Of a DNA stretch of 64,000 nt, positions 1-64,000 are shown in pieces. A program made the translations under genes and the position numbers. The notes below the pieces were generated by a model. The model was not told where the DNA came from and did not search any database. It worked only from the letters and a program-made list of their open reading frames with translations. The first letter of the stretch is position 1; each line of letters starts with the position of its first letter. The DNA comes from Betaproteobacteria bacterium (GTDB lineage: Bacteria > Pseudomonadota > Gammaproteobacteria > Burkholderiales > Rhodocyclaceae): the NCBI GenBank assembly GCA_020621405.1, contig JAHRYN010000001.1, forward strand, positions 186,001 to 250,000, written 5' to 3'.

Positions 1-288
1 GGCCAGACCCGTGCCCGTCTATCCAACCGGATGCTGATCGTCGAGGCGCTGCTGCGTGGCACCCATCCGCTGGGCGTAGCCTTGCGCAGCCCGGACCGGG
101 CGCTGCAGGATGCGATGATCGAGGATGGCACCGGCGATACACTCGACTGCGTGCTGTGCTTGGTGCAGGCCGCCTGGGCCTGGACGAGACGGGACGCAGG
201 CTACGGCCTGCCGCTGAACATCGACCCGGTCGAGGGCTGGGTACTTGGCGTACCGCCGGCCGGTATCAAGGACGGCCGCCGACACTGA
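1..288 (+). CDS. DUF429 family protein, C-terminal part
   Basis: The frame is open from the first base of the window and ends at TGA 286-288, so only the last 95 residues are visible and the true start lies outside. The stretch DTLDCVLCLVQAAWAW resembles the conserved C-terminal segment of DUF429 proteins, a family predicted to have an RNase H-like nuclease fold, where an Asp-Ala/Cys-Leu pattern precedes an Ala-rich helix. The tail ends GVLG-VPPAG. The gene is convergent with the LysR gene, with 1 base between the stops. The family assignment rests on one motif and is moderate. Confidence 0.55.
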   Translation, partial: GQTRARLSNRMLIVEALLRGTHPLGVALRSPDRALQDAMIEDGTGDTLDCVLCLVQAAWAWTRRDAGYGLPLNIDPVEGWVLGVPPAGIKDGRRH

Positions 289-289
289 T

Positions 290-1159
290 TCAGCCGCCGA
301 GCACCTTCTGCACCAGCGGATGCTGCACGCGCCGCTCTGCCGAAATCGCGAAGAAATGCTCGACCACATCGCCGCAGCGCCCCAGACGCCTGAGCGAGCG
401 GTGCAGCGTCAGATCGTCGTGTGACCAGTCGGTGGCGGGAAATGCGCCCAGCCCGCTCTCGCCGAAGGTCACCAGCAGGGCACTGTCCTCGAATTCGCCG
501 ACGACGCGCGGACGCAGACCCTCGCGGTCGAACCAGTCCTCGATGCGCGCCCGCACGGCCGACTGTATGGTCGGCAGCAGTAGCGGCATGTCCGCCAGAC
601 ACTCCGGAAAAGGCTTTGCCAGGGCATCGACGAGCGCAGCCGGTGCGTACCACGACAGTGCCGCCTCGCCCACCGGATGGCTGTAGACCTTCAGGCTGGG
701 ATTGACCGGCGCCGGACGGTCGGCCAGCACGACGTCCAGTCGGTGCAATGCCAGATCACCCAGCAGATCGTCGAACTCGCCCTCGAAACACAGCAGGTGC
801 AGACCCGGCGTACCGGTCACCGGCTGCAGCAGATGACGCACGACCGGCTTGGGCAGGCCGTCCGATATGCCCACCGACAGGCGGACTTCCTGCGCCGAGG
901 CAGCTTCGCGCACCGCAAGCGGCAACTGCTCGCCGAGCTGGAAGATCTGTTCGGCGTAGCGCACCGCCACAGCACCGGCCGCCGTCAGTTCGACGCTGCG
1001 GCCGGACGGCTTGAACAGCGCGTGCCCCATGGAACGCTCCAGTTCGCGGATCTGCGTGCTGACCGTCTGTACCGCCATGTCGAGGCGCTCCGCAGCACGG
1101 GCGATCCCGCCTTCCTTGGTGGCCACCCAGAAGTAATAGAGGTGCCGGTAATTCAGCAT
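290..1159 (-). CDS. LysR-family transcriptional regulator, NhaR-like
   Basis: A 289-residue LysR-type regulator. Residues 1-60 form the winged helix-turn-helix (LNYRHLYYFW, then AAERLDMAVQTVSTQIRELE), and the rest is the substrate-binding-like effector domain. The LNYRHLYYFW opening and the FEDSALLVTFGESGLGAFP segment are typical of the NhaR subgroup, whose E. coli member activates the Na+/H+ antiporter gene nhaA in response to Na+. No antiporter gene lies nearby, so the target here is unknown. It is transcribed divergently from the HPF-like gene, the usual geometry when a LysR protein controls its neighbour. An AAGGGCG ribosome-binding-like stretch precedes the ATG. Confidence 0.8.
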   Translation of the reverse strand: MLNYRHLYYFWVATKEGGIARAAERLDMAVQTVSTQIRELERSMGHALFKPSGRSVELTAAGAVAVRYAEQIFQLGEQLPLAVREAASAQEVRLSVGISDGLPKPVVRHLLQPVTGTPGLHLLCFEGEFDDLLGDLALHRLDVVLADRPAPVNPSLKVYSHPVGEAALSWYAPAALVDALAKPFPECLADMPLLLPTIQSAVRARIEDWFDREGLRPRVVGEFEDSALLVTFGESGLGAFPATDWSHDDLTLHRSLRRLGRCGDVVEHFFAISAERRVQHPLVQKVLGG

Positions 1160-1266
1160 CGCGCCCTTGACTTCGTAAAAACAGAAATAAAACTACCACA
1201 AACATCCATTTTTTAGAATTCCGCACACCGTTAGAGTGAGGCCTCGATCCACTGAGGGAGAGGCCC
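1160..1266. promoter_or_regulatory. AT-rich divergent intergenic region
   Basis: This 107-base gap separates the divergent LysR and HPF-like genes and is much richer in A and T than its flanks (bases 1175-1220). A TTGACT at 1169-1174 could serve as a -35 element, but no convincing -10 pairs with it. A GAGGGAGAGG ribosome-binding site lies at 1253-1262, just upstream of the HPF-like ATG. It is probably the shared promoter and LysR operator region. Confidence 0.4.
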
Positions 1267-1602
1267 ATGCAAGTCATCGTCGAGTCGCGCCACGCGGAAG
1301 GCGAAGCCATCCGCAGCATGGCCGAGAACAGGCTGCGTTTCGTGCTGCGCCGGCTCGCCTGGCGCATTCCCAGAGCCCGGCTCAGTTTGATGGACACCAA
1401 CGGCCCGCGCGGAGGCGTGGACAAGAAGGTACTGGTTGAACTGCGACTGGACGGATTGCAGCCGGTCGTGGCCAGCGCCACTTCGGCTGACTGGCGCAGC
1501 GCGATGGATACCGCCATCGACCGCGCCGCCCAGGCCTTGCTGCGCACCTGCCGGCGCGCCCGGGAAGCGACTTCGATGCCACGTCCTGATTTTCAGACGT
1601 AA
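1267..1602 (+). CDS. HPF/RaiA-like ribosome-associated inhibitor (sigma-54 modulation family)
   Basis: A 111-residue protein. The pattern MQVIVESRHAEGEAIRSMAE, a basic helix (ENRLRFVLRRL), a central strand pair, and a final helix (SADWRSAMDTAIDRAAQALL) match the alpha/beta fold of HPF/YfiA proteins, which bind the 30S decoding centre and hibernate ribosomes in stationary phase or stress. It has the short-form length and no C-terminal dimerisation domain. The start is supported by a strong purine-rich ribosome-binding site. It lies 31 bases upstream of the BI-1/YccA-like gene, so the two may be co-transcribed. A role in stress is an inference from the family. Confidence 0.65.
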   Translation: MQVIVESRHAEGEAIRSMAENRLRFVLRRLAWRIPRARLSLMDTNGPRGGVDKKVLVELRLDGLQPVVASATSADWRSAMDTAIDRAAQALLRTCRRAREATSMPRPDFQT

Positions 1603-1633
1603 GCAATTTCAACATCACAAGGAGGCAATGAAC

Positions 1634-2323
1634 ATGGATACCCGCTACACCCGCAGCACCGCGCTTGAACATGTACCGGTCCGCACCGAACTGGCCGACG
1701 CACCACGTCGGGTGCTGCGCAACACCTACATGCTGCTGGGCCTCAATCTCGGCTTCAGCGGCGTCATCGCAGCGCTTGCCGTCACCATGGCGTGGCCGGC
1801 ACCGGGTGTGCTGCTGACGCTGGCCGGCTATTTCGGCCTGCTGTTCGCGGTCACCCGCTTTCGCGACAGCTCGACCGGCGTCCTGCTGACCTTCGCGCTG
1901 ACCGGCTTCATGGGCTACACGCTCGGCCCGCTGCTCGGTTCGGTGCTGAAGCTGCCGGGCGGCAGCCAGATCGTGATGCTGGCACTCGGCGCCACCGGCG
2001 CCGTATTCCTCGCGATGTCGGCGTGGGCGACCGCCACCCGGCGCGACCTGTCGGGCATGAGCAGCTTCCTGTTCATCGGCATGATCGTCGCCGTGCTGGC
2101 CGGTCTGGGCGCGATGTTCTTCCAGCTGACGGCGCTGTCGCTGGCAGTCTCCGCCGCCGTAGTGCTGCTGATGGCCGGCATGATCGCGTTCGAGACGCAA
2201 CGCATCGTGCGTGGTGGTGAGACGAACTACGTGATGGCGACAACCGGCCTGTTTGTATCGATCTTCAACCTCTTCACCGCCCTGCTGCAGTTGTTCGGTT
2301 TCATGGGCAGCAGCAACGACTAG
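1634..2323 (+). CDS. BI-1/YccA family (UPF0005) inner-membrane protein
   Basis: A 229-residue protein with about seven hydrophobic helices beginning near residue 28 and the BI-1-type C-terminal segment (FETQRIVRGGETNY, then LFVSIFNLFTALLQLFGF). Bacterial YccA restrains the FtsH protease, and BsYetJ is a pH-dependent Ca2+ leak channel; which function applies here cannot be read from the sequence. Two in-frame ATGs occur at 1628 and 1634. The AAGGAGG at 1619-1625 lies 8 bases before the second but only 2 before the first, so 1634 is chosen. A strong terminator follows 27 bases after the stop. Confidence 0.85.
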   Translation: MDTRYTRSTALEHVPVRTELADAPRRVLRNTYMLLGLNLGFSGVIAALAVTMAWPAPGVLLTLAGYFGLLFAVTRFRDSSTGVLLTFALTGFMGYTLGPLLGSVLKLPGGSQIVMLALGATGAVFLAMSAWATATRRDLSGMSSFLFIGMIVAVLAGLGAMFFQLTALSLAVSAAVVLLMAGMIAFETQRIVRGGETNYVMATTGLFVSIFNLFTALLQLFGFMGSSND

Positions 2324-2350
2324 TTCTTACCTCCGGGCACACCCCCGTTT

Positions 2351-2387
2351 GATCCGCACGCGGCAACGCCGCCTGCGGATCTTTTTT
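2351..2387 (+). terminator. Rho-independent terminator after the YccA-like gene
   Basis: A GATCCGCA arm pairs with TGCGGATC, extended inward by GCGGC/GCCGC around an AAC loop with one mismatch, and is followed by TTTTTT. It ends the HPF-like/YccA-like transcript and insulates the chemotaxis gene downstream. Confidence 0.9.
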
Positions 2388-2527
2388 CGCCTGCGACCGG
2401 CCAGCAAGGCCAAGACACTGATCTTTTTGTGAATTCGCTCAAGTAAGGCCGAAAGTGCTCCGTAAGCATTCTGTGGGGTCGCGAGCTGCAGGAAATCACC
2501 TGTGCCCGTCCTGCAGGAGGAGGAGAC

Positions 2528-3694
2528 ATGCTGAAAAAACTGAGTGTGCGCAAGGCGTTTGCGCTGTTTGGCGCATCATCGGCAGCCATGTGCTGCATCG
2601 TTCTTGTTCTTCTTCTCTCGACCGGCGCCAGTCGACCAGCGCTGATCGGCGCGTCGCTGCTGCTGCTTGCGGGCGGCGCATTGGTCGGCCGGCAGATCGG
2701 GGTGTTCTACGGAAAGCGGGCGGAAATCATCGTCGGTGGCCTGCACGCGCTGGCGGAAGGCCGACTTGATTGCCGTCTGAGCATCGATGGCAAGGACGAC
2801 TTTGCCTGGCTTGCCTACGAGTACAACTCGGCGCGCAAGGCCGTCAAACAACTGGTCGAACATCTGCAAGTGCTTTCGAAGACGCTGACCGGTGCTGCGG
2901 TCGAGCTTTCCGGTTCGTCCGGCGAGGCGCGGGAAACGGTCATGCGGCAACTCGATTCGATCCGCGCAGTCGGTGGCGCGATCGAACAGATGAGCACGAA
3001 TATCCGGGAGGTCGAATCGCTGTCGCGTGAAGCGAGCGATCTCGCGACGAGTGCCGGCGAAGCATCGCTCGCCGGCAAGCAGACGCTGCAGGGTTCGCTC
3101 GCCAGCGTGCACGCGGCATCGGACAAGATGGCCAGTTCGCTCACGGTCATCGAGCGGCTGGTTGACGATTCGCGCGCCATCAACCGCATCAACGAGCTGA
3201 TCAAGGAACTGTCCGACCAGACCAACCTGCTCGCGCTCAATGCCGCCATCGAGGCAGCGCGCGCCGGCGAACAGGGGCGCGGCTTCGCAGTGGTGGCGGA
3301 CGAAGTGCGCAAGCTCGCACAGCGCAGCCAGGCCTCGTCGAACGACATCAGCCAGCTGGTGGTGCGCATCCGTGACGATGCCGAAGAAACGATACAGCTG
3401 GTGCGCAGCTCGAACGAAGAAGTCAATGGCGCCACCCAGAACACGGCCCATGCGGTCACCGAGTTCGACGACATCCTGCGGCGGCTGCAGGCCCTGACCG
3501 GAAAATCGGCAACGATCACCAGCAGCCTCGGAGCCCAGAATTCGGCGGTCGGCGAAATCGTGCGCAACACCGACCTGCTGTTCGCCCTGTCGGAGCAGAA
3601 CACGCATGTTGCCGAGGAAACCGCGCGTCAGGGCAACGACCTGGCGTCATCAGCAAGAACGCTCGAAGAAGCCGTGCAGGTATTCCGCATCTGA
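2528..3694 (+). CDS. Methyl-accepting chemotaxis protein without a periplasmic sensor
   Basis: A 388-residue transducer. Two hydrophobic segments (about residues 10-30 and 36-55) are separated by only a few residues, so there is essentially no periplasmic ligand domain. A short HAMP-like region follows, then a long coiled-coil signalling domain with the hallmark hairpin ([20 protein letters not shown], then [15 protein letters not shown]) that docks CheA/CheW. The start is fixed by a GGAGGAGGAG ribosome-binding site at 2516-2525. No che genes or cytoplasmic PAS/globin sensor is present, so the input (perhaps membrane or redox state) is unknown. It is a single-gene unit with a terminator upstream. 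Confidence 0.9.
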
Positions 3695-4254
3695 TCCCCT
3701 GGCGCTGTAACGCAGCGGCGGAACTTCGTCCGGCGGCGTCCGGTGCCGAACGCCGTCGCCACTTCGGCCCTCAGAGTTGCAATTGCAGGAAGGGTCATGA
3801 CGACCAGAGGAAGCGGACGAAGCGTCTGTCCCACATGACGCGCCCGCTGCTCGCTCGCCGAAAACGTCGGCCAGGACCGGCTTCATGCCCGGAGGCGGTG
3901 ACGGCGCAGCGCCACCCTTGAATAAAGTGGTGTGCCGACGCGGTCGGACCGGATGCGCTCGTGGGATACTTTGCTTATGTGGTGCATCCATTCAGCAGCC
4001 TTCCCACATCGCGCAGAGCCGGCCGTCAAAGGGAACAAACTCGTTTCGTGCGGAATCCCGTGGCGCCGGTTCTCCGTTCATCTTTACCGGCTATTGAGTG
4101 CCGGATTCGGGGCGGTCGTCGCCCTTTCTTGCGCCAGCGCGGCAGAAAGCGGAACGCTCAGCGCGAAGACACCGATGCATCGCCGGTTCGGCGTCGAGCG
4201 GGCGGTGTCGCTGTTGTCCAAACACACTTTCGCCGGCCACCCGGCTGTCAGCCG
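3695..4254 (+). other. 560-base gap with a possible small exported ORF ending at the kinase start
   Basis: There is no clear gene or terminator. One + strand frame (3932-4258, 108 codons) contains a signal-peptide-like stretch (LLSAGFGAVVALSCASAAES, about residues 53-72) and stops in TGA overlapping the hybrid-kinase ATG (ATGA at 4255-4258), an arrangement typical of coupled genes. No good ribosome-binding site or credible start precedes it, and the remainder resembles no family I know. It may be a decayed periplasmic-protein gene or chance. The kinase frame itself is also open upstream to 3961, but that extension is Arg-rich and looks non-coding. Confidence 0.35.
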
Positions 4255-7200
4255 ATGACGCAAGACCGGCCTTCACAGCCACGCAAGCAGCGGGAAATCT
4301 CGCTGAACACCTTCCTCACCCGGCTGATCTGGCTGTGCGTGGGGCCGCTGATGCTGCTGGCCATCTATCTGGCGATCACCAATGTCCGCCATCTGCAGGA
4401 AGACCGGGACCTCGAGGCAACGAACCTGACGCATGTGCTCGTCACTGCAGTCGATCAGGATATGAAAGCCCGCATCAACGCACTGACCATGCTTGCCAAT
4501 TCGCCGACGATCGACGACCCGGCGCACTGGAGCGTGCTGTACGCGGAAGCACAAGGCTTCCAGAAGATTTTCGGCAGTCATGTCGTGCTGGTCGACCCGG
4601 CGATGAACATGCTGATCAACACCCGGGTCCCTCTGGGCACACCATTGCCCCAGCTACCGCGCCCGACCGGCCGTGCAGCGGCACCGACCGCACTGGAGAC
4701 TGGCCGGCCTGCGGTCGGCGACATCGTCCGGGGACCGGTAGCCGGACAGTTGCTGGTTGCCGTTGCCGCGCCCGTCACGCGTCACGGCAAGACCGAGTAC
4801 GTGATGCTGACCACGCTGGAAACCACTGAACTCCTGACTCACATCGACCGGCTGGCCCTGCCCGACGGTTGGGCGATTTCGCTGCGCGACAGCACCGGTG
4901 CGATCATTGCTGCACGCGCCATGGACGCGATGAACTTTACCGCTCAGGAAGGAAGGTTCGTCGCGCCTTCCTCGGTCACGCCATGGTCCGTCGTGCTGGA
5001 AATTCCAAGCGACATCTACAACGCGCCGCTGCAGTCGGCAACGACGACACTGTTGCTCTCGCTGCTCGGCGCCACGGTGGCCGGTGTGCTTGGTGGCGCG
5101 CTGGCCAGTCGCAAGCTTGCTGAATCGATGGCCATGCTGGTCAAGGGACCGGCGGCCGGGAAACCGCCCTTGCCGATCACCGAACTGACATCGATACGCA
5201 GCCTGCTGGACGAGACTGCAGCCGGTCACGAAGCGGCGAAGGAAACCCTGCGACAAAGCGAGCGGCGTTTCCGACGCCTGTTCAGCAACGGAGCATCGCC
5301 GCAGGCACTGATCACGACGAGTGGCGAACTGGTCGACGTCAATACGCGTTTCGAGCACGACTTCGGATACAGCCGCGCGGATCTGCCGAGCATCGAAGCG
5401 TGGTGGCCGCGCGCTTACCCCGATCCGGTCTATCGCGCGCACGTGTTCGAGCAATGGAACGCACGGATGGCACATGCCATTGCGACGGGTAGCGACGTCG
5501 AAGCGCATGATTACCGCATAACCTGCAAGAATGGCGACATTCGAACCGCGATCGTGTCAGCCATCATCATCGACGACGACATTCTGGTCACCTTCCTCGA
5601 TGTGACCGAGCGGCTGAAAGCGGAAGCTGCATTGAGAGAAAGCCAGGCTGCCGCGATCGAGGAACAGCGACAGGCGCGGGACGAAGCGCTGCGACTGATG
5701 AAGGAAGCCGTTGCCGCCCGTGCCAGCGCCGAGGCAGCGAACGCGTCGCTGCGCGAACTGTCGCTGGCGGTCGAGCAAAGTCCCGAAAGCATCGTGATCA
5801 CCGACCTGGCGGCCCGCATCGAATACGCGAACGAAGCCTTTCTGCGCATCTCCGGCTACAGCCGCGACGAGGTCATTGGCCGCAATGCGCGCATTCTGCA
5901 GTCCGGCCGGACGCCAGCGAAAACCTACCAGTCGCTGTGGCAGGCGATGTCCCGCGGACTGGCGTGGAAGGGCGAATTCATCAACCGGCGCAAGGACGGC
6001 TCCGAATACGTCGAATTCGCGATCATCACGCCGTTGCGCCAGAACAATGGTCAGGTCACCCATTACGTGGCGGTCAAGGAAGACATCACCGAGAAGAAAC
6101 GACTGGGCGAGGAACTGGATCGCCATCGCCATCATCTCGAAGACCTCGTGGCGATCCGGACGAACGAACTTGAATCCGCCCGGCAGGCAGCCGATGCAGC
6201 GAATCGCGCGAAGAGCGCCTTCCTGGCCAACATGAGCCATGAAATCCGTACGCCGATGAACGCCATCATCGGCCTGACCTATCTGATGCGGCAGCATCAG
6301 TCGGCCGACATGCGGAGCGACCGGCTGGACAAGATCGACGCCGCGGCCAAGCATCTGATGGCCATCATCAACGACATCCTGGACCTGTCGAAGATCGAGG
6401 CGGGTCATCTGGAGCTGGAACAGTCGGACTTCACGCTGCCCGGCCTGCTGAACAACGTGCTGGATCTGATAGCCGAACCCGCAAGTGAGAAGGGGCTCGT
6501 CATCAAGGTCGACCGCGACCACGTCCCCCTGTCGCTGCGTGGCGATACGACACGGCTGCGGCAGGCCCTGCTCAACTATGCCGGCAATGCGGTCAAATTC
6601 ACGGAGCACGGCACCGTCTGGCTGCGCGCGAAACTGCTCGACGAAAACACTCAGGGTCTGCTTGTGCGCTTCGAAGTGGAGGACACCGGCGTCGGCATCG
6701 CACCGGACAAGCTCCCGCTGCTGTTCGAATCCTTCACCCAGGCGGACGTCTCGACCACCCGCCGATACGGCGGCACCGGTCTGGGACTTGCCATCACCCG
6801 CAGGCTCGCGCGGCTGATGGGCGGCGACGCGGGGGCCAGCAGCGTCCCCGGTCAGGGCAGTATGTTCTGGCTCACGGTCAGGTTGCAGCGCGGCGAGGGC
6901 ACGACCTCAGGCACCCCAGACGATCAACGGTTGAACGATGCCGAACAGCGGTTGCTGCGCGATCATGCCGGCTCACGCGTACTGGTGGTCGAGGACAATC
7001 CGATCAATCAGGAAGTCGCCCGCGAACTGCTGTCCGGTGCCGGCCTGTCGGTCGACATCGCAGGCAATGGCCAGATCGCGCTGGACATGACCGACACGAA
7101 CAAGTACGACCTGATACTGATGGATGTGCAGATGCCGGTGATGGACGGACTGGATGCCACGCGGGGACTGCGCGCACGTGGCTGCACGCTGCCCATCCTC

Positions 7201-7986
7201 GGCATGACCGCCAATGCGTTCGAGGAGGACCGTCAGGCCTGTCTGTCTGCAGGCATGAACGACTTCGTCACCAAACCGGTGATTCCGGACACGCTTTACG
7301 CGAAGCTGCTGCACGGCCTGTCGCTGACCGCAAGCACCGGAACGCAGCCGGCCCCAGCCGCCTCGTCGAACCCCGGGTCGCCACCTCTGGTGACGTATCT
7401 GAACGCCATCCCGGGATTCGACGCCGGACGTGCGCTGGACATGCTGCAGGGCGACACCGGAGCCTACCGGCGATTGCTGCGCCGCTTCGCAGCCAGCCAC
7501 GGCAGCGACATGGAATCGATCCGCGCCCTGCTCGCCGATCACGACAGCAAGGCTGCGCTGCACCAGGTGCACAACCTGAAAGGCGTACTTGGCACTCTCG
7601 GCGCAACGCATCTCGGCTCGCTGGTGGCGCGGTTCGAACATGCGCTGCGGATAGACGCCGGCCCGGTCGAATGCCAGGATCTGCTGTCGCTGTGCGAAAG
7701 CGCGCTGATGCATCTGCTCGACGCAATCGAACGGCTGCCGGACGAGCCGGCTCCGCCGGAGAGCGTCGATGACGCCACCGGGCACGAACACGAGCACACC
7801 CGGCACGTGCTGGCCGATCTGGAAGCCCTGCTGGCCGCCAACGATACCGGCGCCAGTACGCTGGCCCGCGCGTCTGCGCGCTTGCTGGCGATGGTGCTCG
7901 GCGAGCGCCATGACGACTTCAGCCGGCGGATCGATGCCTTCGACTACGAAAGCGCACTGGACATCCTGCGTCAGTTGAACCGCTGA
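4255..7986 (+). CDS. Hybrid sensor histidine kinase (Cache-like, PAS-PAS-HK-REC-Hpt)
   Basis: A 1243-residue multistep phosphorelay protein. Domains in order: TM1 about 21-43; a Cache-like periplasmic sensor about 45-255; TM2 about 261-283; PAS/PAC about 338-450; coiled coil; PAS/PAC about 503-613; HisKA with phospho-acceptor H662 in NMSHEIRTP; HATPase about 764-877 (DTGVGI, GGTGLGL); receiver about 909-1020 with phosphorylated D957 (LILMDVQMP) and K1007; and an Hpt domain with H1106 in VHNLKG. The ATG at 4255 is chosen because upstream codons do not look coding. No output regulator is adjacent, so the phosphoryl acceptor is encoded elsewhere. The ligand is unknown. Confidence 0.92.
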   Translation: MTQDRPSQPRKQREISLNTFLTRLIWLCVGPLMLLAIYLAITNVRHLQEDRDLEATNLTHVLVTAVDQDMKARINALTMLANSPTIDDPAHWSVLYAEAQGFQKIFGSHVVLVDPAMNMLINTRVPLGTPLPQLPRPTGRAAAPTALETGRPAVGDIVRGPVAGQLLVAVAAPVTRHGKTEYVMLTTLETTELLTHIDRLALPDGWAISLRDSTGAIIAARAMDAMNFTAQEGRFVAPSSVTPWSVVLEIPSDIYNAPLQSATTTLLLSLLGATVAGVLGGALASRKLAESMAMLVKGPAAGKPPLPITELTSIRSLLDETAAGHEAAKETLRQSERRFRRLFSNGASPQALITTSGELVDVNTRFEHDFGYSRADLPSIEAWWPRAYPDPVYRAHVFEQWNARMAHAIATGSDVEAHDYRITCKNGDIRTAIVSAIIIDDDILVTFLDVTERLKAEAALRESQAAAIEEQRQARDEALRLMKEAVAARASAEAANASLRELSLAVEQSPESIVITDLAARIEYANEAFLRISGYSRDEVIGRNARILQSGRTPAKTYQSLWQAMSRGLAWKGEFINRRKDGSEYVEFAIITPLRQNNGQVTHYVAVKEDITEKKRLGEELDRHRHHLEDLVAIRTNELESARQAADAANRAKSAFLANMSHEIRTPMNAIIGLTYLMRQHQSADMRSDRLDKIDAAAKHLMAIINDILDLSKIEAGHLELEQSDFTLPGLLNNVLDLIAEPASEKGLVIKVDRDHVPLSLRGDTTRLRQALLNYAGNAVKFTEHGTVWLRAKLLDENTQGLLVRFEVEDTGVGIAPDKLPLLFESFTQADVSTTRRYGGTGLGLAITRRLARLMGGDAGASSVPGQGSMFWLTVRLQRGEGTTSGTPDDQRLNDAEQRLLRDHAGSRVLVVEDNPINQEVARELLSGAGLSVDIAGNGQIALDMTDTNKYDLILMDVQMPVMDGLDATRGLRARGCTLPILGMTANAFEEDRQACLSAGMNDFVTKPVIPDTLYAKLLHGLSLTASTGTQPAPAASSNPGSPPLVTYLNAIPGFDAGRALDMLQGDTGAYRRLLRRFAASHGSDMESIRALLADHDSKAALHQVHNLKGVLGTLGATHLGSLVARFEHALRIDAGPVECQDLLSLCESALMHLLDAIERLPDEPAPPESVDDATGHEHEHTRHVLADLEALLAANDTGASTLARASARLLAMVLGERHDDFSRRIDAFDYESALDILRQLNR

Positions 7987-8027
7987 CCGGTTCCGACACC
8001 GGACTTCGACGATGAAACTGCCGGCAT

Positions 8028-9056
8028 TCAGGCAGTCAGAGGGCCTCTGGCTGCGGTTGCGAGGAAGCGGCGGCGCAGATCGGCGGCCGGCAGCTGGCGG
8101 CCGATCAGCACGATGCGGCTGACGGGCGTTTCCCCGTCACTCCACGGACGCCCGTAATCGAATCCGGCGATACGGTGCACGCCCTGGAAGATCAGCCGCC
8201 GCGGCTCGCCGGCGATGGCGAGAATGCCTTTGTAGCGCAGCAGGTCGACCGAATGTTCGGCGATCAGCGCATCGACGAAGGCCGACACGGCATCCAGATC
8301 GAGCGCCTGCGTGCATTCGAGCAGCACCGATCCGACATCGTCGTCCCACGAACGTCCGTTCATGACACCGGAGGCGCCAGTTCTGCGCGCCGCCGCGGGC
8401 AGCCAGCCGGCATTCGGCAGACCCCGCTCGTCCAGCGAAAAGCCGTCGATGGCGAACAGATCACGCCAGTCCTCGTCGGCACTGGCCGCGACGACGATGC
8501 GCGCACGCGCGTTGACCCGCTGCAGGCGCTCATGAAGATCCGCCACCTGCTGCGCCGAAACCTGGTCCGCGTGGCTGATCAGCAGGCGGTCGGCGAACGC
8601 CACCTGAGACGCTGCCACACGCTCGCGACCGAATTGCTGTTCGAAATGACGCGCATCGACCAGCGTGACCACGCCGTCGAGCCGGAAGCGCTCGCGCAGC
8701 GTCGCCTCGTTGAAGAACATCTGCACCACCGGCGCCGGATCGGCCAGTCCGGTCGTTTCGAGCACCAGCCGGTCGAATGCAAGCTGGCCGGCGTCAAGTC
8801 GCGCCAGCAGATCGGCGAGCGCTGCGGCGAGTTCGCCCTTGACGCTGCAGCAGATGCAGCCGTTCGACAGTTCGACCACCGACACGGCCGCCCGGTCGAG
8901 CAGTTGGCCATCGATGCCGGCAGCACCGAATTCGTTTTCCACCACCGCGATGCGCTCGCCGTGATCCGCGCGCAGCAGCCGGTTGAGCAAGGTCGTCTTG
9001 CCGGCGCCGAGAAAGCCGGTCAGCAGCGTGACGGGTATCGCGTTCGAATCCTTCAT
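8028..9056 (-). CDS. yjiA: COG0523 GTPase (CobW/YjiA family metal-handling protein)
   Basis: A 342-residue G3E GTPase. Walker A GFLGAGKT at residues 14-21, an ENEFG motif, the metal-binding CICC at 67-70 and ETTGLADP are all present, followed by the C-terminal CobW domain ([10 protein letters not shown]). Such proteins act as metallochaperones or zinc-homeostasis factors. The gene is third in a cstA-ybdD-yjiA order that matches the E. coli btsT-yjiX-yjiA locus, which supports the YjiA name. An intrinsic-terminator-like hairpin ends just before its ribosome-binding site GAAGG, so expression may depend on read-through. It is convergent with the hybrid kinase. The substrate metal cannot be told from the sequence. 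Confidence 0.85.
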
Positions 9057-9067
9057 GACACACCTTC

Positions 9068-9104
9068 AAAAAAATGGCCGGGGCGGCCTGAGCCGACCCC
9101 GGCC
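9068..9104 (-). terminator. Intrinsic terminator or attenuator directly upstream of the yjiA-like start
   Basis: On the minus strand GGCCGGGG pairs with CCCCGGCC through a TCGGC/GGCCG inner stem and a short loop, followed by A and seven T. The T-run abuts the GAAGG ribosome-binding site of the GTPase gene, whose ATG is at 9056. The hairpin could end the cstA-ybdD transcript or gate expression of the GTPase. Confidence 0.8.
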
Positions 9105-9143
9105 CAATCAGAGGCAGAGAGATGGAACGGGTACCAACAACAG

Positions 9144-9166
9144 CAACTACAACTACAACTACAACT
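9144..9166. repeat. Hexanucleotide microsatellite
   Basis: About three and a half perfect copies of AACTAC lie in the ybdD/yjiA gap. No function is evident; such tracts can vary in length by slippage. Confidence 0.7.
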
Positions 9167-9205
9167 GACACACCGGCAGAACGGCACTGCCGGACGGCAA
9201 GGTCC

Positions 9206-9400
9206 TCAACAGCATTTGCCCGTCGCACCGCCGAAGCGCGCTTCCTGACGCTCGCGGAAGAAAGCCTCGTAGCTCATCGGCGGCTGGTCCGGATGCTTCA
9301 TCCGCATGTGCTGCACATAGGTGTCGTAGTCGGGCAGCCCCACCATCAGGCGGGCCGCCTGCCCGAGGTATTCACCCATGCGCGCGAGGTCCTTGAACAC
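9206..9400 (-). CDS. ybdD: YbdD/YjiX family small protein
   Basis: A 64-residue protein with the family signature [10 protein letters not shown] and a C-terminal segment [17 protein letters not shown]. YbdD/YjiX proteins are encoded immediately downstream of CstA/BtsT carbon-starvation transporters, and here the gene starts 7 bases after the cstA stop. It ends in vicinal cysteines (GKCC). The molecular role is not established; an accessory role for the transporter is inferred from the constant linkage. Confidence 0.88.
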
Positions 9401-9407
9401 GGCGCAC

Positions 9408-11474
9408 TCAGCCCTTGACCGCGACCGACAACGGCGCGTGATGCGTCTCGCGCACCGTCGGCTGGTCGTGGCGCAAGGCCTTCAGCGCGGCACGGATGCC
9501 GAACAGCGTGATCGACACCACCACCAGTACGAAGATCGTGGCCAGGGCCGCATCGACGTAATCATTCACGATCACCTGCTGCATCTGCGCCAGGCTCTTG
9601 GCTGGTGCCAGCACATCGCCGTTTTCCGCGGCGGCGCTGAACTTGGCGGCGTGCGCCAGGAAGCCGATCTTCGGATTGACGCTGAACACCTTCTGCCAGC
9701 CCGCCGTCAGCGTGCAGGCGAGCAGCCAGACCGTCGGCAGCACCGTCACCCAGACATAGCGCTGGCGTTTCATCTTGACCAGCACGACGGTCGCCAGCAC
9801 CAGCGCGACGGCAGCCAGCATCTGGTTGGCCACGCCGAACAGCGGCCACAGCGTGTTGATGCCGCCCAGCGGATCGACCACGCCCTGGTACAGGAAGTAG
9901 CCCCAGGCCGCCACGCACAGGCCGGTCGCGACCAGATTGGGCAGCAGCGCCTCGGTGCGGCGGAACGAGGGCACGAAGGCACCGAGCAGGTCCTGCAGCA
10001 TGAAGCGCCCTGCCCGCGTGCCGGCATCGACCGCGGTCAGGATGAACAGTGCCTCGAACAGGATGGCGAAGTGGTACCAGAAGGCCATCATGGTCTTGCC
10101 GCCGATCACCTGGTGCAGGATGTGGGCCATGCCGACCGCCAGCGTCGGTGCGCCGCCGGCACGCGAAATGATACTTTTCTCACCGACATCGGCCGCGGTC
10201 TGCGTCAGCACCTCGGGCGTGACGACAAAGCCCCACTGCGAAATGACCGGAGCCGCTTCGGCTGCCGTCTTGCCGATCACAGCCGCCGGGCTGTTCATCG
10301 CGAAATACACGCCCGGATCGATGCAGGACGCGGCCACCAGCGCCATGATGGCGACGAAGGACTCCATCAGCATGCCGCCGTAGCCGATCAGCGGCGCATC
10401 GGTTTCCTTGTCCAGCAGCTTGGGCGTGGTGCCCGACGCGATCAGCGCGTGGAAGCCCGACACCGCGCCGCAGGCGATGGTGATGAACAGGAAGGGGAAC
10501 AGGTTGCCGGCCCAGACCGGACCGGTGCCGTCGATGAACTTGGTGACCGCCGGCATCTGCAGTTGCGGTGCCACGATGAAGATGCCCAGCGCCAGGCCGA
10601 CGATGGTGCCGATCTTCAGGAAGGTGGACAGGTAGTCGCGCGGTGCCAGCAGCAGCCACACCGGCATCACCGAAGCGACGAAGCCGTAGCCGATCAGCAT
10701 CCAGGTCAGCTGCTTGCCATCGAACGTGAACATCGGCGCCCATACGGGGCTGGCAGCCACCTCGCCGCCGACCAGAATGGCGCCCATCAGCAGTACGAAG
10801 CCGACGATGGAAATTTCGCCAATGCGCCCCGGACGGATGTAGCGCATGTACACGCCCATGATGATGGCGATCGGTATCGTCGCCGCCACCGTGAAAGTGC
10901 CCCACGGCGAATCCGCCAACGCCTTGACCACGATCAGCGCCAGCACGGCGAGGATGATGACCATGATCATGAAGGCGCCGAACAGCGCGATGACGCCCGG
11001 CACCTCGCCCAATTCGGACTTGATCAGGTCGCCGAGCGAACGACCGTCGCGACGGGTGGAAATGAACAGCACCAGGAAATCCTGCACCGCCCCGGCGAAC
11101 ACGACGCCAGCCAGTATCCACAGCACGCCCGGCAAATAGCCCATCTGGGCCGCCAGCACGGGACCGACCAGCGGTCCGGCACCGGCAATGGCGGCGAAGT
11201 GGTGGCCGAACAGGATGTTGCGGTGGGTCGGCACGTAGTCCAGCCCGTCGTTCTTACCCCAGGCCGGGGTGACGCGGCTGCCATCGACACCGGCCACGCG
11301 GTAGGCGATGAAGCGGGCGTAGAAGCGGTAGGCGATGAAATAGATCGAGATCGCGGCGACCACGATCCACAGTGCGCTGATGGTTTCACCCCGCGACAGC
11401 GCCACCACGCCGAGCGATCCGGCCGCCACCAGCGACAGTGCGGCCCAGCCCAGCCTGGGCAGAATGGTATTCAT
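9408..11474 (-). CDS. cstA: CstA/BtsT family carbon-starvation (peptide or pyruvate) transporter
   Basis: A 688-residue polytopic inner-membrane protein. The family core is clear: [38 protein letters not shown], and many hydrophobic helices to residue 600, followed by a C-terminal region with two further helices. CstA is linked to peptide uptake during carbon starvation, and its paralogue BtsT is a pyruvate/H+ symporter. The gene order with ybdD and a yjiA-like GTPase favours the BtsT side, but the substrate is not decidable here. The start follows AGGAGGAGAG. Dyads upstream and a divergent two-component pair suggest dedicated control. Confidence 0.92.
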
Positions 11475-11494
11475 GGTCTCTCCTCCTGTAGTCC

Positions 11495-11549
11495 GACCGG
11501 AAACGGTCGCCAGCCTCCGATCGGAGCCTGCGCGAAGTATGGTTCGCGC
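11495..11549. promoter_or_regulatory. Three dyads in the cstA leader
   Basis: Close to the cstA start are GACCG-GAAA-CGGTC (11495-11508), a perfect 12-base palindrome CTCCGATCGGAG (11515-11526), and GCGCGAA-gtatgg-TTCGCGC (11530-11549). They could be operators for the adjacent NarL-type regulator or leader RNA hairpins. No clear -10/-35 pair was found. Confidence 0.4.
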
Positions 11550-11660
11550 ACCGGTGGCGCCGCATCGGTGTCTTTACGCAGCGCGACTCCGTGTGAACAC
11601 GTAGGGGAAAACCCTTGATCCTGTACCGGCAAAGTCTTCGGCCTCGGCACCGCTGCCCCC

Positions 11661-11942
11661 ATAGGAGCGAGCCACGCTCGCAACTCCCAACGTCGAATCC
11701 GCACCGACCGCCGATCCACGGACCGTATCGCGGCCATGGGTCACTCCTACAAAACCGAGTCCCTCGCAGAAAGCTGTGACGCCCCCCTATAGGAGCGAGC
11801 CACGCTCGCAACTCCCAACGTCGAATCCGCACCGACCGCCGATCCACGGACCGTATCGCGGCCATGGGTCACTCCTACAAAACCGAGTCCCTCGCAGAAA
11901 GCCGCGACGGCGCCCCTGTAGGAGCGAGCCATGCTCGCGATT
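11661..11942. repeat. REP-like array A (about 128-base tandem units)
   Basis: Forward REP elements start at 11661, 11789 and 11918, and inverted copies lie near 11724-11750 and 11852-11878. Each forward copy has the form (G/A)TAG, GA, then stem GCGAGC-CAY-GCTCGC; the inverted copies are related but more diverged. Spacing of forward copies is 128-129 bases, and the intervening DNA is nearly identical, so the whole unit has been tandemly duplicated. It fills most of the 555-base gap between divergent cstA and the sensor kinase, an unusual place for REPs. Confidence 0.85.
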
Positions 11943-12029
11943 CCCAACGTCGAATCCGCTCCAACTGCCGATCCACAGCCAGGCTGCGACTATCATGTCC
12001 GCCACCCCATCGACGCGCACTCCCGACCG

Positions 12030-13409
12030 ATGCAACTGCGCCTGAAATTCGTGCTGCTGGCCGTCGTACCGCTGCTGCTGGCCATCGCGGCTGTGGCGGC
12101 CGTGGTCCGGTTGCAATCTCAGGCGCTGACCGAAGCCGAACTCGCTGTCATCGAACCGGCGCTGATGGACGCCCGGCGCAACGAGCTGCAGCACTATGTC
12201 GATCTGGCGCAGGGCAGCATCGCTCACCTGACAGACCGCGACGATGCAGCCGCCCGTTCGCAGGCCTTGCAGATCCTGCAGCGGCTCGAATTCGGCACGG
12301 ATGGCTACTTCTTCGTCTATGACCTCGAAGGCCGCAACCTCATGCATCCGCGCCAGCCGGACTTGGTCGGCAAGGATCTGTGGTCGCTGCGCGACCCGCA
12401 GGGCCGGCTGACCATACAGAACCTGATCGCACGGGCGCGCGAAGGTGGCGGTTTCGTCGAATTCGTGTGGCAGCGGCCGTCGACCGGCCAGCTGGAACGC
12501 AAGCTCGGCTACGTCGCACCGGTGTCCCGCTGGGGCTGGATGATCGGCACCGGGCTCTATCTCGACGACATCGAGGCGGCGCGCGAGCGCATGGACCGCC
12601 AGGCCGCGATCGCCATCCGCAACACGCTGGCCGTGATCGCGGGCATCGCGGTGATCGCCACCGTGCTCGTCGCGCTGGCAGGGCTGGCACTGAACGTGTC
12701 CGACCGCCGCGACGCCATGCTGAAGATGCGCGAACTGGCACGCCAGGTCGTACGTTCGCAGGAAAGCGAACGGGCGCGCGTGGCACGCGAGCTGCACGAC
12801 GGCGTAAGCCAGAGCCTGGTGTCGGTCAAATTCCTGCTGGAATCCGCCCAGGAACGACTGCAGCAGCGGACGGAAGACGTCCCTGCCCCGCCGGGAGAAC
12901 ATCGGCGTGGTGCCGATCAGGCGCTCGCGCGCGGGCTGGCCGGCGTCAACGAGGTGCTGGGCGACGTGCGGCGCATCTCGCACGGACTGCGCCCAACCGC
13001 ACTCGACACGCTTGGCCTTGTGCCGGCGCTGTCGCAGGTGCTCGGCGAATTTTCGCGGCGCACCGGCATCCGGGTGGAATTTGCCCCGGACGGCGATATC
13101 AGTGCCGACGGCGATGCCGGGACAGCGCTGTTCCGCGTGGTGCAGGAATCGCTGAACAACATTGAGCGCCACGCCGGCGCGAGTACGGTTAGCGTCACAC
13201 TGAACCAGAATGCTGGCGGGCTGCATCTTTCGGTGCGCGACGACGGCCACGGCTTCGACCCCGATGCGATCGCCGCCGCCCCGGATCGCGGGCTCGGCCT
13301 GTCCAGCATGCGCGAGCGCATCGAAACACTGGGCGGCCGGTTCACCCTGGATTCCGGCGTGCAAGGCACACTGCTGACTGCCCGCCTGCCCAATCAGGAA
13401 TCCGCGTGA
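12030..13409 (+). CDS. Cache-domain sensor histidine kinase (NarX/HisKA_3 type)
   Basis: A 459-residue kinase: TM1 about 7-27; a periplasmic Cache_2-like domain about 40-180 (DGYFFVYDLEGRNLMHP, GWMIGTGLYLDDI); TM2 about 198-222; HisKA_3 with H256 in ARELHDG; HATPase ending GLGLSSMRERIETLGG. Cache_2 domains often bind small carboxylates. The ATG at 12030 is chosen as it directly precedes TM1; the same frame is open upstream to an ATG at 11931 inside a REP element. It overlaps the regulator gene by 4 bases and is divergent from cstA, so control of cstA in response to a carboxylate is a reasonable inference. Confidence 0.88.
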   Translation: MQLRLKFVLLAVVPLLLAIAAVAAVVRLQSQALTEAELAVIEPALMDARRNELQHYVDLAQGSIAHLTDRDDAAARSQALQILQRLEFGTDGYFFVYDLEGRNLMHPRQPDLVGKDLWSLRDPQGRLTIQNLIARAREGGGFVEFVWQRPSTGQLERKLGYVAPVSRWGWMIGTGLYLDDIEAARERMDRQAAIAIRNTLAVIAGIAVIATVLVALAGLALNVSDRRDAMLKMRELARQVVRSQESERARVARELHDGVSQSLVSVKFLLESAQERLQQRTEDVPAPPGEHRRGADQALARGLAGVNEVLGDVRRISHGLRPTALDTLGLVPALSQVLGEFSRRTGIRVEFAPDGDISADGDAGTALFRVVQESLNNIERHAGASTVSVTLNQNAGGLHLSVRDDGHGFDPDAIAAAPDRGLGLSSMRERIETLGGRFTLDSGVQGTLLTARLPNQESA

Positions 13410-14032
13410 CCGTACCCGCCCGCCTGATCCTCGTCGATGACCACCCGCTGGTCCGCGACGGCCTGCGCGCGCGGCTGGAAACCGTCGCCCGCTTCGAGGT
13501 GGTCGCCGAGGCAGGCTCGGCTGCCGAGGCGCAGGCTGTCATTCGTGCCGGCAATCCGGACTGCGTGCTGATGGACATCTCGATGCGCGACGTGCACGGC
13601 ATCGAACTGACGCGCCGGCTGCTGCAGGACCAGCCCGGGCTGAAGATCATCATGCTGACCATGCACGACGAACCCCAGTACGTGGTCGAGTCCTTCCGCG
13701 CCGGCGCGCGCGGCTATGTGCTGAAGGACAGTCCTTCGGCCGAAATCATCGCGGCAGTGGACGTCGTCATCGCCGGCCAGCGCTACTTCAGCGCCCGCGT
13801 GGCAGATGCGCTGGTTAACGCCAGCCTGCCCGAGCCGGTATTGACGCAGCGCGAGCGCGATGTGCTCGACCTGATCGCCAATGGTCTGGGCAACAAGGAA
13901 ATCGCAGCCAGACTCGATCTGTCGGTCCGGACCGTCGAATCGCACCGCATCAACATCAAGCGCAAGTTCGACCTGTCAGGCTCGGCCGGGCTGATCAAGT
14001 TTGCCGTCGAACGCAACTGGGACCGCAGCTGA
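13406..14032 (+). CDS. NarL/LuxR-family response regulator
   Basis: A 208-residue regulator. The receiver domain (1-120) holds the acidic pocket (LILVDDHPLVRDGL), phospho-acceptor D57 (VLMDISM) and the conserved Lys (YVLKDS). The C-terminal LuxR-type helix-turn-helix reads LTQRERDVLDLIANGLGNKE then VRTVESHRINIKRKF. The start is GTG at 13406 within the GTGA overlap with the kinase stop, so the two are translationally coupled. It is the evident cognate partner of the Cache-type kinase; targets are not proven, with cstA the nearest candidate. Confidence 0.92.
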   Translation: MTVPARLILVDDHPLVRDGLRARLETVARFEVVAEAGSAAEAQAVIRAGNPDCVLMDISMRDVHGIELTRRLLQDQPGLKIIMLTMHDEPQYVVESFRAGARGYVLKDSPSAEIIAAVDVVIAGQRYFSARVADALVNASLPEPVLTQRERDVLDLIANGLGNKEIAARLDLSVRTVESHRINIKRKFDLSGSAGLIKFAVERNWDRS

Positions 14033-14098
14033 GCAGGCGGTCAGATGTGCCGTTGCCATGCAGGCCAAAGCGTCGCGCCGAATCTGCGCTGACGACCG

Positions 14099-14311
14099 CA
14101 TCGCGAGCATGGCTCGCTCCTACAGAACAGGGACGCCGCCTCGTATGCAGGAGCGAGCCATGCTCGCGCTTCCCCACGCCGAATCCGCGCCGACCGCCGA
14201 TCAACGACTTGATCGCGACCATGGGTCGCTCCTACAGAAGCTGCGGCCTCACCGCGCGTAACGGCAAACACCGCGACGCCACCACCTGCAGGAGCGAGCC
14301 ACGCTCGCGAT
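14099..14311. repeat. REP-like array B
   Basis: Inverted elements at about 14099-14124 and 14211-14236 and forward elements at about 14146-14169 and 14287-14311, between the convergent response-regulator and htpG genes. The two inserted pairs share linker sequence (CACGCCGAATCC) with array A. Forward copies here have GCAG instead of GTAG as the head. This is the usual REP location between convergent genes; the 341-base gap holds nothing else that I can recognise. Confidence 0.85.
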
Positions 14312-14373
14312 TTCCCACGCCGAATCCATGCCGACCGCCGATCCGCGACTGCGCCGCGATCAACGGCCGGCGC

Positions 14374-16299
14374 TCAGACTGCCGGCGCCTGTCCGCTCAT
14401 CGCCAGCATCAGCTGGTTCATGCGGCGCACGAAGCTGGCCGGATCTTCCAGCGCGCCGCCCTCGGCCAGCAGAGCCTGGTCGAACAGCACCGCGGCCCAG
14501 TCGTCGAAGTGCGCGTCTTCGGTGCGCAGGCGCTGCACCACCGGATGCTGCGGATTGATTTCCAGGATGGGCTTGGAGATCGGTGCTTCCTGACCGGCCG
14601 ACTTCAGGATGCGCGCCAGATTGCCGCCGATGTCGAACTCGTCCGACACCAGGCAGGCCGGCGATTCGGTCAGGCGGTGCGTGATGCGCACTTCCTTCAC
14701 CCGCTCGGTCAGCGACGCCTGCAGGCGTTCGGCCAGCGGCTTGAATTCGCCGGCATCGCGTTCCAGCGCTTCCTTCTCGGCGGCATCCTCAAGCGCCCCC
14801 AGATCCAGCCCGCCCTTGGCAACCGACACCAGCGCACGGCCTTCGAATTCCGGCAGGTTGCCGACCACCCACTCGTCGACACGCTCGGTCATCAGCAGCA
14901 CTTCGATGCCCTTCTTGCGGAAGACTTCCAGGTGCGGGCTGTTCTTGGCAGCCTTGAACGATTCGGCGGTGACGTAATAGATCTTGCTCTGGCCGTCCTT
15001 CATGCGCGACAGGTAGTCGGCCAGCGACACCGACTGTTCCTCGGTGTCCAGATGGGTCGAGGCGAAGCGCATCAGCTTCGCGATCCTTTCGCGATTGGCC
15101 GAATCCTCGCCGATGCCTTCCTTGAACACGTTGCCGAATTCCTTCCAGAAGGCGGCGTACTTGTCCTTGTCGTTCTCGGCCAGATCCTCGAGCACCGACA
15201 ACACCTTCTTGGTGCAGCCGGAGCGGATGGTGTCGATGTCGCGACCTTCCTGCAGCAGCTCGCGCGACACGTTCAGCGGCAGATCGGCCGAATCGACCAC
15301 GCCGCGCACGAAGCGCAGATAGGCCGGCAGCAGCTTTTCCGCGTCGTCCATGATGAACACGCGGCGCACGTACAGCTTCAGGCCGTGCTTGGCCTTGCGG
15401 TCCCACATGTCGAACGGGGCATGCGACGGCACGTACAGCAGCTGTGTGTATTCGTGACGACCTTCGACCCGTGCGTGGGTCCACGCCAGCGGCTCCTGGA
15501 AATCGTGGCTGATGTGCTTGTAGAACTCCTGGTACTGCTCGTCGGAGATGTCGGACTTCGAGCGGGTCCACAGCGCATTCGCCTGATTGACCGTTTCGTC
15601 CTCATCGGTGGCGATCTGCACGCCGTCCTTCCACTCCTGCTTCTTCATGACCACCGGCTGCAGGATGTGATCCGAATAGGCGCGGATGATGGTACGCAGC
15701 TTGTAGTCGTTCAGCAGTTCGTCCTGGTCCTCGCGCAGGTGCAGCACGATTTCGGTGCCGCGCGCCTCGCGTTCGACCGGTTCGACCGTGTACTCGCCGG
15801 CAGCATCGCCGGTCATCGAACAGGACCAGCGCACGCCGGCACTGGCAGGCAGACCGGCACGGCGCGTCGTGACCGTAACCGTGTCGGCCACGATGAAGGC
15901 CGAGTAGAAGCCGACGCCGAACTGTCCGATCAGGTTGGCGTCCTTCTTCTGGTCGCCGGTCAGGCTGGAGAAGAATTCCTTGGTACCGCTGCGCGCGATG
16001 GTGCCGAGGTGCGAGATGGCTTCTTCACGCGACATGCCGATGCCGTTGTCGGTGATGGTGATGGTGCGTGCGTCCGTGTCGTAGGCGACGCGGATCTTCA
16101 GGTCCGAATCCGATTCAAGCAGCGCCGGGTCGGCGATGGCTTCAAAGCGCAGCTTGTCGCAGGCGTCCGACGCATTGCTGACCAGCTCGCGCAGGAAGAT
16201 GTCGCGATTGCTGTACAGCGAGTGGATCATCAGGTGCAGCAGCTGCTTCACCTCGGCCTGGAAATTCATGGTCTGAGCGGCGGTGGCGGTTTCCGACAT
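14374..16299 (-). CDS. htpG: Hsp90-family chaperone HtpG
   Basis: A 641-residue cytosolic ATP-dependent chaperone, close to the E. coli length (624). The N-terminal GHKL ATPase motifs are visible: [34 protein letters not shown] and [11 protein letters not shown]; middle and C-terminal dimerisation domains follow. The ATG at 16299 is chosen over an upstream ATG at 16392 because it has a GGAG ribosome-binding site and matches the family N-terminus, and because a heat-shock-type promoter lies between them. It is convergent with the two-component regulator gene. Confidence 0.96.
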
Positions 16300-16364
16300 G
16301 ACTACTCCGTGTAGTGAAATGACAACGTGGGCCGGTTGAATTTGGATTTGACGCCCGCGCCTGC

Positions 16365-16393
16365 AGATGGAGACTTCCCCCCGGCATTTCAAG
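16365..16393 (-). promoter_or_regulatory. Sigma-32-type heat-shock promoter of htpG
   Basis: On the minus strand CTTGAAA (complement of 16387-16393) is followed after 14 bases by CTCCATCT (complement of 16365-16372), close to the sigma-32 consensus CTTGAAA-N11-16-CCCCATNT. It lies about 66 bases upstream of the htpG ATG, as expected for a heat-shock gene. Confidence 0.8.
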
Positions 16394-16434
16394 ACCCCGC
16401 TATGCTGTGCGGTCCACAGATTGTTGACAGACCG

Positions 16435-18243
16435 ATGACCACCCGTCCGAAATTGGGTTTACCAAGCAAATCCGGCGATTCGCGTTCCCCCGACCGCGAT
16501 CCCGCCCGCAAGCCGGTGCGCAACAGCACCGCAAAGTCCCGCACACTGAGCCGCAATACTGCCCAGGTCGCTCCATCGGCCGGCACGCCTGACCGTGACG
16601 GCGCCCCGCGCAAGCCGCGCGCCGCGCGCCCCGATGCCGACAACCGTTCCCGCCCGCCCCGCCGGGACGGCGACGAAAGGCCGGCACGCGCACCGCGCGC
16701 CGAAGGCAGCGCACCGCGCGGCGAATGGAAGCCCCGTCAGGACCGTGATGCACGTCCGCCCCGCCCCGAATCGGGCGAACGCCCGCCGCGCAAGGATTTC
16801 GGCGACCGTGCTCCGCGCGGCGACCGCCCTGCCCGCGCACCGGCTGGCGGCGACGCACCGCGCCGTGAATGGACACCGCGTCCGCCCCGTCCCGAGTCGG
16901 GCGAACGCCCGCCGCGCAAGGACTTCGGCGACCGCGCTCCGCGCGGCGACCGTCCGGCCCGCGCACCGGCTGGCGGCGACGCACCGCGCCGTGAATGGAC
17001 ACCGCGTCCGCCCCGTCCCGAGTCGGGCGAACGCCCGCCGCGCAAGGACTTCGGCGACCGCGCTCCGCGCGGCGACCGTCCCGCCCGCGCACCGGCGGCC
17101 GGCGACGCACCGCGCCGCGAATGGACACCACGTCCGCCCCGCCCAGAATCGGGCGAACGCCCGCCGCGCAAGGATTTCGGCGACCGTGCTCCGCGCGGCG
17201 ACCGCCCGGCCCGCGCGCCGGCAGCCGGCGATGCACCACGCCGCGAATGGACACCGCGCCCTCCCCGCGCCGAATCGGGCGAACGCCCGCCGCGCAAGGA
17301 CTTCGGCGAGCGCTCGCCGCGAGCACCGGCCGGCGACGGCACCAAGCCGCGAGAGTGGACGCCGCGCACAGCCAAACCGGCGGCCGCACCGCTGCGCCCG
17401 GCCAAGGCCTGGGAAGAACGAGACACCGACAAGCTGGGTCGCGTGAAGGCGGTCAAGCCGAGCGCGGACGACGACAATTCGAAGGACGGCATCCGCGTGT
17501 CGCGCTACCTCGCCGACCGTGGCGCCGCGTCGCGACGCGAAGCCGATGACTGGATCGTGCGCGGCTGGGTCACCGTCGATGGTGAAGTCGCGGTGCTCGG
17601 CCAGCGCGTGCTGTCGCACCAGAAGGTCGAGGTGAACAAGGAAGCGCGAGCCGATCAGGCGCTGCGCGTGACCGTGCTGATGCACAAGCCGGTCGGCTTC
17701 GTCAGCGGTCAGGCCGAAGACGGCCACGAGCCGGCCAGCGTGCTGTTCGTACCGGAAAACCAGTGGATCGGCGACAAGTCGGGCCAGCGCTTCAACCGCA
17801 ACCACCTGCGCGGACTCGCGCCGGCCGGCCGGCTGGACATCGACTCGCACGGACTGCTGGTGCTGACACAGGACGGGCGGGTTGCGCGCGTGCTGATCGG
17901 CGAGGACTCGACCATCGAGAAGGAATATCTGGTGCGCGTGCGCGCCACGAAGTCCTTCGGCGACGGCCCGCTGTCGGAAACCTTTCCGGCCGCATCAATG
18001 GCACTGCTGAACCACGGCCTCGAGCTCGACGGCCAACCTCTGAAGCCGGCCAAGGTGAGCTGGCAGAACGAGGAACAGCTGCGCTTCGTGCTGCGCGAAG
18101 GCAAGAAGCGGCAGATCCGCCGCATGTGCGAAGCCGTCGGCCTGGAAGTCGTCGCGCTCAAGCGCGTGCGCATCGGCCGCGTGCCGCTGGCCGACCTGCC
18201 GGTCGGCAAATGGCGCTACCTGCGTCCGGACGAGTCCTTCTGA
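16435..18243 (+). CDS. RluF-like 23S rRNA pseudouridine synthase with repetitive N-terminal extension
   Basis: A 602-residue protein. The C-terminal third (about 350-602) is a complete RsuA-family enzyme: S4 domain ([18 protein letters not shown]), catalytic Asp in [14 protein letters not shown], and [16 protein letters not shown], which is closest to RluF (modifies U2604 in E. coli). The first 350 residues are a basic, low-complexity extension rich in Arg, Pro, Asp and Gly with five copies of a 42-residue repeat, the last degenerate. E. coli RluF is only 290 residues and has its basic tail at the other end. Start ATG 16435 is chosen because upstream codons overlap the htpG promoter. Site specificity is inferred. 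Confidence 0.82.
16753..17367 (+). repeat. In-frame 126-base tandem repeat in the RluF-like gene
   Basis: Units begin at 16753, 16879, 17005 and 17131, with a shorter diverged fifth from 17257. Each encodes 42 residues built around [24 protein letters not shown] and PRREWTPRP. Copies are nearly identical in DNA, not just protein, indicating recent expansion or gene conversion. The predicted product is a disordered, strongly basic RNA-binding-like arm. Confidence 0.95.
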
Positions 18244-18280
18244 CAGACCGCATCACCTGACCGGCCACTGCCCCACGACA

Positions 18281-18568
18281 GCATCGCGACCATGGGTCGC
18301 TCCTACAGAAACCGCCGCACGGCCCCCGTAGGAGCGACCCATGCTCGCGATTACTCACGCCAAATCCGCATCAGCCGCCGCCCCAGGACCACATCGCGAC
18401 CATGGGGCGCTCCTGCAAAACCGCCGCACGGCCCCCGTAGGAGCGAGCCATGCTCGCGATCCCTCACGCCAAATCCGCGTCAGCCGCCGCCCAGGACCAC
18501 ATCGCGACCATGGGGCGCTCCTGCAAAACCGCCGCACGGCCCCCGTAGGAGCGAGCCATGCTCGCGAT
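18281..18568. repeat. REP-like array C (about 108-base tandem units)
   Basis: Inverted REPs near 18281-18307, 18391-18416 and 18499-18525 alternate with forward REPs near 18328, 18437 and 18544. The period is 107-109 bases, and linkers (ACGCCAAATCCGC) are almost identical. It lies between convergent rluF-like and parC genes and accounts for most of the 364-base gap. The inverted copy at 18281 has stem GCGACC-CAT-GGTCGC, a covarying version of the forward stem. Confidence 0.88.
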
Positions 18569-18607
18569 CCGCGCCTGGATAGGCGCGTGACGTAGATTCA
18601 GGCCTGA

Positions 18608-20860
18608 TCAGCCATCGACCTTCCTGCCCTTGGTGGCACGCACGCCGCGCCAGGCCATCAGCGCCGTCTCGTCGATGTTCAGCGTCTTCGGGCGTCCGCG
18701 CGAGCCGGGTACGGTCAGCGCCAGACGGCCGCGGAACAGTTCCAGCATCTGCAGCGTTTCGCCCTCGGGCAGCGTCATGATCTTGACGCCCTTGCCACCG
18801 GACAGCGTCTTCATCTCTTCGAGCGGGAACGCCAGCAGACGGTCGCCGGCGAGCGCGACCACCCAGCGGTCGGTTGCCTGGATCGCCAGCGGCGGCAGTG
18901 CCTGCGTGCCGTCGGTGTTCAGGAAAGCCTTGCCGGCGCGGTTGCGGCTCACCATGTCCTCAATGGCGCAGACGAAACCGTAACCACCGTCAGAGGCGAC
19001 CAGATAGCGACTGCCGGGTTCGCCGGTCAGCACGGCGACCAGCTTCTTGCCGGCCAGATCGGCGAGCGAGGACACCGGCACGCCATCGCCCTTGCCGCTG
19101 GGCAGGTCGGTCGGCCTGATCGTGTAGCTGCGCCCATCCGCATCGAGCAGGATGACCGGCCACACGGTGCGACACTTCAGCACCGCGAGCGGACCATCGC
19201 CCGCCTTCCAGGTCAGCGCGGCTTCGTCGACGTCATGTCCGGCACGCAACCGGCCGAAACCGCCGCGCGACACGACGACGGTGACCGCCTCGTCCACCTG
19301 CGGCGCTTCGCGTGCGCGCGTGGCCTGGGCGTCGGGGTTGATCAGCGTGCGACGCTCGTCGCCGAAGCGCTCGACGTCGGCCGCCACTTCGGCACGCACG
19401 AAGGCGCGCAGCGCGCCGTCGCTGCCCAGCACGGCCAGCAGGCCGGTGCGCTCGGCGTCCAGCGTGTCGCGCTCGCCCTGCAGCTTGATCGCTTCCAGCT
19501 TGGCGATCTGGCGCAGCCGGATGTCCAGCACGTCGTCGGCCTGACGCTCGGTGATGCCGAACGCGGCCATCAGGTCGCCCTTCGGATCGTCGGCCACGCG
19601 GATGATGGCGATCGCGCGGTCGATGTCGAGCAGGATGGCCAGCCGGCCGTCCAGGATATGCATGCGCGCGTCGATGTCGGCGATGCGTGCCGCGATCCGG
19701 CGCGACACCGCCGCCATGCGGTAGCTGCACCATTCGCGCAGCAGTGGTGCGATGCCGATCTGCACCGGCCGGCGCGAGGTATCGAGCAGCGTCAGGTTCA
19801 GGCTGCTGTTGCACTCGAGGTCGGTATAGGCGAACAGGAAAGCCAGCAGGTCCTCCTGGCTCACCGCACGCGACTTCGGTTCGATCACCAGACGCACCGG
19901 ATGGCGCGCGTCGGATTCGTCGCGCACCGAATCGATCAGCGAGGTGGCCAGCGTGCGCGTGCGCGCCTGTTCGTCGCTGATCTTCTTCTTGTCGCCCTTG
20001 GGCTTCGGGTTGGCCAGATCGTCGATGCGGCTCATCACTGCACCGGTGCTGACGCCCGGCGGCAGCGCAGTCACCACCACCTGCCACTGGCCGCGCGCGA
20101 GCGCCTCGACCTCGTGGTTGGCACGCAGGCGGAACGAACCACGCCCTTCGCGGTAGGCTGCGACGATGGCTTCGCGCGACGAAATCAGCGTCGCACCATT
20201 GGGAAAGTCAGGCCCGAGGAAGCAGTCGAGCACGTCCTCGTCCGGACAGCCCGGATCGTCGAGCAGGCGGCACACCGCGGCACCGATCTCGCGCAGGTTG
20301 TGCGACGGGATTTCGCACGCCATGCCAACCGCGATACCTGAAGCGCCATTGGCCAGCACCACCGGCAGCCGCGCCGGCAGCAGCGAGGGTTCCTGCTGCG
20401 TGCCGTCGTAGTTCGGCTGGAATTCGATCACGCCAGCGTTGATTTCCGACAGCAGCACATGGCGCGCGAAAGGCGTCAGCCGGCACTCGGTGTAGCGCAT
20501 CGCTGCGGCATTGTCGCCGTCCATCGAGCCGAAATTGCCCTGCCCGTCGATCAGCGGATAGCGCAGCGTGAACGGCTGGGCCAGCCGCACCATGGCCTCA
20601 TACACCGACGAATCGCCGTGCGGGTGGTACTTGCCGATCACGTCGCCGACCACGCGCGCCGACTTCTTGTGCGCGGCGTCGGGCCGCGCGAAGGCGTCCA
20701 TCGAGAACAGGATGCGCCGCTGCACCGGCTTCATGCCGTCTTCCAGCCCAGGCAGCGCGCGCGAGGTGACCACGCTCATGGCGTAGGTCAGATAGGCCTG
20801 CGACGCGTGCGCGTCGATCGGCACGTCGTCGATTTCAGGTTCGAACAGGCTTTCGCTCAA
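18608..20860 (-). CDS. parC: DNA topoisomerase IV subunit A
   Basis: A 750-residue protein, matching E. coli ParC (752). The breakage-reunion domain shows [24 protein letters not shown], the [15 protein letters not shown] segment and catalytic Tyr123 in [11 protein letters not shown]. The C-terminal part carries the degenerate beta-pinwheel blades. Topoisomerase IV decatenates daughter chromosomes. It lies 55 bases downstream of parE in the same orientation, forming a parE-parC operon. Confidence 0.96.
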
Positions 20861-20915
20861 AACTCAGGTACTCCAGACAGATTTCTTCAATGACGTTCGC
20901 GGCCCCTGCAGGGGG

Positions 20916-22862
20916 TCACGCGTCGGGCACGACCTTGTCGCCTTCCAGTTCCATCCAGCGGCGGCGGCGTTCGGCCTCCTTCTTGCCCATCAGCATGGTG
21001 AAGGTGTTCATCACCACGTCCGGATCGGCGCCCGGCGTGATGCGGATGAGCCGGCGCGTTTCCGGATTCATCGCGGTTTCCTTCAGTTCGTCCGGATTCA
21101 TCTCGCCCAGGCCCTTGAAGCGGCTCACGGTCAGCGCGCTTTCGCTGATGCCGTCGGCGATCAGGCCATCGAGCATGCTGTCGCGCTCGGCTTCGTCCAG
21201 CGCATAGAGCCGACGGGCCGGGCGTGTCTTGGTCGGCGCGATCTTGATGCAGTACAGCGGCGGCTGGCCGATGTAGATGTGGCCGCGCGCGATCAGCCGC
21301 GGGAAGTGGCGCAGGAACAGCGTGAGCTGCAGCGTCTGGATGTGCGCGCCATCGACGTCGGCGTCCGACAGGATGATCACCTTGTGATAGCGCAGGCCGT
21401 CGAGTACGGTATCGGGCGCGTCCGGCTTGTGAGGATCGATGCCCAGCGCCACCGCGATGTCGTGCACCTCGTTGTTGGCGAAGATTTCCGAGGCGTCGAT
21501 CTCGAAGGTGTTGAGCACCTTGCCGCGCAGCGGCAGCACCGCCTGGAACTGCCGGTCGCGCGCCTGCTTGGCGCTGCCGCCGGCCGAATCGCCCTCAACC
21601 AGGAAAATCTCGTTCTGCTCCGGCGAATTGCCGGTAGCGTCGGTCAGCTTGCCCGGCAGCAGCGTGACGCCGGAGCCGGCCCGCTTTTCCACCACCTTGC
21701 CGGCCCGAGCGCGGCTCTGTGCGCTGCGTATGGCCAGCCCGGCGATGCGCTGCGCCTCGGCGCTGTGATCGTTGAGCCAGCGGTCCAGCGTGTCCTTGAT
21801 CGACTCATACACCAGCTTGACCGCCTCGCGGTTGTTGAGCTTGTCCTTGGTCTGCCCCTGGAAGCGCGGTTCCAGCACCCGCGCGCTGAGCACATAGCTC
21901 GCGTGATGCGACACGTCTTCCGACTGCAGCGCAAGCTTGGCCGGCATCAGACCGTGGTGCGTCGCGTAGTCCTTCACCGATTCGAACAGTGCCTGCCGCA
22001 TGCCCGACTCGTGCATGCCGCCGCCCGGTGTCGGGATCAGGTTCACGAAGGATTCGCGCACCGACGCGCCTTCGACGAAGCCGATCACCCATTCGGCACC
22101 CTCACCTTCGTCGTAGCCCGGAATGGCGCTGCGCGAACCGCAGAACAGTTCGTGCTTCGCGTCGCCGGTCGCCGGCTCCAGCTGTTCGCGCAGATAGCCT
22201 TCGAGGCCGTTGGTGTAGTGCCACTCTCGCGTGTCGCCGCTTTCCTCGTCGGTGAAGTGGATGCGCACGCCGGGCAGCATGGCGCTGCGCGCACGCAGCA
22301 GGTGTTCGATGTCGGCACGACGTATCTTCGCGCTGCCGAAGTAGCGGGCATCCGGCCAGGCGCGCACGCGCGTGCCGGTGTGCGACTTCGGGCAGGCGCC
22401 GACTTCGGTCAGCCCCTGCGAGATGCCGTGGTCGAAGCGGATCGCGTACTCACGCCCGCCGCGCTTGACCGTGGCGTCGAGTCGGGTCGACAGCGCATTG
22501 GTGACGGTCACGCCGACACCGTGCAGGCCGCCGGCGATCTTGTAGGCCTTGCCTTCGAACTTGCCACCCGAATGCGGGATGGTAAAGATGACTTCGATCG
22601 CCGGCACACCCTTGGTGGGATGGATGTCGACCGGAATGCCACGTCCGTTGTCCTCGACCGACACCGAACCGTCGGCGTGCATCACCACCTGCAGCTGGTC
22701 GGCAAAACCGCCCTGCGCTTCGTCGCAGGCGTTGTCGATCATTTCCTGGATGATGTGGTTCGGACTTTCCGTCCGTGTATACATGTCGGGCCGCTTCTGG
22801 ATCGGCGCGATGCCCTCGAGCACCTGGATCTCGGACGCGTTGTAGCTGCTGGGTTTGCTCAT
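20916..22862 (-). CDS. parE: DNA topoisomerase IV subunit B
   Basis: A 648-residue ATPase subunit. GHKL motifs (MIDNACDEAQ, VEDNGRGIPVD, GGLHGVG), the transducer domain and the TOPRIM motif (FLVEGDSAGGSAKQARDR, then SDADVDGAHIQ) are all visible. The ATG at 22862 gives the family N-terminus MSKPSSYNASEIQVLEG; an in-frame ATG 13 codons upstream is less likely. It is paired with parC downstream and divergent from rdgC. Confidence 0.96.
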   Translation of the reverse strand: MSKPSSYNASEIQVLEGIAPIQKRPDMYTRTESPNHIIQEMIDNACDEAQGGFADQLQVVMHADGSVSVEDNGRGIPVDIHPTKGVPAIEVIFTIPHSGGKFEGKAYKIAGGLHGVGVTVTNALSTRLDATVKRGGREYAIRFDHGISQGLTEVGACPKSHTGTRVRAWPDARYFGSAKIRRADIEHLLRARSAMLPGVRIHFTDEESGDTREWHYTNGLEGYLREQLEPATGDAKHELFCGSRSAIPGYDEGEGAEWVIGFVEGASVRESFVNLIPTPGGGMHESGMRQALFESVKDYATHHGLMPAKLALQSEDVSHHASYVLSARVLEPRFQGQTKDKLNNREAVKLVYESIKDTLDRWLNDHSAEAQRIAGLAIRSAQSRARAGKVVEKRAGSGVTLLPGKLTDATGNSPEQNEIFLVEGDSAGGSAKQARDRQFQAVLPLRGKVLNTFEIDASEIFANNEVHDIAVALGIDPHKPDAPDTVLDGLRYHKVIILSDADVDGAHIQTLQLTLFLRHFPRLIARGHIYIGQPPLYCIKIAPTKTRPARRLYALDEAERDSMLDGLIADGISESALTVSRFKGLGEMNPDELKETAMNPETRRLIRITPGADPDVVMNTFTMLMGKKEAERRRRWMELEGDKVVPDA

Positions 22863-23025
22863 CGGACTCTGAATGGATTGGCAGATTGCGCGGCGCGGCA
22901 AGGCAGCCGCGTGGACAGCCCTCTAGTTTGCATGCAATGGTGCGTCGCCGTCGATCCTGACACGCGTTTGTCCGACACGATAGCGGCAGCGGCTCGTGTA
23001 GACTCCGCTACTTTTTTCCGACGCC

Positions 23026-23922
23026 ATGTGGTTCAAGAACCTCCAGATCTACCGTCTCGCCGCTCCGTTCACCCTGGCGCCCGAACAGCTCGATGAAAAA
23101 CTCGCCGGCAAAGCCTTCCAGCCGGGCAGCAGCATCGAGATGCAGCGCATGGGATGGATTCCGCCGCGCGCCGACGGCACGCTGGCGCACGCGGTCGGCG
23201 GCCAGATCCTGATCACGCTGCGCACCGAAAAGAAGCTGCTGCCGGCCTCGGTCATCAACCAGGTCGCCAGGGCGCGCGCGCAGGAAATCGAGGAGAAGCA
23301 GGGCTACAAGCCCGGGCGCAAGGAAATGCGCGAGCTCAAGGACGCGATCACCAACGAGCTGCTGCCGCGCGCGTTCGCGATCTGGCGCGACACCCAGGTG
23401 TGGATCGATCCGGTGCGCGGCCGCATCGTGGTCGATGCCGCCGCCAGCGCCAAGGGCGACGAAGTGATGCAGCTGCTCAATGAATGCGTCGAGAACCTCG
23501 GCGCCCGCCCGCTTCAGACTGCGCAGTCGCCGGTTGGGGCGATGACCTCGTGGCTGGCGTCGGACGAAGCACCGTCAGGCATCAGCGTGGATCAGGACAC
23601 CGAACTGCGCTCGACCACCGAGAGCAAGGCCACGGTGCGCTATGTGCGCCACGCGCTCGATGCAGCCGACCTGCGCCGCCATATCGAGGCCGGCAAGCAA
23701 TGCACGCGGCTGGCGATGACCTGGACTGACCGCGTGTCCTTCACGCTGACCGAGAGCCTCGCCATCAAGCGCGTCGCACCGCTCGACGTGCTGACCGAAA
23801 CGCAGGACGGCAGCGGCGACGAGGCGGAACGCTTCGACACCGATTTCGCGTTGATGACGGGCGAACTGGGCCGCCTCGTCGATCACCTGATCGAGGCGCT
23901 GGGCGGCCAACAAGCCAGCTGA
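23026..23922 (+). CDS. rdgC: Recombination-associated protein RdgC
   Basis: A 298-residue protein, near the E. coli length of 303. It begins [11 protein letters not shown] and includes the GWIPPR segment, [12 protein letters not shown], the [20 protein letters not shown] basic stretch and AFAIWRD, all diagnostic. RdgC forms a ring-shaped dimer on duplex DNA and restrains RecA loading. It is transcribed divergently from parE, with a 163-base gap that holds its promoter. Confidence 0.96.
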
Positions 23923-24002
23923 GTCTTCGTTCCGCAGCCTGGGGCAGCGGCGTCAGCAGACACCGCGCCCCGAGGGCTCGCCCTCAAGCCATCAGGATCG
24001 GC

Positions 24003-24836
24003 TCAGGTTCGATCAACGCGGCACCGGCGCCGCAACAATAGTCCGGCCAGCCCGGCCGCCCACATCCACAGCGCCCCGGGTTCCGGCACGGGCGTGACGG
24101 CAGCGAACCGGCGTGCGCTGTCGGCCGTCAGGGTGGCCAGCGGAATGTCCGCGCCGGTGGCGTCCTGCAGCCGCGTTACCGAAATTTCGGCCGTCTGAAG
24201 GAAGTCGGCGTAGGCATCCCGGTAGGAACTGATGACGCGCTCGTTGCCGCCCCAGATCACGATCTGCGCAAAGATCGGAAACTTCTGGCCGAGCGGTATC
24301 GACAGCGTGATGTCGTTCTGCTCGTCGAAAGTCGCCAGTGTTTCGCTTTCGTAGTACTTGCCCCAGTAGTCATACGGACCGCTCTCCGAGCCCGTCTGGA
24401 CGCTCACCAGCGTCAGCAGGTTGAAGTCGTTCGACTCGGCGCTGATGCCATGGACCGGAAACGCGATGGTCATCGTTCCCACTCCCTCTCCCGGCACGCT
24501 CAGCGTATCGATCAGATAGGCCTTTGCCGTGGCGACATATTCGTCCGGCGCATGCGCTGGCGGTAGGGTGTTCCAGTCCATGCCGACATAGGCACCGAGC
24601 TTCGTACCGTCGACATAGGCACTGCTGGTCAATGTGCCGAACTGCGCGTTCGCACAGCTGACCGACATGCTGTGCTCTGCATACCGATCATCGCTGGTGA
24701 TCGTATTGCCGAACGAATAGGCGCAGCTGACCTGCACCGAATCAGCGAAGGCCGGCGGCGTGTAGCCCAGCACCGCCAGCGAAACAGCGCCAAGCGCCTT
24801 GACCGCCAGCGTGGTTCGTCCGCGAAAGGCATTCAT
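24003..24836 (-). CDS. PEP-CTERM sorting-domain exported protein (277 aa)
   Basis: A signal peptide (about 1-31, ending TPPAFADS) is followed by a Ser/Thr-rich beta-type ectodomain and a C-terminal tripartite PEP-CTERM signal: VPEPGALW, a hydrophobic helix (MWAAGLAGLLL) and RRR. Such proteins are cleaved and released or anchored by exosortase (EpsH/XrtA) in exopolysaccharide-forming bacteria. The ectodomain matches no family I recognise. The ATG at 24836 follows AGGAG; the frame upstream is open but non-coding in appearance. It is downstream of a second PEP-CTERM gene in the same orientation, 92 bases away. Confidence 0.85.
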   Translation of the reverse strand: MNAFRGRTTLAVKALGAVSLAVLGYTPPAFADSVQVSCAYSFGNTITSDDRYAEHSMSVSCANAQFGTLTSSAYVDGTKLGAYVGMDWNTLPPAHAPDEYVATAKAYLIDTLSVPGEGVGTMTIAFPVHGISAESNDFNLLTLVSVQTGSESGPYDYWGKYYESETLATFDEQNDITLSIPLGQKFPIFAQIVIWGGNERVISSYRDAYADFLQTAEISVTRLQDATGADIPLATLTADSARRFAAVTPVPEPGALWMWAAGLAGLLLRRRCRVDRT

Positions 24837-24928
24837 CGATGAGCACTCCTTTTTTTGAATACAGCCTGAACCGCACGGAGGAAAACACCTCATCTCCACC
24901 GACCGGTGAGCCTGTGGAAACAATTCTC

Positions 24929-25615
24929 TCAATCGGCGCCCTGGCCGCCGCTTTGCCGATTCCTTCTGCCCACAAGTGCGAGGATGGCAAGCCCCGAACC
25001 GTATAGCCAAGGGGTTTCGGGCTCGGGCACCGGGGTGACGCTGATAGCAAACAGACGCGCCTTCGTCGACGCGGAGCCATCGACCGCCGAGGTGCCGCTG
25101 AACGCGTAAAAGCTGATCCACGTTTCCAGATAGGCAATCGACGAAAAGCTTCCTGAGCCTTCGGTGTTCTGGCTGTAGTTGAACGAGGACGTTTCGAAGC
25201 CGATTTCGGAATTGGCTGCTGCCAGCCCGGTACTCTGCGGCCCGACTTCATAGCTGAAGCTGATCCGGTAGTTGCCTGGATCAAAGCCATACAAGGTGTT
25301 GTTCGCCCTTGCCGAACCCATCGTGAACCGCTCGCCGGCCTGACCGTTGGAGATCGATTCTGCGAATACCTCCCCATCCCGCGATTGCGCGTCACCGAAG
25401 GCCATCATGACGGCGGCGAGCGCCCCCGATGGCGGTGAATACGAGAAGTAGGTCTTCGGATCCTCGGTCGAACTTCCGTCCTTCCAGACGACCTTGGCGT
25501 AAGACGTGCCGTCATAGAGCCAGTAAGGCGACGACGCGCTGTTGGCGTCCTGTATCAAGCCCAGAAAAATGGAGGAACACGCACCGATTGCAAGAACGAA
25601 TCTTGTCAAAACCAT
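24929..25615 (-). CDS. PEP-CTERM sorting-domain exported protein (228 aa)
   Basis: It has a signal peptide (about 1-27), an ectodomain rich in aromatic and Ser residues, and the C-terminal signal VPEPETPWLYGSGLAILALV followed by the basic GRRNRQ. The final LFAISVTPVPEPE stretch resembles the corresponding part of the neighbour (AAVTPVPEPG), so the pair may be distant paralogues. No exosortase or EPS gene is in the window, so sorting machinery must be elsewhere. Function is unknown; biofilm or floc matrix is the usual context for this family. Confidence 0.82.
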   Translation of the reverse strand: MVLTRFVLAIGACSSIFLGLIQDANSASSPYWLYDGTSYAKVVWKDGSSTEDPKTYFSYSPPSGALAAVMMAFGDAQSRDGEVFAESISNGQAGERFTMGSARANNTLYGFDPGNYRISFSYEVGPQSTGLAAANSEIGFETSSFNYSQNTEGSGSFSSIAYLETWISFYAFSGTSAVDGSASTKARLFAISVTPVPEPETPWLYGSGLAILALVGRRNRQSGGQGAD

Positions 25616-25995
25616 TTTTTGACGATCCTCTATCTGGATGGAAGATTCGAGGCCCGGACAGCAAAGATGCTAGCCCTGATCATTCCGTTGCGGGCGACAC
25701 GGGATTCGTGCCTTCTTGATACTGCTCATCTGCAGTATGGCTATCGCACCGTCGAGGGCCAGCAAGGCCTGGAAACTTCCTGACGCAGATCAATCATTGC
25801 AGGGTGACCGCCCCCGGTAGCCATGTGTATCTGCACCCTGGGTCGGCAAGCCCACGGCAACGGTCTGTCGCTGAATCGCTCGCGTTTCGCTGACACGCCG
25901 ATGCACCGGCACAGAAAGACCGCTTATTGCATTCGATACAGTTGATTACAGAACAGGGTCGCTGACGGACGGAGTCATTGCGTTAACGGATCACC
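25616..25995. other. 380-base divergent gap, no gene seen
   Basis: It lies between the divergent PEP-CTERM gene and the lipoprotein gene and should contain both promoters. It is AT-richer near 25915-25960. I looked for a -24/-12 sigma-54 element, known for some PEP-CTERM genes, and found no correctly spaced GG-N10-GC. No coding or structured RNA signal is evident. Confidence 0.5.
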
Positions 25996-26286
25996 ATGAC
26001 ACCAATGACGAACATGACAAAGCTGTTGAAGAGCGCTCTGCTTCTGACTGCCCTGGCAACAATGGCGGGCTGCACCGTCGTTCCGCCACAGATGGCATAC
26101 ACAGGGCCGCGGGTCGAAGTCGTGCGCCCGGCGCCCTATCCTTATTACCCGCCTGCCTCTTATCAGCCGCGAATCGAGATCGTGCGCCCGGTTCCCTACC
26201 CGTATTACCAGGCGGCGCCGTATGGATATTACGAGCCGCGTCGCGAACATCGCCGGCACAGGGACTGGGACAGGGACAGGGACTGA
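25996..26286 (+). CDS. Small Tyr/Pro-rich lipoprotein
   Basis: A 96-residue protein. The N-terminal hydrophobic stretch ends in a lipobox (LATMAGC, Cys at about 26), predicting lipidation. The mature part contains two copies of a 14-residue motif (PRVEVVRPAPYPYY and PRIEIVRPVPYPYY) followed by a basic tail of HRR and DRD units. No enzymatic domain is present; it may coat or cross-link in the envelope. The ATG at 26014 is an alternative start. It is flanked by genes on the opposite strand and is its own transcription unit. Confidence 0.7.
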   Translation: MTPMTNMTKLLKSALLLTALATMAGCTVVPPQMAYTGPRVEVVRPAPYPYYPPASYQPRIEIVRPVPYPYYQAAPYGYYEPRREHRRHRDWDRDRD

Positions 26287-26399
26287 TCTGAATACCGGGA
26301 TGCAATCAGGTACAGGCGCGGCGCCCGCTTCCGAGCATCAACACGGAAGCGAGCTACGGGATCTGCTTCGAACCCCCGGGACATGCAACGGGCATGAAG

Positions 26400-27566
26400 C
26401 TATTTTGCTGCGGCAGCCAACGATTTGACGACATTTCGCACCGATCTTCTGACCAGTGAAAGGGAGAGCAAACCGGACATGGTGTTCCCTATGTTCCGCA
26501 GGAATATTCTGGCGACGGCGGAATCGAAATACATGTACTTCCACACCGAATACCTGTTGATCAGTATCTCCCAGGCTTTCATCCTGATGAAGAGCGGCAG
26601 GTCTAAGGTCGCCGGATAGCGTCCGTCAAATGTGGTCAGGTACTCCTGGCGGGTACCGTCCGTCAAGCAACTTCTTATTTTCAATGCGAGATCATCGCCA
26701 AAGTAGCTGGAGTGCGCGACCCATGCGGTGGGTCTCATGTCCGCCTCGAAGTAATAACGTTCATTCCGTTCGGTGCGAATGCAGCTGATATTGGCAAATC
26801 CATCGGCACCCAGTGCCCGCCCGATATCCTGAAGCTCGCGCAGCACAGACGGATCGATCGAGCCAGTTTGATGGTAATGCCGAAGAACCGAAGGGGAAAA
26901 TTCGTTTTCGGTCGTTTCCAGGACCTCTGAATAGCTGAAGCTGATCAACTCGCAGTCCTGATAGAACGCCTCGATTCCGATCAGCTCTCCGACCACCTTC
27001 CGCTGCAGGATTGCAGGGAAAAAATCAAAGCCGGCAACAACCCTGCTCAAATCTGATTCATTCAGGATATCCACGGTCTGTTTGCCGCCGCCGGATCGAT
27101 CCCCCTTGATTATCAGCGGAAACCCCATCTTCGAGACTGCGTCCGACAGTTGTCCTATTTTTTCGACGACGGAAAAATCCGGAGATTGAATCCCGTACTG
27201 TTCAAAAATAATGGAAAGCCCGATTTTGGATGACAGGTGAGCGAAATTCCCGATGGTCACCACCGGAAGAAGAAGCAACTTGTCCTCGTCCCCCAGATTC
27301 GAATCCAGAACCAGGTTGATCGTTCTGTCGTCGCTCAGAACTACCGTTTTATATGAATTCTCCTTGACGGCCGACAGTGCATTGCCGACCAGATCGCTCC
27401 TGCTGCATTGACGAAAATTCCTGGCGAACCGGTGCCCTTTCAAAGTGCGCTTTGTACTTACGCAATCGAAGGTCAGTTTCGCCTGGGAAAAGACTCTGGA
27501 TGCAGCCAGCATCAGATGCGGTGCACAACCGACGATCAATACGCTCGCTTCATCATTCGTTTTCAT
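26400..27566 (-). CDS. ATP-grasp domain protein of unknown substrate
   Basis: A 388-residue protein. After a Rossmann-like start (VLIVGCAPHLMLAASRVF), the ATP-grasp fold is indicated by GFPLIIKGDRSGGGKQTV (nucleotide-binding Lys and Gly-rich loop), LQRKVVGELIGIEAFY and YYFEADMRPTAW, where the family usually has a Glu-x-Asn metal ligand pair; here it reads Glu-x-Asp. ATP-grasp ligases join carboxylates to amines. The gene is distinctly AT-richer than its surroundings (25 G+C in bases 27181-27240) and sits beside a tRNA cluster, so horizontal acquisition is likely. No partner biosynthetic genes are adjacent. Confidence 0.72.
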   Translation of the reverse strand: MKTNDEASVLIVGCAPHLMLAASRVFSQAKLTFDCVSTKRTLKGHRFARNFRQCSRSDLVGNALSAVKENSYKTVVLSDDRTINLVLDSNLGDEDKLLLLPVVTIGNFAHLSSKIGLSIIFEQYGIQSPDFSVVEKIGQLSDAVSKMGFPLIIKGDRSGGGKQTVDILNESDLSRVVAGFDFFPAILQRKVVGELIGIEAFYQDCELISFSYSEVLETTENEFSPSVLRHYHQTGSIDPSVLRELQDIGRALGADGFANISCIRTERNERYYFEADMRPTAWVAHSSYFGDDLALKIRSCLTDGTRQEYLTTFDGRYPATLDLPLFIRMKAWEILINRYSVWKYMYFDSAVARIFLRNIGNTMSGLLSLSLVRRSVRNVVKSLAAAAK

Positions 27567-27813
27567 GAAATGGGATTTACGCAGCTTCGGGAATTTTCAT
27601 TGAACGGACTGATCATGCGCCGGCTTACCCAATGAATCGAAGGAAAGCCAGGAGGACCGGATGACAACCGGTTCGTCCAGACATGTCCGAACGCGAGCGA
27701 ATTACGTCCGCGCGAACAGAACCAACATGAGTATCCGGGTACCGACACGGCCACACCCGCGACCGATCTCCGGTGTCTGCATCGCATCTGCATATGAATT
27801 CAGGCAAACGGAT

Positions 27814-27831
27814 CGAGGGCCGAAGGCCTCG
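27814..27831 (-). terminator. Weak hairpin downstream of the tRNA cluster
   Basis: CGAGGCC-TTC-GGCC(C)TCG lies about 20 bases after the tRNA-His 3' end on the minus strand, with one bulged base and only a short T-rich tail. It may end the tRNA transcript. The rest of the 282-base gap up to the ATP-grasp gene shows no gene. Confidence 0.3.
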
Positions 27832-27848
27832 TAATCTGCCGTAATTTT

Positions 27849-27924
27849 TGGGGTGGCTGATGGGACTCGAACCCACGACAACCGGAATCACAATCCGGGA
27901 CTCTACCAACTGAGCTACAGCCAC
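27849..27924 (-). tRNA. tRNA-His (GTG)
   Basis: On the minus strand the cloverleaf folds with acceptor GTGGCTG/CAGCCAC, D arm GCTCAGTTGGTAGAG, anticodon stem CCGGA/TCCGG around TTGTGAT (anticodon GTG) and T arm GTGGGTTCGAGTCCCAT. Discriminator C73 and an encoded CCA follow. A G at position -1 (complement of 27925) is encoded, as expected for tRNA-His. Confidence 0.97.
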
Positions 27925-27983
27925 CACTGGAACGACTGTCGAACGACAATCGCTTGAAACTCTCAGGCCCATCACGACATTCG

Positions 27984-28060
27984 TGGCCTGCCCGGCAGGA
28001 ATCGAACCCGCAACCTACGGCTTAGAAGGCCGTTGCTCTATCCAGTTGAGCTACGGGCAG
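27984..28060 (-). tRNA. tRNA-Arg (TCT)
   Basis: Acceptor CTGCCCG/CGGGCAG, anticodon stem ACGGC/GCCGT around CTTCTAA (anticodon TCT), T arm GCGGGTTCGATTCCTGC, discriminator G and an encoded CCA. It is the middle of three tRNAs on the minus strand. Confidence 0.97.
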
Positions 28061-28092
28061 GTACTAAGTTACGACGTTGCGGACCGATCATC

Positions 28093-28169
28093 TGGTCGGG
28101 GTGGAGGGATTCGAACCCCCGACATCTTGCTCCCAAAGCAAGCGCGCTACCGGGCTGCGCTACACCCCG
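28093..28169 (-). tRNA. tRNA-Pro (TGG)
   Basis: Acceptor CGGGGTG/CACCCCG, anticodon stem CTTGC/GCAAG around TTTGGGA (anticodon TGG), T arm with GGTTCGAATCC, discriminator A and an encoded CCA. It is the first gene of the Pro-Arg-His tRNA cluster, 89 bases downstream of the pnp stop. Confidence 0.97.
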
Positions 28170-28258
28170 AGAGGCCAAGATATTACCGGCCAGAACCGCT
28201 CCGGTCAATGGCTGCGGGGCCTGCGGATGAAGAAATATCCGTCACGCCCCGCACCGCA

Positions 28259-30373
28259 TCAGCCTTGCTGTTCGCTCGACTCAGCACCTGCCAGCAGTGC
28301 CTTCATCGACAGGCGGATACGACCCTTCTCGTCGGTCTCCAGAACCTTGACCTTAACCTGCTGGCCTTCCTTCAGATGGTCTGCGACGTTCGCGATGCGC
28401 TCGTTGGCGATCTGCGAAATGTGCAGCAGGCCGTCCTTGCCGGGCAGCACGCTGACGATGGCGCCGAAATCGAGCAGACGCAGCACCGTACCGTCATACA
28501 CCTTGCCCACTTCGACTTCGGCGGTGATCGCCTCGATGCGGCGCTTGGCTGCTTCGGCCGCTTCGGCGTTCACCGATGCGATGGTGATGTTGCCATCATC
28601 GGAGATGTCGATCGTGGCACCGGTTTCTTCAGTCAGCGCGCGGATGACGGCACCACCCTTGCCGATCACGTCGCGGATCTTTTCCGGATTGATCTTCATG
28701 TTCAGCAGACGCGGGGCGTAGTTCGAAACACCTTCGCGTGCGCCGCTCATCGACTGCTGCATGATGCCGAGGATGTGCTTGCGTGCCTCGTGGGCCTGAG
28801 CCAGCGCGACCTGCATGATTTCCTTCGTGATGCCCTGAATCTTGATGTCCATCTGCAGCGCGGTGATGCCGCTGTCGGTACCCGCCACCTTGAAGTCCAT
28901 GTCGCCGAGGTGATCTTCGTCGCCGAGGATGTCGGTCAGCACCGCAAAGCGGTTGCCGTCCTTGATCAGGCCCATCGCGATACCGGCGACGTGCGCCTTC
29001 AGCGGCACGCCGGCATCCATCAGGGCGAGCGAGCCACCACAGACGGAAGCCATCGACGAGGAGCCGTTCGATTCGGTGATTTCCGACACCACGCGCATCG
29101 AGTAGCTGAACTCTTCTGGCGACGGCAGCACGGCGATCAGCGCGCGCTTGGCCAGGCGACCATGGCCGATTTCGCGGCGTTTCGGTGCGCCGAAGCGACC
29201 GGTTTCACCGGTGGCGAACGGCGGCATGTTGTAGTGGAGCATGAAGCGGTCGCGGTATTCGCCGCCGAGCGCGTCGATGATCTGTTCGTCACGGCCGGTA
29301 CCCAGCGTGGCAATCACCAGAGCCTGGGTTTCGCCACGCGTGAACATGGCGGAGCCATGGGTACGCGGCAGTACGCCGTTGCGGATGTAGATCGGGCGCA
29401 CGGTGCGGGTGTCTCGACCATCGATGCGCGGCTCGCCATTCAGGATGCGGCTGCGCACGATACGTGCCTCGACGTCGAAGAAATAGTTCTTGATCGTGTT
29501 CACGTCCGGCGCAGTAGCGGCATCGGCAGTCAGTGCCGCAACCACTTCGTTGCGGATCTCGTTCACGCGCTGGCTGCGGACCTGCTTCTGCGTGATGCGG
29601 TAGGCATCCTGAAGCTTGGCTTCGGCCATGCCGGTGATGCTGTTCCACAGCGCTTCGTCACGTGACGGGGCCTGCCAGTCCCACTCCGGCTTGCCGGCGA
29701 CTTCGACCAGTTCATTGATCGCATTGATCGCGACCTGCATCTGTTCGTGACCGAATACGACGGCGCCGAGCATGACCTCTTCCGACAGTTCCATCGCTTC
29801 CGACTCGACCATCAGCACGGCCGCTTCGGTACCGGCGACCACCAGATTCAGCTGGCTGGTCTTGAGCTGCGTAGCCGTCGGATTCAGGATGTACTGGCCA
29901 TCGGCATAACCGACACGGGCAGCGCCGATCGGGCCGCTGAAAGGAATGCCGGAGATGGCGAGAGCGGCCGAAGCGCCGATCAGCGCCGGAATGTCGGCAT
30001 CGACTTCCGGATTCAGCGACAGTACCTGCACGATCACCTGGACTTCGTTGTAGAAGCCCTCCGGGAACAGCGGACGGATCGGACGATCGATCAGGCGCGA
30101 AGTCAGCGTTTCCTTCTCGGTCGGACGACCTTCACGCTTGAAGAAACCGCCCGGAATGCGGCCGGCTGCGTAGAACTTTTCTGCGTAATCGACGGTGAGC
30201 GGGAAGAAGTCCTGACCCGGCTTGGCCGACTTGGCAGCCACGACAGTCGCGAGCACGACCGTCTCCTCGACATTGACAATGACTGCACCACCGGCCTGAC
30301 GCGCGATCTCGCCGGTTTCCAGCACCACCTTCTGGGTGCCGAGCATGAATTCCTTGCGGGTAGCGTTGAGCAA
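28259..30373 (-). CDS. pnp: Polynucleotide phosphorylase
   Basis: A 704-residue 3'-to-5' phosphorolytic exoribonuclease (E. coli 711). Two RNase PH-like domains are present ([20 protein letters not shown]; later [20 protein letters not shown]-type segment), followed by a KH domain ([20 protein letters not shown]) and a C-terminal S1 domain ([16 protein letters not shown]). It lies downstream of rpsO, as in most proteobacteria, separated by a terminator-like stem and a second leader hairpin, consistent with the known RNase III/PNPase autoregulation in E. coli. Confidence 0.97.
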
Positions 30374-30398
30374 GTTGATTCCTTTCTGAGCATTTCAC

Positions 30399-30418
30399 GG
30401 CGGGCATGCGCGCCCGCC
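30399..30418 (-). promoter_or_regulatory. Leader hairpin upstream of pnp
   Basis: GGCGGGC pairs with GCCCGCC around GCGCAT, directly after the rpsO terminator-like stem. In E. coli the pnp leader forms an RNase III-cleaved hairpin that PNPase uses for autoregulation; this one is shorter but similarly placed. Confidence 0.5.
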
Positions 30419-30457
30419 AAAAAACAAACCGGCGGAGTCGCAAGGACTCACGCCGGT
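30419..30457 (-). terminator. rpsO-pnp intergenic terminator
   Basis: On the minus strand ACCGGCG-t-GAGTC pairs with GACTC-CGCCGGT around CTTGC, followed by TTGTTTTTT. It can end part of the rpsO transcription while letting some continue into pnp. Confidence 0.85.
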
Positions 30458-30504
30458 GTGTAGGGTCAAGCCTTCAACGGCCTGGGCATTGCCTGCGGGC
30501 GCAA

Positions 30505-30774
30505 TTACTTGCGCAGACCGAGACGCCCGATCAGCCCGCGATAGCTGTCTGCGTTGGTGCGCTTCAGGTAGTCGAGCAGCTTGCGGCGCTGGCTCACCAT
30601 CTTCAGCAGACCACGGCGGGAGTGGTGGTCCTTCACATGTTCCTTGAAATGACCGGTCAGGTCATTGATGCGTGCGGTCAGCAGGGCGACCTGAACTTCG
30701 GGCGACCCCGTATCGCCGGCCGCGCGCTGGAAGTCGGCCACAATGCGGGCTTTGTCGGCGGAAACGATAGCCAT
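30505..30774 (-). CDS. rpsO: 30S ribosomal protein S15
   Basis: An 89-residue protein of exactly the usual length. Diagnostic segments are [20 protein letters not shown], the [16 protein letters not shown] stretch and [11 protein letters not shown]15 nucleates the central domain of 16S rRNA and represses its own translation in E. coli. It has its own promoter between truB and its start. Confidence 0.98.
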
Positions 30775-30806
30775 CGATCTAAACTCTCTCGTTTGGAAAA
30801 CCGAAA

Positions 30807-30834
30807 ATTATACGCCAGAGCCGAGCAATCTCAA
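30807..30834 (-). promoter_or_regulatory. rpsO promoter
   Basis: On the minus strand TTGAGA (complement of 30829-30834) is followed by 16 bases and a perfect TATAAT (complement of 30807-30812). The -35 overlaps the truB stop codon. It should give S15 and PNPase expression independent of the rimP operon. Confidence 0.75.
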
Positions 30835-31760
30835 GCGTTTTGGCCACTTTCCTGCGGCAAAAGACGTTTTACTCGAACTTCACCGCCCCGAACAATGACC
30901 AGACCGAGAAAATCAGTACCGGCATAGGCCCGCATGACCTGTCCTTCGGACGGAACGGAATCGGCTGAAACCCTTGCCAGCGGCACCGCCTGGCCGTTTA
31001 TCAGCCGTCTGGCGCCATCCGCATCGACACCGAGGGCCGGCATGTCCTGCAAAAGCACGTCCGCCGGCTGCAGCAGCGCCATGCGCTGGTCCTCGTCAAG
31101 CGCGGCAAGCTGCTCCAGCGTGCATGCCGACTGCAGGTGCAGCGGTCCGGTGCGGGTACGTCGTAGCCCGGTCAGATGTGCGCCGCAACCGAGCATCGCT
31201 CCGATATCTTCGGCCAGGGTGCGGATGTAGGTGCCCTTGCTGCACAGCACGCGCATCGCGAACTCGGGCAGTGCGACATCCTGCAGTTCGATTTCACGGA
31301 TGCGTACATGGCGTACCGCTCGTTCTATCGTTTCACCGGCGCGAGCGTATTCGTACAGCGGCTTGCCCTGATGCTTCAAGGCGGAATGCATCGGCGGAAT
31401 CTGTTCGATGTCACCGGTATGTGCCCGCAGCGCGCGTTCCAGCTGACCGGCGTCGACATCAACCGGCCGCATCTCCAGCACCTCGCCCTCCGCATCGCCA
31501 GTACTCGTGCGCACGCCGAGCTTCACGCGCGCCAGATATTCCTTGTCGGCATCCAGCATCTGTCCGGCAAAGCGCGTGGCTTCGCCGAAGCAGATCGGCA
31601 GCAGGCCGCTGGCAAGCGGGTCGAGTGTTCCGGTGTGGCCGGCGCGAGCGGCCTGAAACAGGCGCCGCGCCTTCTGCAGTGCGTCGTTGGAACTCAGCCC
31701 CAGGGGTTTGTCGAGCAGCAGTACGCCGCTGATGGCCTTCCAGCGCGAACGGGGCTGCAA
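30831..31760 (-). CDS. truB: tRNA pseudouridine-55 synthase
   Basis: A 309-residue protein. The catalytic motif GHTGTLDPLASGLLP holds the nucleophile Asp47, and the KxYLARVKLGVRTSTGDAEG segment and C-terminal PUA-like region follow. It makes the T-loop pseudouridine-55 in tRNAs. The start appears to be TTG at 31758-31760, one base after the rbfA stop, with GAGGA in the preceding rbfA codons as ribosome-binding site; no nearby ATG or GTG fits. Confidence 0.93.
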   Translation of the reverse strand: MQPRSRWKAISGVLLLDKPLGLSSNDALQKARRLFQAARAGHTGTLDPLASGLLPICFGEATRFAGQMLDADKEYLARVKLGVRTSTGDAEGEVLEMRPVDVDAGQLERALRAHTGDIEQIPPMHSALKHQGKPLYEYARAGETIERAVRHVRIREIELQDVALPEFAMRVLCSKGTYIRTLAEDIGAMLGCGAHLTGLRRTRTGPLHLQSACTLEQLAALDEDQRMALLQPADVLLQDMPALGVDADGARRLINGQAVPLARVSADSVPSEGQVMRAYAGTDFLGLVIVRGGEVRVKRLLPQESGQNA

Positions 31761-31761
31761 C

Positions 31762-32133
31762 TCAGTCCTCGCCGCTGGAGGGGCCGGAATGCAGCGCCTT
31801 GTCGATCAGGCGGGAAAGATGATCGGCACGCGCCAGCGTCTCGTCATGGACGAAATGCAGCGCAGGCGTCGTGTGGATGCGCACACGACGGCCGATTTCA
31901 CGGCGCAGGAAGCCTGAAGCACGGACCAGACCTTCCTGAATGTGCTGCAGCGCGTCGCCTTCGGCCAGCGTCGTGTAGAACACCTTGGCATGCGCGTAGT
32001 CGGGCGTGACCTCCACCGCGGTCAACGAAATCATGCCGACACGCGGGTCCTTCAGCTCGGTGGCGATCAGCTGCGCAAGTTCGCGCCGGATCGCCTCGGC
32101 CACACGGTCACTACGGGAATAACGTTCGCTCAT
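31762..32133 (-). CDS. rbfA: Ribosome-binding factor A
   Basis: A 123-residue KH-like cold-shock factor for 30S maturation. The RVAEAIRRELAQLI opening, DPRVGMISLTAVEVTPDYAH and the C-terminal PALHFVHDET are family hallmarks. It sits between infB and truB in the conserved operon order. Confidence 0.96.
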   Translation of the reverse strand: MSERYSRSDRVAEAIRRELAQLIATELKDPRVGMISLTAVEVTPDYAHAKVFYTTLAEGDALQHIQEGLVRASGFLRREIGRRVRIHTTPALHFVHDETLARADHLSRLIDKALHSGPSSGED

Positions 32134-32151
32134 CGATTGCGTGCCGCTGCC

Positions 32152-34911
<2,760 letters not shown>

Positions 34912-34922
34912 ACCGTCCTCAA

Positions 34923-36395
34923 TTATTCAAACCAGTGCGCGCGCGCAGTGGTAATCAGCGATGTCGCGCGTGCGGCATCGATGCCGGCAATCTCGACCAG
35001 CTCATCGACTGCCAGATCCGCCAGATCGTCACGCGTGCGCACATTTGCGCGCGCGAGTTGTGCAGCCAGCGGCTTGTCCATCCCGTCGAGCCCGAGCAGG
35101 TCATCGTCGACCTGTTCGAGCTGCTCCTCATCGACGATGGCTTCGGTCAGCAGCACGTTGCGCGCACGGGTGCGCAACTCGTTGACCGTGTCTTCGTCGA
35201 ATGCCTCGATTTCCAGCATTTCCGCCAGGGGCACGTAAGCCACTTCTTCCAGCGTCGAGAAGCCTTCTTCGATCAGGATGTCGGCGACTTCCTCGTCCAC
35301 GTCCAGCTTGGACATGAACAACAGCCGGATCGCCGCATTTTCGGCGTCGGACTTGGCGGCGGACTGCTCCACCGTCATCAGGTTGATCTTCCAGCCGGTC
35401 AGCTCCGACGCCAGACGCACGTTCTGGCCGCTGCGTCCGATGGCGATCGCCAGGTTGTCCTCGTTGACGACGACATCCATGCTGTGCGCGTCCTCATCGA
35501 CGACGATGCTTGCCACTTCGGCCGGTGCCAGCGCCCCGATGACGAACTGTGCCGGATCGGGCGACCACAGGATGATGTCGACGCGCTCACCGCCCAGCTC
35601 GTTGGTGACCGCCTGCACGCGCGAACCGCGCATGCCGATGCAGGTACCCTGCGGATCGACACGCGGATCGTTCGACTTGACCGCGATCTTGGCGCGAATG
35701 CCGGGGTCGCGCGCGGCGCCCTTGATTTCGATCAGGCCGTCCTCGATCTCGGGCACTTCGAGCTCGAACAGCTTCATGATGAATTCGGGTGCGGTACGCG
35801 ACAGAATGATCTGCGGGCCGCGCGCCTGGCGATCCACGCGCAGCAGCACCGCCTTGACGCGGTCGCCGACGCGCAGGTTCTCGCGGGCAATGATGTGTTC
35901 GCGCGGCAGCAGCGCTTCCAGACGGCCGACCTCGATGATCGCGTTGCCGCGCTCGATGCGCTTGATCGTGCCGGTAACGAGATGATCCTTGCGCTCCAGG
36001 AAGTCGCTCAGGATCTGCTCGCGCTCGGCGTCGCGGATGCGCTGCAGGATGACCTGCTTGGCCGCCTGCGCGCCGATGCGGCCGAAGTCTATGGATTCGA
36101 GCGACTCTTCGATGTATTCGTCGACCTGGATGTCCGGAATCTGGTCGCGCGCATCGATGAGGCCGATCTGCGATTCGTCGTTCTCGACCAGCTCGTCGGG
36201 CACGACCAGCCAGCGGCGGAAGGTTTCGTACTCGCCGCTGTCGCGATCGATCGTGACGCGGATGTCGGCGTCGTCGTGCGTGCGCTTCTTGGTGGCCGAC
36301 GCCAGGGCGGATTCCAGCGCGCCGAACACCACATCGCGGCCCACGTTCTTCTCGCGTGCCAGTGCATCCACCAGCAACAGAATCTCGCGACTCAT
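34923..36395 (-). CDS. nusA: Transcription termination/antitermination factor NusA
   Basis: A 490-residue protein (E. coli 495). The N-terminal RNA-polymerase-binding domain, an S1 domain ([18 protein letters not shown]-type), two KH domains ([38 protein letters not shown]) and two acidic C-terminal repeats ([31 protein letters not shown]) are visible in order. It overlaps rimP by 4 bases. A hairpin in the operon leader is a plausible target for its own feedback control. Confidence 0.97.
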
Positions 36396-36844
36396 CGTTT
36401 CAACTCCTGCTTGCGTTCAAAGTCCGGCACCAGACGGGCGCGCTCGATCTGCGACAGCTCGAACTCGTATGCCACACCCTTGATATCCATGGTCAGCCGA
36501 TCGTCGGCCACCCCTGCCAGACGCCCGGTGAAGTTGCGCTGATTGCCAACCGGAACGCGCGTACGCAACTGCGCTTCCTGTCCGGTGAAGCGGACAAAAT
36601 CGGCCGCCTTGCGCAGCGGACGGTCAAGTCCGGGAGAGGACACTTCGAGGCGGTCGTAATCGACGTTTTCGACCATGAACAGCCGCGTCAGATGATTGCT
36701 CACCGTCACGCAGTCGTCCACGGTGATACCCGACGGCGCGTCAATGAATACGCGCAGCAGGCGGCCCCTCGGGGAGGTTTCAAGATCAACGAATTCGTAG
36801 CCAAGCCCGCTTACCGCGTGCTCGATCAGTTCTGCAACACTCAT
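36392..36844 (-). CDS. rimP: Ribosome maturation factor RimP
   Basis: A 150-residue protein needed for 30S assembly. It starts [20 protein letters not shown] and holds [16 protein letters not shown] and SSPGLDRPL, the family signatures. The ATG at 36844 is chosen over upstream in-frame ATGs because these overlap the leader hairpin and promoter. Its stop overlaps the nusA start (ATGA). Confidence 0.95.
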
Positions 36845-36871
36845 CCCAGCAATACACTTCCGGACGCACAA

Positions 36872-36896
36872 ATAAAAAATGGGCTGACCGCCCATC
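36872..36896 (-). terminator. Intrinsic terminator/attenuator in the rimP leader
   Basis: On the minus strand ATGGGC-GGTCA-GCCCAT is followed by TTTTTATT. It lies 28 bases before the rimP start and downstream of a good promoter, so transcripts of the rimP-nusA-infB operon must pass it. It may also stop transcripts arriving from rluB. Confidence 0.75.
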
Positions 36897-36932
36897 AAAA
36901 AACGCCGGCACCGCCAGCGCGACAAGTCCGGG

Positions 36933-36961
36933 AGTGTATCAGAGCGCGCCCTCCCCCTCAA
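36933..36961 (-). promoter_or_regulatory. Promoter of the rimP-nusA-infB operon
   Basis: On the minus strand TTGAGG (complement of 36956-36961), 17 bases, then TACACT (complement of 36933-36938) preceded by TGA, an extended -10. The start of transcription would fall near 36926, giving a leader of about 80 bases that contains the hairpin at 36872-36896. Confidence 0.6.
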
Positions 36962-37001
36962 CCTGAATGGTGGACGGCGCCCCCGCTACGATGGTATGTC
37001 G

Positions 37002-38078
37002 TCAGGCGCCCTCGGCCGGCCTGTTCGACGGACGGCGCCGGCGGCGCTTGCGTGCCGGCGCATCACCCGCCGCAGCCCCCGGTCCCTGCGCACCCTTTGC
37101 TGCTGCAGGTCCGGCAGGCTGGGCACCACCCGCCGCATCGCGCGGCTTGCGCGGACCGCGACGACGGCCCTGCGGCTTGGCACCCGGCGCACCTTCGGCT
37201 GCCGGCGGACGCGCACCGGCCGGCTTGGCGCGGGGAGCGCCCTTGGCCGGCACTGCCGCCATCAGGCGTGCGACTTCCTCAGGCTTGAGCTCTTCCGACT
37301 GGCCGCGACGCAGACGGGGTGGCAGCTCGAACGGGCCGTAGCGGACGCGCGTCAGCCGGCTCACGGTCAGACCGATCGCCTCGAACATGCGGCGCACTTC
37401 GCGATTGCGCCCTTCCGCGATCGTCACGTGATACCAGTGATTCGATCCTTCGCCCCCACCATCGGTCAGCGAATTGAACTTGGCCATGCCGTCCTCGAGT
37501 TCGACGCCGTCAAGCAGCCTGCGCGCATTCTCCTCACTCAGCTCGCCGATCAGCCGCACCGCGTACTGGCGCTCCAGCTCGTAGCTCGGGTGCATCATCT
37601 TGTTCGCCAGCTCACCGCTGGTCGTGAACACCAGCAGACCGGACGTATTGAAGTCGAGCCGGCCGACCGCGATCCAGCGCCCGCCGCCGATGCGCGGCAG
37701 CTTGTCGAACACCGACGGACGGCCTTCCGGGTCGTCGCGCGACACGATTTCGCCTTCCGGCTTGTGGTAGATCAGCACGCGCGGTGCGCGCGGCGCGAAA
37801 TGGATGTGGATCAGCTTGCCGTTGACGCGCACCTTGTCTTCCGGACCAACCCTCTGGCCGACATGCGCAGGCAGCGCATTGACGCTGATGCGCCCGGCGA
37901 CGATCCAGTCCTCCAGCTCGCGGCGCGAACCGAGGCCCATGTCGGCGAGCATCTTGTGCAGCTTCTGCGGCTCGCTGAACACCACCGGACCGCGCTTTTT
38001 CGGGCGGGCGTCCGGCGACTTGTAATTGGCAACGTTGCCATTGACCTGGGGACCAGGCCTGCGCTTACCTTGCATCAT
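37002..38078 (-). CDS. rluB: 23S rRNA pseudouridine-2605 synthase RluB
   Basis: A 358-residue RsuA-family enzyme. S4 domain ([20 protein letters not shown]), catalytic Asp in [17 protein letters not shown] and [20 protein letters not shown] are typical of RluB. The C-terminal 90 residues are a basic Ala/Pro/Arg-rich tail. Adjacency to scpA and scpB is the standard RluB context. The start overlaps the scpB end by 14 bases; a second ATG is one codon in. Confidence 0.93.
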
Positions 38079-38634
38079 TGAAATCCATCACCTTCTGTAA
38101 TTCGGCCAGCGGCGGCAGCTCGGCAAGCGTGCGCAGGCCCAGATCGTCAAGAAAACGTCGTGTCGTGGCATACAGCGCCGGACGGCCCGGCACTTCCCGG
38201 TATCCCACGCTGTCTATCCAGCCGCGCCCTTCGAGCGCCTTGATGATGCCGGGCGACACCGACACGCCACGTATGTCCTCGATGTCACCGCGCGTCACCG
38301 GCTGGCGGTAAGCGATGATCGCCAGGGTTTCCATCACCGCCCTGGAATAACGGGGCGGTTTTTCATTCTTCAGCCGGTCCAGATAGGGCTGCACATCGGT
38401 CCGCGTGCGGAAGCGCCAGCCCGATGAAACCTGCACCAGTTCGACACCGCGCCCACTCCAGTCTTCCCGCAGCTCATCCAGCAGACGCCGGATCAGGCCC
38501 GCATCCAGTTCCTGCTCGAACAGCCGCTTCAGTTCGCCCGCCGTCAGCGCATCCTGCGAAGCCAGCAGCGCCGCTTCCAGTATTCGCTTGATATCAGACG
38601 GGTTCGGCGACTGCTGTTCGGGCGTGTCGGACAT
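38065..38634 (-). CDS. scpB: Segregation and condensation protein B
   Basis: A 189-residue winged-helix kleisin-interacting protein. The core [20 protein letters not shown] and the [10 protein letters not shown] segment, followed by [19 protein letters not shown], are diagnostic. With ScpA it joins SMC-type complexes for chromosome compaction. The ATG at 38634 (MSDTPEQQS) is preferred to one 12 codons upstream; both lie inside the scpA end. Confidence 0.95.
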
Positions 38635-39412
38635 AAATCGGCGCAAAAGCTTCGATCTGAAGCAGTTCAATCAGGTTTTCGCGGGCCAGTTCGAGAACCG
38701 CGAGAAAATTCACCACCATCTGTGCTGCCGGCGCTCCTGCTTCGAACAGCTGGTCGAAGCGCAGCGAACCTTCGTCGGCGAGGCGCCGCAGGATGCCTGA
38801 CATGAACTCGCGCACCGACAGCGCATCGCGGGTAACGCTGTGATGCCGGGTCACGTTGGCATGACGCAGCAGCGCCAGCCATGCCAGCTGCAGATCGCCC
38901 GCGCTGACGCCGGGCTGGATCTCCGCGATCCGCTCCGCCACCTGCACGCCAACCCACTCGTGTTCGCGCTGGATCCGCGGCAGCGCGTCGAGCGCAATCG
39001 CGGCAGCTTTCATCTGTTCGTATTCGATCAGGCGGCGCACCAGTTCCGCCCGGGGATCCTCGCCCTCGTCCGCCGATTCGCGCGGCGGCTTGGGCAGCAG
39101 CATCCGCGACTTGATCTCCAGCAGCATCGCGGCCATCAGCAGATATTCCGCCGCCAGTTCCAGACGCGTCGAGCGCATCGCCTCGACGTAAACGAGGTAT
39201 TGCGCAGTCAGCGGCGCCATCGGAATGTCGAGGATATCGACATTGGCCTTGCGGATCAGGTAGAGCAGCAGATCAAGCGGTCCCTGGAACGCATCCAGGA
39301 ACACCTCGAGCGCGTCAGGCGGAATGTACAGGTCAAGCGGCAGCTTTTCCAGCGCCTCGCCATAGAGGCGTACCGGTGACCTGTCATCCAGCGTGAGCGC
39401 TTCGCCGGCCAT
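38594..39412 (-). CDS. scpA: Segregation and condensation protein A
   Basis: A 272-residue kleisin. Key segments are [34 protein letters not shown] and [20 protein letters not shown]. The C-terminal winged-helix region includes RFDQLF. It overlaps scpB by 41 bases and shares one base with the trpS stop (TGATG), indicating coupled translation. Confidence 0.95.
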
Positions 39413-40614
39413 CAGGCGTAGTTCAGCCCCATGGCTTCGCGCACGTCACGCATCGTTTCGGACGCCAGCTTGCGCGCACGCTCGCAGCCATCGGCAACGA
39501 TATTGCGCAGCAGCATCGGATCTTCCTCGTACTGGCGGGCACGTTCGTGAATCGGCGCCTGCTCCTTCAGCACGGCGTCTATCACCGGCTGCTTGCAGTC
39601 CAGGCAACCGATGCCGGCGGACCGGCAGCCTTCCTGCACCCACTTCTTCGTCGCGTCATCCGAATAGATCACGTGGAACTGCCAGACCGGGCAACGATCC
39701 GGATCACCCGGGTCGGTGCGGCGCACGCGCTGGGTGTCGGTCTTCATGCCGCGGATCTTCTTCGTCACCGTCTCCGGCTCTTCCCGCAGCATCAGCGTGT
39801 TGTTGTACGACTTCGACATCTTCTGGCCATCCAGCCCGGGCATGCGGGCTGCTTCGGTCAGCAGCGCACCCGGCTCGGCCAGGATCATCTTGCCGCCGCC
39901 TTCCAGATAGCCGTACAGGCGCTCCCGGTCACCCAGACTCAGGCTCTGCGCCTCGTCCAGCAGTGCATGGGCCTGGCCCAGCGCCTCGTCCTTGCCTTCC
40001 TGCTGGTACAGCGTGCGCAGTTCCTCGTACAGCTTGCCGCGCTTGCCGCCGAGCTTCCTGACCGCCTCGCGCGCCTTGTCCTCGAAGCCGGGCTCGCGCC
40101 CGTACAGATGATTGAAGCGGCGGGCGACCTCGCGGGTCAGTTCGACGTGCGGCACCTGATCCTCGCCGACCGGCACCAGATTGGCGCGATAGATGAGGAT
40201 GTCGGCCGACTGCAGCAGCGGGTAACCGAGAAAGCCGTAGGTCGCCAGATCGCGATCGGCCAGTTTTTCCTGCTGGTCCTTGTAGGTCGGCACGCGCTCC
40301 AGCCAGCCCAGCGGACACATCATCGACAGCAGCAGGTGCAGCTCGGCGTGCTCCGGCACGCGCGACTGGATGAACAGCGTGGCCTGCGACGGGTCGACCC
40401 CGGCGGCCAGCCAGTCGACCAGCATGTCCCACACGCTGCGCTCGATCACCTGCGTGTCTTCGTAATTGGTCGTCAGCGCATGCCAGTCGGCGACGAAGAA
40501 AAGGCAGGGATACTCGTGCTGCAGGCGCACCCAGTTCTTGAGAACGCCGTGATAGTGGCCGAGGTGCAGGCGCCCGGTGGGGCGCATGCCGGAAAGAACG
40601 CGTTCAGCGTACAT
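39412..40614 (-). CDS. trpS: Tryptophanyl-tRNA synthetase
   Basis: A 400-residue class I synthetase. HLGHY at 17-21 is the HIGH motif and GQKMSKSYNNT the KMSKS motif; the PLLQSADILIYRANLVPVGE and QVPHVELTREVARRFN segments bind Trp and tRNA. It is longer than E. coli TrpS (334), with an insertion around DPDRCPVWQFHVIY and GCLDCKQP that carries three cysteines, as in the longer TrpS subgroup. Confidence 0.95.
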   Translation of the reverse strand: MYAERVLSGMRPTGRLHLGHYHGVLKNWVRLQHEYPCLFFVADWHALTTNYEDTQVIERSVWDMLVDWLAAGVDPSQATLFIQSRVPEHAELHLLLSMMCPLGWLERVPTYKDQQEKLADRDLATYGFLGYPLLQSADILIYRANLVPVGEDQVPHVELTREVARRFNHLYGREPGFEDKAREAVRKLGGKRGKLYEELRTLYQQEGKDEALGQAHALLDEAQSLSLGDRERLYGYLEGGGKMILAEPGALLTEAARMPGLDGQKMSKSYNNTLMLREEPETVTKKIRGMKTDTQRVRRTDPGDPDRCPVWQFHVIYSDDATKKWVQEGCRSAGIGCLDCKQPVIDAVLKEQAPIHERARQYEEDPMLLRNIVADGCERARKLASETMRDVREAMGLNYA

Positions 40615-40632
40615 GGTGTGGATTCGTCCGGT

Positions 40633-41289
40633 TCAGAAAAGCAGCGACATCAGCGCGACCTTCGCCAACTGCAGCAAGGGTCGCAGGATATGGTCCAGCG
40701 CGCCGGTGAGCAACAGGCCGAGCAGGATAGGCAGCCCGAAGGGTTCGATGCGCGCGAAGGCGATCGACAGCTTCGGTGGCAGCAGGCTCACCATGATGCG
40801 GCCGCCGTCCAGCGGCGGTACCGGCAGCAGGTTGAGCGTCATCAGCACCAGGTTGATCACGATGCCCGATTCGGCCATCAGCTGCAGCGGCTCGCTGAAG
40901 GCGTCGGCCGGCAGCGCCAGCGAAAATTTGTAGGCCAATCCCCATCCGAGCGCCATCAGCAGATTGGCGGCCGGGCCGGCCGCCGCCACCCAGAACATGT
41001 CCTTCTTGGGCCGCCTGAGCAACGAGAAATTGACCGGTACCGGCTTGGCCCAGCCGAACAGCAGCCCGTGCTGGCCCAGCATCATCGAGCCGAAATACAT
41101 CAGCAGCGGCACCAGTACGGTACCGACCGGATCGATGTGCTTGAGCGGATTGATCGAGATGCGACCGGCCAGATGCGCGGTCGGATCCCCCTTGAGCAGG
41201 GCGGCGTATCCATGCGCTGCCTCGTGCAGCGTAATGGCCAGCACGACCGGCAGCACGATGACCGCCAAGCGTGCGATGCTTTCGTCCAT
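40633..41289 (-). CDS. Site-2 protease-like M50 zinc metalloprotease
   Basis: A 218-residue membrane protease. The HEAAH zinc motif at 22-26 sits in the first helix (ITLHEAAHGYAA), and the second motif NLLPVPPLDGGR supplies the Asp ligand. About six hydrophobic segments are visible. Homologues with this short form are common beside trpS in Betaproteobacteria; substrates are unknown. It is 18 bases upstream of trpS. Confidence 0.9.
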   Translation of the reverse strand: MDESIARLAVIVLPVVLAITLHEAAHGYAALLKGDPTAHLAGRISINPLKHIDPVGTVLVPLLMYFGSMMLGQHGLLFGWAKPVPVNFSLLRRPKKDMFWVAAAGPAANLLMALGWGLAYKFSLALPADAFSEPLQLMAESGIVINLVLMTLNLLPVPPLDGGRIMVSLLPPKLSIAFARIEPFGLPILLGLLLTGALDHILRPLLQLAKVALMSLLF

Positions 41290-41325
41290 GAGCGGGTCGG
41301 ATGCTAGCAGAACGCGGGCGGGACG

Positions 41326-41952
41326 TCAGTCGAGCCCGAAGCGCGACAGATCACCGGCACCGGCACGCACCAGTTCGGGCGCACCGGACGACAGGTCGAT
41401 GATCGAGGTCGGCCGGGTGCCGCACGGACCGGCGTCGATCACCAGATCCAGGTCGTGCTGCAGCCGCTCGCGGATTTCCTCCGGATCGGTCAGAGGCAGT
41501 TCGTCGCCCGGCAGCAGCAGGGTCGAACCGAGCAGCGGCTCGCCCAGTTCGGCCAGCAGGCTGGACACCACCGGGTGATCCGGCACACGCAGCCCTATCG
41601 TCTTGCGCTTCGGGTGCAGCATGCGGCGCGGAAGTTCACGCGTAGCTTCCAGAATGAAGGTGTAGGCGCCCGGCGTGGCACTTTTCAGCAGCCGGAACTG
41701 GGCGTTGTCGACGCGGGCCAGATTGGCGATTTCCGACAGATCGCGGCACATCAGCGTGAAATGATGGCTGACATCGACATTGCGGATACGCCGGATGCGA
41801 TCGAGCACCTGCGCGTCGCCCATATGTCCGACCAGCGAGTAGGCGCAGTCGGTGGGAATGGCGGCAAGACCGCCGGCACGCAAGATGTCTGCGGCCTGGC
41901 GTATCAGTCTGGGTTGCGGATTTTCGGGGTGTACGGTGAAGAGCTGGGCCAA
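41326..41952 (-). CDS. yciO: YciO/Sua5/YrdC family protein
   Basis: A 208-residue alpha/beta protein of the TsaC/YrdC fold. It begins with AADILRAGGLAAIPTDCAYS and has KRKTIGLRVPDHPV and the STLLLPG region. YrdC members make threonylcarbamoyl-AMP for t6A tRNA; the YciO branch has weak or unclear activity. The linkage with the PHP phosphatase gene (E. coli rnm-yciO) supports YciO rather than TsaC. Confidence 0.88.
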   Translation of the reverse strand: MAQLFTVHPENPQPRLIRQAADILRAGGLAAIPTDCAYSLVGHMGDAQVLDRIRRIRNVDVSHHFTLMCRDLSEIANLARVDNAQFRLLKSATPGAYTFILEATRELPRRMLHPKRKTIGLRVPDHPVVSSLLAELGEPLLGSTLLLPGDELPLTDPEEIRERLQHDLDLVIDAGPCGTRPTSIIDLSSGAPELVRAGAGDLSRFGLD

Positions 41953-42008
41953 TTTGGATCGTTACGGAAGCAGGTTGAATACGGCGGAAAACGATGCCTT
42001 GCGGAATG

Positions 42009-42866
42009 TCAGGTCGAGCAGGCGATCAGGTCTGCCAGCTCAGGTGCACGCCATATGGGTTCGACATCGTCGGGCAGACGTGCGCAGCGGCCGAGATCGA
42101 CCGCGCTCTCGTCCGGCGCGTGAAAGTCGGACGCCTGCGATGCGTAAAAACCGAACGCACGCGCCAGACGGGCAAAGGTCAGTACTTCCGCATCGCCATG
42201 GGAACCGGAAATGACCTCTATGCCGATCCCGCCCAGCGCCCGGAATTCCCGGAACAGCTGCTCGATCTGGGCGCCCGAAAGCCGGTAGCGGCCGGGATGC
42301 GCGATCACTGCGACGCCGCCGGCTCCGTGTATCCACGTGACCGCCTGAGCCAGCGTGGTCCAGCTATGTTCGACATAGCCCGGACGACCCGGGACCAGAT
42401 AATTGCGGAACACGGCATGCACGTCACTGGCGTAGCCCTGCTCCACCAGCACGCGTGCGAAATGGGAACGTCCGACCAGCGCCGGATTCCCGGCATGGCG
42501 CATGGCACTGACGTAAGCGTCGCGCACACCGAGCCGCTCCAGCGCCTCGGCCATGCGCATCGCCCGTGCATCCCGACCACCGCGCACCCGCGCCAGGCCT
42601 TCGTTGAGCGCCACGTTGGACGGATCGAACGCCAGACCGACGACATGCACCGTGACACCTTGCCAGCTGACCGACACCTCGACGCCATCGACGAACTGCA
42701 TGCCGAGCCTGTGGGCATGCGCGCGCGCCTCGTCGAGCCCGTCTACGTTGTCATGATCGGTCAGCGACCACAGTTCGACGTCATTCGCCGACGCCCGCGC
42801 GGCAAGTGCGGCCGGCGTCAGGACGCCGTCGGAATGGCAGGAGTGGCAGTGCAGGTCAGCGTTCAT
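42009..42866 (-). CDS. rnm: PHP-domain 5'-3' exonuclease / 3',5'-bisphosphate phosphatase
   Basis: A 285-residue PHP metallo-hydrolase. Metal ligands are seen in DLHCHSCHSDG, LTDHDN, GVEVSVSW, AVIAHPGRYRL and SDFHAPDE. It corresponds to E. coli YciV/RNase AM (Rnm), which trims 23S, 16S and 5S rRNA 5' ends and hydrolyses pAp. The neighbouring yciO gene agrees. It is first in the seven-gene minus-strand operon running to rluB and divergent from gcvH. Confidence 0.92.
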   Translation of the reverse strand: MNADLHCHSCHSDGVLTPAALAARASANDVELWSLTDHDNVDGLDEARAHAHRLGMQFVDGVEVSVSWQGVTVHVVGLAFDPSNVALNEGLARVRGGRDARAMRMAEALERLGVRDAYVSAMRHAGNPALVGRSHFARVLVEQGYASDVHAVFRNYLVPGRPGYVEHSWTTLAQAVTWIHGAGGVAVIAHPGRYRLSGAQIEQLFREFRALGGIGIEVISGSHGDAEVLTFARLARAFGFYASQASDFHAPDESAVDLGRCARLPDDVEPIWRAPELADLIACST

Positions 42867-42946
42867 TAGCCCTTCATTCTAGCAGGCGGCCGCTGGCGGC
42901 CCGGCGCGGCTACAATCTGCCCCGCTCATTTCAACCAGGAACAGCA

Positions 42947-43324
42947 ATGAATCATCCGGACAATCTTCTCTACACCGACACACACGAATGGGTCAGGGTC
43001 GAACAGGACGGCACGGTGGTGGTCGGCATCACCGATCACGCTCAGGATGCCCTCGGAGACGTGGTCTTCCTGCAGTTGCCGGACGTCGGCCGCAAGGTCG
43101 CGCGTACCGAGTCACTGGCCGTGATCGAGTCGGTGAAGTCCGCATCGGACATCCACTCGCCGGTTTCGGGTACGGTCACGGCAATCAATCCACCGGTCGC
43201 CGACCAGCCCGAACTGATCAACAAGGATCCCTACGGTTCATGGATGTTCGTGATCAAGCCGGACAACGCTGCCGAACTCGACACCCTCATGAAGGCATCG
43301 GCCTACAGCAGCTCGCTGGGCTGA
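42947..43324 (+). CDS. gcvH: Glycine cleavage system H protein
   Basis: A 125-residue lipoyl carrier. Lys64 in ESVKSASDIHSPVSG is the lipoylation site; THEWVRVEQDG and ALGDVVFLQLPDVG flank it. The ATG at 42947 follows AGGAACAG. H protein shuttles the aminomethyl group between P, T and L proteins; no gcvT or gcvP gene is adjacent, so this is a stand-alone copy. Confidence 0.95.
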   Translation: MNHPDNLLYTDTHEWVRVEQDGTVVVGITDHAQDALGDVVFLQLPDVGRKVARTESLAVIESVKSASDIHSPVSGTVTAINPPVADQPELINKDPYGSWMFVIKPDNAAELDTLMKASAYSSSLG

Positions 43325-43351
43325 GGTCGGAACCGATGCGAACGCGCCGGA

Positions 43352-43385
43352 CGGCATGCCGCTCCGGTCGGCATGCCGCTCCGGT
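43352..43385. repeat. Two tandem 17-base copies
   Basis: CGGCATGCCGCTCCGGT occurs twice in direct succession between convergent gcvH and the GAF-domain gene. It contains the palindrome GGCATGCC. No function is evident. Confidence 0.7.
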
Positions 43386-43396
43386 CGGCTCCCGCC

Positions 43397-44140
43397 TCAC
43401 TGCTGACGGCGCTCGATACGCTGGCCGTGCTTGCGCAGGCTGGCCGACAGCTGATCGATGATTTCGCCCGCAGCACCGACGATCTGGTTCGGACCGAAGC
43501 CGGCGGACTTCATTTCGCGATAGAAGGACTTTGCCAGCAGGCGCGCCAGATGCGCCGGCTGCGCCGCACCCTGCGACACCACATCGGTCACCCCCGTTGG
43601 CAACCCCTGCTCGCTTTCGAGCGCCCTCTGGGCGAAGCCGGAATTGAGCAGATAGGCCAGCTGGGCGGCCTGGATCGCCTTTCCGCCGTACAGCGAGAGG
43701 CAGTCGAGCATGCTCTTCTCGGCAGCGGAAAAGGCCGGATCGCCACGCGGCCGGCGCACGCTGATCACGCCGAGCACCCGTCCGTCCAGTGGCAGCGGCG
43801 TGCAGACGAAACTGCCGCCCTCACCGCGGACGCCAAGATCCGGGGCGGCGCCATCGACGTCGACATCATCGACGCTCTGCGCACAGGCCGTCGCATAGAC
43901 CCGTCCGGCGACTGAAGCGCCGCTGCTCACGCGGGCGTTCACCGCCTCCTCGGCGATCTGGCCCCGCCATGCCGCCATGCCCAGCAGCGCACGCTCGCCG
44001 TCGCCGTCGGCCAGCATGATGGACACACGCTGGCAGGGCAGCCGTGTCCACACCGCATCCGCGAGCTGGTCGAGTGCCGCCTGCAGCAACCCGCGCCCGG
44101 CATCAGGTCCCTGTTCGCCGCGTTTCTTTTCAGCAACCAT
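43397..44140 (-). CDS. GAF-domain protein
   Basis: A 247-residue soluble protein. Residues about 10-150 form a GAF-like fold (RVSIMLADGDGERALLGMAAW, SSGASVAGRVYATA, LPLDGRVLGVISVRR), without any output domain. The C-terminal 90 residues are helical (LARLLAKSFYREMKSAGF, IIDQLSASLRKHGQRI). It starts 11 bases inside the lipoprotein gene and is the last gene of the Mla-like operon. The ATG at 44149 is an alternative start, but GAAGGA spacing favours 44140. A regulatory or scaffold role is possible; none is proven. Confidence 0.65.
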   Translation of the reverse strand: MVAEKKRGEQGPDAGRGLLQAALDQLADAVWTRLPCQRVSIMLADGDGERALLGMAAWRGQIAEEAVNARVSSGASVAGRVYATACAQSVDDVDVDGAAPDLGVRGEGGSFVCTPLPLDGRVLGVISVRRPRGDPAFSAAEKSMLDCLSLYGGKAIQAAQLAYLLNSGFAQRALESEQGLPTGVTDVVSQGAAQPAHLARLLAKSFYREMKSAGFGPNQIVGAAGEIIDQLSASLRKHGQRIERRQQ

Positions 44141-44717
44141 CACGCACATCCTTCAGTTCAGGCGAATTCAGCCAGGCAGCAATCTGTCCGCCGAGCGCGT
44201 CGACCGCACGCGCCAGCGCTGCGACACCTCCCGCGGCATCGGCCGACTTCGCCGGCTCGTCGATCGAAAAGGGGAGACGTGCGAGCACGCGTTGCCCGCG
44301 CGCGTCGATCAGCGACGCCCGGCCGGTCACGAGCGCACGGGCCCCATCGGGCCGGTCGAAGTTCTGGATGAACTCGTCCACCTCCACCCGCAACCGGCAT
44401 GTCGGCACCGGCCCGGCAACCGAGGCATCCAGCATGCGCCGCAACGCCACCGCCAGCAGTTCCGCTGGTGCGGCCGACCAGCGGCTGCCGGTATAGGCAT
44501 CGCGCCGTGTTTCGCTGTCGTAGCGCAAGCGATAGTACATGGCCGTTCCTTCGAGCCAGCTGGGCGTCCGTACCTCGATGTCGCGCAAGGCCAGCTTCAG
44601 GCTCAGCGGCTCGCGCGCACTGCCCAGATCATGCAGTACCGGAGACGGCGGCCGCGTGACCAGCGGACCACAGCCAACGAACAACAGCAAGCAGACGCAC
44701 ATCAGCAGGCGCTTCAT
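44130..44717 (-). CDS. ABC-transporter auxiliary lipoprotein (PqiC-like)
   Basis: A 195-residue protein with a lipobox (LLFVGC, Cys16). The mature part matches the ABC_trans_aux pattern: YYRLRYDSETRRDAYTGSRW, AAPAELLAVALRR, and a CRLRVEVDEFIQNFD strand. PqiC/LetB-type systems use such outer-membrane lipoproteins to complete a lipid conduit with MCE proteins. It overlaps the MCE gene by 4 bases. Confidence 0.82.
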   Translation of the reverse strand: MKRLLMCVCLLLFVGCGPLVTRPPSPVLHDLGSAREPLSLKLALRDIEVRTPSWLEGTAMYYRLRYDSETRRDAYTGSRWSAAPAELLAVALRRMLDASVAGPVPTCRLRVEVDEFIQNFDRPDGARALVTGRASLIDARGQRVLARLPFSIDEPAKSADAAGGVAALARAVDALGGQIAAWLNSPELKDVRDGC

Positions 44718-45697
44718 CGGCTCGGTACTCCAGTTTTCGGGTCAAAGCCAGGTTCGCCAGGCCCGGGACGCGTCACATCGCGCCCCAGCAGCAGCATCTG
44801 CGGCGACGATTCCAGTTCGCCCAGCACGCGGCCGAGCTGGCGCGAATTCCGTTGCGCCTCGTCAAGCAGCCGCTGCAGGCGCGGCAGCGCATCTTCCGTA
44901 ACCTGACCGCCGGCACTGCCCGCAAGCGTATCCAGACGACCGGACAGTGCCTTCATCGACACCAGCAGGTCGCGCAGTTCCTGCACCAGCGGCGCGGTAC
45001 CGGCACTGGTCTGCTCGGCGTTTTCCAGAATCCTGCTCACGTGCTCGATGTTCTGCGGCGACATCAGCGCCTGCGCGCGCGCCAAAGTCTGCCGAGTCTG
45101 CACAAGCACCGCCGGAACCTCCGCCATCGCCGTATCGAGACGGCCGGTCGCCGACTGCAGATTGGCCAGCACGCCGGACATGCGTTCGACGTTGTGCTCG
45201 TCGAGCAGTGCGCTCAGTCGCTGCAGCACCTGTCGCAGCGCGTCCATCGTATCGGTCGCCTGTTTGCCCAGCGATTCGATCTGCGAGCCGCTGAGCGGAA
45301 TCCGGCCCAGGCCGTCGTCGCCGGCTTTCAGAGGCTCGGGCGCCGAACCGTCGTCGTCGAGATCGATCAGCGCCAGCCCGGTCACACCCAGATAGGACAG
45401 CCGCGCGCGCGTCGCCGCCGTGACCGGATAGCGAGCCGGAATGTCGATGCGCACCTGGATTTCCCGCGGATTGGCCGGATTGATGGAAATCTCGCGCACC
45501 TTGCCAACCCGGATGCCGCGATAGCGGACCTGCGCCTGCGGACTCAGCCCGCCCACTGCCGAGGTGGTCACCAGCAGGTATTCCCGGCCGCGCTCGTCGT
45601 TGCTGGACAGGTACCACACGGCCAGCGCGACACCGAAGCTCATCAGCAGCATGAACAGCCCGGCGGCCAGCGCGTGCGCACGACTTTCCATGGTCAA
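44714..45697 (-). CDS. MCE-domain lipid transport protein (MlaD-like)
   Basis: A 327-residue protein with an N-terminal anchor helix (about 10-30), one MCE domain about 39-115 (VGGLSPQAQVRYRGIRVGKV, LGVTGLALIDL) and a long helical C-terminal region (about 140-300). MCE rings bind and pass phospholipids across the periplasm. The long helical extension is like that of multi-helix MCE proteins forming a tunnel. Four-base overlaps on both sides tie it to the ATPase and the lipoprotein. Confidence 0.88.
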   Translation of the reverse strand: MTMESRAHALAAGLFMLLMSFGVALAVWYLSSNDERGREYLLVTTSAVGGLSPQAQVRYRGIRVGKVREISINPANPREIQVRIDIPARYPVTAATRARLSYLGVTGLALIDLDDDGSAPEPLKAGDDGLGRIPLSGSQIESLGKQATDTMDALRQVLQRLSALLDEHNVERMSGVLANLQSATGRLDTAMAEVPAVLVQTRQTLARAQALMSPQNIEHVSRILENAEQTSAGTAPLVQELRDLLVSMKALSGRLDTLAGSAGGQVTEDALPRLQRLLDEAQRNSRQLGRVLGELESSPQMLLLGRDVTRPGPGEPGFDPKTGVPSR

Positions 45698-46464
45698 CTC
45701 CGGCCAGGCACCGATACGCGCTGCATGCGTTCGGCACAGAAAAAACTGCGTATGAATGGATGATCGACGTTCATGACATGATCAAGCGGGCCAAAAGCCA
45801 GTATACGTTGGTCGCCGAGTACCGCGACCCGCGTTGCCAGCGCCGCCAGCGTATCCAGATCGTGCGTGACCAGTACGACCGTGAGCCCGAGCTGGCCGCA
45901 CAGCCCGCGTATCAGGTCGACGAAAGCCTGGGAACGGTCCGGATCCAGGCCAGCCGTCGGCTCGTCGAGCAGCAGCAGCTCCGGTTCCAGCGACAGCGCA
46001 CGCGCCAGCGCCACGCGCTTGACCATCCCGCCCGAGAGCTCGGCCGGCATCAGCCAGGCATGACGCGGCTCGAGTTCGACCATCGCCAGTTTCACCATCA
46101 CCAGATCGCGTATCGCATCCCGATCGAGCCAGCGCAGTTCGCGCAGCGGAAAGGCGATGTTCTCGAACACGTTCAGCGCCGAGAACAGCGCGCCGTGCTG
46201 GAACAGCACACCGAAGCGTCGCCTCAACTGGCGGTCGGCCAGTACGTCGCCGGAAAACAGCGGCTGGCCGAACAGCCGTATGGTTCCGGCATCCGGACGC
46301 AGCAGACCGATCACCTGGCGCAGCAGGGTCGTCTTGCCGCTGCCCGATCCGCCCACCAGCGCCACTACCTCGCCGCGCGGTACGGCCAGATCGATGTCCT
46401 GGTGCACGACGTTCGATCCGAACTTCGTCACCAGCCCGCGGATGTCGATGACCGGATCGCTCAT
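45694..46464 (-). CDS. Lipid ABC transporter ATPase (MlaF-like)
   Basis: A 256-residue ABC ATPase. Walker A GGSGSGKTT, Q-loop (VLFQHGALF), signature ELSGGMVKRVALARAL and Walker B LLLLDEPTAGLDP are complete, followed by VTHDLDT. The SGGM form of the signature is typical of MlaF. ATG 46464 lies in an ATGA overlap with the permease stop; the open frame upstream is only antisense-like filler within the permease gene. Confidence 0.93.
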   Translation of the reverse strand: MSDPVIDIRGLVTKFGSNVVHQDIDLAVPRGEVVALVGGSGSGKTTLLRQVIGLLRPDAGTIRLFGQPLFSGDVLADRQLRRRFGVLFQHGALFSALNVFENIAFPLRELRWLDRDAIRDLVMVKLAMVELEPRHAWLMPAELSGGMVKRVALARALSLEPELLLLDEPTAGLDPDRSQAFVDLIRGLCGQLGLTVVLVTHDLDTLAALATRVAVLGDQRILAFGPLDHVMNVDHPFIRSFFCAERMQRVSVPGRS

Positions 46465-47585
46465 CCGCCGGGCATCCCGATCTGCCGGGTTGCAATGGCG
46501 AAAGCGGCGTCGACCAGGATGACGCAGGTGATCGCGCTGACCACCGACCTCGTGGTATTGGCCGACAGGCTTTCGGTGTTCGGCAGTACCGAAAGCCCGA
46601 AGTGGCAGGCCACCAGCGCGATCACCAGTCCGAAGGCAACCCCCTTTACCAGCCCGATGTACAGATTGGCGATCGGCACAACGCGCGGCAAGGTATCCAG
46701 GAAGAAGCCGTAGCCGATGTCGAGCTGGATCGATGCCGCCACCATGCCGCCGAACAGCGCGGCAGCCGAGGTCCACAGCACCAGCAGCGGCATGGCACAG
46801 ACCAGCGCGGCCACCTTGGGCAATATCAGGCGCAGGCTGCGCGGGACGCCCATGGTGATCAGCGCATCGATTTCCTCGGTCACGCGCATCACGCCGAGCT
46901 GCGCCGTCATGGCCGATCCGGAGCGCCCAGCCACCAGCACCGCCACCAGCACCGGACCCAGTTCCCGGATGATGCCTATGCCCAGGATGTTGATGATGAA
47001 CACATCGGCACCGAAGGTCCTGAGCTGCAGTGCCGACAGATAGGACAGCACGATGCCGATCAGGAAGCCCAGCAGCGCCGTGATCGGCAGCGCCGTCACG
47101 CCTGTCTTGAACAGGTTGGCCGACATTTCACGCAGCGGCAATTCGTGCGGACGGCGTACCGAGTGGACGAGGTCGAGCGCGATCTGGCCGATCATCGCCA
47201 GCAGAGCGGTCATCTGGCGGCCGACGGAAAAGGCGGTCCGGCCGATCGCCGCGACGGCTTCGAGCGGCCCGATGCGCGGGCCTACGTCGCGACGCCGCTC
47301 GCCGAGTACCGCCACGGTGTCGAGCATGCGACGGGTACGTGGATCGACGGTCAGCGCCTCCGGCAGCCTGTCACCCCAGGCCCGCCAGAGCACGGCAGCT
47401 CCGAGCGTATCCAGGCGCCCGATCTGCCCGAGATCCCAGTGCGTCGCCGAGCGAACGCCGGGCGCGGACATTTCGTCGCGCAGGCCGTCCAGCCGTCCTT
47501 CGAGTTCGCCCAGCGTCCAGTCGCCACGCAGCGACACGACGGGCTGCGCACCGGACAGATCGAGCGACACCGTCGGAGCGCTCAT
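46461..47585 (-). CDS. MlaE-family permease with fused N-terminal STAS domain
   Basis: A 374-residue protein. Residues about 1-95 form a STAS-like domain (VVSLRGDWTLGELEGRLDGL, WDLGQIGRLDTLGAAVLWRA), and the remainder is the MlaE permease with five to six helices and the conserved loop (ELGPVLVAVLVAGRSGSAMT, LGVMRVTEEIDAL). In E. coli the STAS protein MlaB is separate; here the two are one chain. The ATG at 47585 starts the STAS domain. It is the first gene of the operon, 8 bases downstream of ppx. Confidence 0.92.
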   Translation of the reverse strand: MSAPTVSLDLSGAQPVVSLRGDWTLGELEGRLDGLRDEMSAPGVRSATHWDLGQIGRLDTLGAAVLWRAWGDRLPEALTVDPRTRRMLDTVAVLGERRRDVGPRIGPLEAVAAIGRTAFSVGRQMTALLAMIGQIALDLVHSVRRPHELPLREMSANLFKTGVTALPITALLGFLIGIVLSYLSALQLRTFGADVFIINILGIGIIRELGPVLVAVLVAGRSGSAMTAQLGVMRVTEEIDALITMGVPRSLRLILPKVAALVCAMPLLVLWTSAAALFGGMVAASIQLDIGYGFFLDTLPRVVPIANLYIGLVKGVAFGLVIALVACHFGLSVLPNTESLSANTTRSVVSAITCVILVDAAFAIATRQIGMPGG

Positions 47586-47593
47586 ATGCGTCG

Positions 47594-49087
47594 TCAGCCG
47601 GTCCTGCCGCGCTGCGTGCGCAGCTTGAGCTCGGTGCCGACCAAGGCCCACAGCCGCTGCTCCTCGTGCAGGCTGGCCGTCGTCAGCGGCGAGCCGGACA
47701 GCCATTCGGCCTGTGCGTGCAGCACATAACCCTGCGCGGCACGTTCCAGCCGCAGCGGCATTTCAGTGAAATCCTCGCGGCTGCGGTGCAGCAGCGCCGC
47801 CAGCCTCAGGCAGAAAATGAGCGGCCAGTCACGGGCGTCGGCCGATGCCGAGTACACCTTTTCGAGCTTGCCGCGATGGGCCAGCACGATGCGCGCGAGA
47901 CGCGACTGGTCCATGCGCGAGAAGCCCGGCATGTCGGCGTTGCCGACGATGTAGGCACTGTGCTTGTGGTAGCCGGCATGCGCCACCGAAATGCCTATCT
48001 CATGCAGCTGCGCCGCCCAGCTGAGCAGGCGCCGGTCGGGGTGGTCGTCGGCCATCGATGGCTGCAGGTCACGCAGCAGGCGCAGCGCCGTCGCCAGCAC
48101 CCGGGCCGCCTGCCGGTTGTCGACCTGGTAGCGCCGCATGAACTGCAGCACCGTTGCATCACGCAGGTCCTGATGGTGGTAGCGCCCCAGCAGGTCGTAC
48201 AGCACGCCCAGCCGGAGCGCACCTTCGGAGAATCCCATGCGCTCGATGCCGAACGCGTCGAATACCGCAGACATGATGGCGAAGCCGCCCGCCAGCACCG
48301 GCAGCCGTTCGGACTTGAAACCGGGGATGCCCAGCCGGTTGACGTCGCCGATGCGCAGCAGCATTGCCCGCAGCTTCTCCATCCCTTCGCGGGTCAGCGC
48401 GCCCTGGCTCCAGCCATTGAGTTCCATGATGTCGAGCAGCGCACGCGCCGTGCCGCTGGAGCCGACCGCTTCGTCCCAGCCGAGCGAGCGGAAGTCGTGC
48501 TCTATCGTTTCCAGCTCTCGTCGCGCAGCCAGTTCCGCCTCGCGCAGCGACTTCTTGTCCATCCGCCCGTCGGGGAAGTAGCGCAGACTGAACGCGACGC
48601 AGCCCATGTACAGCGACTCCAGCGCCTTCGGCTCGAAACTGCGTCCGATGATGAATTCGGTCGATCCGCCGCCGATATCGACCACCAGTTGCTGACTGGA
48701 CGGATTCGGCAATGTATGCGCGACGCCGACATAGATCAGGCGCGCTTCCTCACGGCCGGCAATCACCTCGATCGGGAAACCCAGCGCGGCTTCGGCCTGC
48801 GGCAGGAACTGCGGTGCGTTCTTGGCGACCCGCAGCGTGTTGGTCGCGACGGCACGCACCTGGTCCGGCGCAAATCCGCGCAGCCGCTCGTTGAAGCGCG
48901 ACAGTGCCTCGATTGCCCGCAGCTGCGACGGACCGTCCAGCAACTTGCCCTGGCCGAGGCCGGCTGCAAGACGGACGGTTTCCTTCAGTCCGTCGAGCGG
49001 GTAAATCTGGTCATCGACAACGCGCGCCACCTGCAGCCGGAAACTGTTGGAGCCGAGGTCGACTGCGGCGAGAAGTTCATAAGTCAT
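47594..49087 (-). CDS. ppx: Exopolyphosphatase / guanosine pentaphosphatase
   Basis: A 497-residue ASKHA-fold enzyme. The phosphate-1 loop AAVDLGSNSFRL, the GREEARLIYVGVAH segment and VVDIGGGSTEFI are the family motifs; an HD-like helical domain (AAQLHEIGISVAHAGYHKHS) follows. It degrades polyphosphate and can hydrolyse pppGpp. It is divergent from ppk1, giving a head-to-head synthesis/degradation pair rather than the E. coli ppk-ppx operon. Confidence 0.95.
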   Translation of the reverse strand: MTYELLAAVDLGSNSFRLQVARVVDDQIYPLDGLKETVRLAAGLGQGKLLDGPSQLRAIEALSRFNERLRGFAPDQVRAVATNTLRVAKNAPQFLPQAEAALGFPIEVIAGREEARLIYVGVAHTLPNPSSQQLVVDIGGGSTEFIIGRSFEPKALESLYMGCVAFSLRYFPDGRMDKKSLREAELAARRELETIEHDFRSLGWDEAVGSSGTARALLDIMELNGWSQGALTREGMEKLRAMLLRIGDVNRLGIPGFKSERLPVLAGGFAIMSAVFDAFGIERMGFSEGALRLGVLYDLLGRYHHQDLRDATVLQFMRRYQVDNRQAARVLATALRLLRDLQPSMADDHPDRRLLSWAAQLHEIGISVAHAGYHKHSAYIVGNADMPGFSRMDQSRLARIVLAHRGKLEKVYSASADARDWPLIFCLRLAALLHRSREDFTEMPLRLERAAQGYVLHAQAEWLSGSPLTTASLHEEQRLWALVGTELKLRTQRGRTG

Positions 49088-49241
49088 GCATCAATGCGCG
49101 TAAATTCGTCAATGCCGGAGTTTAGCAGCCGGGCGCCGGCAAGCCGTTACAGCATTCGCCGTGCAGCGCCGTAATACTTCCACAACAGTTCTGTCACAAA
49201 ATGCGAAGCTGTCCTTCCAGAAAAACGAACGCCTGCCGCTC

Positions 49242-51338
49242 ATGAGCCCGATTCTGCCGATGCCGCGCTACGCGCCCGACCACTTCATCAACCGCGAACT
49301 GTCGCTGATCGCGTTCAATCGCCGGGTGCTGGCGCAGGCCGCCGACGAGCGGGTGCCATTGCTGGAACGACTGACCTTCCTGTGCATCGTATCGAGCAAT
49401 CTGGACGAATTCTTCGAAGTGCGCATCGGCGTGCTGCGCGAACAAGTGAAGCTGGGCGCGCGCGGCGTCACCTCCGACGGACGTTCGGCACAGGAGGCGC
49501 TCAGACTGATCGCGGGCGAGGCGCACCAGCTCATCGCCGAACAGTACTCGCTGCTCAACGACGTGATCCTGCCGGCGCTCGAAACCGAGGGCATCGTGTT
49601 CCTGCGTCGCGGCGCCTGGACCGATGCCCAGCGCGAATGGATACGCGACTACTTCATGCGCGAACTGATGCCGGTGCTGACGCCGATCGGGCTGGACCCC
49701 TCGCATCCGTTCCCGCGCGTGCTCAACAAGAGCCTGAACTTTGCCGTCGAACTCGAAGGCCGCGACGCCTTTGGCCGCAGTTCCCGCTTCGCCATCGTGC
49801 AGGCGCCGCGCGCCCTGCCCCGCGTCATCAAGCTGCCGAAGGAACTGACCGGAGTCGACAACGGCTTCGTGTTCCTGTCCTCGGCCATGCACATGAATGT
49901 CGGCGATCTGTTCGAAGGCATGAACGTGCTCGGCTGCTACCAGTTCCGCGTCACCCGCAATTCCGACCTCTTCCTCGACGAGGAGGAGGTGAAGAACCTG
50001 CGCCAGGCGCTGCAGGGCGAACTGCCGCAGCGTCATTACGGCGATGCGGTGCGGCTGGAGGTCGCCGACAACTGCTCGGAACAGATGGCGGACTTCCTGC
50101 TGCAGCAGTTCAACCTGACGCGCGACGACCTGTACCGCGCACCCGGCATCGTCAATCTGGTACGCCTGATCAAGGTGCCGGACTGGGTGGACCGCCCCGA
50201 CCTCAAATATCCGCCCTTCGTCCCGCTGCTGCCGCGCCCGATGGAAAAGCGCTACGACATCTTCGCCATGCTGCGCCGGCAGGACGTGCTGCTGCACCAC
50301 CCCTTCCAGTCCTTCAAGCCGGTGATCGACCTGGTACAGCAGGCAGTGGATGACCCCGAGGTCGTCGCGATCAAGATGACCGTCTATCGCACCGGTACCG
50401 ACTCGGTGCTGATGGAAGCGCTGGTACGCGCGGCACACAAGGGCAAGGAAGTGACCGTGGTGGTCGAACTGATGGCGCGCTTCGACGAGGAAGCCAACAT
50501 CAACTGGGCATCGCGGCTGGAGGATGCCGGCGCACACGTCGTCTATGGCGTATTCGGCTACAAGACGCACGCCAAGCTGCTGATGGTCGTGCGGCGCGAA
50601 GAAATTGACGGCACACGCCGCTTCCGCCGCTTCGTTCACCTCGGTACCGGCAACTACCATCCGCGCACCGCCCGTTTCTACACCGACTTCGGCCTGATGA
50701 CGGCGGACGAGCAGATAGGCGAGGACGTCAACGAAGTCTTCAAGCAGCTCACCGGTCTGGGTCACGCAGGCACGCTGACCCATCTGTGGCAGGCACCGTT
50801 CACGCTGCACAGCAACGTCGTCGCCGCCATCCGGCACGAGGCCGACATCGCTCGCGCAGGTGGCAAGGGCCGCATCATCGCCAAGATGAATTCACTGGTC
50901 GAGGACGAAACGATCGAGGCGCTCTACGAAGCCAGCCAGGCCGGCGTGGACATCGACCTGATCGTGCGCGGCGTCTGCGCGTTGCGCCCGGGCATTACCG
51001 GACTGTCCGAAAAGATCACGGTCAGGTCGATAGTCGGGCGCTTTCTCGAACATTCGCGCATCTACTACTTCAATGCGGGTGGCGAGGAGAAGATCTATCT
51101 GGCGAGCGCGGACTGGATGGAACGCAACTTCTTCCGTCGCATCGAGGTCGCATTCCCGATCCTCGACCCCAAGCTGAAGCGCCGCATCATGAAGGAAGGG
51201 TTGCGCCCCTATCTGCTGGACAACAGCCAGTCGTGGGAGATGGAACCCGACGGCCGTTACCGCCGCCGCGTATCGCGCGCCGCACGCCACTGCGCACAGG
51301 AAACGCTGCTGGCCGAGTATTCGCGCAGCGCACTGTGA
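49242..51338 (+). CDS. ppk: Polyphosphate kinase 1
   Basis: A 698-residue enzyme (E. coli 688). Family segments are FINRELSLIAFNRRVLAQA, SSNLDEFFEVR, VAIKMTVYRTG, the phospho-acceptor His in FGYKTHAKL, and HLGTGNYHPRTARFYTDFG. It makes polyphosphate from ATP. ATG 49242 is chosen because it gives the usual short N-terminus; a GTG at 49161 would add 27 unusual residues. The intergenic DNA holds a CTGTCAC half-site but no full Pho box. Confidence 0.95.
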   Translation: MSPILPMPRYAPDHFINRELSLIAFNRRVLAQAADERVPLLERLTFLCIVSSNLDEFFEVRIGVLREQVKLGARGVTSDGRSAQEALRLIAGEAHQLIAEQYSLLNDVILPALETEGIVFLRRGAWTDAQREWIRDYFMRELMPVLTPIGLDPSHPFPRVLNKSLNFAVELEGRDAFGRSSRFAIVQAPRALPRVIKLPKELTGVDNGFVFLSSAMHMNVGDLFEGMNVLGCYQFRVTRNSDLFLDEEEVKNLRQALQGELPQRHYGDAVRLEVADNCSEQMADFLLQQFNLTRDDLYRAPGIVNLVRLIKVPDWVDRPDLKYPPFVPLLPRPMEKRYDIFAMLRRQDVLLHHPFQSFKPVIDLVQQAVDDPEVVAIKMTVYRTGTDSVLMEALVRAAHKGKEVTVVVELMARFDEEANINWASRLEDAGAHVVYGVFGYKTHAKLLMVVRREEIDGTRRFRRFVHLGTGNYHPRTARFYTDFGLMTADEQIGEDVNEVFKQLTGLGHAGTLTHLWQAPFTLHSNVVAAIRHEADIARAGGKGRIIAKMNSLVEDETIEALYEASQAGVDIDLIVRGVCALRPGITGLSEKITVRSIVGRFLEHSRIYYFNAGGEEKIYLASADWMERNFFRRIEVAFPILDPKLKRRIMKEGLRPYLLDNSQSWEMEPDGRYRRRVSRAARHCAQETLLAEYSRSAL

Positions 51339-51419
51339 CCGGCAGCGACAGGGAAACTCAAGCGTGACGGGAAACTGCCGTAAACCGGACATGTTCTCAT
51401 CGCCCGGAAACGTTGCAAG

Positions 51420-51818
51420 GTGAAAGTCACCCAGTCCCTGCTGTTACTCGCTCTCGTGGCCGGTCTCGCCGCCTGCGACAAGCTGCCCATTCCCGATCCG
51501 AATCGCGCCGCGGCGCAGAAGGAACTGGACAGCAAGGCCATCGGCGGCGCCTGCCGCCATTCAGGAAGGGCGCTGGAAGACTGCTACAACCTGAATCCGA
51601 AGGCGTCAAAAGCCGCCATCTTCGCCGGCTGGCGCGAGATGAACGACTACATGACGCAGAACAAGATAGATGTGGTCGCTCCCACCATTCCGCCGGGGAA
51701 CGGCAAGACCGTCCCGGCGCCGGCGGAGGCCGAGCAGTCGGCCAAAACCCCTGCCAAACCGGCCGAAGAACACGTCAAGCCGCATGCCGGAAAGAATCCG
51801 GCCATGACCATAGGATGA
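51420..51818 (+). CDS. Small hypothetical lipoprotein
   Basis: A 132-residue protein. The hydrophobic leader ends in a lipobox (AGLAAC, Cys at 19). The mature part has two Cys (GGACRHSGRALEDC) that could form a disulfide, then an Ala/Pro/Glu-rich C-terminus likely disordered. The start appears to be GTG at 51420. It matches no family I know. Its position, 81 bases after ppk1, allows co-transcription. Confidence 0.6.
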   Translation: MKVTQSLLLLALVAGLAACDKLPIPDPNRAAAQKELDSKAIGGACRHSGRALEDCYNLNPKASKAAIFAGWREMNDYMTQNKIDVVAPTIPPGNGKTVPAPAEAEQSAKTPAKPAEEHVKPHAGKNPAMTIG

Positions 51819-51869
51819 TGTCCGGGTGCGGCAACGCACCCCCGGCACTCCGCAGTCCGAAACCCCGCG

Positions 51870-52352
51870 TCAGCGCATTCCCGCCAGTTCGCTCAGATCA
51901 CGCCCATCTATGCGCACGCGGGCAACCGTCACGTCGCCGCCCTCGGTACCGATCGGCTCGATGCTGACCCGGCCCGAATCGAGCAACTGCTGGAGTTTCT
52001 GCTTGCCGATGCCCGAGGTACTGGACATTTCAAGCGCTTCGAGCCCGGCCGCCCGGACACGTACGCCGTCGGCGTAGAAGGTGCTGCCATCGACCGCGTA
52101 ATGCCGCTGCGCAGGCGGCTTGGCAGGACGGAATGCCGGAACTGCGGCCATCGGCACAACGACACGACGCACGGTTTCGACACCGGGCACCGCACGAATC
52201 TTTGCCATCACATTACCCACCGGGCGGATGGTCTTCCTGACTTGCTTGTTGCTGGCCACGGAGCGGGCCGCGTGTGTCTCGCCATTCATGGCGATCAGTG
52301 CAAAACCGAGCAGAGCCGTAAGGGCACCAGTGCCCCAGCGTCGAAACATCAT
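51870..52352 (-). CDS. Exported SNase-like protein with degenerate active site
   Basis: A 160-residue protein with a signal peptide (about 1-28). Residues about 84-160 resemble the staphylococcal-nuclease (TNase) fold: HYAVDGSTFYADGVRVRAAG, LEALEMSSTSGIGKQKLQQL, SIEPIGTEGGDVTVARVRID, GRDLSEL. The first Arg and Glu of the active-site pattern are present (RVRAAGLEALE), but the DGDT Asp is Ser, the next Asp is Glu and the later YGR Arg is absent, so nuclease activity is doubtful. The start follows GGGAG. A structural or binding role is likelier than catalysis. Confidence 0.5.
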   Translation of the reverse strand: MMFRRWGTGALTALLGFALIAMNGETHAARSVASNKQVRKTIRPVGNVMAKIRAVPGVETVRRVVVPMAAVPAFRPAKPPAQRHYAVDGSTFYADGVRVRAAGLEALEMSSTSGIGKQKLQQLLDSGRVSIEPIGTEGGDVTVARVRIDGRDLSELAGMR

Positions 52353-52535
52353 GCACGTCTCCCTATGTGGCCGCACATTCGTCGGACGGCGTCAGCCGCC
52401 CCGGCGCTGTGAGCCACTTTGTTGTTTCGGATAATTTTTCCGATATTAACCATTGCCGGCGACTGACGCCAGTCCCGCACGCGGAACCGCGCGGCGCCTT
52501 ACAATGTGCGCATTACACCTACCAGCACCCCGCAC

Positions 52536-52880
52536 ATGCTTCGCGTTTTCGGTATCCGGCGCTGTGACACCATGTCCCGCGCCATGGCTTGGCTGAATGA
52601 ACAGCAGATCGAATTTCACCTGCACGACTACAAGAAGGATGGCGTACCAGCCGACCGTCTGGCCGGCTGGATTGCACAAGCAGGCTGGCAGGCCATCGTG
52701 AACACGCGCGGCACCACCTTCCGCAAACTGCCTCCTGACCAGACTGCCGACCTCGATGACGCACGCGCCCAGGCGCTGCTGATCGACAATCCTTCCGCCA
52801 TCCGCCGTCCCATCATCGAGCATGGGGGAGAGTTGCTTATCGGCTTCGATCCGGCGCGCTGGAGTGAAATTTTCCGATGA
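52536..52880 (+). CDS. ArsC/Spx-family protein (YffB-like)
   Basis: A 114-residue thioredoxin-fold protein. It opens MLRVFGIRRCDTMSRAMAWL with one catalytic-position Cys; HDYKKDG, NTRGTTFRKLP and NPSAIRRPIIE are typical of the ArsC/YffB group. YffB-like members are thought to be glutathione-dependent thiol reductases, and true arsenate reduction is not implied. ATG 52536 is taken over an upstream ATG at 52506. It overlaps hslO by 4 bases. Confidence 0.88.
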   Translation: MLRVFGIRRCDTMSRAMAWLNEQQIEFHLHDYKKDGVPADRLAGWIAQAGWQAIVNTRGTTFRKLPPDQTADLDDARAQALLIDNPSAIRRPIIEHGGELLIGFDPARWSEIFR

Positions 52881-53749
52881 GTGACCGCGATTTCGTCCGC
52901 CGCTTCATGTTCGAGGCACTCGACATCCGTGGCGCACTGGTTCGTTTCGAACAGGGATGGCAGGCGATGTTGGACGGCCGCAGCTATGGCAATGTCGCGA
53001 CCCGGCTGCTGGGCGAAGTGAGTGTGGTCACGCTGCTGATCGCCGGCCAGCTCAAACAGCCTGCGCGTCTGACCGTGCAGATGCGCGGACGCGGCCCGGT
53101 CGGCACGCTGGTCGTCGACTGCGACCAGCAGTTGCGGGTACGCGGCATGACCAGCGCACCGGCCGACCTGTCCGAAGCACCGGTCAGCGACCTGCTGGGC
53201 GACGGACACCTCGTGATGACCCTGCAGAACGACAACGCGGCGACGCCCTACCAGAGCCTGGTACCGCTCGAAGGCGCAAGCATCGCAGACATCTTCGAAC
53301 ACTATCTCGAACAGTCCGAACAGGCACCGGCGGCCCTGTGGCTTGCCGCAAACGGCGACTGTGCGAGCGGGTTGTTCCTGCAGAAGATGCCCGATGCTGA
53401 CCGACGCGACCCGGATGGCTGGGCACGCGTGTGCCATCTGGCGGCCACGGTGACCGGCGGCGAACTGCGTACCCTGTCGCCGGAAGTGCTGCTCGAACGC
53501 CTGTTCCCGGAAGACATCGCCGACGGCGGCATCCGCATCTTCGATCCCTTGCTGCCCTGCCACCACTGCCCGCGCGACGAGGAAAAAGTGCGTCGTCTGG
53601 TACTGTCGCTGGGACGCGAGGAAGTGGAATCCATCCTGCGCGAAAAGGGTGAGCTGCACATCCACGACGACATGTGCAACCACGACTACCGTTTCAACCC
53701 CACCGACATCGCGCTGCTGTTCGGAGAGCCGCCACCGGCGGTGCATTGA
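52877..53749 (+). CDS. hslO: Redox-regulated chaperone Hsp33 with unusual zinc motif
   Basis: A 290-residue protein. The N-terminal core (FMFEALDIRGALVRF, VTLLIAGQLKQPARLTVQM) and the linker are standard Hsp33. The C-terminal redox switch normally has CxC and CxxC. Here it reads C228-HH-C231, and the second pair is D264-DM-C267, with Asp in place of one Cys. Zinc binding and disulfide activation must therefore differ from E. coli, if they occur. Coupled to the ArsC-like gene by an ATGA overlap. Confidence 0.92.
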   Translation: MSDRDFVRRFMFEALDIRGALVRFEQGWQAMLDGRSYGNVATRLLGEVSVVTLLIAGQLKQPARLTVQMRGRGPVGTLVVDCDQQLRVRGMTSAPADLSEAPVSDLLGDGHLVMTLQNDNAATPYQSLVPLEGASIADIFEHYLEQSEQAPAALWLAANGDCASGLFLQKMPDADRRDPDGWARVCHLAATVTGGELRTLSPEVLLERLFPEDIADGGIRIFDPLLPCHHCPRDEEKVRRLVLSLGREEVESILREKGELHIHDDMCNHDYRFNPTDIALLFGEPPPAVH

Positions 53750-53811
53750 ACCCGGCGGTTGCCCGCCCTGCGGGCACTCGGTAGACTTTCAACATTTCCA
53801 GCGGACACCTC

Positions 53812-54606
53812 ATGGCGCGCAAGCCTGCACCTCCGGCCATAGAACTGAAGAGCGCCACACTTGAAGCCATGCGAGCACTGCTGCGCAGCGGTGACGCACG
53901 CGCCATCGCCGACGCACTGGATGCCCGGCTGGGCGCCATGCCGGGCTTCTTTTCCGGCGAGCCGGTGGTGATCGACTGCAGCGAACTGGCGGCGGACGCC
54001 CAACCGGACTGGGCTGCCATCCGCGCAGCGCTTGCCCGCCACTCGTTGACCGCCGTGGCGGTTCAGGGCGCTGGCGAAGCCGCATCCGAAAGTGCGCAGG
54101 CGCTCGGCATGGCACTGCTTGCTCCGGAAAGCACACCGCGTGCGGCCCCGGTCGTACCCGAACCCGAGCCGACGCCCGAACCACCGCCGGTCGCCGCCGC
54201 CGAACCGGAAGCGCCGGTCGAACACCCCACACCGCCGCCCCAGCCGACAGGCGCCCGGCGGACCCAGATCATCGACAAGCCGCTGCGCTCCGGTCAGCGC
54301 ATCTACGCCCGCGACAGCGACCTGGTCGTGCTCGCCATGGTCAGCGCCGGCGCCGAAGTCATTGCCGACGGCAACATCCATGTCTATGCGCCGCTGCGCG
54401 GCCGTGCCCTGGCCGGCGCAGCGGGCGATACGCAGGCGCGCATCTTCACCACGTGCTTCGAAGCCGAACTGGTGTCGATTGCCGGCGTCTATCGCACCTT
54501 CGAACATTCCGCCAGCAGCGAACTGCTGCGCCGCCCGGCGCACGTGCGTCTGGAAGAGCATTCCGACAAACAGGTACTTGATGTCGCCGCACTGGCGACC
54601 ACCTGA
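53812..54606 (+). CDS. minC: Septum site-determining protein MinC
   Basis: A 264-residue division inhibitor. The N-terminal FtsZ-inhibiting domain ([27 protein letters not shown]) and C-terminal beta-helix ([35 protein letters not shown]) are joined by a Pro/Glu-rich linker (about residues 112-145). MinC with MinD blocks polar Z-rings. First gene of minCDE. Confidence 0.95.
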
Positions 54607-54626
54607 ATCACCAGAGGGAGATAAGA

Positions 54627-55442
54627 GTGACCCGTATCGTAGTCGTCACATCCGGCAAGGGTGGCGTGGGCAAGACCACGACCAGCGCCGCGTTTTCATC
54701 GGGCCTCGCCATGCGCGGCAAGAAGACCGCGGTCATCGACTTCGACGTCGGCCTGCGCAACCTCGATCTCATCATGGGCTGCGAGCGGCGCGTGGTGTAC
54801 GACTTCGTCAACGTGATCCACGGTGAAGCCAACCTGTCGCAGGCGCTGATCAAGGACAAGCACTGCGACAACCTGTTCGTGCTGCCGGCGTCGCAGACCC
54901 GCGACAAGGACGCGCTGACCGAGGAAGGGGTCGAGAAGGTGCTGAAGGACCTCGCCGACATGGGCTTCGACTACATCGTGTGCGATTCGCCAGCCGGTAT
55001 CGAACACGGTGCCGTGATGGCGCTGACCTTCGCCGACGAGGCCGTCATCGTCACCAATCCGGAAGTCAGTTCGGTGCGCGACTCGGACCGCATTCTCGGC
55101 ATCCTGCAGTCGAAGTCGCGGCGTGCGCGCGAAGGCCGCGAACCGGTGAAGGAACATCTGGTCATCACCCGCTATTCGCCCAAGCGCGCCAACGACGGCG
55201 AAATGCTGAGCTATGGCGACGTTCAGGAAATCCTGCGCATTCCGGTGCTGGGCGTCATCCCTGAATCGGAAGTCGTGCTGCAGGCGTCGAATCAGGGCAC
55301 GCCGGCCATCCACATGGAAGGCAGCGACGTCGCCCAGGCTTACGAGGACGTGGTAGCGCGCTTCCTCGGCGAGGAGCACGCGCTGCGCTTCGTCGACTAC
55401 GAAAAGCCCGGCCTGCTCAAGCGCCTGTTCGGAGGGAAGTAA
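54627..55442 (+). CDS. minD: Septum site-determining ATPase MinD
   Basis: A 271-residue deviant Walker ATPase. The KGGVGKTT motif near residues 10-17, [10 protein letters not shown] and [13 protein letters not shown] are standard. The C-terminal amphipathic membrane helix ([10 protein letters not shown]) is present. MinD oscillates with MinE and recruits MinC. It starts 20 bases after minC with a GAGGGAG ribosome-binding site. Confidence 0.97.
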
Positions 55443-55444
55443 GC

Positions 55445-55702
55445 ATGTCGCTGCTTTCACTGATCTTCGGCCAGAAGCAGAAGACGGCATCGATTGCCAA
55501 GGAACGGCTGCAGCTGATCATCGCGCGCGAGCGCGGCGCCAATTCCGCACCCGATTTCCTGCCGGCGCTGCAGCAGGAACTGGTGGCCGTCATATCCAAG
55601 TACGTCCGCGTGAATCCGGAAGACATCAAGGTCCAGCTCGAGAAGCAGGACAATTACGAAGTACTTGAGGTCAACATCGTCCTGCCCGACCAACGCAATT
55701 GA
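55445..55702 (+). CDS. minE: Cell-division topological specificity factor MinE
   Basis: An 85-residue protein. The MinD-stimulating helix ([17 protein letters not shown]) and dimeric C-terminal domain ([19 protein letters not shown]) are clear. It starts 2 bases after minD, and the 3' end overlaps the methyltransferase start (TTGA). Confidence 0.97.
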
Positions 55703-56496
55703 ATCTGGCCTCGCTCCTCGGCAACGCAGCTCCGCGTCCGCCACGCAACGCGATCGACGTTTCCGAGGAGGCCGGGGTGCGCTACCTGCACTTCGGTTCC
55801 GAATGGGTGCAGGGCGCCATGCGCATTGCGCGTCCGTTCTCGCTGGAACTCGAATACACGCGTGAAATGATGCTGCCGCTGCTGTTCGCACCGGACGACA
55901 CCTGGCCGGCGCGCGTACTGGTAATCGGCCTCGGGGCGGCGTCGGTGGTCAAGTTCCTGCATCGTTACTGTCCACGCGCTCAGATCACTGTGGTCGAGAT
56001 CGATCCGCGCGTGCCCGGCGTGGCAGCGCTGCATTTCCGGCTGCCGCCCGAGGATGAAAGGCTGCGCATCATCATTGACGACGGCGCCCGCTTCGTCGCG
56101 CAGAACGACCAGTCGTGGGATTTCATACTGGTCGATGGCTACGATCATCGCGCCCGGGCCAATGCACTGGACACCGAACGCTTCCACCGGGATTGCCGGG
56201 CACGCCTGGCCGGCAACGGCCGCATCTGCCTCAATCTGTTCGGACGCACACGCGGTTTCCGCTCGAGTGCCCAGCGCATACTCGACGCCTACGACGGACG
56301 CGCGCTTGTCCTGCCGTCGCTCGATGCCGGCAACGCCATCTGCATCGCCGCCGGCGACGAACCGGTCGAGGCATCCCTGGAATCCCTGCGCTCCCGCGCG
56401 CGCGTCCTGCGCGCCGAGACCACGTTGAACCTTGTGCCGACGCTCAGCCGGATCGAGAAGGCCGGCTACTGCCCGAGCGGACAGTTGGTCATCTGA
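55699..56496 (+). CDS. Spermidine synthase-like SAM-binding protein
   Basis: A 265-residue Rossmann methyltransferase-like protein. The SAM-site motif [15 protein letters not shown] and acidic [12 protein letters not shown], then [11 protein letters not shown] and [16 protein letters not shown], match the spermidine synthase superfamily. It lacks the N-terminal beta domain of a real spermidine synthase, so polyamine synthesis is unlikely. The start is TTG at 55699, overlapping the minE stop. A terminator follows. The link to the min genes suggests co-transcription, not a known functional tie. Confidence 0.8.
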
Positions 56497-56520
56497 GCTG
56501 GCTTAGCGGACACGGAAATG

Positions 56521-56548
56521 AAAAAAGCCGGCCAGAGCCGGCTTTTTT
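56521..56548. terminator. Bidirectional terminator
   Basis: AAAAAA-GCCGGC-CAGA-GCCGGC-TTTTTT works on both strands, ending the minCDE-methyltransferase transcript and the convergent cytochrome transcript. Confidence 0.93.
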
Positions 56549-56565
56549 CATTGTGCGGACACCGA

Positions 56566-56892
56566 TCAGCGACGGGTGACCAGCGGGCCGTTCTGCGCCG
56601 AGAAGTAGGCTGCCAGATCCGCCATGTCCTGCGCACTCAGGGCACCGACCTGGGCACCCATGATGGCGTTCTTGCGGGAACCCGTCTTGTATGCATGCAG
56701 CGCCTGCAGGATGTAGTCCTCATGCTGACCGCCGATACGCGGGAAGGCCGGGGCCGGGCTGTTGCCGTCGGCGCCGTGGCAAGCCGCGCAGGCCGTCGAC
56801 TTTTCCTTGCCGCGGGCGGCATCGCCACCGGCCTGGGCCACACCTGCGAGCAGCATCGCGGCGACCGCAACGAACATCGTTTTCTTCATCAT
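56566..56892 (-). CDS. Periplasmic class I cytochrome c
   Basis: A 108-residue exported protein. Signal peptide to about residue 21 (LAGVAQAG), heme motif CAACH and an axial Met in AIMGAQVG. The RIGGQHEDYILQAL and MADLAAYFSAQN segments are those of c553/c4-type monoheme electron carriers. It lies 12 bases after a second such gene, which is similar throughout, so they look like a tandem duplication. Redox partners are unknown. Confidence 0.9.
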   Translation of the reverse strand: MMKKTMFVAVAAMLLAGVAQAGGDAARGKEKSTACAACHGADGNSPAPAFPRIGGQHEDYILQALHAYKTGSRKNAIMGAQVGALSAQDMADLAAYFSAQNGPLVTRR

Positions 56893-56904
56893 TGCCTGAA
56901 TTCC

Positions 56905-57222
56905 TTATTTCTGGGCGCTGTAGTAGGCAGCGAGGTCGGCCATGTCCTGTTCGCTCAGGCTGGCAGCAATGCCGGCCATCGACGGATGCTTGCGGTCACC
57001 GCTCTTGTAGGCCTGCAGCGCGGAAACGATGTATTCGGCGTACTGGCCGCCGATACGCGGCACCTGGTAGGTCTTCGGGAAGGCCGTATGGTAGCCCGGG
57101 ATACCATGACAGCCCACGCACATTGCGATCTTGTCCTTGGCAGCATCTGCATTGCCTTCGACGGCGAACGCGGAGGTGCTGATGCAGACCGCAAGGAAAG
57201 CAAGAAGGGTTCTGGCGCTCAT
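56905..57222 (-). CDS. Periplasmic class I cytochrome c
   Basis: A 105-residue exported protein. A signal peptide (about 1-20, ending AFA), heme motif CVGCH, RIGGQYAEYIVSAL, axial Met in PSMAGI and MADLAAYYSAQK mirror the gene that follows. It probably carries electrons in the periplasm, for instance to a terminal oxidase or nitrogen-oxide reductase. First of the two-gene unit. Confidence 0.9.
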   Translation of the reverse strand: MSARTLLAFLAVCISTSAFAVEGNADAAKDKIAMCVGCHGIPGYHTAFPKTYQVPRIGGQYAEYIVSALQAYKSGDRKHPSMAGIAASLSEQDMADLAAYYSAQK

Positions 57223-57327
57223 TGAGTCTCTCTTCTTTTAGGTTGAAGTTATTTCGGAAAATCGCGCGAAGTTTAGCGAAGGAGTTGATAAGCGTCAAAA
57301 CAACCGTATCGAAATCCTGTTCCGACC

Positions 57328-58317
57328 TCAGGCGGCAGACGTATCAACGACGATCCGCCCACGCACTTTGCCGTCGATGAACCTTGGCGCGACGTCGATC
57401 ACTTCATCGAGCCGTACCACCTGTGTCATCGCGTCGAGCTTGTCCAGCGGCATGTCGCGCACAATGCGTGACCACGCCTCCCGTCGTGGACCGGATGCCA
57501 CCGTGACGCTGTTGATGCCGTATAGCGTGACGCCGCGCAGGATGAAGGGCGCGACGGTGGACGGGAAATCCATGCCCTGCGCCAAGCCGCACGCCGCCAC
57601 CGCGCCGTTTTCGCGAGTGGCCGCGCAGGCGTTCGCCAGCGTGTGCGAACCGACGCTGTCGACCACGCCGGCCCAGCGTTCCTTGGCCAGCGGGCGACCC
57701 GGCGCCGACAGCGTGGCGCGATCGATCACCGATTCGGCGCCCAGCGACTTCAGATAGTCCGTTTCCTCCAGACGCCCCGTACTCGCCACCACCCGGTAGC
57801 CCAGACTGGCCAGCAGCGCGACCGCCACCGAACCGACGCCGCCGCTGGCGCCGGTCACCAGCACCTCGCCATCGCCGGGCTTGAGCCCGTGCCGCTCCAG
57901 CGCCATCAGGCTCAGCATCGCGGTGAAGCCCGCCGTCCCGACCGCCATCGCTCGCCTGGCATCAAGTCCTGCCGGCAGATCCACCAGCCAGTCGCCCTTC
58001 ACCGACGCGCGCTGCCCCAGCCCGCCCCAGTGGCTTTCGCCCACGCCGAAACCAGTCAGCACCACTTCGTCGCCGGCTTTCCAGCACGGGTGGCCGCTGT
58101 GCTCGACCACACCGGAAAAATCGATGCCGGGCACCATCGGCCACTTGCGCACGATGGGACTGCGGCCGGTGATCGCCAGTGCGTCCTTGTAATTCAGGCT
58201 CGACCAGCGAACCGCGACACGCACATCGGCGTCCGGCAACGCCGAATCTTCCACATCCGCCAGACGGGCGACCGTGTCGCCACCCTCGCCCTGCTCCAGC
58301 AATATCGCCTTGAACAT
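57328..58317 (-). CDS. acuI: Acryloyl-CoA reductase-like MDR oxidoreductase
   Basis: A 329-residue medium-chain NADPH oxidoreductase of the YhdH/AcuI branch. Signatures are SSLNYKDALAITGRSPIVRK, PMVPGIDFSGVV, GTAGFTAMLSLMALE and VLVTGASGGVGSVAVALLA. AcuI reduces acryloyl-CoA to propionyl-CoA. No zinc-ligand Cys of alcohol dehydrogenases is present. It is divergent from arsS, with a 118-base gap; a functional link to the arsenosugar genes is not implied. Confidence 0.88.
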   Translation of the reverse strand: MFKAILLEQGEGGDTVARLADVEDSALPDADVRVAVRWSSLNYKDALAITGRSPIVRKWPMVPGIDFSGVVEHSGHPCWKAGDEVVLTGFGVGESHWGGLGQRASVKGDWLVDLPAGLDARRAMAVGTAGFTAMLSLMALERHGLKPGDGEVLVTGASGGVGSVAVALLASLGYRVVASTGRLEETDYLKSLGAESVIDRATLSAPGRPLAKERWAGVVDSVGSHTLANACAATRENGAVAACGLAQGMDFPSTVAPFILRGVTLYGINSVTVASGPRREAWSRIVRDMPLDKLDAMTQVVRLDEVIDVAPRFIDGKVRGRIVVDTSAA

Positions 58318-58435
58318 CCTTATCTTCCTCCGGTCGTGTACGGTTACGCACGCGAAGGATACGTCACGTCGCGGGCGCCGTTACAGTGTCGCAGCGCGAC
58401 TGCGGCAGCCCGCCCACCGAAACCGAAGGACACGC

Positions 58436-59398
58436 ATGCACGCCACACTGCCACTGCTCGGGCGCTCCGCTTTCCCGGCGCTGCAACGGCGCCGGACCGA
58501 AATCCTGCAGGTAAACCTGGGCTACACGTGCAACCAGAGCTGCCTGCACTGCCACGTCAATGCCGGGCCCGGCCGCACCGAACAGATGAGCGCGGCAAAC
58601 ATCGCACACGTGCTCGACTTCATGCGCAGCGCCGGCGTGCGCCTGCTCGACCTGACCGGCGGCGCACCGGAAATGAACCCGCATTTCCGCCCGCTGGTGA
58701 TGGCAGCCCGCAATCATGGCGTGGCGGTGATGGACCGCTGCAATCTGACCATCCTGTCGGAACCGGGGTACGAGACGCTGGCCGGCTTCCTCGCGGATCA
58801 GGCGGTGCAGATCACCGCCTCGCTGCCGTGCTATCTCGAGGACAACGTGGACCGGCAGCGCGGCAGCGGCGTATTCGCGCGCAGCATCGCGGCGCTGAAA
58901 CAGCTCAATGCGCTCGGCTACGGCCAGCCGGGATCCGGGCTGGAGCTGAATCTGGTGTTCAATCCGCAGGGGCCGTCGCTGCCACCACCGCAGGCGCAGC
59001 TGGAAGCCGCCTACCGCGAACACCTCGGACGCGGCCACGGCATCGTGTTCACGCGTCTGCTGACGCTGGCCAACATGCCCATCCAGCGCTTCGGTTCGGC
59101 ATTGATTTCCAGGGGTGAATTCAACGCCTATATGCAGCTGCTGCGGAACGCTCATCAGGACGCCAACCTGGAGCATGTCATGTGTCGCAACCTGCTCAGC
59201 GTCGACTGGGAGGGTCACGTATTCGACTGCGACTTCAACCAGATGCTCGGACTTCCGCTGCGCATCGACGGGCGTGCCCGCACCCACCTGTCGCAGTTGC
59301 TGGGACGCAATGTGGAGGGCAATCCGGTGCTCACCCTGGATCACTGCCATGGCTGCACCGCCGGTCAGGGTTCGTCCTGCGGCGGTGCCTTGGTCTGA
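58436..59398 (+). CDS. arsS: Arsenosugar biosynthesis radical SAM protein ArsS
   Basis: A 320-residue radical SAM enzyme. The [4Fe-4S] motif C32-x3-C36-x2-C39 (CNQSCLHCHVNAGPGRTEQM) and GGAPEMNPHF are of the ArsS/DUF3641 type, and the C-terminus is Cys-rich (MCRNLLSVDW, FDCDF, DHCHGCTAG, SCGGALV), suggesting an auxiliary cluster. ArsS transfers a 5'-deoxyadenosyl group to dimethylarsenical, the first step to arsenosugars. ATG 58436 is chosen as it matches the family N-terminus. ArsM, the usual partner methyltransferase, is not in the window. Confidence 0.85.
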   Translation: MHATLPLLGRSAFPALQRRRTEILQVNLGYTCNQSCLHCHVNAGPGRTEQMSAANIAHVLDFMRSAGVRLLDLTGGAPEMNPHFRPLVMAARNHGVAVMDRCNLTILSEPGYETLAGFLADQAVQITASLPCYLEDNVDRQRGSGVFARSIAALKQLNALGYGQPGSGLELNLVFNPQGPSLPPPQAQLEAAYREHLGRGHGIVFTRLLTLANMPIQRFGSALISRGEFNAYMQLLRNAHQDANLEHVMCRNLLSVDWEGHVFDCDFNQMLGLPLRIDGRARTHLSQLLGRNVEGNPVLTLDHCHGCTAGQGSSCGGALV

Positions 59399-59409
59399 GG
59401 CAGCGGGCG

Positions 59410-60351
59410 ATGGACGAACACGCCGCCGCCGGCCCCGGACGCAGCTGTCCGCTGCACTACCGCTACGGCGCAGCCGCGCTGGCCGACACGCGTGCCGATG
59501 TGGACGCCGAAGTGCTGTACGTGGTCGGCGGCCTGTACGGCAACCGCCCGGCGCTGGATGCACTGGAGCAGCTGGTCGCGCTGGAGAGACGGCCGGTGCG
59601 CGTGCTGTTCAACGGCGACTTTCACTGGCTCGATGTGGCGGCGGAGTGCTTCTCCGACGTGCAGCGGCGCGTACTGGCGCATGACGCCCTTGCCGGCAAT
59701 GTCGAGGTCGAACTGGTCGATGGCTCGGGCGATGCCGGCTGCGGCTGCGCCTATCCGGCGGACGTGCCCGACGTCGTGGTCGACCGCTCCAATCTGATCC
59801 ACGCCCGCCTGATGCACACCACGCTGCACGATGCGCACTGGCGCGGCGAACTGGCTGCGCTCGACTTCTGGCGTGGCGTGCGTGTCGGCGATGCGCGCGT
59901 CGGCGTCGTGCATGGAGACGCGCACTCGCTGTCCGGCTGGTCATTCGATGCACGTGCGCTGCGCGACACCGCACTGGCGGCGCAACACGAGGACACCTTG
60001 CGCACGGCGCAATGCGATGTGTTCGCCTGCAGCCACACGGGCCTGCCCGCACTCGCGATGTTTGGCGGACAGCGCGCCATCATCAACAACGGCGCCGCCG
60101 GCCTGCCCAATTTCCGAGGCTGTCGCTTCGGCCTGGTCAGCCGCATCGCGCTGACGGCCGCGCCGGTCCGGCCGCAGTACGGCGCCCGCATCGGACATCT
60201 GCACGTCGACGCGCTGGCCCTCCACTACGACCACGCGGCCTGGCTCGCCGAATTCACCGGACAATGGCCGGCACGTTCGCCGGCTGCGCTGAACAACCTC
60301 GAACGCATCGAGCACGGCCCGGCATGGACGCCGGCGGACGCCGCGCCATGA
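59410..60351 (+). CDS. Metallophosphoesterase-like protein with altered metal motif
   Basis: A 313-residue protein. The fold is that of calcineurin-like phosphoesterases: a first strand into LYGNRPALDALEQLV, FNGDFHWLD, VGVVHGDAHS, FACSHTGLPA and IINNGAAGLPNF. The first motif, normally DxHGN, reads GLYGN (about 41-45), and the usual GNHD is missing, so metal binding is changed. It starts 11 bases after arsS and overlaps the next gene (ATGA). It could act on an arsenical nucleoside or sugar phosphate; that is inference from position only. Confidence 0.68.
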   Translation: MDEHAAAGPGRSCPLHYRYGAAALADTRADVDAEVLYVVGGLYGNRPALDALEQLVALERRPVRVLFNGDFHWLDVAAECFSDVQRRVLAHDALAGNVEVELVDGSGDAGCGCAYPADVPDVVVDRSNLIHARLMHTTLHDAHWRGELAALDFWRGVRVGDARVGVVHGDAHSLSGWSFDARALRDTALAAQHEDTLRTAQCDVFACSHTGLPALAMFGGQRAIINNGAAGLPNFRGCRFGLVSRIALTAAPVRPQYGARIGHLHVDALALHYDHAAWLAEFTGQWPARSPAALNNLERIEHGPAWTPADAAP

Positions 60352-62498
60352 ACGCACGCAAGCTCGGTCTCCTGCTGACGGTCGTGTGCCTGGTCGCGGG
60401 CTTCTTTGTCCTCGGTCTGGACCGCTACTTCGATCTGGCCTGGTTCAGGACTCAGCAGCACCTGCTGGCCGATCAGGTGCAATCGGCGCCCTGGACCGCG
60501 GCGACGGTGTATTTCGCGCTCTATGTCCTCGTGACCGCGCTGTCCCTGCCCGGTGCGACGGTGATGACACTGGCAGGCGGCGCCCTGTTCGGCTTCGTCA
60601 CGACGCTGGTACTGGTGTCGTTCGCATCCAGCATCGGTGCCCTGTTCGCCTTCCTGATCGCGCGCTACCTGCTGCGCGACTGGGTTCAGGCGCGCTTCGG
60701 CGCCGCGCTTGCGCCGATCAACGACGGCATGCGCAAGGAAGGCGCCTTCTATCTGTTTACGCTGCGGCTGGTGCCGGCCTTCCCGTTCGTCGCCATCAAC
60801 CTGGCGATGGCGCTGACGCCGCTGCCGGCGCGCACCTTCTACTGGGTCAGCCAGCTCGGCATGCTGGCCGGCACCGCGGCCTATGTGAATGCCGGCACCG
60901 AAATCGCTCGTCTCGACTCGCTCGCCGGCATCCTGTCGCCACCGCTGATCGGCGCTTTCGTACTGCTCGGCCTGCTGCCGCTGGTCGCGCGCCGGCTGCT
61001 GCCGCTGCTGCGAGCACGCCGGATCTATCGCCGCTGGCGCAGGCCGGCCCGCTTCGACCACAATCTGGTGGTGATCGGCGCCGGCAGCGCCGGACTGATC
61101 ACTGCCTACATCGGTGCAGTGGTCAAGGCGCGCGTCGCGCTGATCGAGCGTCACCGGATGGGCGGCGACTGCCTGAACACCGGCTGCGTGCCGTCGAAAG
61201 CCCTGCTCCGATCGGCGCGCCTGCTGGCACAGATCGCGCGCGCGCCTTCGCTCGGCATACGCGAGGCCGATGCACGGTTCGACTTCGCCGACGTGATGGA
61301 GCGCGTGGCCCGTGTGGTGCAGCAGATCGAGCCGCACGATTCGGTCGATCGCTACCGGGCGATGGGCGTGAACTGCATCGCCGGGCAGGCACGCATCACC
61401 TCGCCGTGGACGGTCGAGGTAACCCACGCCGACGGCAGCACGCAGACCCTGAGCACGCGCGCCATCGTCATCGCAGCCGGCGCGCGTCCGAAGCTGCCGC
61501 AGATTCCGGGCATCGAACGGATCGACGCACTCACTTCCGACACCGTATGGTCGCTGCGCACACTGCCGCCGCGCCTGCTGGTGCTCGGCGGTGGTCCGGT
61601 CGGCTGCGAACTGGCACAGGCCTTCGCCCGCTTCGGCTCGCAGGTGACCTTGGTCGAGAGCGCTTCGCGGCTGATGGCGCGCGAGGATCCCGATGTGTCG
61701 GCACTGCTGGCCCGGCAGTTTTCGGCCGAAGGCATCACCGTGCTGACCGCTCACCGGTCGCTGCGTTTCACGCGCGAGGCGGACGGCCAGATGCTGTACG
61801 CCGAGGGGCCGGCCGGCGAGGTCCGCATCGCTTTCGACGCACTGCTGTGCGCGGTCGGGCGCACGCCGAATGTCGAGGGCTACGGTCTGGAGGACCTCGG
61901 CATCGGCCTGCGACCGGACCTGACGGTCGATACCGATGACTATCTGGCAACCCTGTATCCGAACATCTACGCCTGCGGCGACGTGACCGGCCCGTTCCAG
62001 TTCACCCACACGGCGGCGCATCAGGCCTGGTACGCCGCGGTGAATGCGTTGTTCGGCCGCTTCAGGCGTTTCCGCGTCGACTACTCGGCCATTCCACGCG
62101 CCACCTTCACCGAACCGGAAATCGCGCGGGTCGGTCTGAACGAGACGGAAGCGACAGCACGTGGCATCGCACACGAAGTGACGATCTATCCGCTCGACGA
62201 CCTTGACCGCGCCATCACGGACGAAGTGGCTGGCGGCTTCATCAAGGTGCTGACCGTGCCGGGCAGCGACCGCATCCTCGGTGCGACCGTTGTCGGCGAA
62301 CATGCTGGCGAGACGATAGGCGAATACGTGCTGGCGATGAAGAACGGCCTCGGCCTGAACAGGATTCTGGCCACCATCCACATCTACCCGACGATGAACG
62401 AAGGCAACAGGTTCGCGGCCGGCGTCTGGAAGAAGGCGCACGCACCACAGAGGCTGCTGGCCTGGGCCGCCCGCTATCACGCATGGATGCGTCGATGA
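60348..62498 (+). CDS. VTT-domain (TVP38/DedA-like) membrane protein fused to a flavin disulfide oxidoreductase
   Basis: A 716-residue fusion. Residues about 1-225 form a VTT/SNARE-associated domain (SLPGATVMTLAGGALFGF, LRLVPAFPFVAINLAMALT) with about five helices. From about 240 a pyridine nucleotide-disulfide oxidoreductase follows: VVIGAGSAGL, redox-active C275-LNTG-C280, second dinucleotide site LVLGGGPVGCELAQ, GRTPNVEGYGL and HIYPTMNE with the catalytic His/Glu pair. The C-terminal CysCys of mercuric reductase is absent. VTT proteins are lipid scramblases or carriers. Its location among arsenosugar genes suggests a membrane-bound redox step; the substrate is unknown. Confidence 0.88.
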   Translation: MNARKLGLLLTVVCLVAGFFVLGLDRYFDLAWFRTQQHLLADQVQSAPWTAATVYFALYVLVTALSLPGATVMTLAGGALFGFVTTLVLVSFASSIGALFAFLIARYLLRDWVQARFGAALAPINDGMRKEGAFYLFTLRLVPAFPFVAINLAMALTPLPARTFYWVSQLGMLAGTAAYVNAGTEIARLDSLAGILSPPLIGAFVLLGLLPLVARRLLPLLRARRIYRRWRRPARFDHNLVVIGAGSAGLITAYIGAVVKARVALIERHRMGGDCLNTGCVPSKALLRSARLLAQIARAPSLGIREADARFDFADVMERVARVVQQIEPHDSVDRYRAMGVNCIAGQARITSPWTVEVTHADGSTQTLSTRAIVIAAGARPKLPQIPGIERIDALTSDTVWSLRTLPPRLLVLGGGPVGCELAQAFARFGSQVTLVESASRLMAREDPDVSALLARQFSAEGITVLTAHRSLRFTREADGQMLYAEGPAGEVRIAFDALLCAVGRTPNVEGYGLEDLGIGLRPDLTVDTDDYLATLYPNIYACGDVTGPFQFTHTAAHQAWYAAVNALFGRFRRFRVDYSAIPRATFTEPEIARVGLNETEATARGIAHEVTIYPLDDLDRAITDEVAGGFIKVLTVPGSDRILGATVVGEHAGETIGEYVLAMKNGLGLNRILATIHIYPTMNEGNRFAAGVWKKAHAPQRLLAWAARYHAWMRR

Positions 62499-63181
62499 GA
62501 AGTATCAGCATCGTGATGCCGGTACTGAACGAAGCGCCGGCCATCGCCGAGGCGCTGGCCGCGCTGCAGCCGCTGCGCGGCCGGGGCGTGGAAGTCGTCG
62601 TCGCCGACGGCGGCAGCCGCGACGACACCGTGACGCTCGCACGGCCCCTGTGCGACCAGGTCGTTTGCACGCCCCGCGGACGCGCGCTGCAGATGAATGC
62701 CGGTGCCGCCACGGCCACCGGCGACGTGCTGCTCTTCCTGCACGCCGACACCCGCCTGCCGGATGGCGCATACGCGCTGATCGACGGCGCGCTCGGCACC
62801 GTGCGGCAATGGGGTCGCTTCGACGTGCGCATCGACGGCCGCCATCCGCTGCTGCGCCTGATCGCTTTCATGATGAACCTGCGCTCGCGCCTGACCGGCA
62901 TCGCCACCGGCGACCAGGCCATCTTCTGCACGCGCGCGCTGTTCGACCGGCTCGGCGGCTTCGCGCCGATCGCGCTGATGGAAGACATCGATTTCTCACG
63001 CCGTGCCTCGCGCTTCGGTGCGCCGGTCTGTCTCACGGCGCGCGTCGTCACCTCGGGCCGGCGCTGGGAGCGACATGGCGTGCTGCGCACCGTGCTGCTG
63101 ATGTGGCGCCTGCGCCTGCGTTACTTTCTCGGTGCCGATCCGGGCGATCTGGCGCGCGACTACCGTCCGCACCATGAGTGA
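62495..63181 (+). CDS. TIGR04283-type glycosyltransferase (family 2)
   Basis: A 228-residue GT-A glycosyltransferase. SIVMPVLNEAPAIAEALA, VVVADGGSRDDTVTLA, LLFLHADTRLP (DxD-like) and IATGDQAIFCTR are the family signatures; it is the class named TIGR04283, found with arsenosugar genes. Start ATG 62495 overlaps the previous stop (ATGA); an ATG at 62483 is an alternative. It probably glycosylates the arsenical sugar or a lipid carrier. Confidence 0.85.
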   Translation: MRSISIVMPVLNEAPAIAEALAALQPLRGRGVEVVVADGGSRDDTVTLARPLCDQVVCTPRGRALQMNAGAATATGDVLLFLHADTRLPDGAYALIDGALGTVRQWGRFDVRIDGRHPLLRLIAFMMNLRSRLTGIATGDQAIFCTRALFDRLGGFAPIALMEDIDFSRRASRFGAPVCLTARVVTSGRRWERHGVLRTVLLMWRLRLRYFLGADPGDLARDYRPHHE

Positions 63182-63815
63182 AGACACGGGCGAGCGCGCG
63201 ACCGCGGTTCTGGTGTTCGCCCGCGCGCCGGTGGCCGGGCAGGCCAAGACCCGTCTGATCCCGCTGCTCGGCGCGCAGGGCGCCGCCGACCTCAGCGCGC
63301 AGCTGACGCGGCGTGCGCTGCGCGTGGCGCTCGACGCACGCATCGGCCCGGTCGAACTGTGGTGCGCGCCCGACGGCAGCCACCCATTCCTCACCGGCTC
63401 TGCGCGTGACTTCGGCGTCACGCTGCACGCCCAGTCGGCGGGCGACATCGGCGCACGCATGGCGCACGCCTTCGAGCACGCGCTGGTGCGCCACGGGCGG
63501 GTGGTGCTGATCGGTGCCGATGCCGTGTCGCTGCAGCCGGCCGACCTGCAGGCGGCCGCCGGGGCGCTGCGTCGACACGACTGCGCATTCGCGCCGGCCG
63601 CGGACGGCGGCTATCTGCTGGTCGCGCTGCAGACACTGCAGCCGGCACTGTTCGAAGACATCGCCTGGGGCGGCGAACAGGTATGGTCGCAGACGCAGGC
63701 ACGCATCGCTGTGCTCGGGCTGGACTGCCACATGCTGGCCACCGGTTACGACCTCGACCGCCCGGACGACTACCGGCGGGCGCTGCGCGACGGACTGATC
63801 GGAGCACCGCCGTGA
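63174..63815 (+). CDS. TIGR04282-type glycosyltransferase/nucleotidyltransferase (GT-A fold)
   Basis: A 213-residue protein. VLVFARAPVAGQAKTRLIPL is the nucleotide-sugar/nucleotide-binding opening, VVLIGADAVSLQP the metal site (family form GTDCP here is GADAV), and FAPAADGGYLLVAL is conserved. TIGR04282 members are usual neighbours of TIGR04283 in arsenosugar clusters. It overlaps the previous gene by 8 bases. Confidence 0.82.
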   Translation: MSEDTGERATAVLVFARAPVAGQAKTRLIPLLGAQGAADLSAQLTRRALRVALDARIGPVELWCAPDGSHPFLTGSARDFGVTLHAQSAGDIGARMAHAFEHALVRHGRVVLIGADAVSLQPADLQAAAGALRRHDCAFAPAADGGYLLVALQTLQPALFEDIAWGGEQVWSQTQARIAVLGLDCHMLATGYDLDRPDDYRRALRDGLIGAPP

Positions 63816-64000
63816 GATGGCCGTTGCGCACCCTGCTGGTCGCGACCCTGTGCTGTCTGTCCGGCGCACAGGCGGAACCGCCCCCGCTGCCCGCCTTTTC
63901 GGCACAGGCGGCGGGCACCCGCATCATCGGCTGGACGCCGTGGACGCTGAGCGGCAAGGCGGCACCGGCGGACTTCCGGCTGGTCGATCTGGACGGACGC
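63812..64000 (+). CDS. Exported protein, possibly DUF3047, N-terminal part
   Basis: Only 63 codons are inside the window. The start is GTG 63812 in a GTGA overlap with the preceding stop. A signal peptide (about 1-21, LCCLSGAQAE) is followed by GWTPWTLSGKAAPADFRLVD, a pattern like the DUF3047 N-terminal region (GW ... then RLV). The DUF3047 assignment rests on this short stretch. It is the sixth tightly linked gene after arsS. Confidence 0.5.
   Translation, partial: MRWPLRTLLVATLCCLSGAQAEPPPLPAFSAQAAGTRIIGWTPWTLSGKAAPADFRLVDLDGR

Follow-up and report, generated by a model that had tools for sequence, protein, structure and literature searches.

Can an operon built around ArsS, the radical SAM enzyme of arsenosugar type, work without a gene for the methyltransferase ArsM? 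The question is raised by the last part of the window (the whole stretch of 64,000 nucleotides analysed here), which comes from a Methyloversatilis-like betaproteobacterium. Seven co-directional + strand genes (58436-65628, the final 1.6 kb outside the window) follow one another there in the order ArsS, G2 (gene 2), VTT/flavoenzyme fusion, TIGR04283, TIGR04282, DUF3047 and TIGR03169 flavoprotein:

58436..59398, + strand: arsS, radical SAM enzyme, arsenosugar type, 320 aa (TIGR04167, PF12345, Radical_SAM)
59410..60351, + strand: G2, predicted metallophosphoesterase-fold protein, ArsS neighbour, 313 aa (fold model; no NCBIfam family)
60348..62498, + strand: fusion of a membrane VTT domain and a MerA/lipoamide-dehydrogenase-like flavoenzyme, 716 aa (PF09335, PF07992, PF02852)
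62495..63181 (alternative start 62483), + strand: TIGR04283 glycosyltransferase (TIGR04283)
63174..63815, + strand: TIGR04282 CofC-like nucleotidyl/glycosyltransferase, 213 aa (TIGR04282, PF09837)
63812..64543 (the window ends at 64000), + strand: DUF3047 protein (PF11249; N-terminus signal-peptide-like by eye)
64540-65628 (entirely outside the window), + strand: TIGR03169 flavoprotein, seventh gene (TIGR03169; read from locus L014)

The initial annotation had described the first six of these genes as one operon joined mostly by overlaps of 4-8 bases. All six are present on the + strand where it had placed them, with families assigned by NCBIfam/Pfam, and the operon is confirmed, being one gene longer than claimed. 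The overlaps hold for the later junctions, i.e. G2/gene 3 (4 bases, 60348-60351), gene 3/TIGR04283 (4 or 16 bases, start 62495 or 62483), TIGR04283/TIGR04282 (8 bases, 63174-63181), TIGR04282/DUF3047 (4 bases, 63812-63815) and DUF3047/TIGR03169 (4 bases, 64540-64543), but not for ArsS and G2, which are separated by an 11-base gap. A promoter and terminator scan gave nothing exceeding chance.

The assignment to the arsenosugar type is based on ArsS (440.3 bits with TIGR04167, cut-off 300) and its two partners, which both score above their cut-offs: the TIGR04283 protein (274.8 bits, cut-off 182; the sole match above cut-off in the genome) and the TIGR04282 protein (186 bits, cut-off 134). TIGR04283 is listed as 'equivalog' and TIGR04282 as 'hypoth_equivalog', and both names are presumably based on gene neighbourhood; arsenic as the element handled is suggested by family names. 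Gene 3 combines VTT_dom (70.6 bits, PF09335, residues 70-183) with Pyr_redox_2 (PF07992) and Pyr_redox_dim (PF02852), scores 501 bits with NF004991 (under the cut-off of 620) and contains the motif CLNTGC, which we take to resemble the active-site disulfide of MerA/lipoamide-dehydrogenase-like enzymes. Gene 6 matches DUF3047 (PF11249) with 215.2 bits, and gene 7 TIGR03169 with 398 bits (cut-off 310). The ArsM-ArsS arsenosugar pathway of cyanobacteria, for which the biochemistry of Synechocystis ArsS is described by Cheng et al. 2021 (as related in PMC12159101 and PMC8552651), is similar in having an ArsS above the curated cut-off and the TIGR04282/TIGR04283 partners, whose NCBI names refer to this pathway, whereas the window's operon has G2 in place of ArsM, as well as extra flavoproteins and DUF3047.

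The absence of arsM from the window, reported in the initial annotation, was borne out and extends to the whole genome as searched with three models. With NF008823, all 23 candidates were scored and the best reached 69 bits (cut-off 263); with A1, an alignment built here from cluster ArsM-like enzymes, the best of all 28 candidates had 20.8 bits; and NF038099 gave no match at E 1e-15. The genome encodes several class I methyltransferases. The two best ArsM candidates resemble, as read by eye from their sequences, a sarcosine-type methyltransferase and UbiE.

The most informative part of the operon is the phosphoesterase-like G2, overlooked as such in the initial annotation. At E 0.001 none of the NCBIfam models matched it, and the sole Pfam match, DUF5810, was below the cut-off; among the 81 members of its family, Metallophos_2 was detected in 28 and Metallophos in 11 (best E 4e-4). 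As a sequence search of solved structures with the G2 alignment gave no match, a fold search was used. The structure model (pLDDT 95.0, pTM 0.93) has the Ap4A hydrolase SapH/Spr1479 as its best solved match (E 2e-11, TM 0.61/0.74), so that G2 is confidently modelled as a metallophosphoesterase (calcineurin-like) fold. Binuclear metallophosphoesterases bind their metals through the ligand set DxH, GDxx, GNH, H and GHxH. G2 shares fold and motif order with the SapH/YfcE-type enzymes, but three of these motifs are altered: D-x-H is replaced by G-L-Y, GN-H by GN-V (I in 1/81) and GHxH by [ST]HxC, with C in 80/81 and G in the window's protein, the sole one of the 81 without Cys211. Mapped by motif order, G2 therefore lacks the full two-metal set: G41, Y43, V98 and C/G211 stand for four metal ligands, and D70, N97, H168 and H209 are retained, these four being invariant in 81/81 sequences together with cysteines 13, 111 and 113. 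With about half of the ligands replaced according to this mapping, one of the two metal sites appears to be lost.

The same seven genes in the same order (61-79% identity) are found in the four nearest G2 relatives (three of them Methyloversatilis by title, the fourth a Gammaproteobacteria bacterium). These four carry an additional symporter-like gene of ~1.4 kb between ArsS and G2; the window's operon, which contains no transporter gene, has therefore probably lost it. In a genome of the window's own family (G387, locus L301), the order is VTTFAD-DUF3047-TIGR04283-TIGR04282-ArsS-ArsM; the five shared proteins are homologous (37-66% identity), but there, as in the class cluster L088, an ArsM-like methyltransferase stands beside ArsS and G2 is missing. 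Among 101 loci of the window's class (the window plus 100 hand-picked, not randomly drawn, from the ArsS matches listed), 70 have TIGR04283 no more than 9 kb from ArsS and on its strand, and 70 have TIGR04282 so placed. The co-occurrence check proposed with the initial annotation thus came out in its favour, and the core is a conserved unit.

G2 and ArsM avoid each other around ArsS. By the same criterion (9 kb, same strand), ArsM neighbours ArsS in 32/101 class loci, none of which has G2; conversely, among 65 loci selected by G2 and containing ArsS, G2 is close by on the same strand in 64, and ArsM in none (0/64 versus 32/100; Fisher 1.9e-8, with rows that are not independent). A further 68 class loci have neither gene near ArsS. 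A 32-locus and an 80-locus set, sharing four G2 sequences besides the window's, were not summed. At the level of genomes, an ArsM match (NF008823 at E 1e-40, or A1 at E 1e-30 for the class and 1e-40 for the order) was present in 133 of the 183 ArsS genomes among 369 of the class (180 without G033, G087 and G101, which are below the ArsS cut-off with E <1e-60), and in 18 of the 65 ArsS genomes among 200 of the order. Matches to NF008823 at E 1e-40 were above the curated cut-off in 69/115 class and 8/24 order genomes. As at most 5-11 first-look candidates were scored per genome, absence of ArsM is less firm in these relatives than in the window's genome; NF038099 matched none of the order's 47 ArsS genomes left unmatched by NF008823 and A1. 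All 33 order genomes with G2 (leaving out the weak matches G403 and G561, E above 6e-4) possess ArsS, compared with 65/200 overall. Within the order's ArsS genomes mutual exclusion of G2 and ArsM is not significant (p 0.28), and genome G497 has two ArsS genes, one adjoining G2 (L196), the other ArsM (L300). The exclusion is local to the ArsS neighbourhood. Nor is G2 the sole way to manage without ArsM, since 21/65 ArsS genomes of the order have no match for either, and two such loci, L302 and L303, combine ArsS and the VTT/flavoenzyme but have no G2 or ArsM; G2 may be clustered by taxonomy rather than functionally exclusive.

A further trait of the G2 clusters is transport. In 45/64 G2-ArsS loci, but in 0/101 class loci, there is either a symporter (SSS, 33/64) or an unrelated HtxB/PhnD-type ABC transporter (12/64), never both; in all 33 loci with SSS, its gene sits between ArsS and G2. 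Across all 80 G2 loci the numbers are 38 and 20. An unrelated, convergent ABC ATPase gene that adjoins the window's operon and those of its relatives is caught by the PhnC profile as well, and ABC transporters were therefore counted by PhnD and PhnE. Neither SSS nor PhnD/PhnE occurs in the 68 class loci lacking both partners, so the transporters track G2 and not the mere absence of a neighbouring ArsM. The binding protein searched (L275) has HtxB as its nearest solved relative (148 bits; PtxB 75, PhnD 73, ArrX 49, AioX 44), and PhnE of L204 is above its cut-off. In a hand-read alignment, the equivalents of HtxB W52, T129, S130, R178 and D206 are invariant in 20/20 cluster binding proteins, while N128 and F158 are Ser and His, as in PtxB (pocket numbering as given in PMC5700983 and PMC6629693). 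The importers HtxBCDE, PtxABC and PhnCDE thus have counterparts in relatives of the window's operon only, and these differ in sitting in ArsS-G2 clusters and in mixing HtxB and PtxB pocket residues. Finally, MTA phosphorylase is encoded in 8/80 G2 loci (one short match, three on the opposite strand) and immediately adjoins G2 or PhnD in two of them; it is also annotated in a Burkholderia glumae plasmid cluster. Its identity was tested by family for two G2-locus genes and the plasmid gene.

We give a probability of about 0.5 to the reading that the operon represents a widespread ArsM-less form of the ArsS-type organoarsenical (arsenosugar-type) cluster, in which G2 replaces ArsM beside ArsS and which works as follows; for uptake, reduction, adenine removal, sugar transfer and G2 we can only infer the working. 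The cell would not methylate arsenic itself but rely on what other organisms have methylated (dimethylarsinate or its reduced form), taking it up in many relatives via a dedicated transporter whose gene is part of the cluster. Dimethylarsinate, (CH3)2AsO2-, is the arsenic/methyl counterpart of the HtxB ligand hypophosphite, H2PO2-, which makes such import a concrete idea. Several points count against this reading: the nearest relatives of the ABC binding protein bind reduced phosphorus, the window's operon has no transporter, transporters track G2 rather than a missing ArsM, some ArsS genomes have neither G2 nor ArsM and others both, and the window's G2 is without Cys211. The VTT/flavoenzyme or the TIGR03169 flavoprotein may provide the reducing power for trivalent arsenic, and ArsS, judging from the biochemistry of its family, would add the 5'-deoxyadenosyl radical to form 5'-deoxy-5'-(dimethylarsinyl)adenosine. 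Adenine could then be removed by a phosphorylase, such as the MTA-phosphorylase homologue in some relatives' clusters, and TIGR04282 and TIGR04283 would activate and then transfer a sugar or headgroup. G2 may act on a phosphate- or arsenic-centred intermediate: it could release the arsenical from a form that is phosphorylated or imported, or else bind it through its cysteines. The arsinothricin cluster arsQML, as far as it is described in PMC8552651, similarly combines radical SAM formation of a C-As bond with dedicated transport; according to the same source, however, ArsL is predicted to transfer 3-amino-3-carboxypropyl rather than adenosyl, an ArsM is encoded within the cluster itself, and ArsQ is an efflux permease.

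Alternatively, this could be an ordinary arsenosugar operon served by a divergent methyltransferase encoded elsewhere, with G2 as an accessory downstream phosphatase (e.g. for phosphorylated arsenoribose) and the anticorrelation with arsM a matter of lineage history. The class I methyltransferases of the genome would allow this, the class-wide counts make an ArsM-made substrate the rule, seven order genomes hold both G2 and ArsM, and on the ArsS tree the G2 labels are grouped, with 13 changes versus a shuffled mean of 63. We nevertheless regard it as rather unlikely, as the three ArsM models came back empty, with best candidates of other kinds, NF038099 added nothing in the order's unmatched genomes, no ArsS neighbourhood examined has G2 and ArsM together, and the transporters accompany G2, not ArsM. 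The binding proteins, with their HtxB- and PtxB-like pockets, and the phosphoesterase fold of G2 would suit a cluster that imports phosphite or hypophosphite and in which the ArsS homologue forms a carbon-phosphorus bond. This appears improbable, because ArsM-partnered and G2-partnered rows of the ArsS alignment are not told apart by any column at 70% in both groups, an argument for a common chemistry, and the ArsM-partnered ArsS of G387 groups with G2-partnered ones (five G2 rows and one ArsM row, starred 99, FastTree); moreover, the remaining genes also occur in ArsM clusters, and most transporters are of the unrelated symporter type.

The initial annotation had taken the membrane flavoprotein and the secreted protein as pointers to an arsenolipid or an exported arsenosugar as the product. 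The VTT domain and the signal-peptide-like start of DUF3047 agree with this suggestion, but we consider it hardly likely: the VTT/flavoenzyme also occurs in 13/32 and DUF3047 in 2/32 ArsM-type loci, so neither marks a special product, DUF3047 is present in only 15/64 G2 clusters, and nothing found links either protein to lipids or export. A selenium system was considered too, given the model names Nterm_to_SelD (TIGR03169) and rSAM_SeCys (ArsS) and the presence of SelD and MnmH 5-7 kb downstream of the operon. It was dropped as very improbable: within flanks of up to 10 kb, SelD is found in 1/80 and MnmH in 4/80 G2 loci, all of the Methyloversatilis-type group, and the ten cysteine positions conserved in ArsS (for each, in no fewer than 186 of the 187 sequences compared) are all cysteine in the window's protein.

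Returning to the ArsM-less organoarsenical operon, we tentatively suggest, as a possibility that is still doubtful, a whole branch of this metabolism in Burkholderiales, Rhodocyclales, Competibacteraceae and on plasmids, in which dedicated transporters scavenge a methylated oxyanion and the half-site, cysteine-bearing G2 family is essential before or after ArsS. As far as we know, little has been settled on which reactions follow that of ArsS or on how arsenosugar synthesis is distributed among non-photosynthetic bacteria; among the literature matches listed, with most subscription papers outside their scope, we recognised no paper on ArsM-less ArsS clusters or the G2 family. G2, the two transporter types and the MTA-phosphorylase-like step offer handles for testing the unknown steps of the pathway one at a time. 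Should the G2 branch prove real, many betaproteobacteria would consume the methylated arsenic of other organisms and convert it to sugar-bound forms, a link of the arsenic cycle overlooked by surveys based on arsM.

The initial annotation had counted six genes in one operon. They are present and co-directional, and six proved too few: when the window sequence is extended into L014, a fetched locus running past the window end, the operon comprises seven genes on the + strand. The genome (3.8 Mb, 12 contigs, completeness 100) carries the window at positions 186001-250000 of contig C12.

Genes of the operon and its direct neighbours (window numbering)
57328-58317, divergent, AcuI-type gene upstream of the operon
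58436-59398, + strand, ArsS
59410-60351, + strand, G2 (metallophosphoesterase-fold protein)
60348-62498, + strand, VTT/flavoenzyme fusion
62495-63181, + strand, TIGR04283
63174-63815, + strand, TIGR04282
63812-64543, + strand, DUF3047 (end beyond the window, read from L014)
64540-65628, + strand, TIGR03169 flavoprotein (beyond the window, read from L014)
downstream of the operon, convergent, ABC ATPase gene

The loci of the four closest named G2 relatives, of which three are titled Methyloversatilis (G2 identity 70-71%) and one is a Gammaproteobacteria MAG (66%), show the same seven-gene order, and the AcuI, ABC and TesA genes on the flanks also keep their places. In all four, ArsS and G2 are separated by a symporter-like gene; it is absent from the window, where a gap of only 11 bases lies between the two genes.

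Near the AcuI-type gene, two small tandem genes with CxxCH motifs (56566-57222, - strand) look c-type-cytochrome-like by eye; a gene resembling them (cluster 16) is present in 12 of 80 G2 loci, the best of at least 509 relatives. The divergent pair selD (L014:15277-16317, - strand) and mnmH (L014:16363-17478, + strand; tRNA 2-selenouridine synthase) lies 5-7 kb downstream of the operon (~70276-72477 in window numbering). The mnmH gene is retained in the loci of the four nearest relatives and adjoins selD in one (L220). Furthermore, in two ArsS loci (L127 and L144) a single open frame matches TIGR03169 and SelD, i.e., the two are fused in an ArsS neighbourhood. Elsewhere in the window's genome (G000:C9:221711-222436), a complete OvoA-type C-terminal domain (TIGR04345, 348 bits, cut-off 170) suggests ovothiol synthesis.

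The arsenic methyltransferase gene arsM had been reported as missing from the window, and searches of the whole genome with three profiles found none either. The best match to NF008823 (arsenite methyltransferase) reached 69 bits (cut-off 263), and that to A1, a profile made from 17 ArsM-like enzymes of ArsS neighbourhoods, 20.8 bits; the first A1 member itself scored 343 bits with NF040538 (arsinothricin ArsM), below the cut-off of 500. With NF038099, NCBI's arsenosugar ArsM, there was no match at E 1e-15, neither here nor in 46 further order genomes that possess ArsS. ArsS is above cut-off in 180 of the 369 genomes sampled from the class; an ArsM match (NF008823 or A1) was found in 133 of the 183 class genomes with ArsS at E <=1e-60, which were used for this comparison, versus 24 of the 186 remaining ones. 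In the order sample, 65 of 200 genomes possess ArsS, and an ArsM match was obtained for just 18 of them. Therefore, ArsM-less ArsS is common in this order, and the missing arsM is a feature of the lineage rather than a local gap.

Beside ArsS, either ArsM or G2 may be found. Among 101 ArsS loci (the window and 100 loci of the class sample; neighbours on the same strand within 9 kb), ArsM is nearby in 32, G2 in one (the window itself), neither in 68 and both in none. The G2 set contains 65 loci with ArsS, and in these G2 is nearby in 64 and ArsM in none. The G2 label needs 13 changes on the ArsS tree versus a shuffled mean of 63. Two genomes offer a clear contrast. In G387, from the window's own family, the homologous cluster carries ArsM but lacks G2, and the ArsS of this genome falls in a starred branch together with five G2-partnered ArsS; G497 possesses two ArsS genes, one adjoining G2 and the other ArsM. 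At the level of whole genomes, the 65 ArsS genomes of the order (both 7, G2 only 26, ArsM only 11, neither 21) revealed no significant exclusion (p 0.28; p-values on ArsM/G2 counts are overstatements, as the rows are related), and the exclusion therefore acts between gene neighbourhoods. Two loci from genomes with neither gene (L302, L303) contain ArsS and the VTT/flavoenzyme, in one case also DUF547 and TIGR04283.

G2 relatives occur in 35 of the 200 order genomes at E 0.001 and in 33 at E <1e-8 (the match being fragmented in G467 and G378), and all 33 possess ArsS. Scanning a single genome for each species yielded at least 509 relatives among 591 stretches, of which the best 80 were fetched; their titles are mainly Burkholderiales, Betaproteobacteria and Rhodocyclales, with some Competibacteraceae and one Pseudolabrys. 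ArsS is present in 65 of these best 80 loci, VTT/flavoenzyme in 47, TIGR04283 in 43, TIGR04282 in 41, DUF3047 and DUF547 in 23 each, TIGR03169 in 19, and ArsM (two profiles) in none. Besides, a G2 relative is encoded on 48 plasmid records, 47 of them from Burkholderia. On two Burkholderia glumae plasmids (L298, L299), the G2-type ArsS cluster lies near a Tn3 transposase and is accompanied by a sigma-70 family/zf-HC2 pair, an MFS transporter, a second radical SAM protein and an annotated MTA phosphorylase. A G2-ArsS-PhnDE cluster (L241) is located on a contig titled Bordetella parapertussis MAG, probably a binning label.

The AlphaFold2 model of G2 (81 sequences; pLDDT 95.0, pTM 0.93) best matches the SapH/Spr1479 Ap4A hydrolase and two archaeal proteins among solved structures; Pfam Metallophos_2 is weakly matched in 28 of the 81 members. 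We aligned the G2 motifs by their order to the five-motif pattern of this fold (D-x-H, GNH and GHxH among them). D-x-H (motif I) then corresponds to G41-L-Y43, GNH to N97-V98 and GHxH to H209-x-C211, so that just one of the two metal sites would remain. D70, N97, H168 and H209 are invariant in all 81 sequences, as are C13, C111 and C113; C211 is conserved in 80, the sole exception being the window's own G2 with Gly at residue 211 (60040-60042). G2 may thus have a changed activity, perhaps on a thiolate-bound arsenical.

In the relatives, a weakly SSF-like symporter of ~460 aa stands between ArsS and G2 in all 33 loci with the three genes, and some other G2 loci carry PhnC-, PhnE- and PhnD-like genes instead; the one ABC binding protein searched had HtxB as its nearest match. 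Among the best 80 loci of at least 509, the symporter occurs in 38 and the ABC type in 20, and no locus has both (33 and 12, respectively, nearby in the 64 G2-ArsS loci). Such replacement of one transporter by an unrelated one suggests a single cargo. Profiles from G2 loci for these types (SSS, i.e. symporter, PhnD, PhnE) matched in none of the 101 class loci, ArsM-type and neither-type alike, and neither transporter is present in the window operon or elsewhere in the 74 kb scanned.

A homologue of MTA phosphorylase is encoded in eight of the best 80 G2 loci (of at least 509; one match is short, and three of the genes lie on the opposite strand), versus one of the 101 class loci. It directly adjoins G2 in L266 and PhnD in L296, and is next to TIGR04283 in the B. 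glumae plasmid cluster; two of the eight and the plasmid protein, submitted to a family test, each scored above a curated cut-off. MTA-phosphorylase-type enzymes cleave 5'-substituted adenosine, and because of this substrate their presence in G2 clusters fits an ArsS-type product. This is evidence, though not proof, that the intermediate is adenosylated arsenic. The window operon differs from the known ArsM-ArsS pathway in one defining feature, ArsM; judged by the families of its proteins, it would work like this pathway from ArsS onward.
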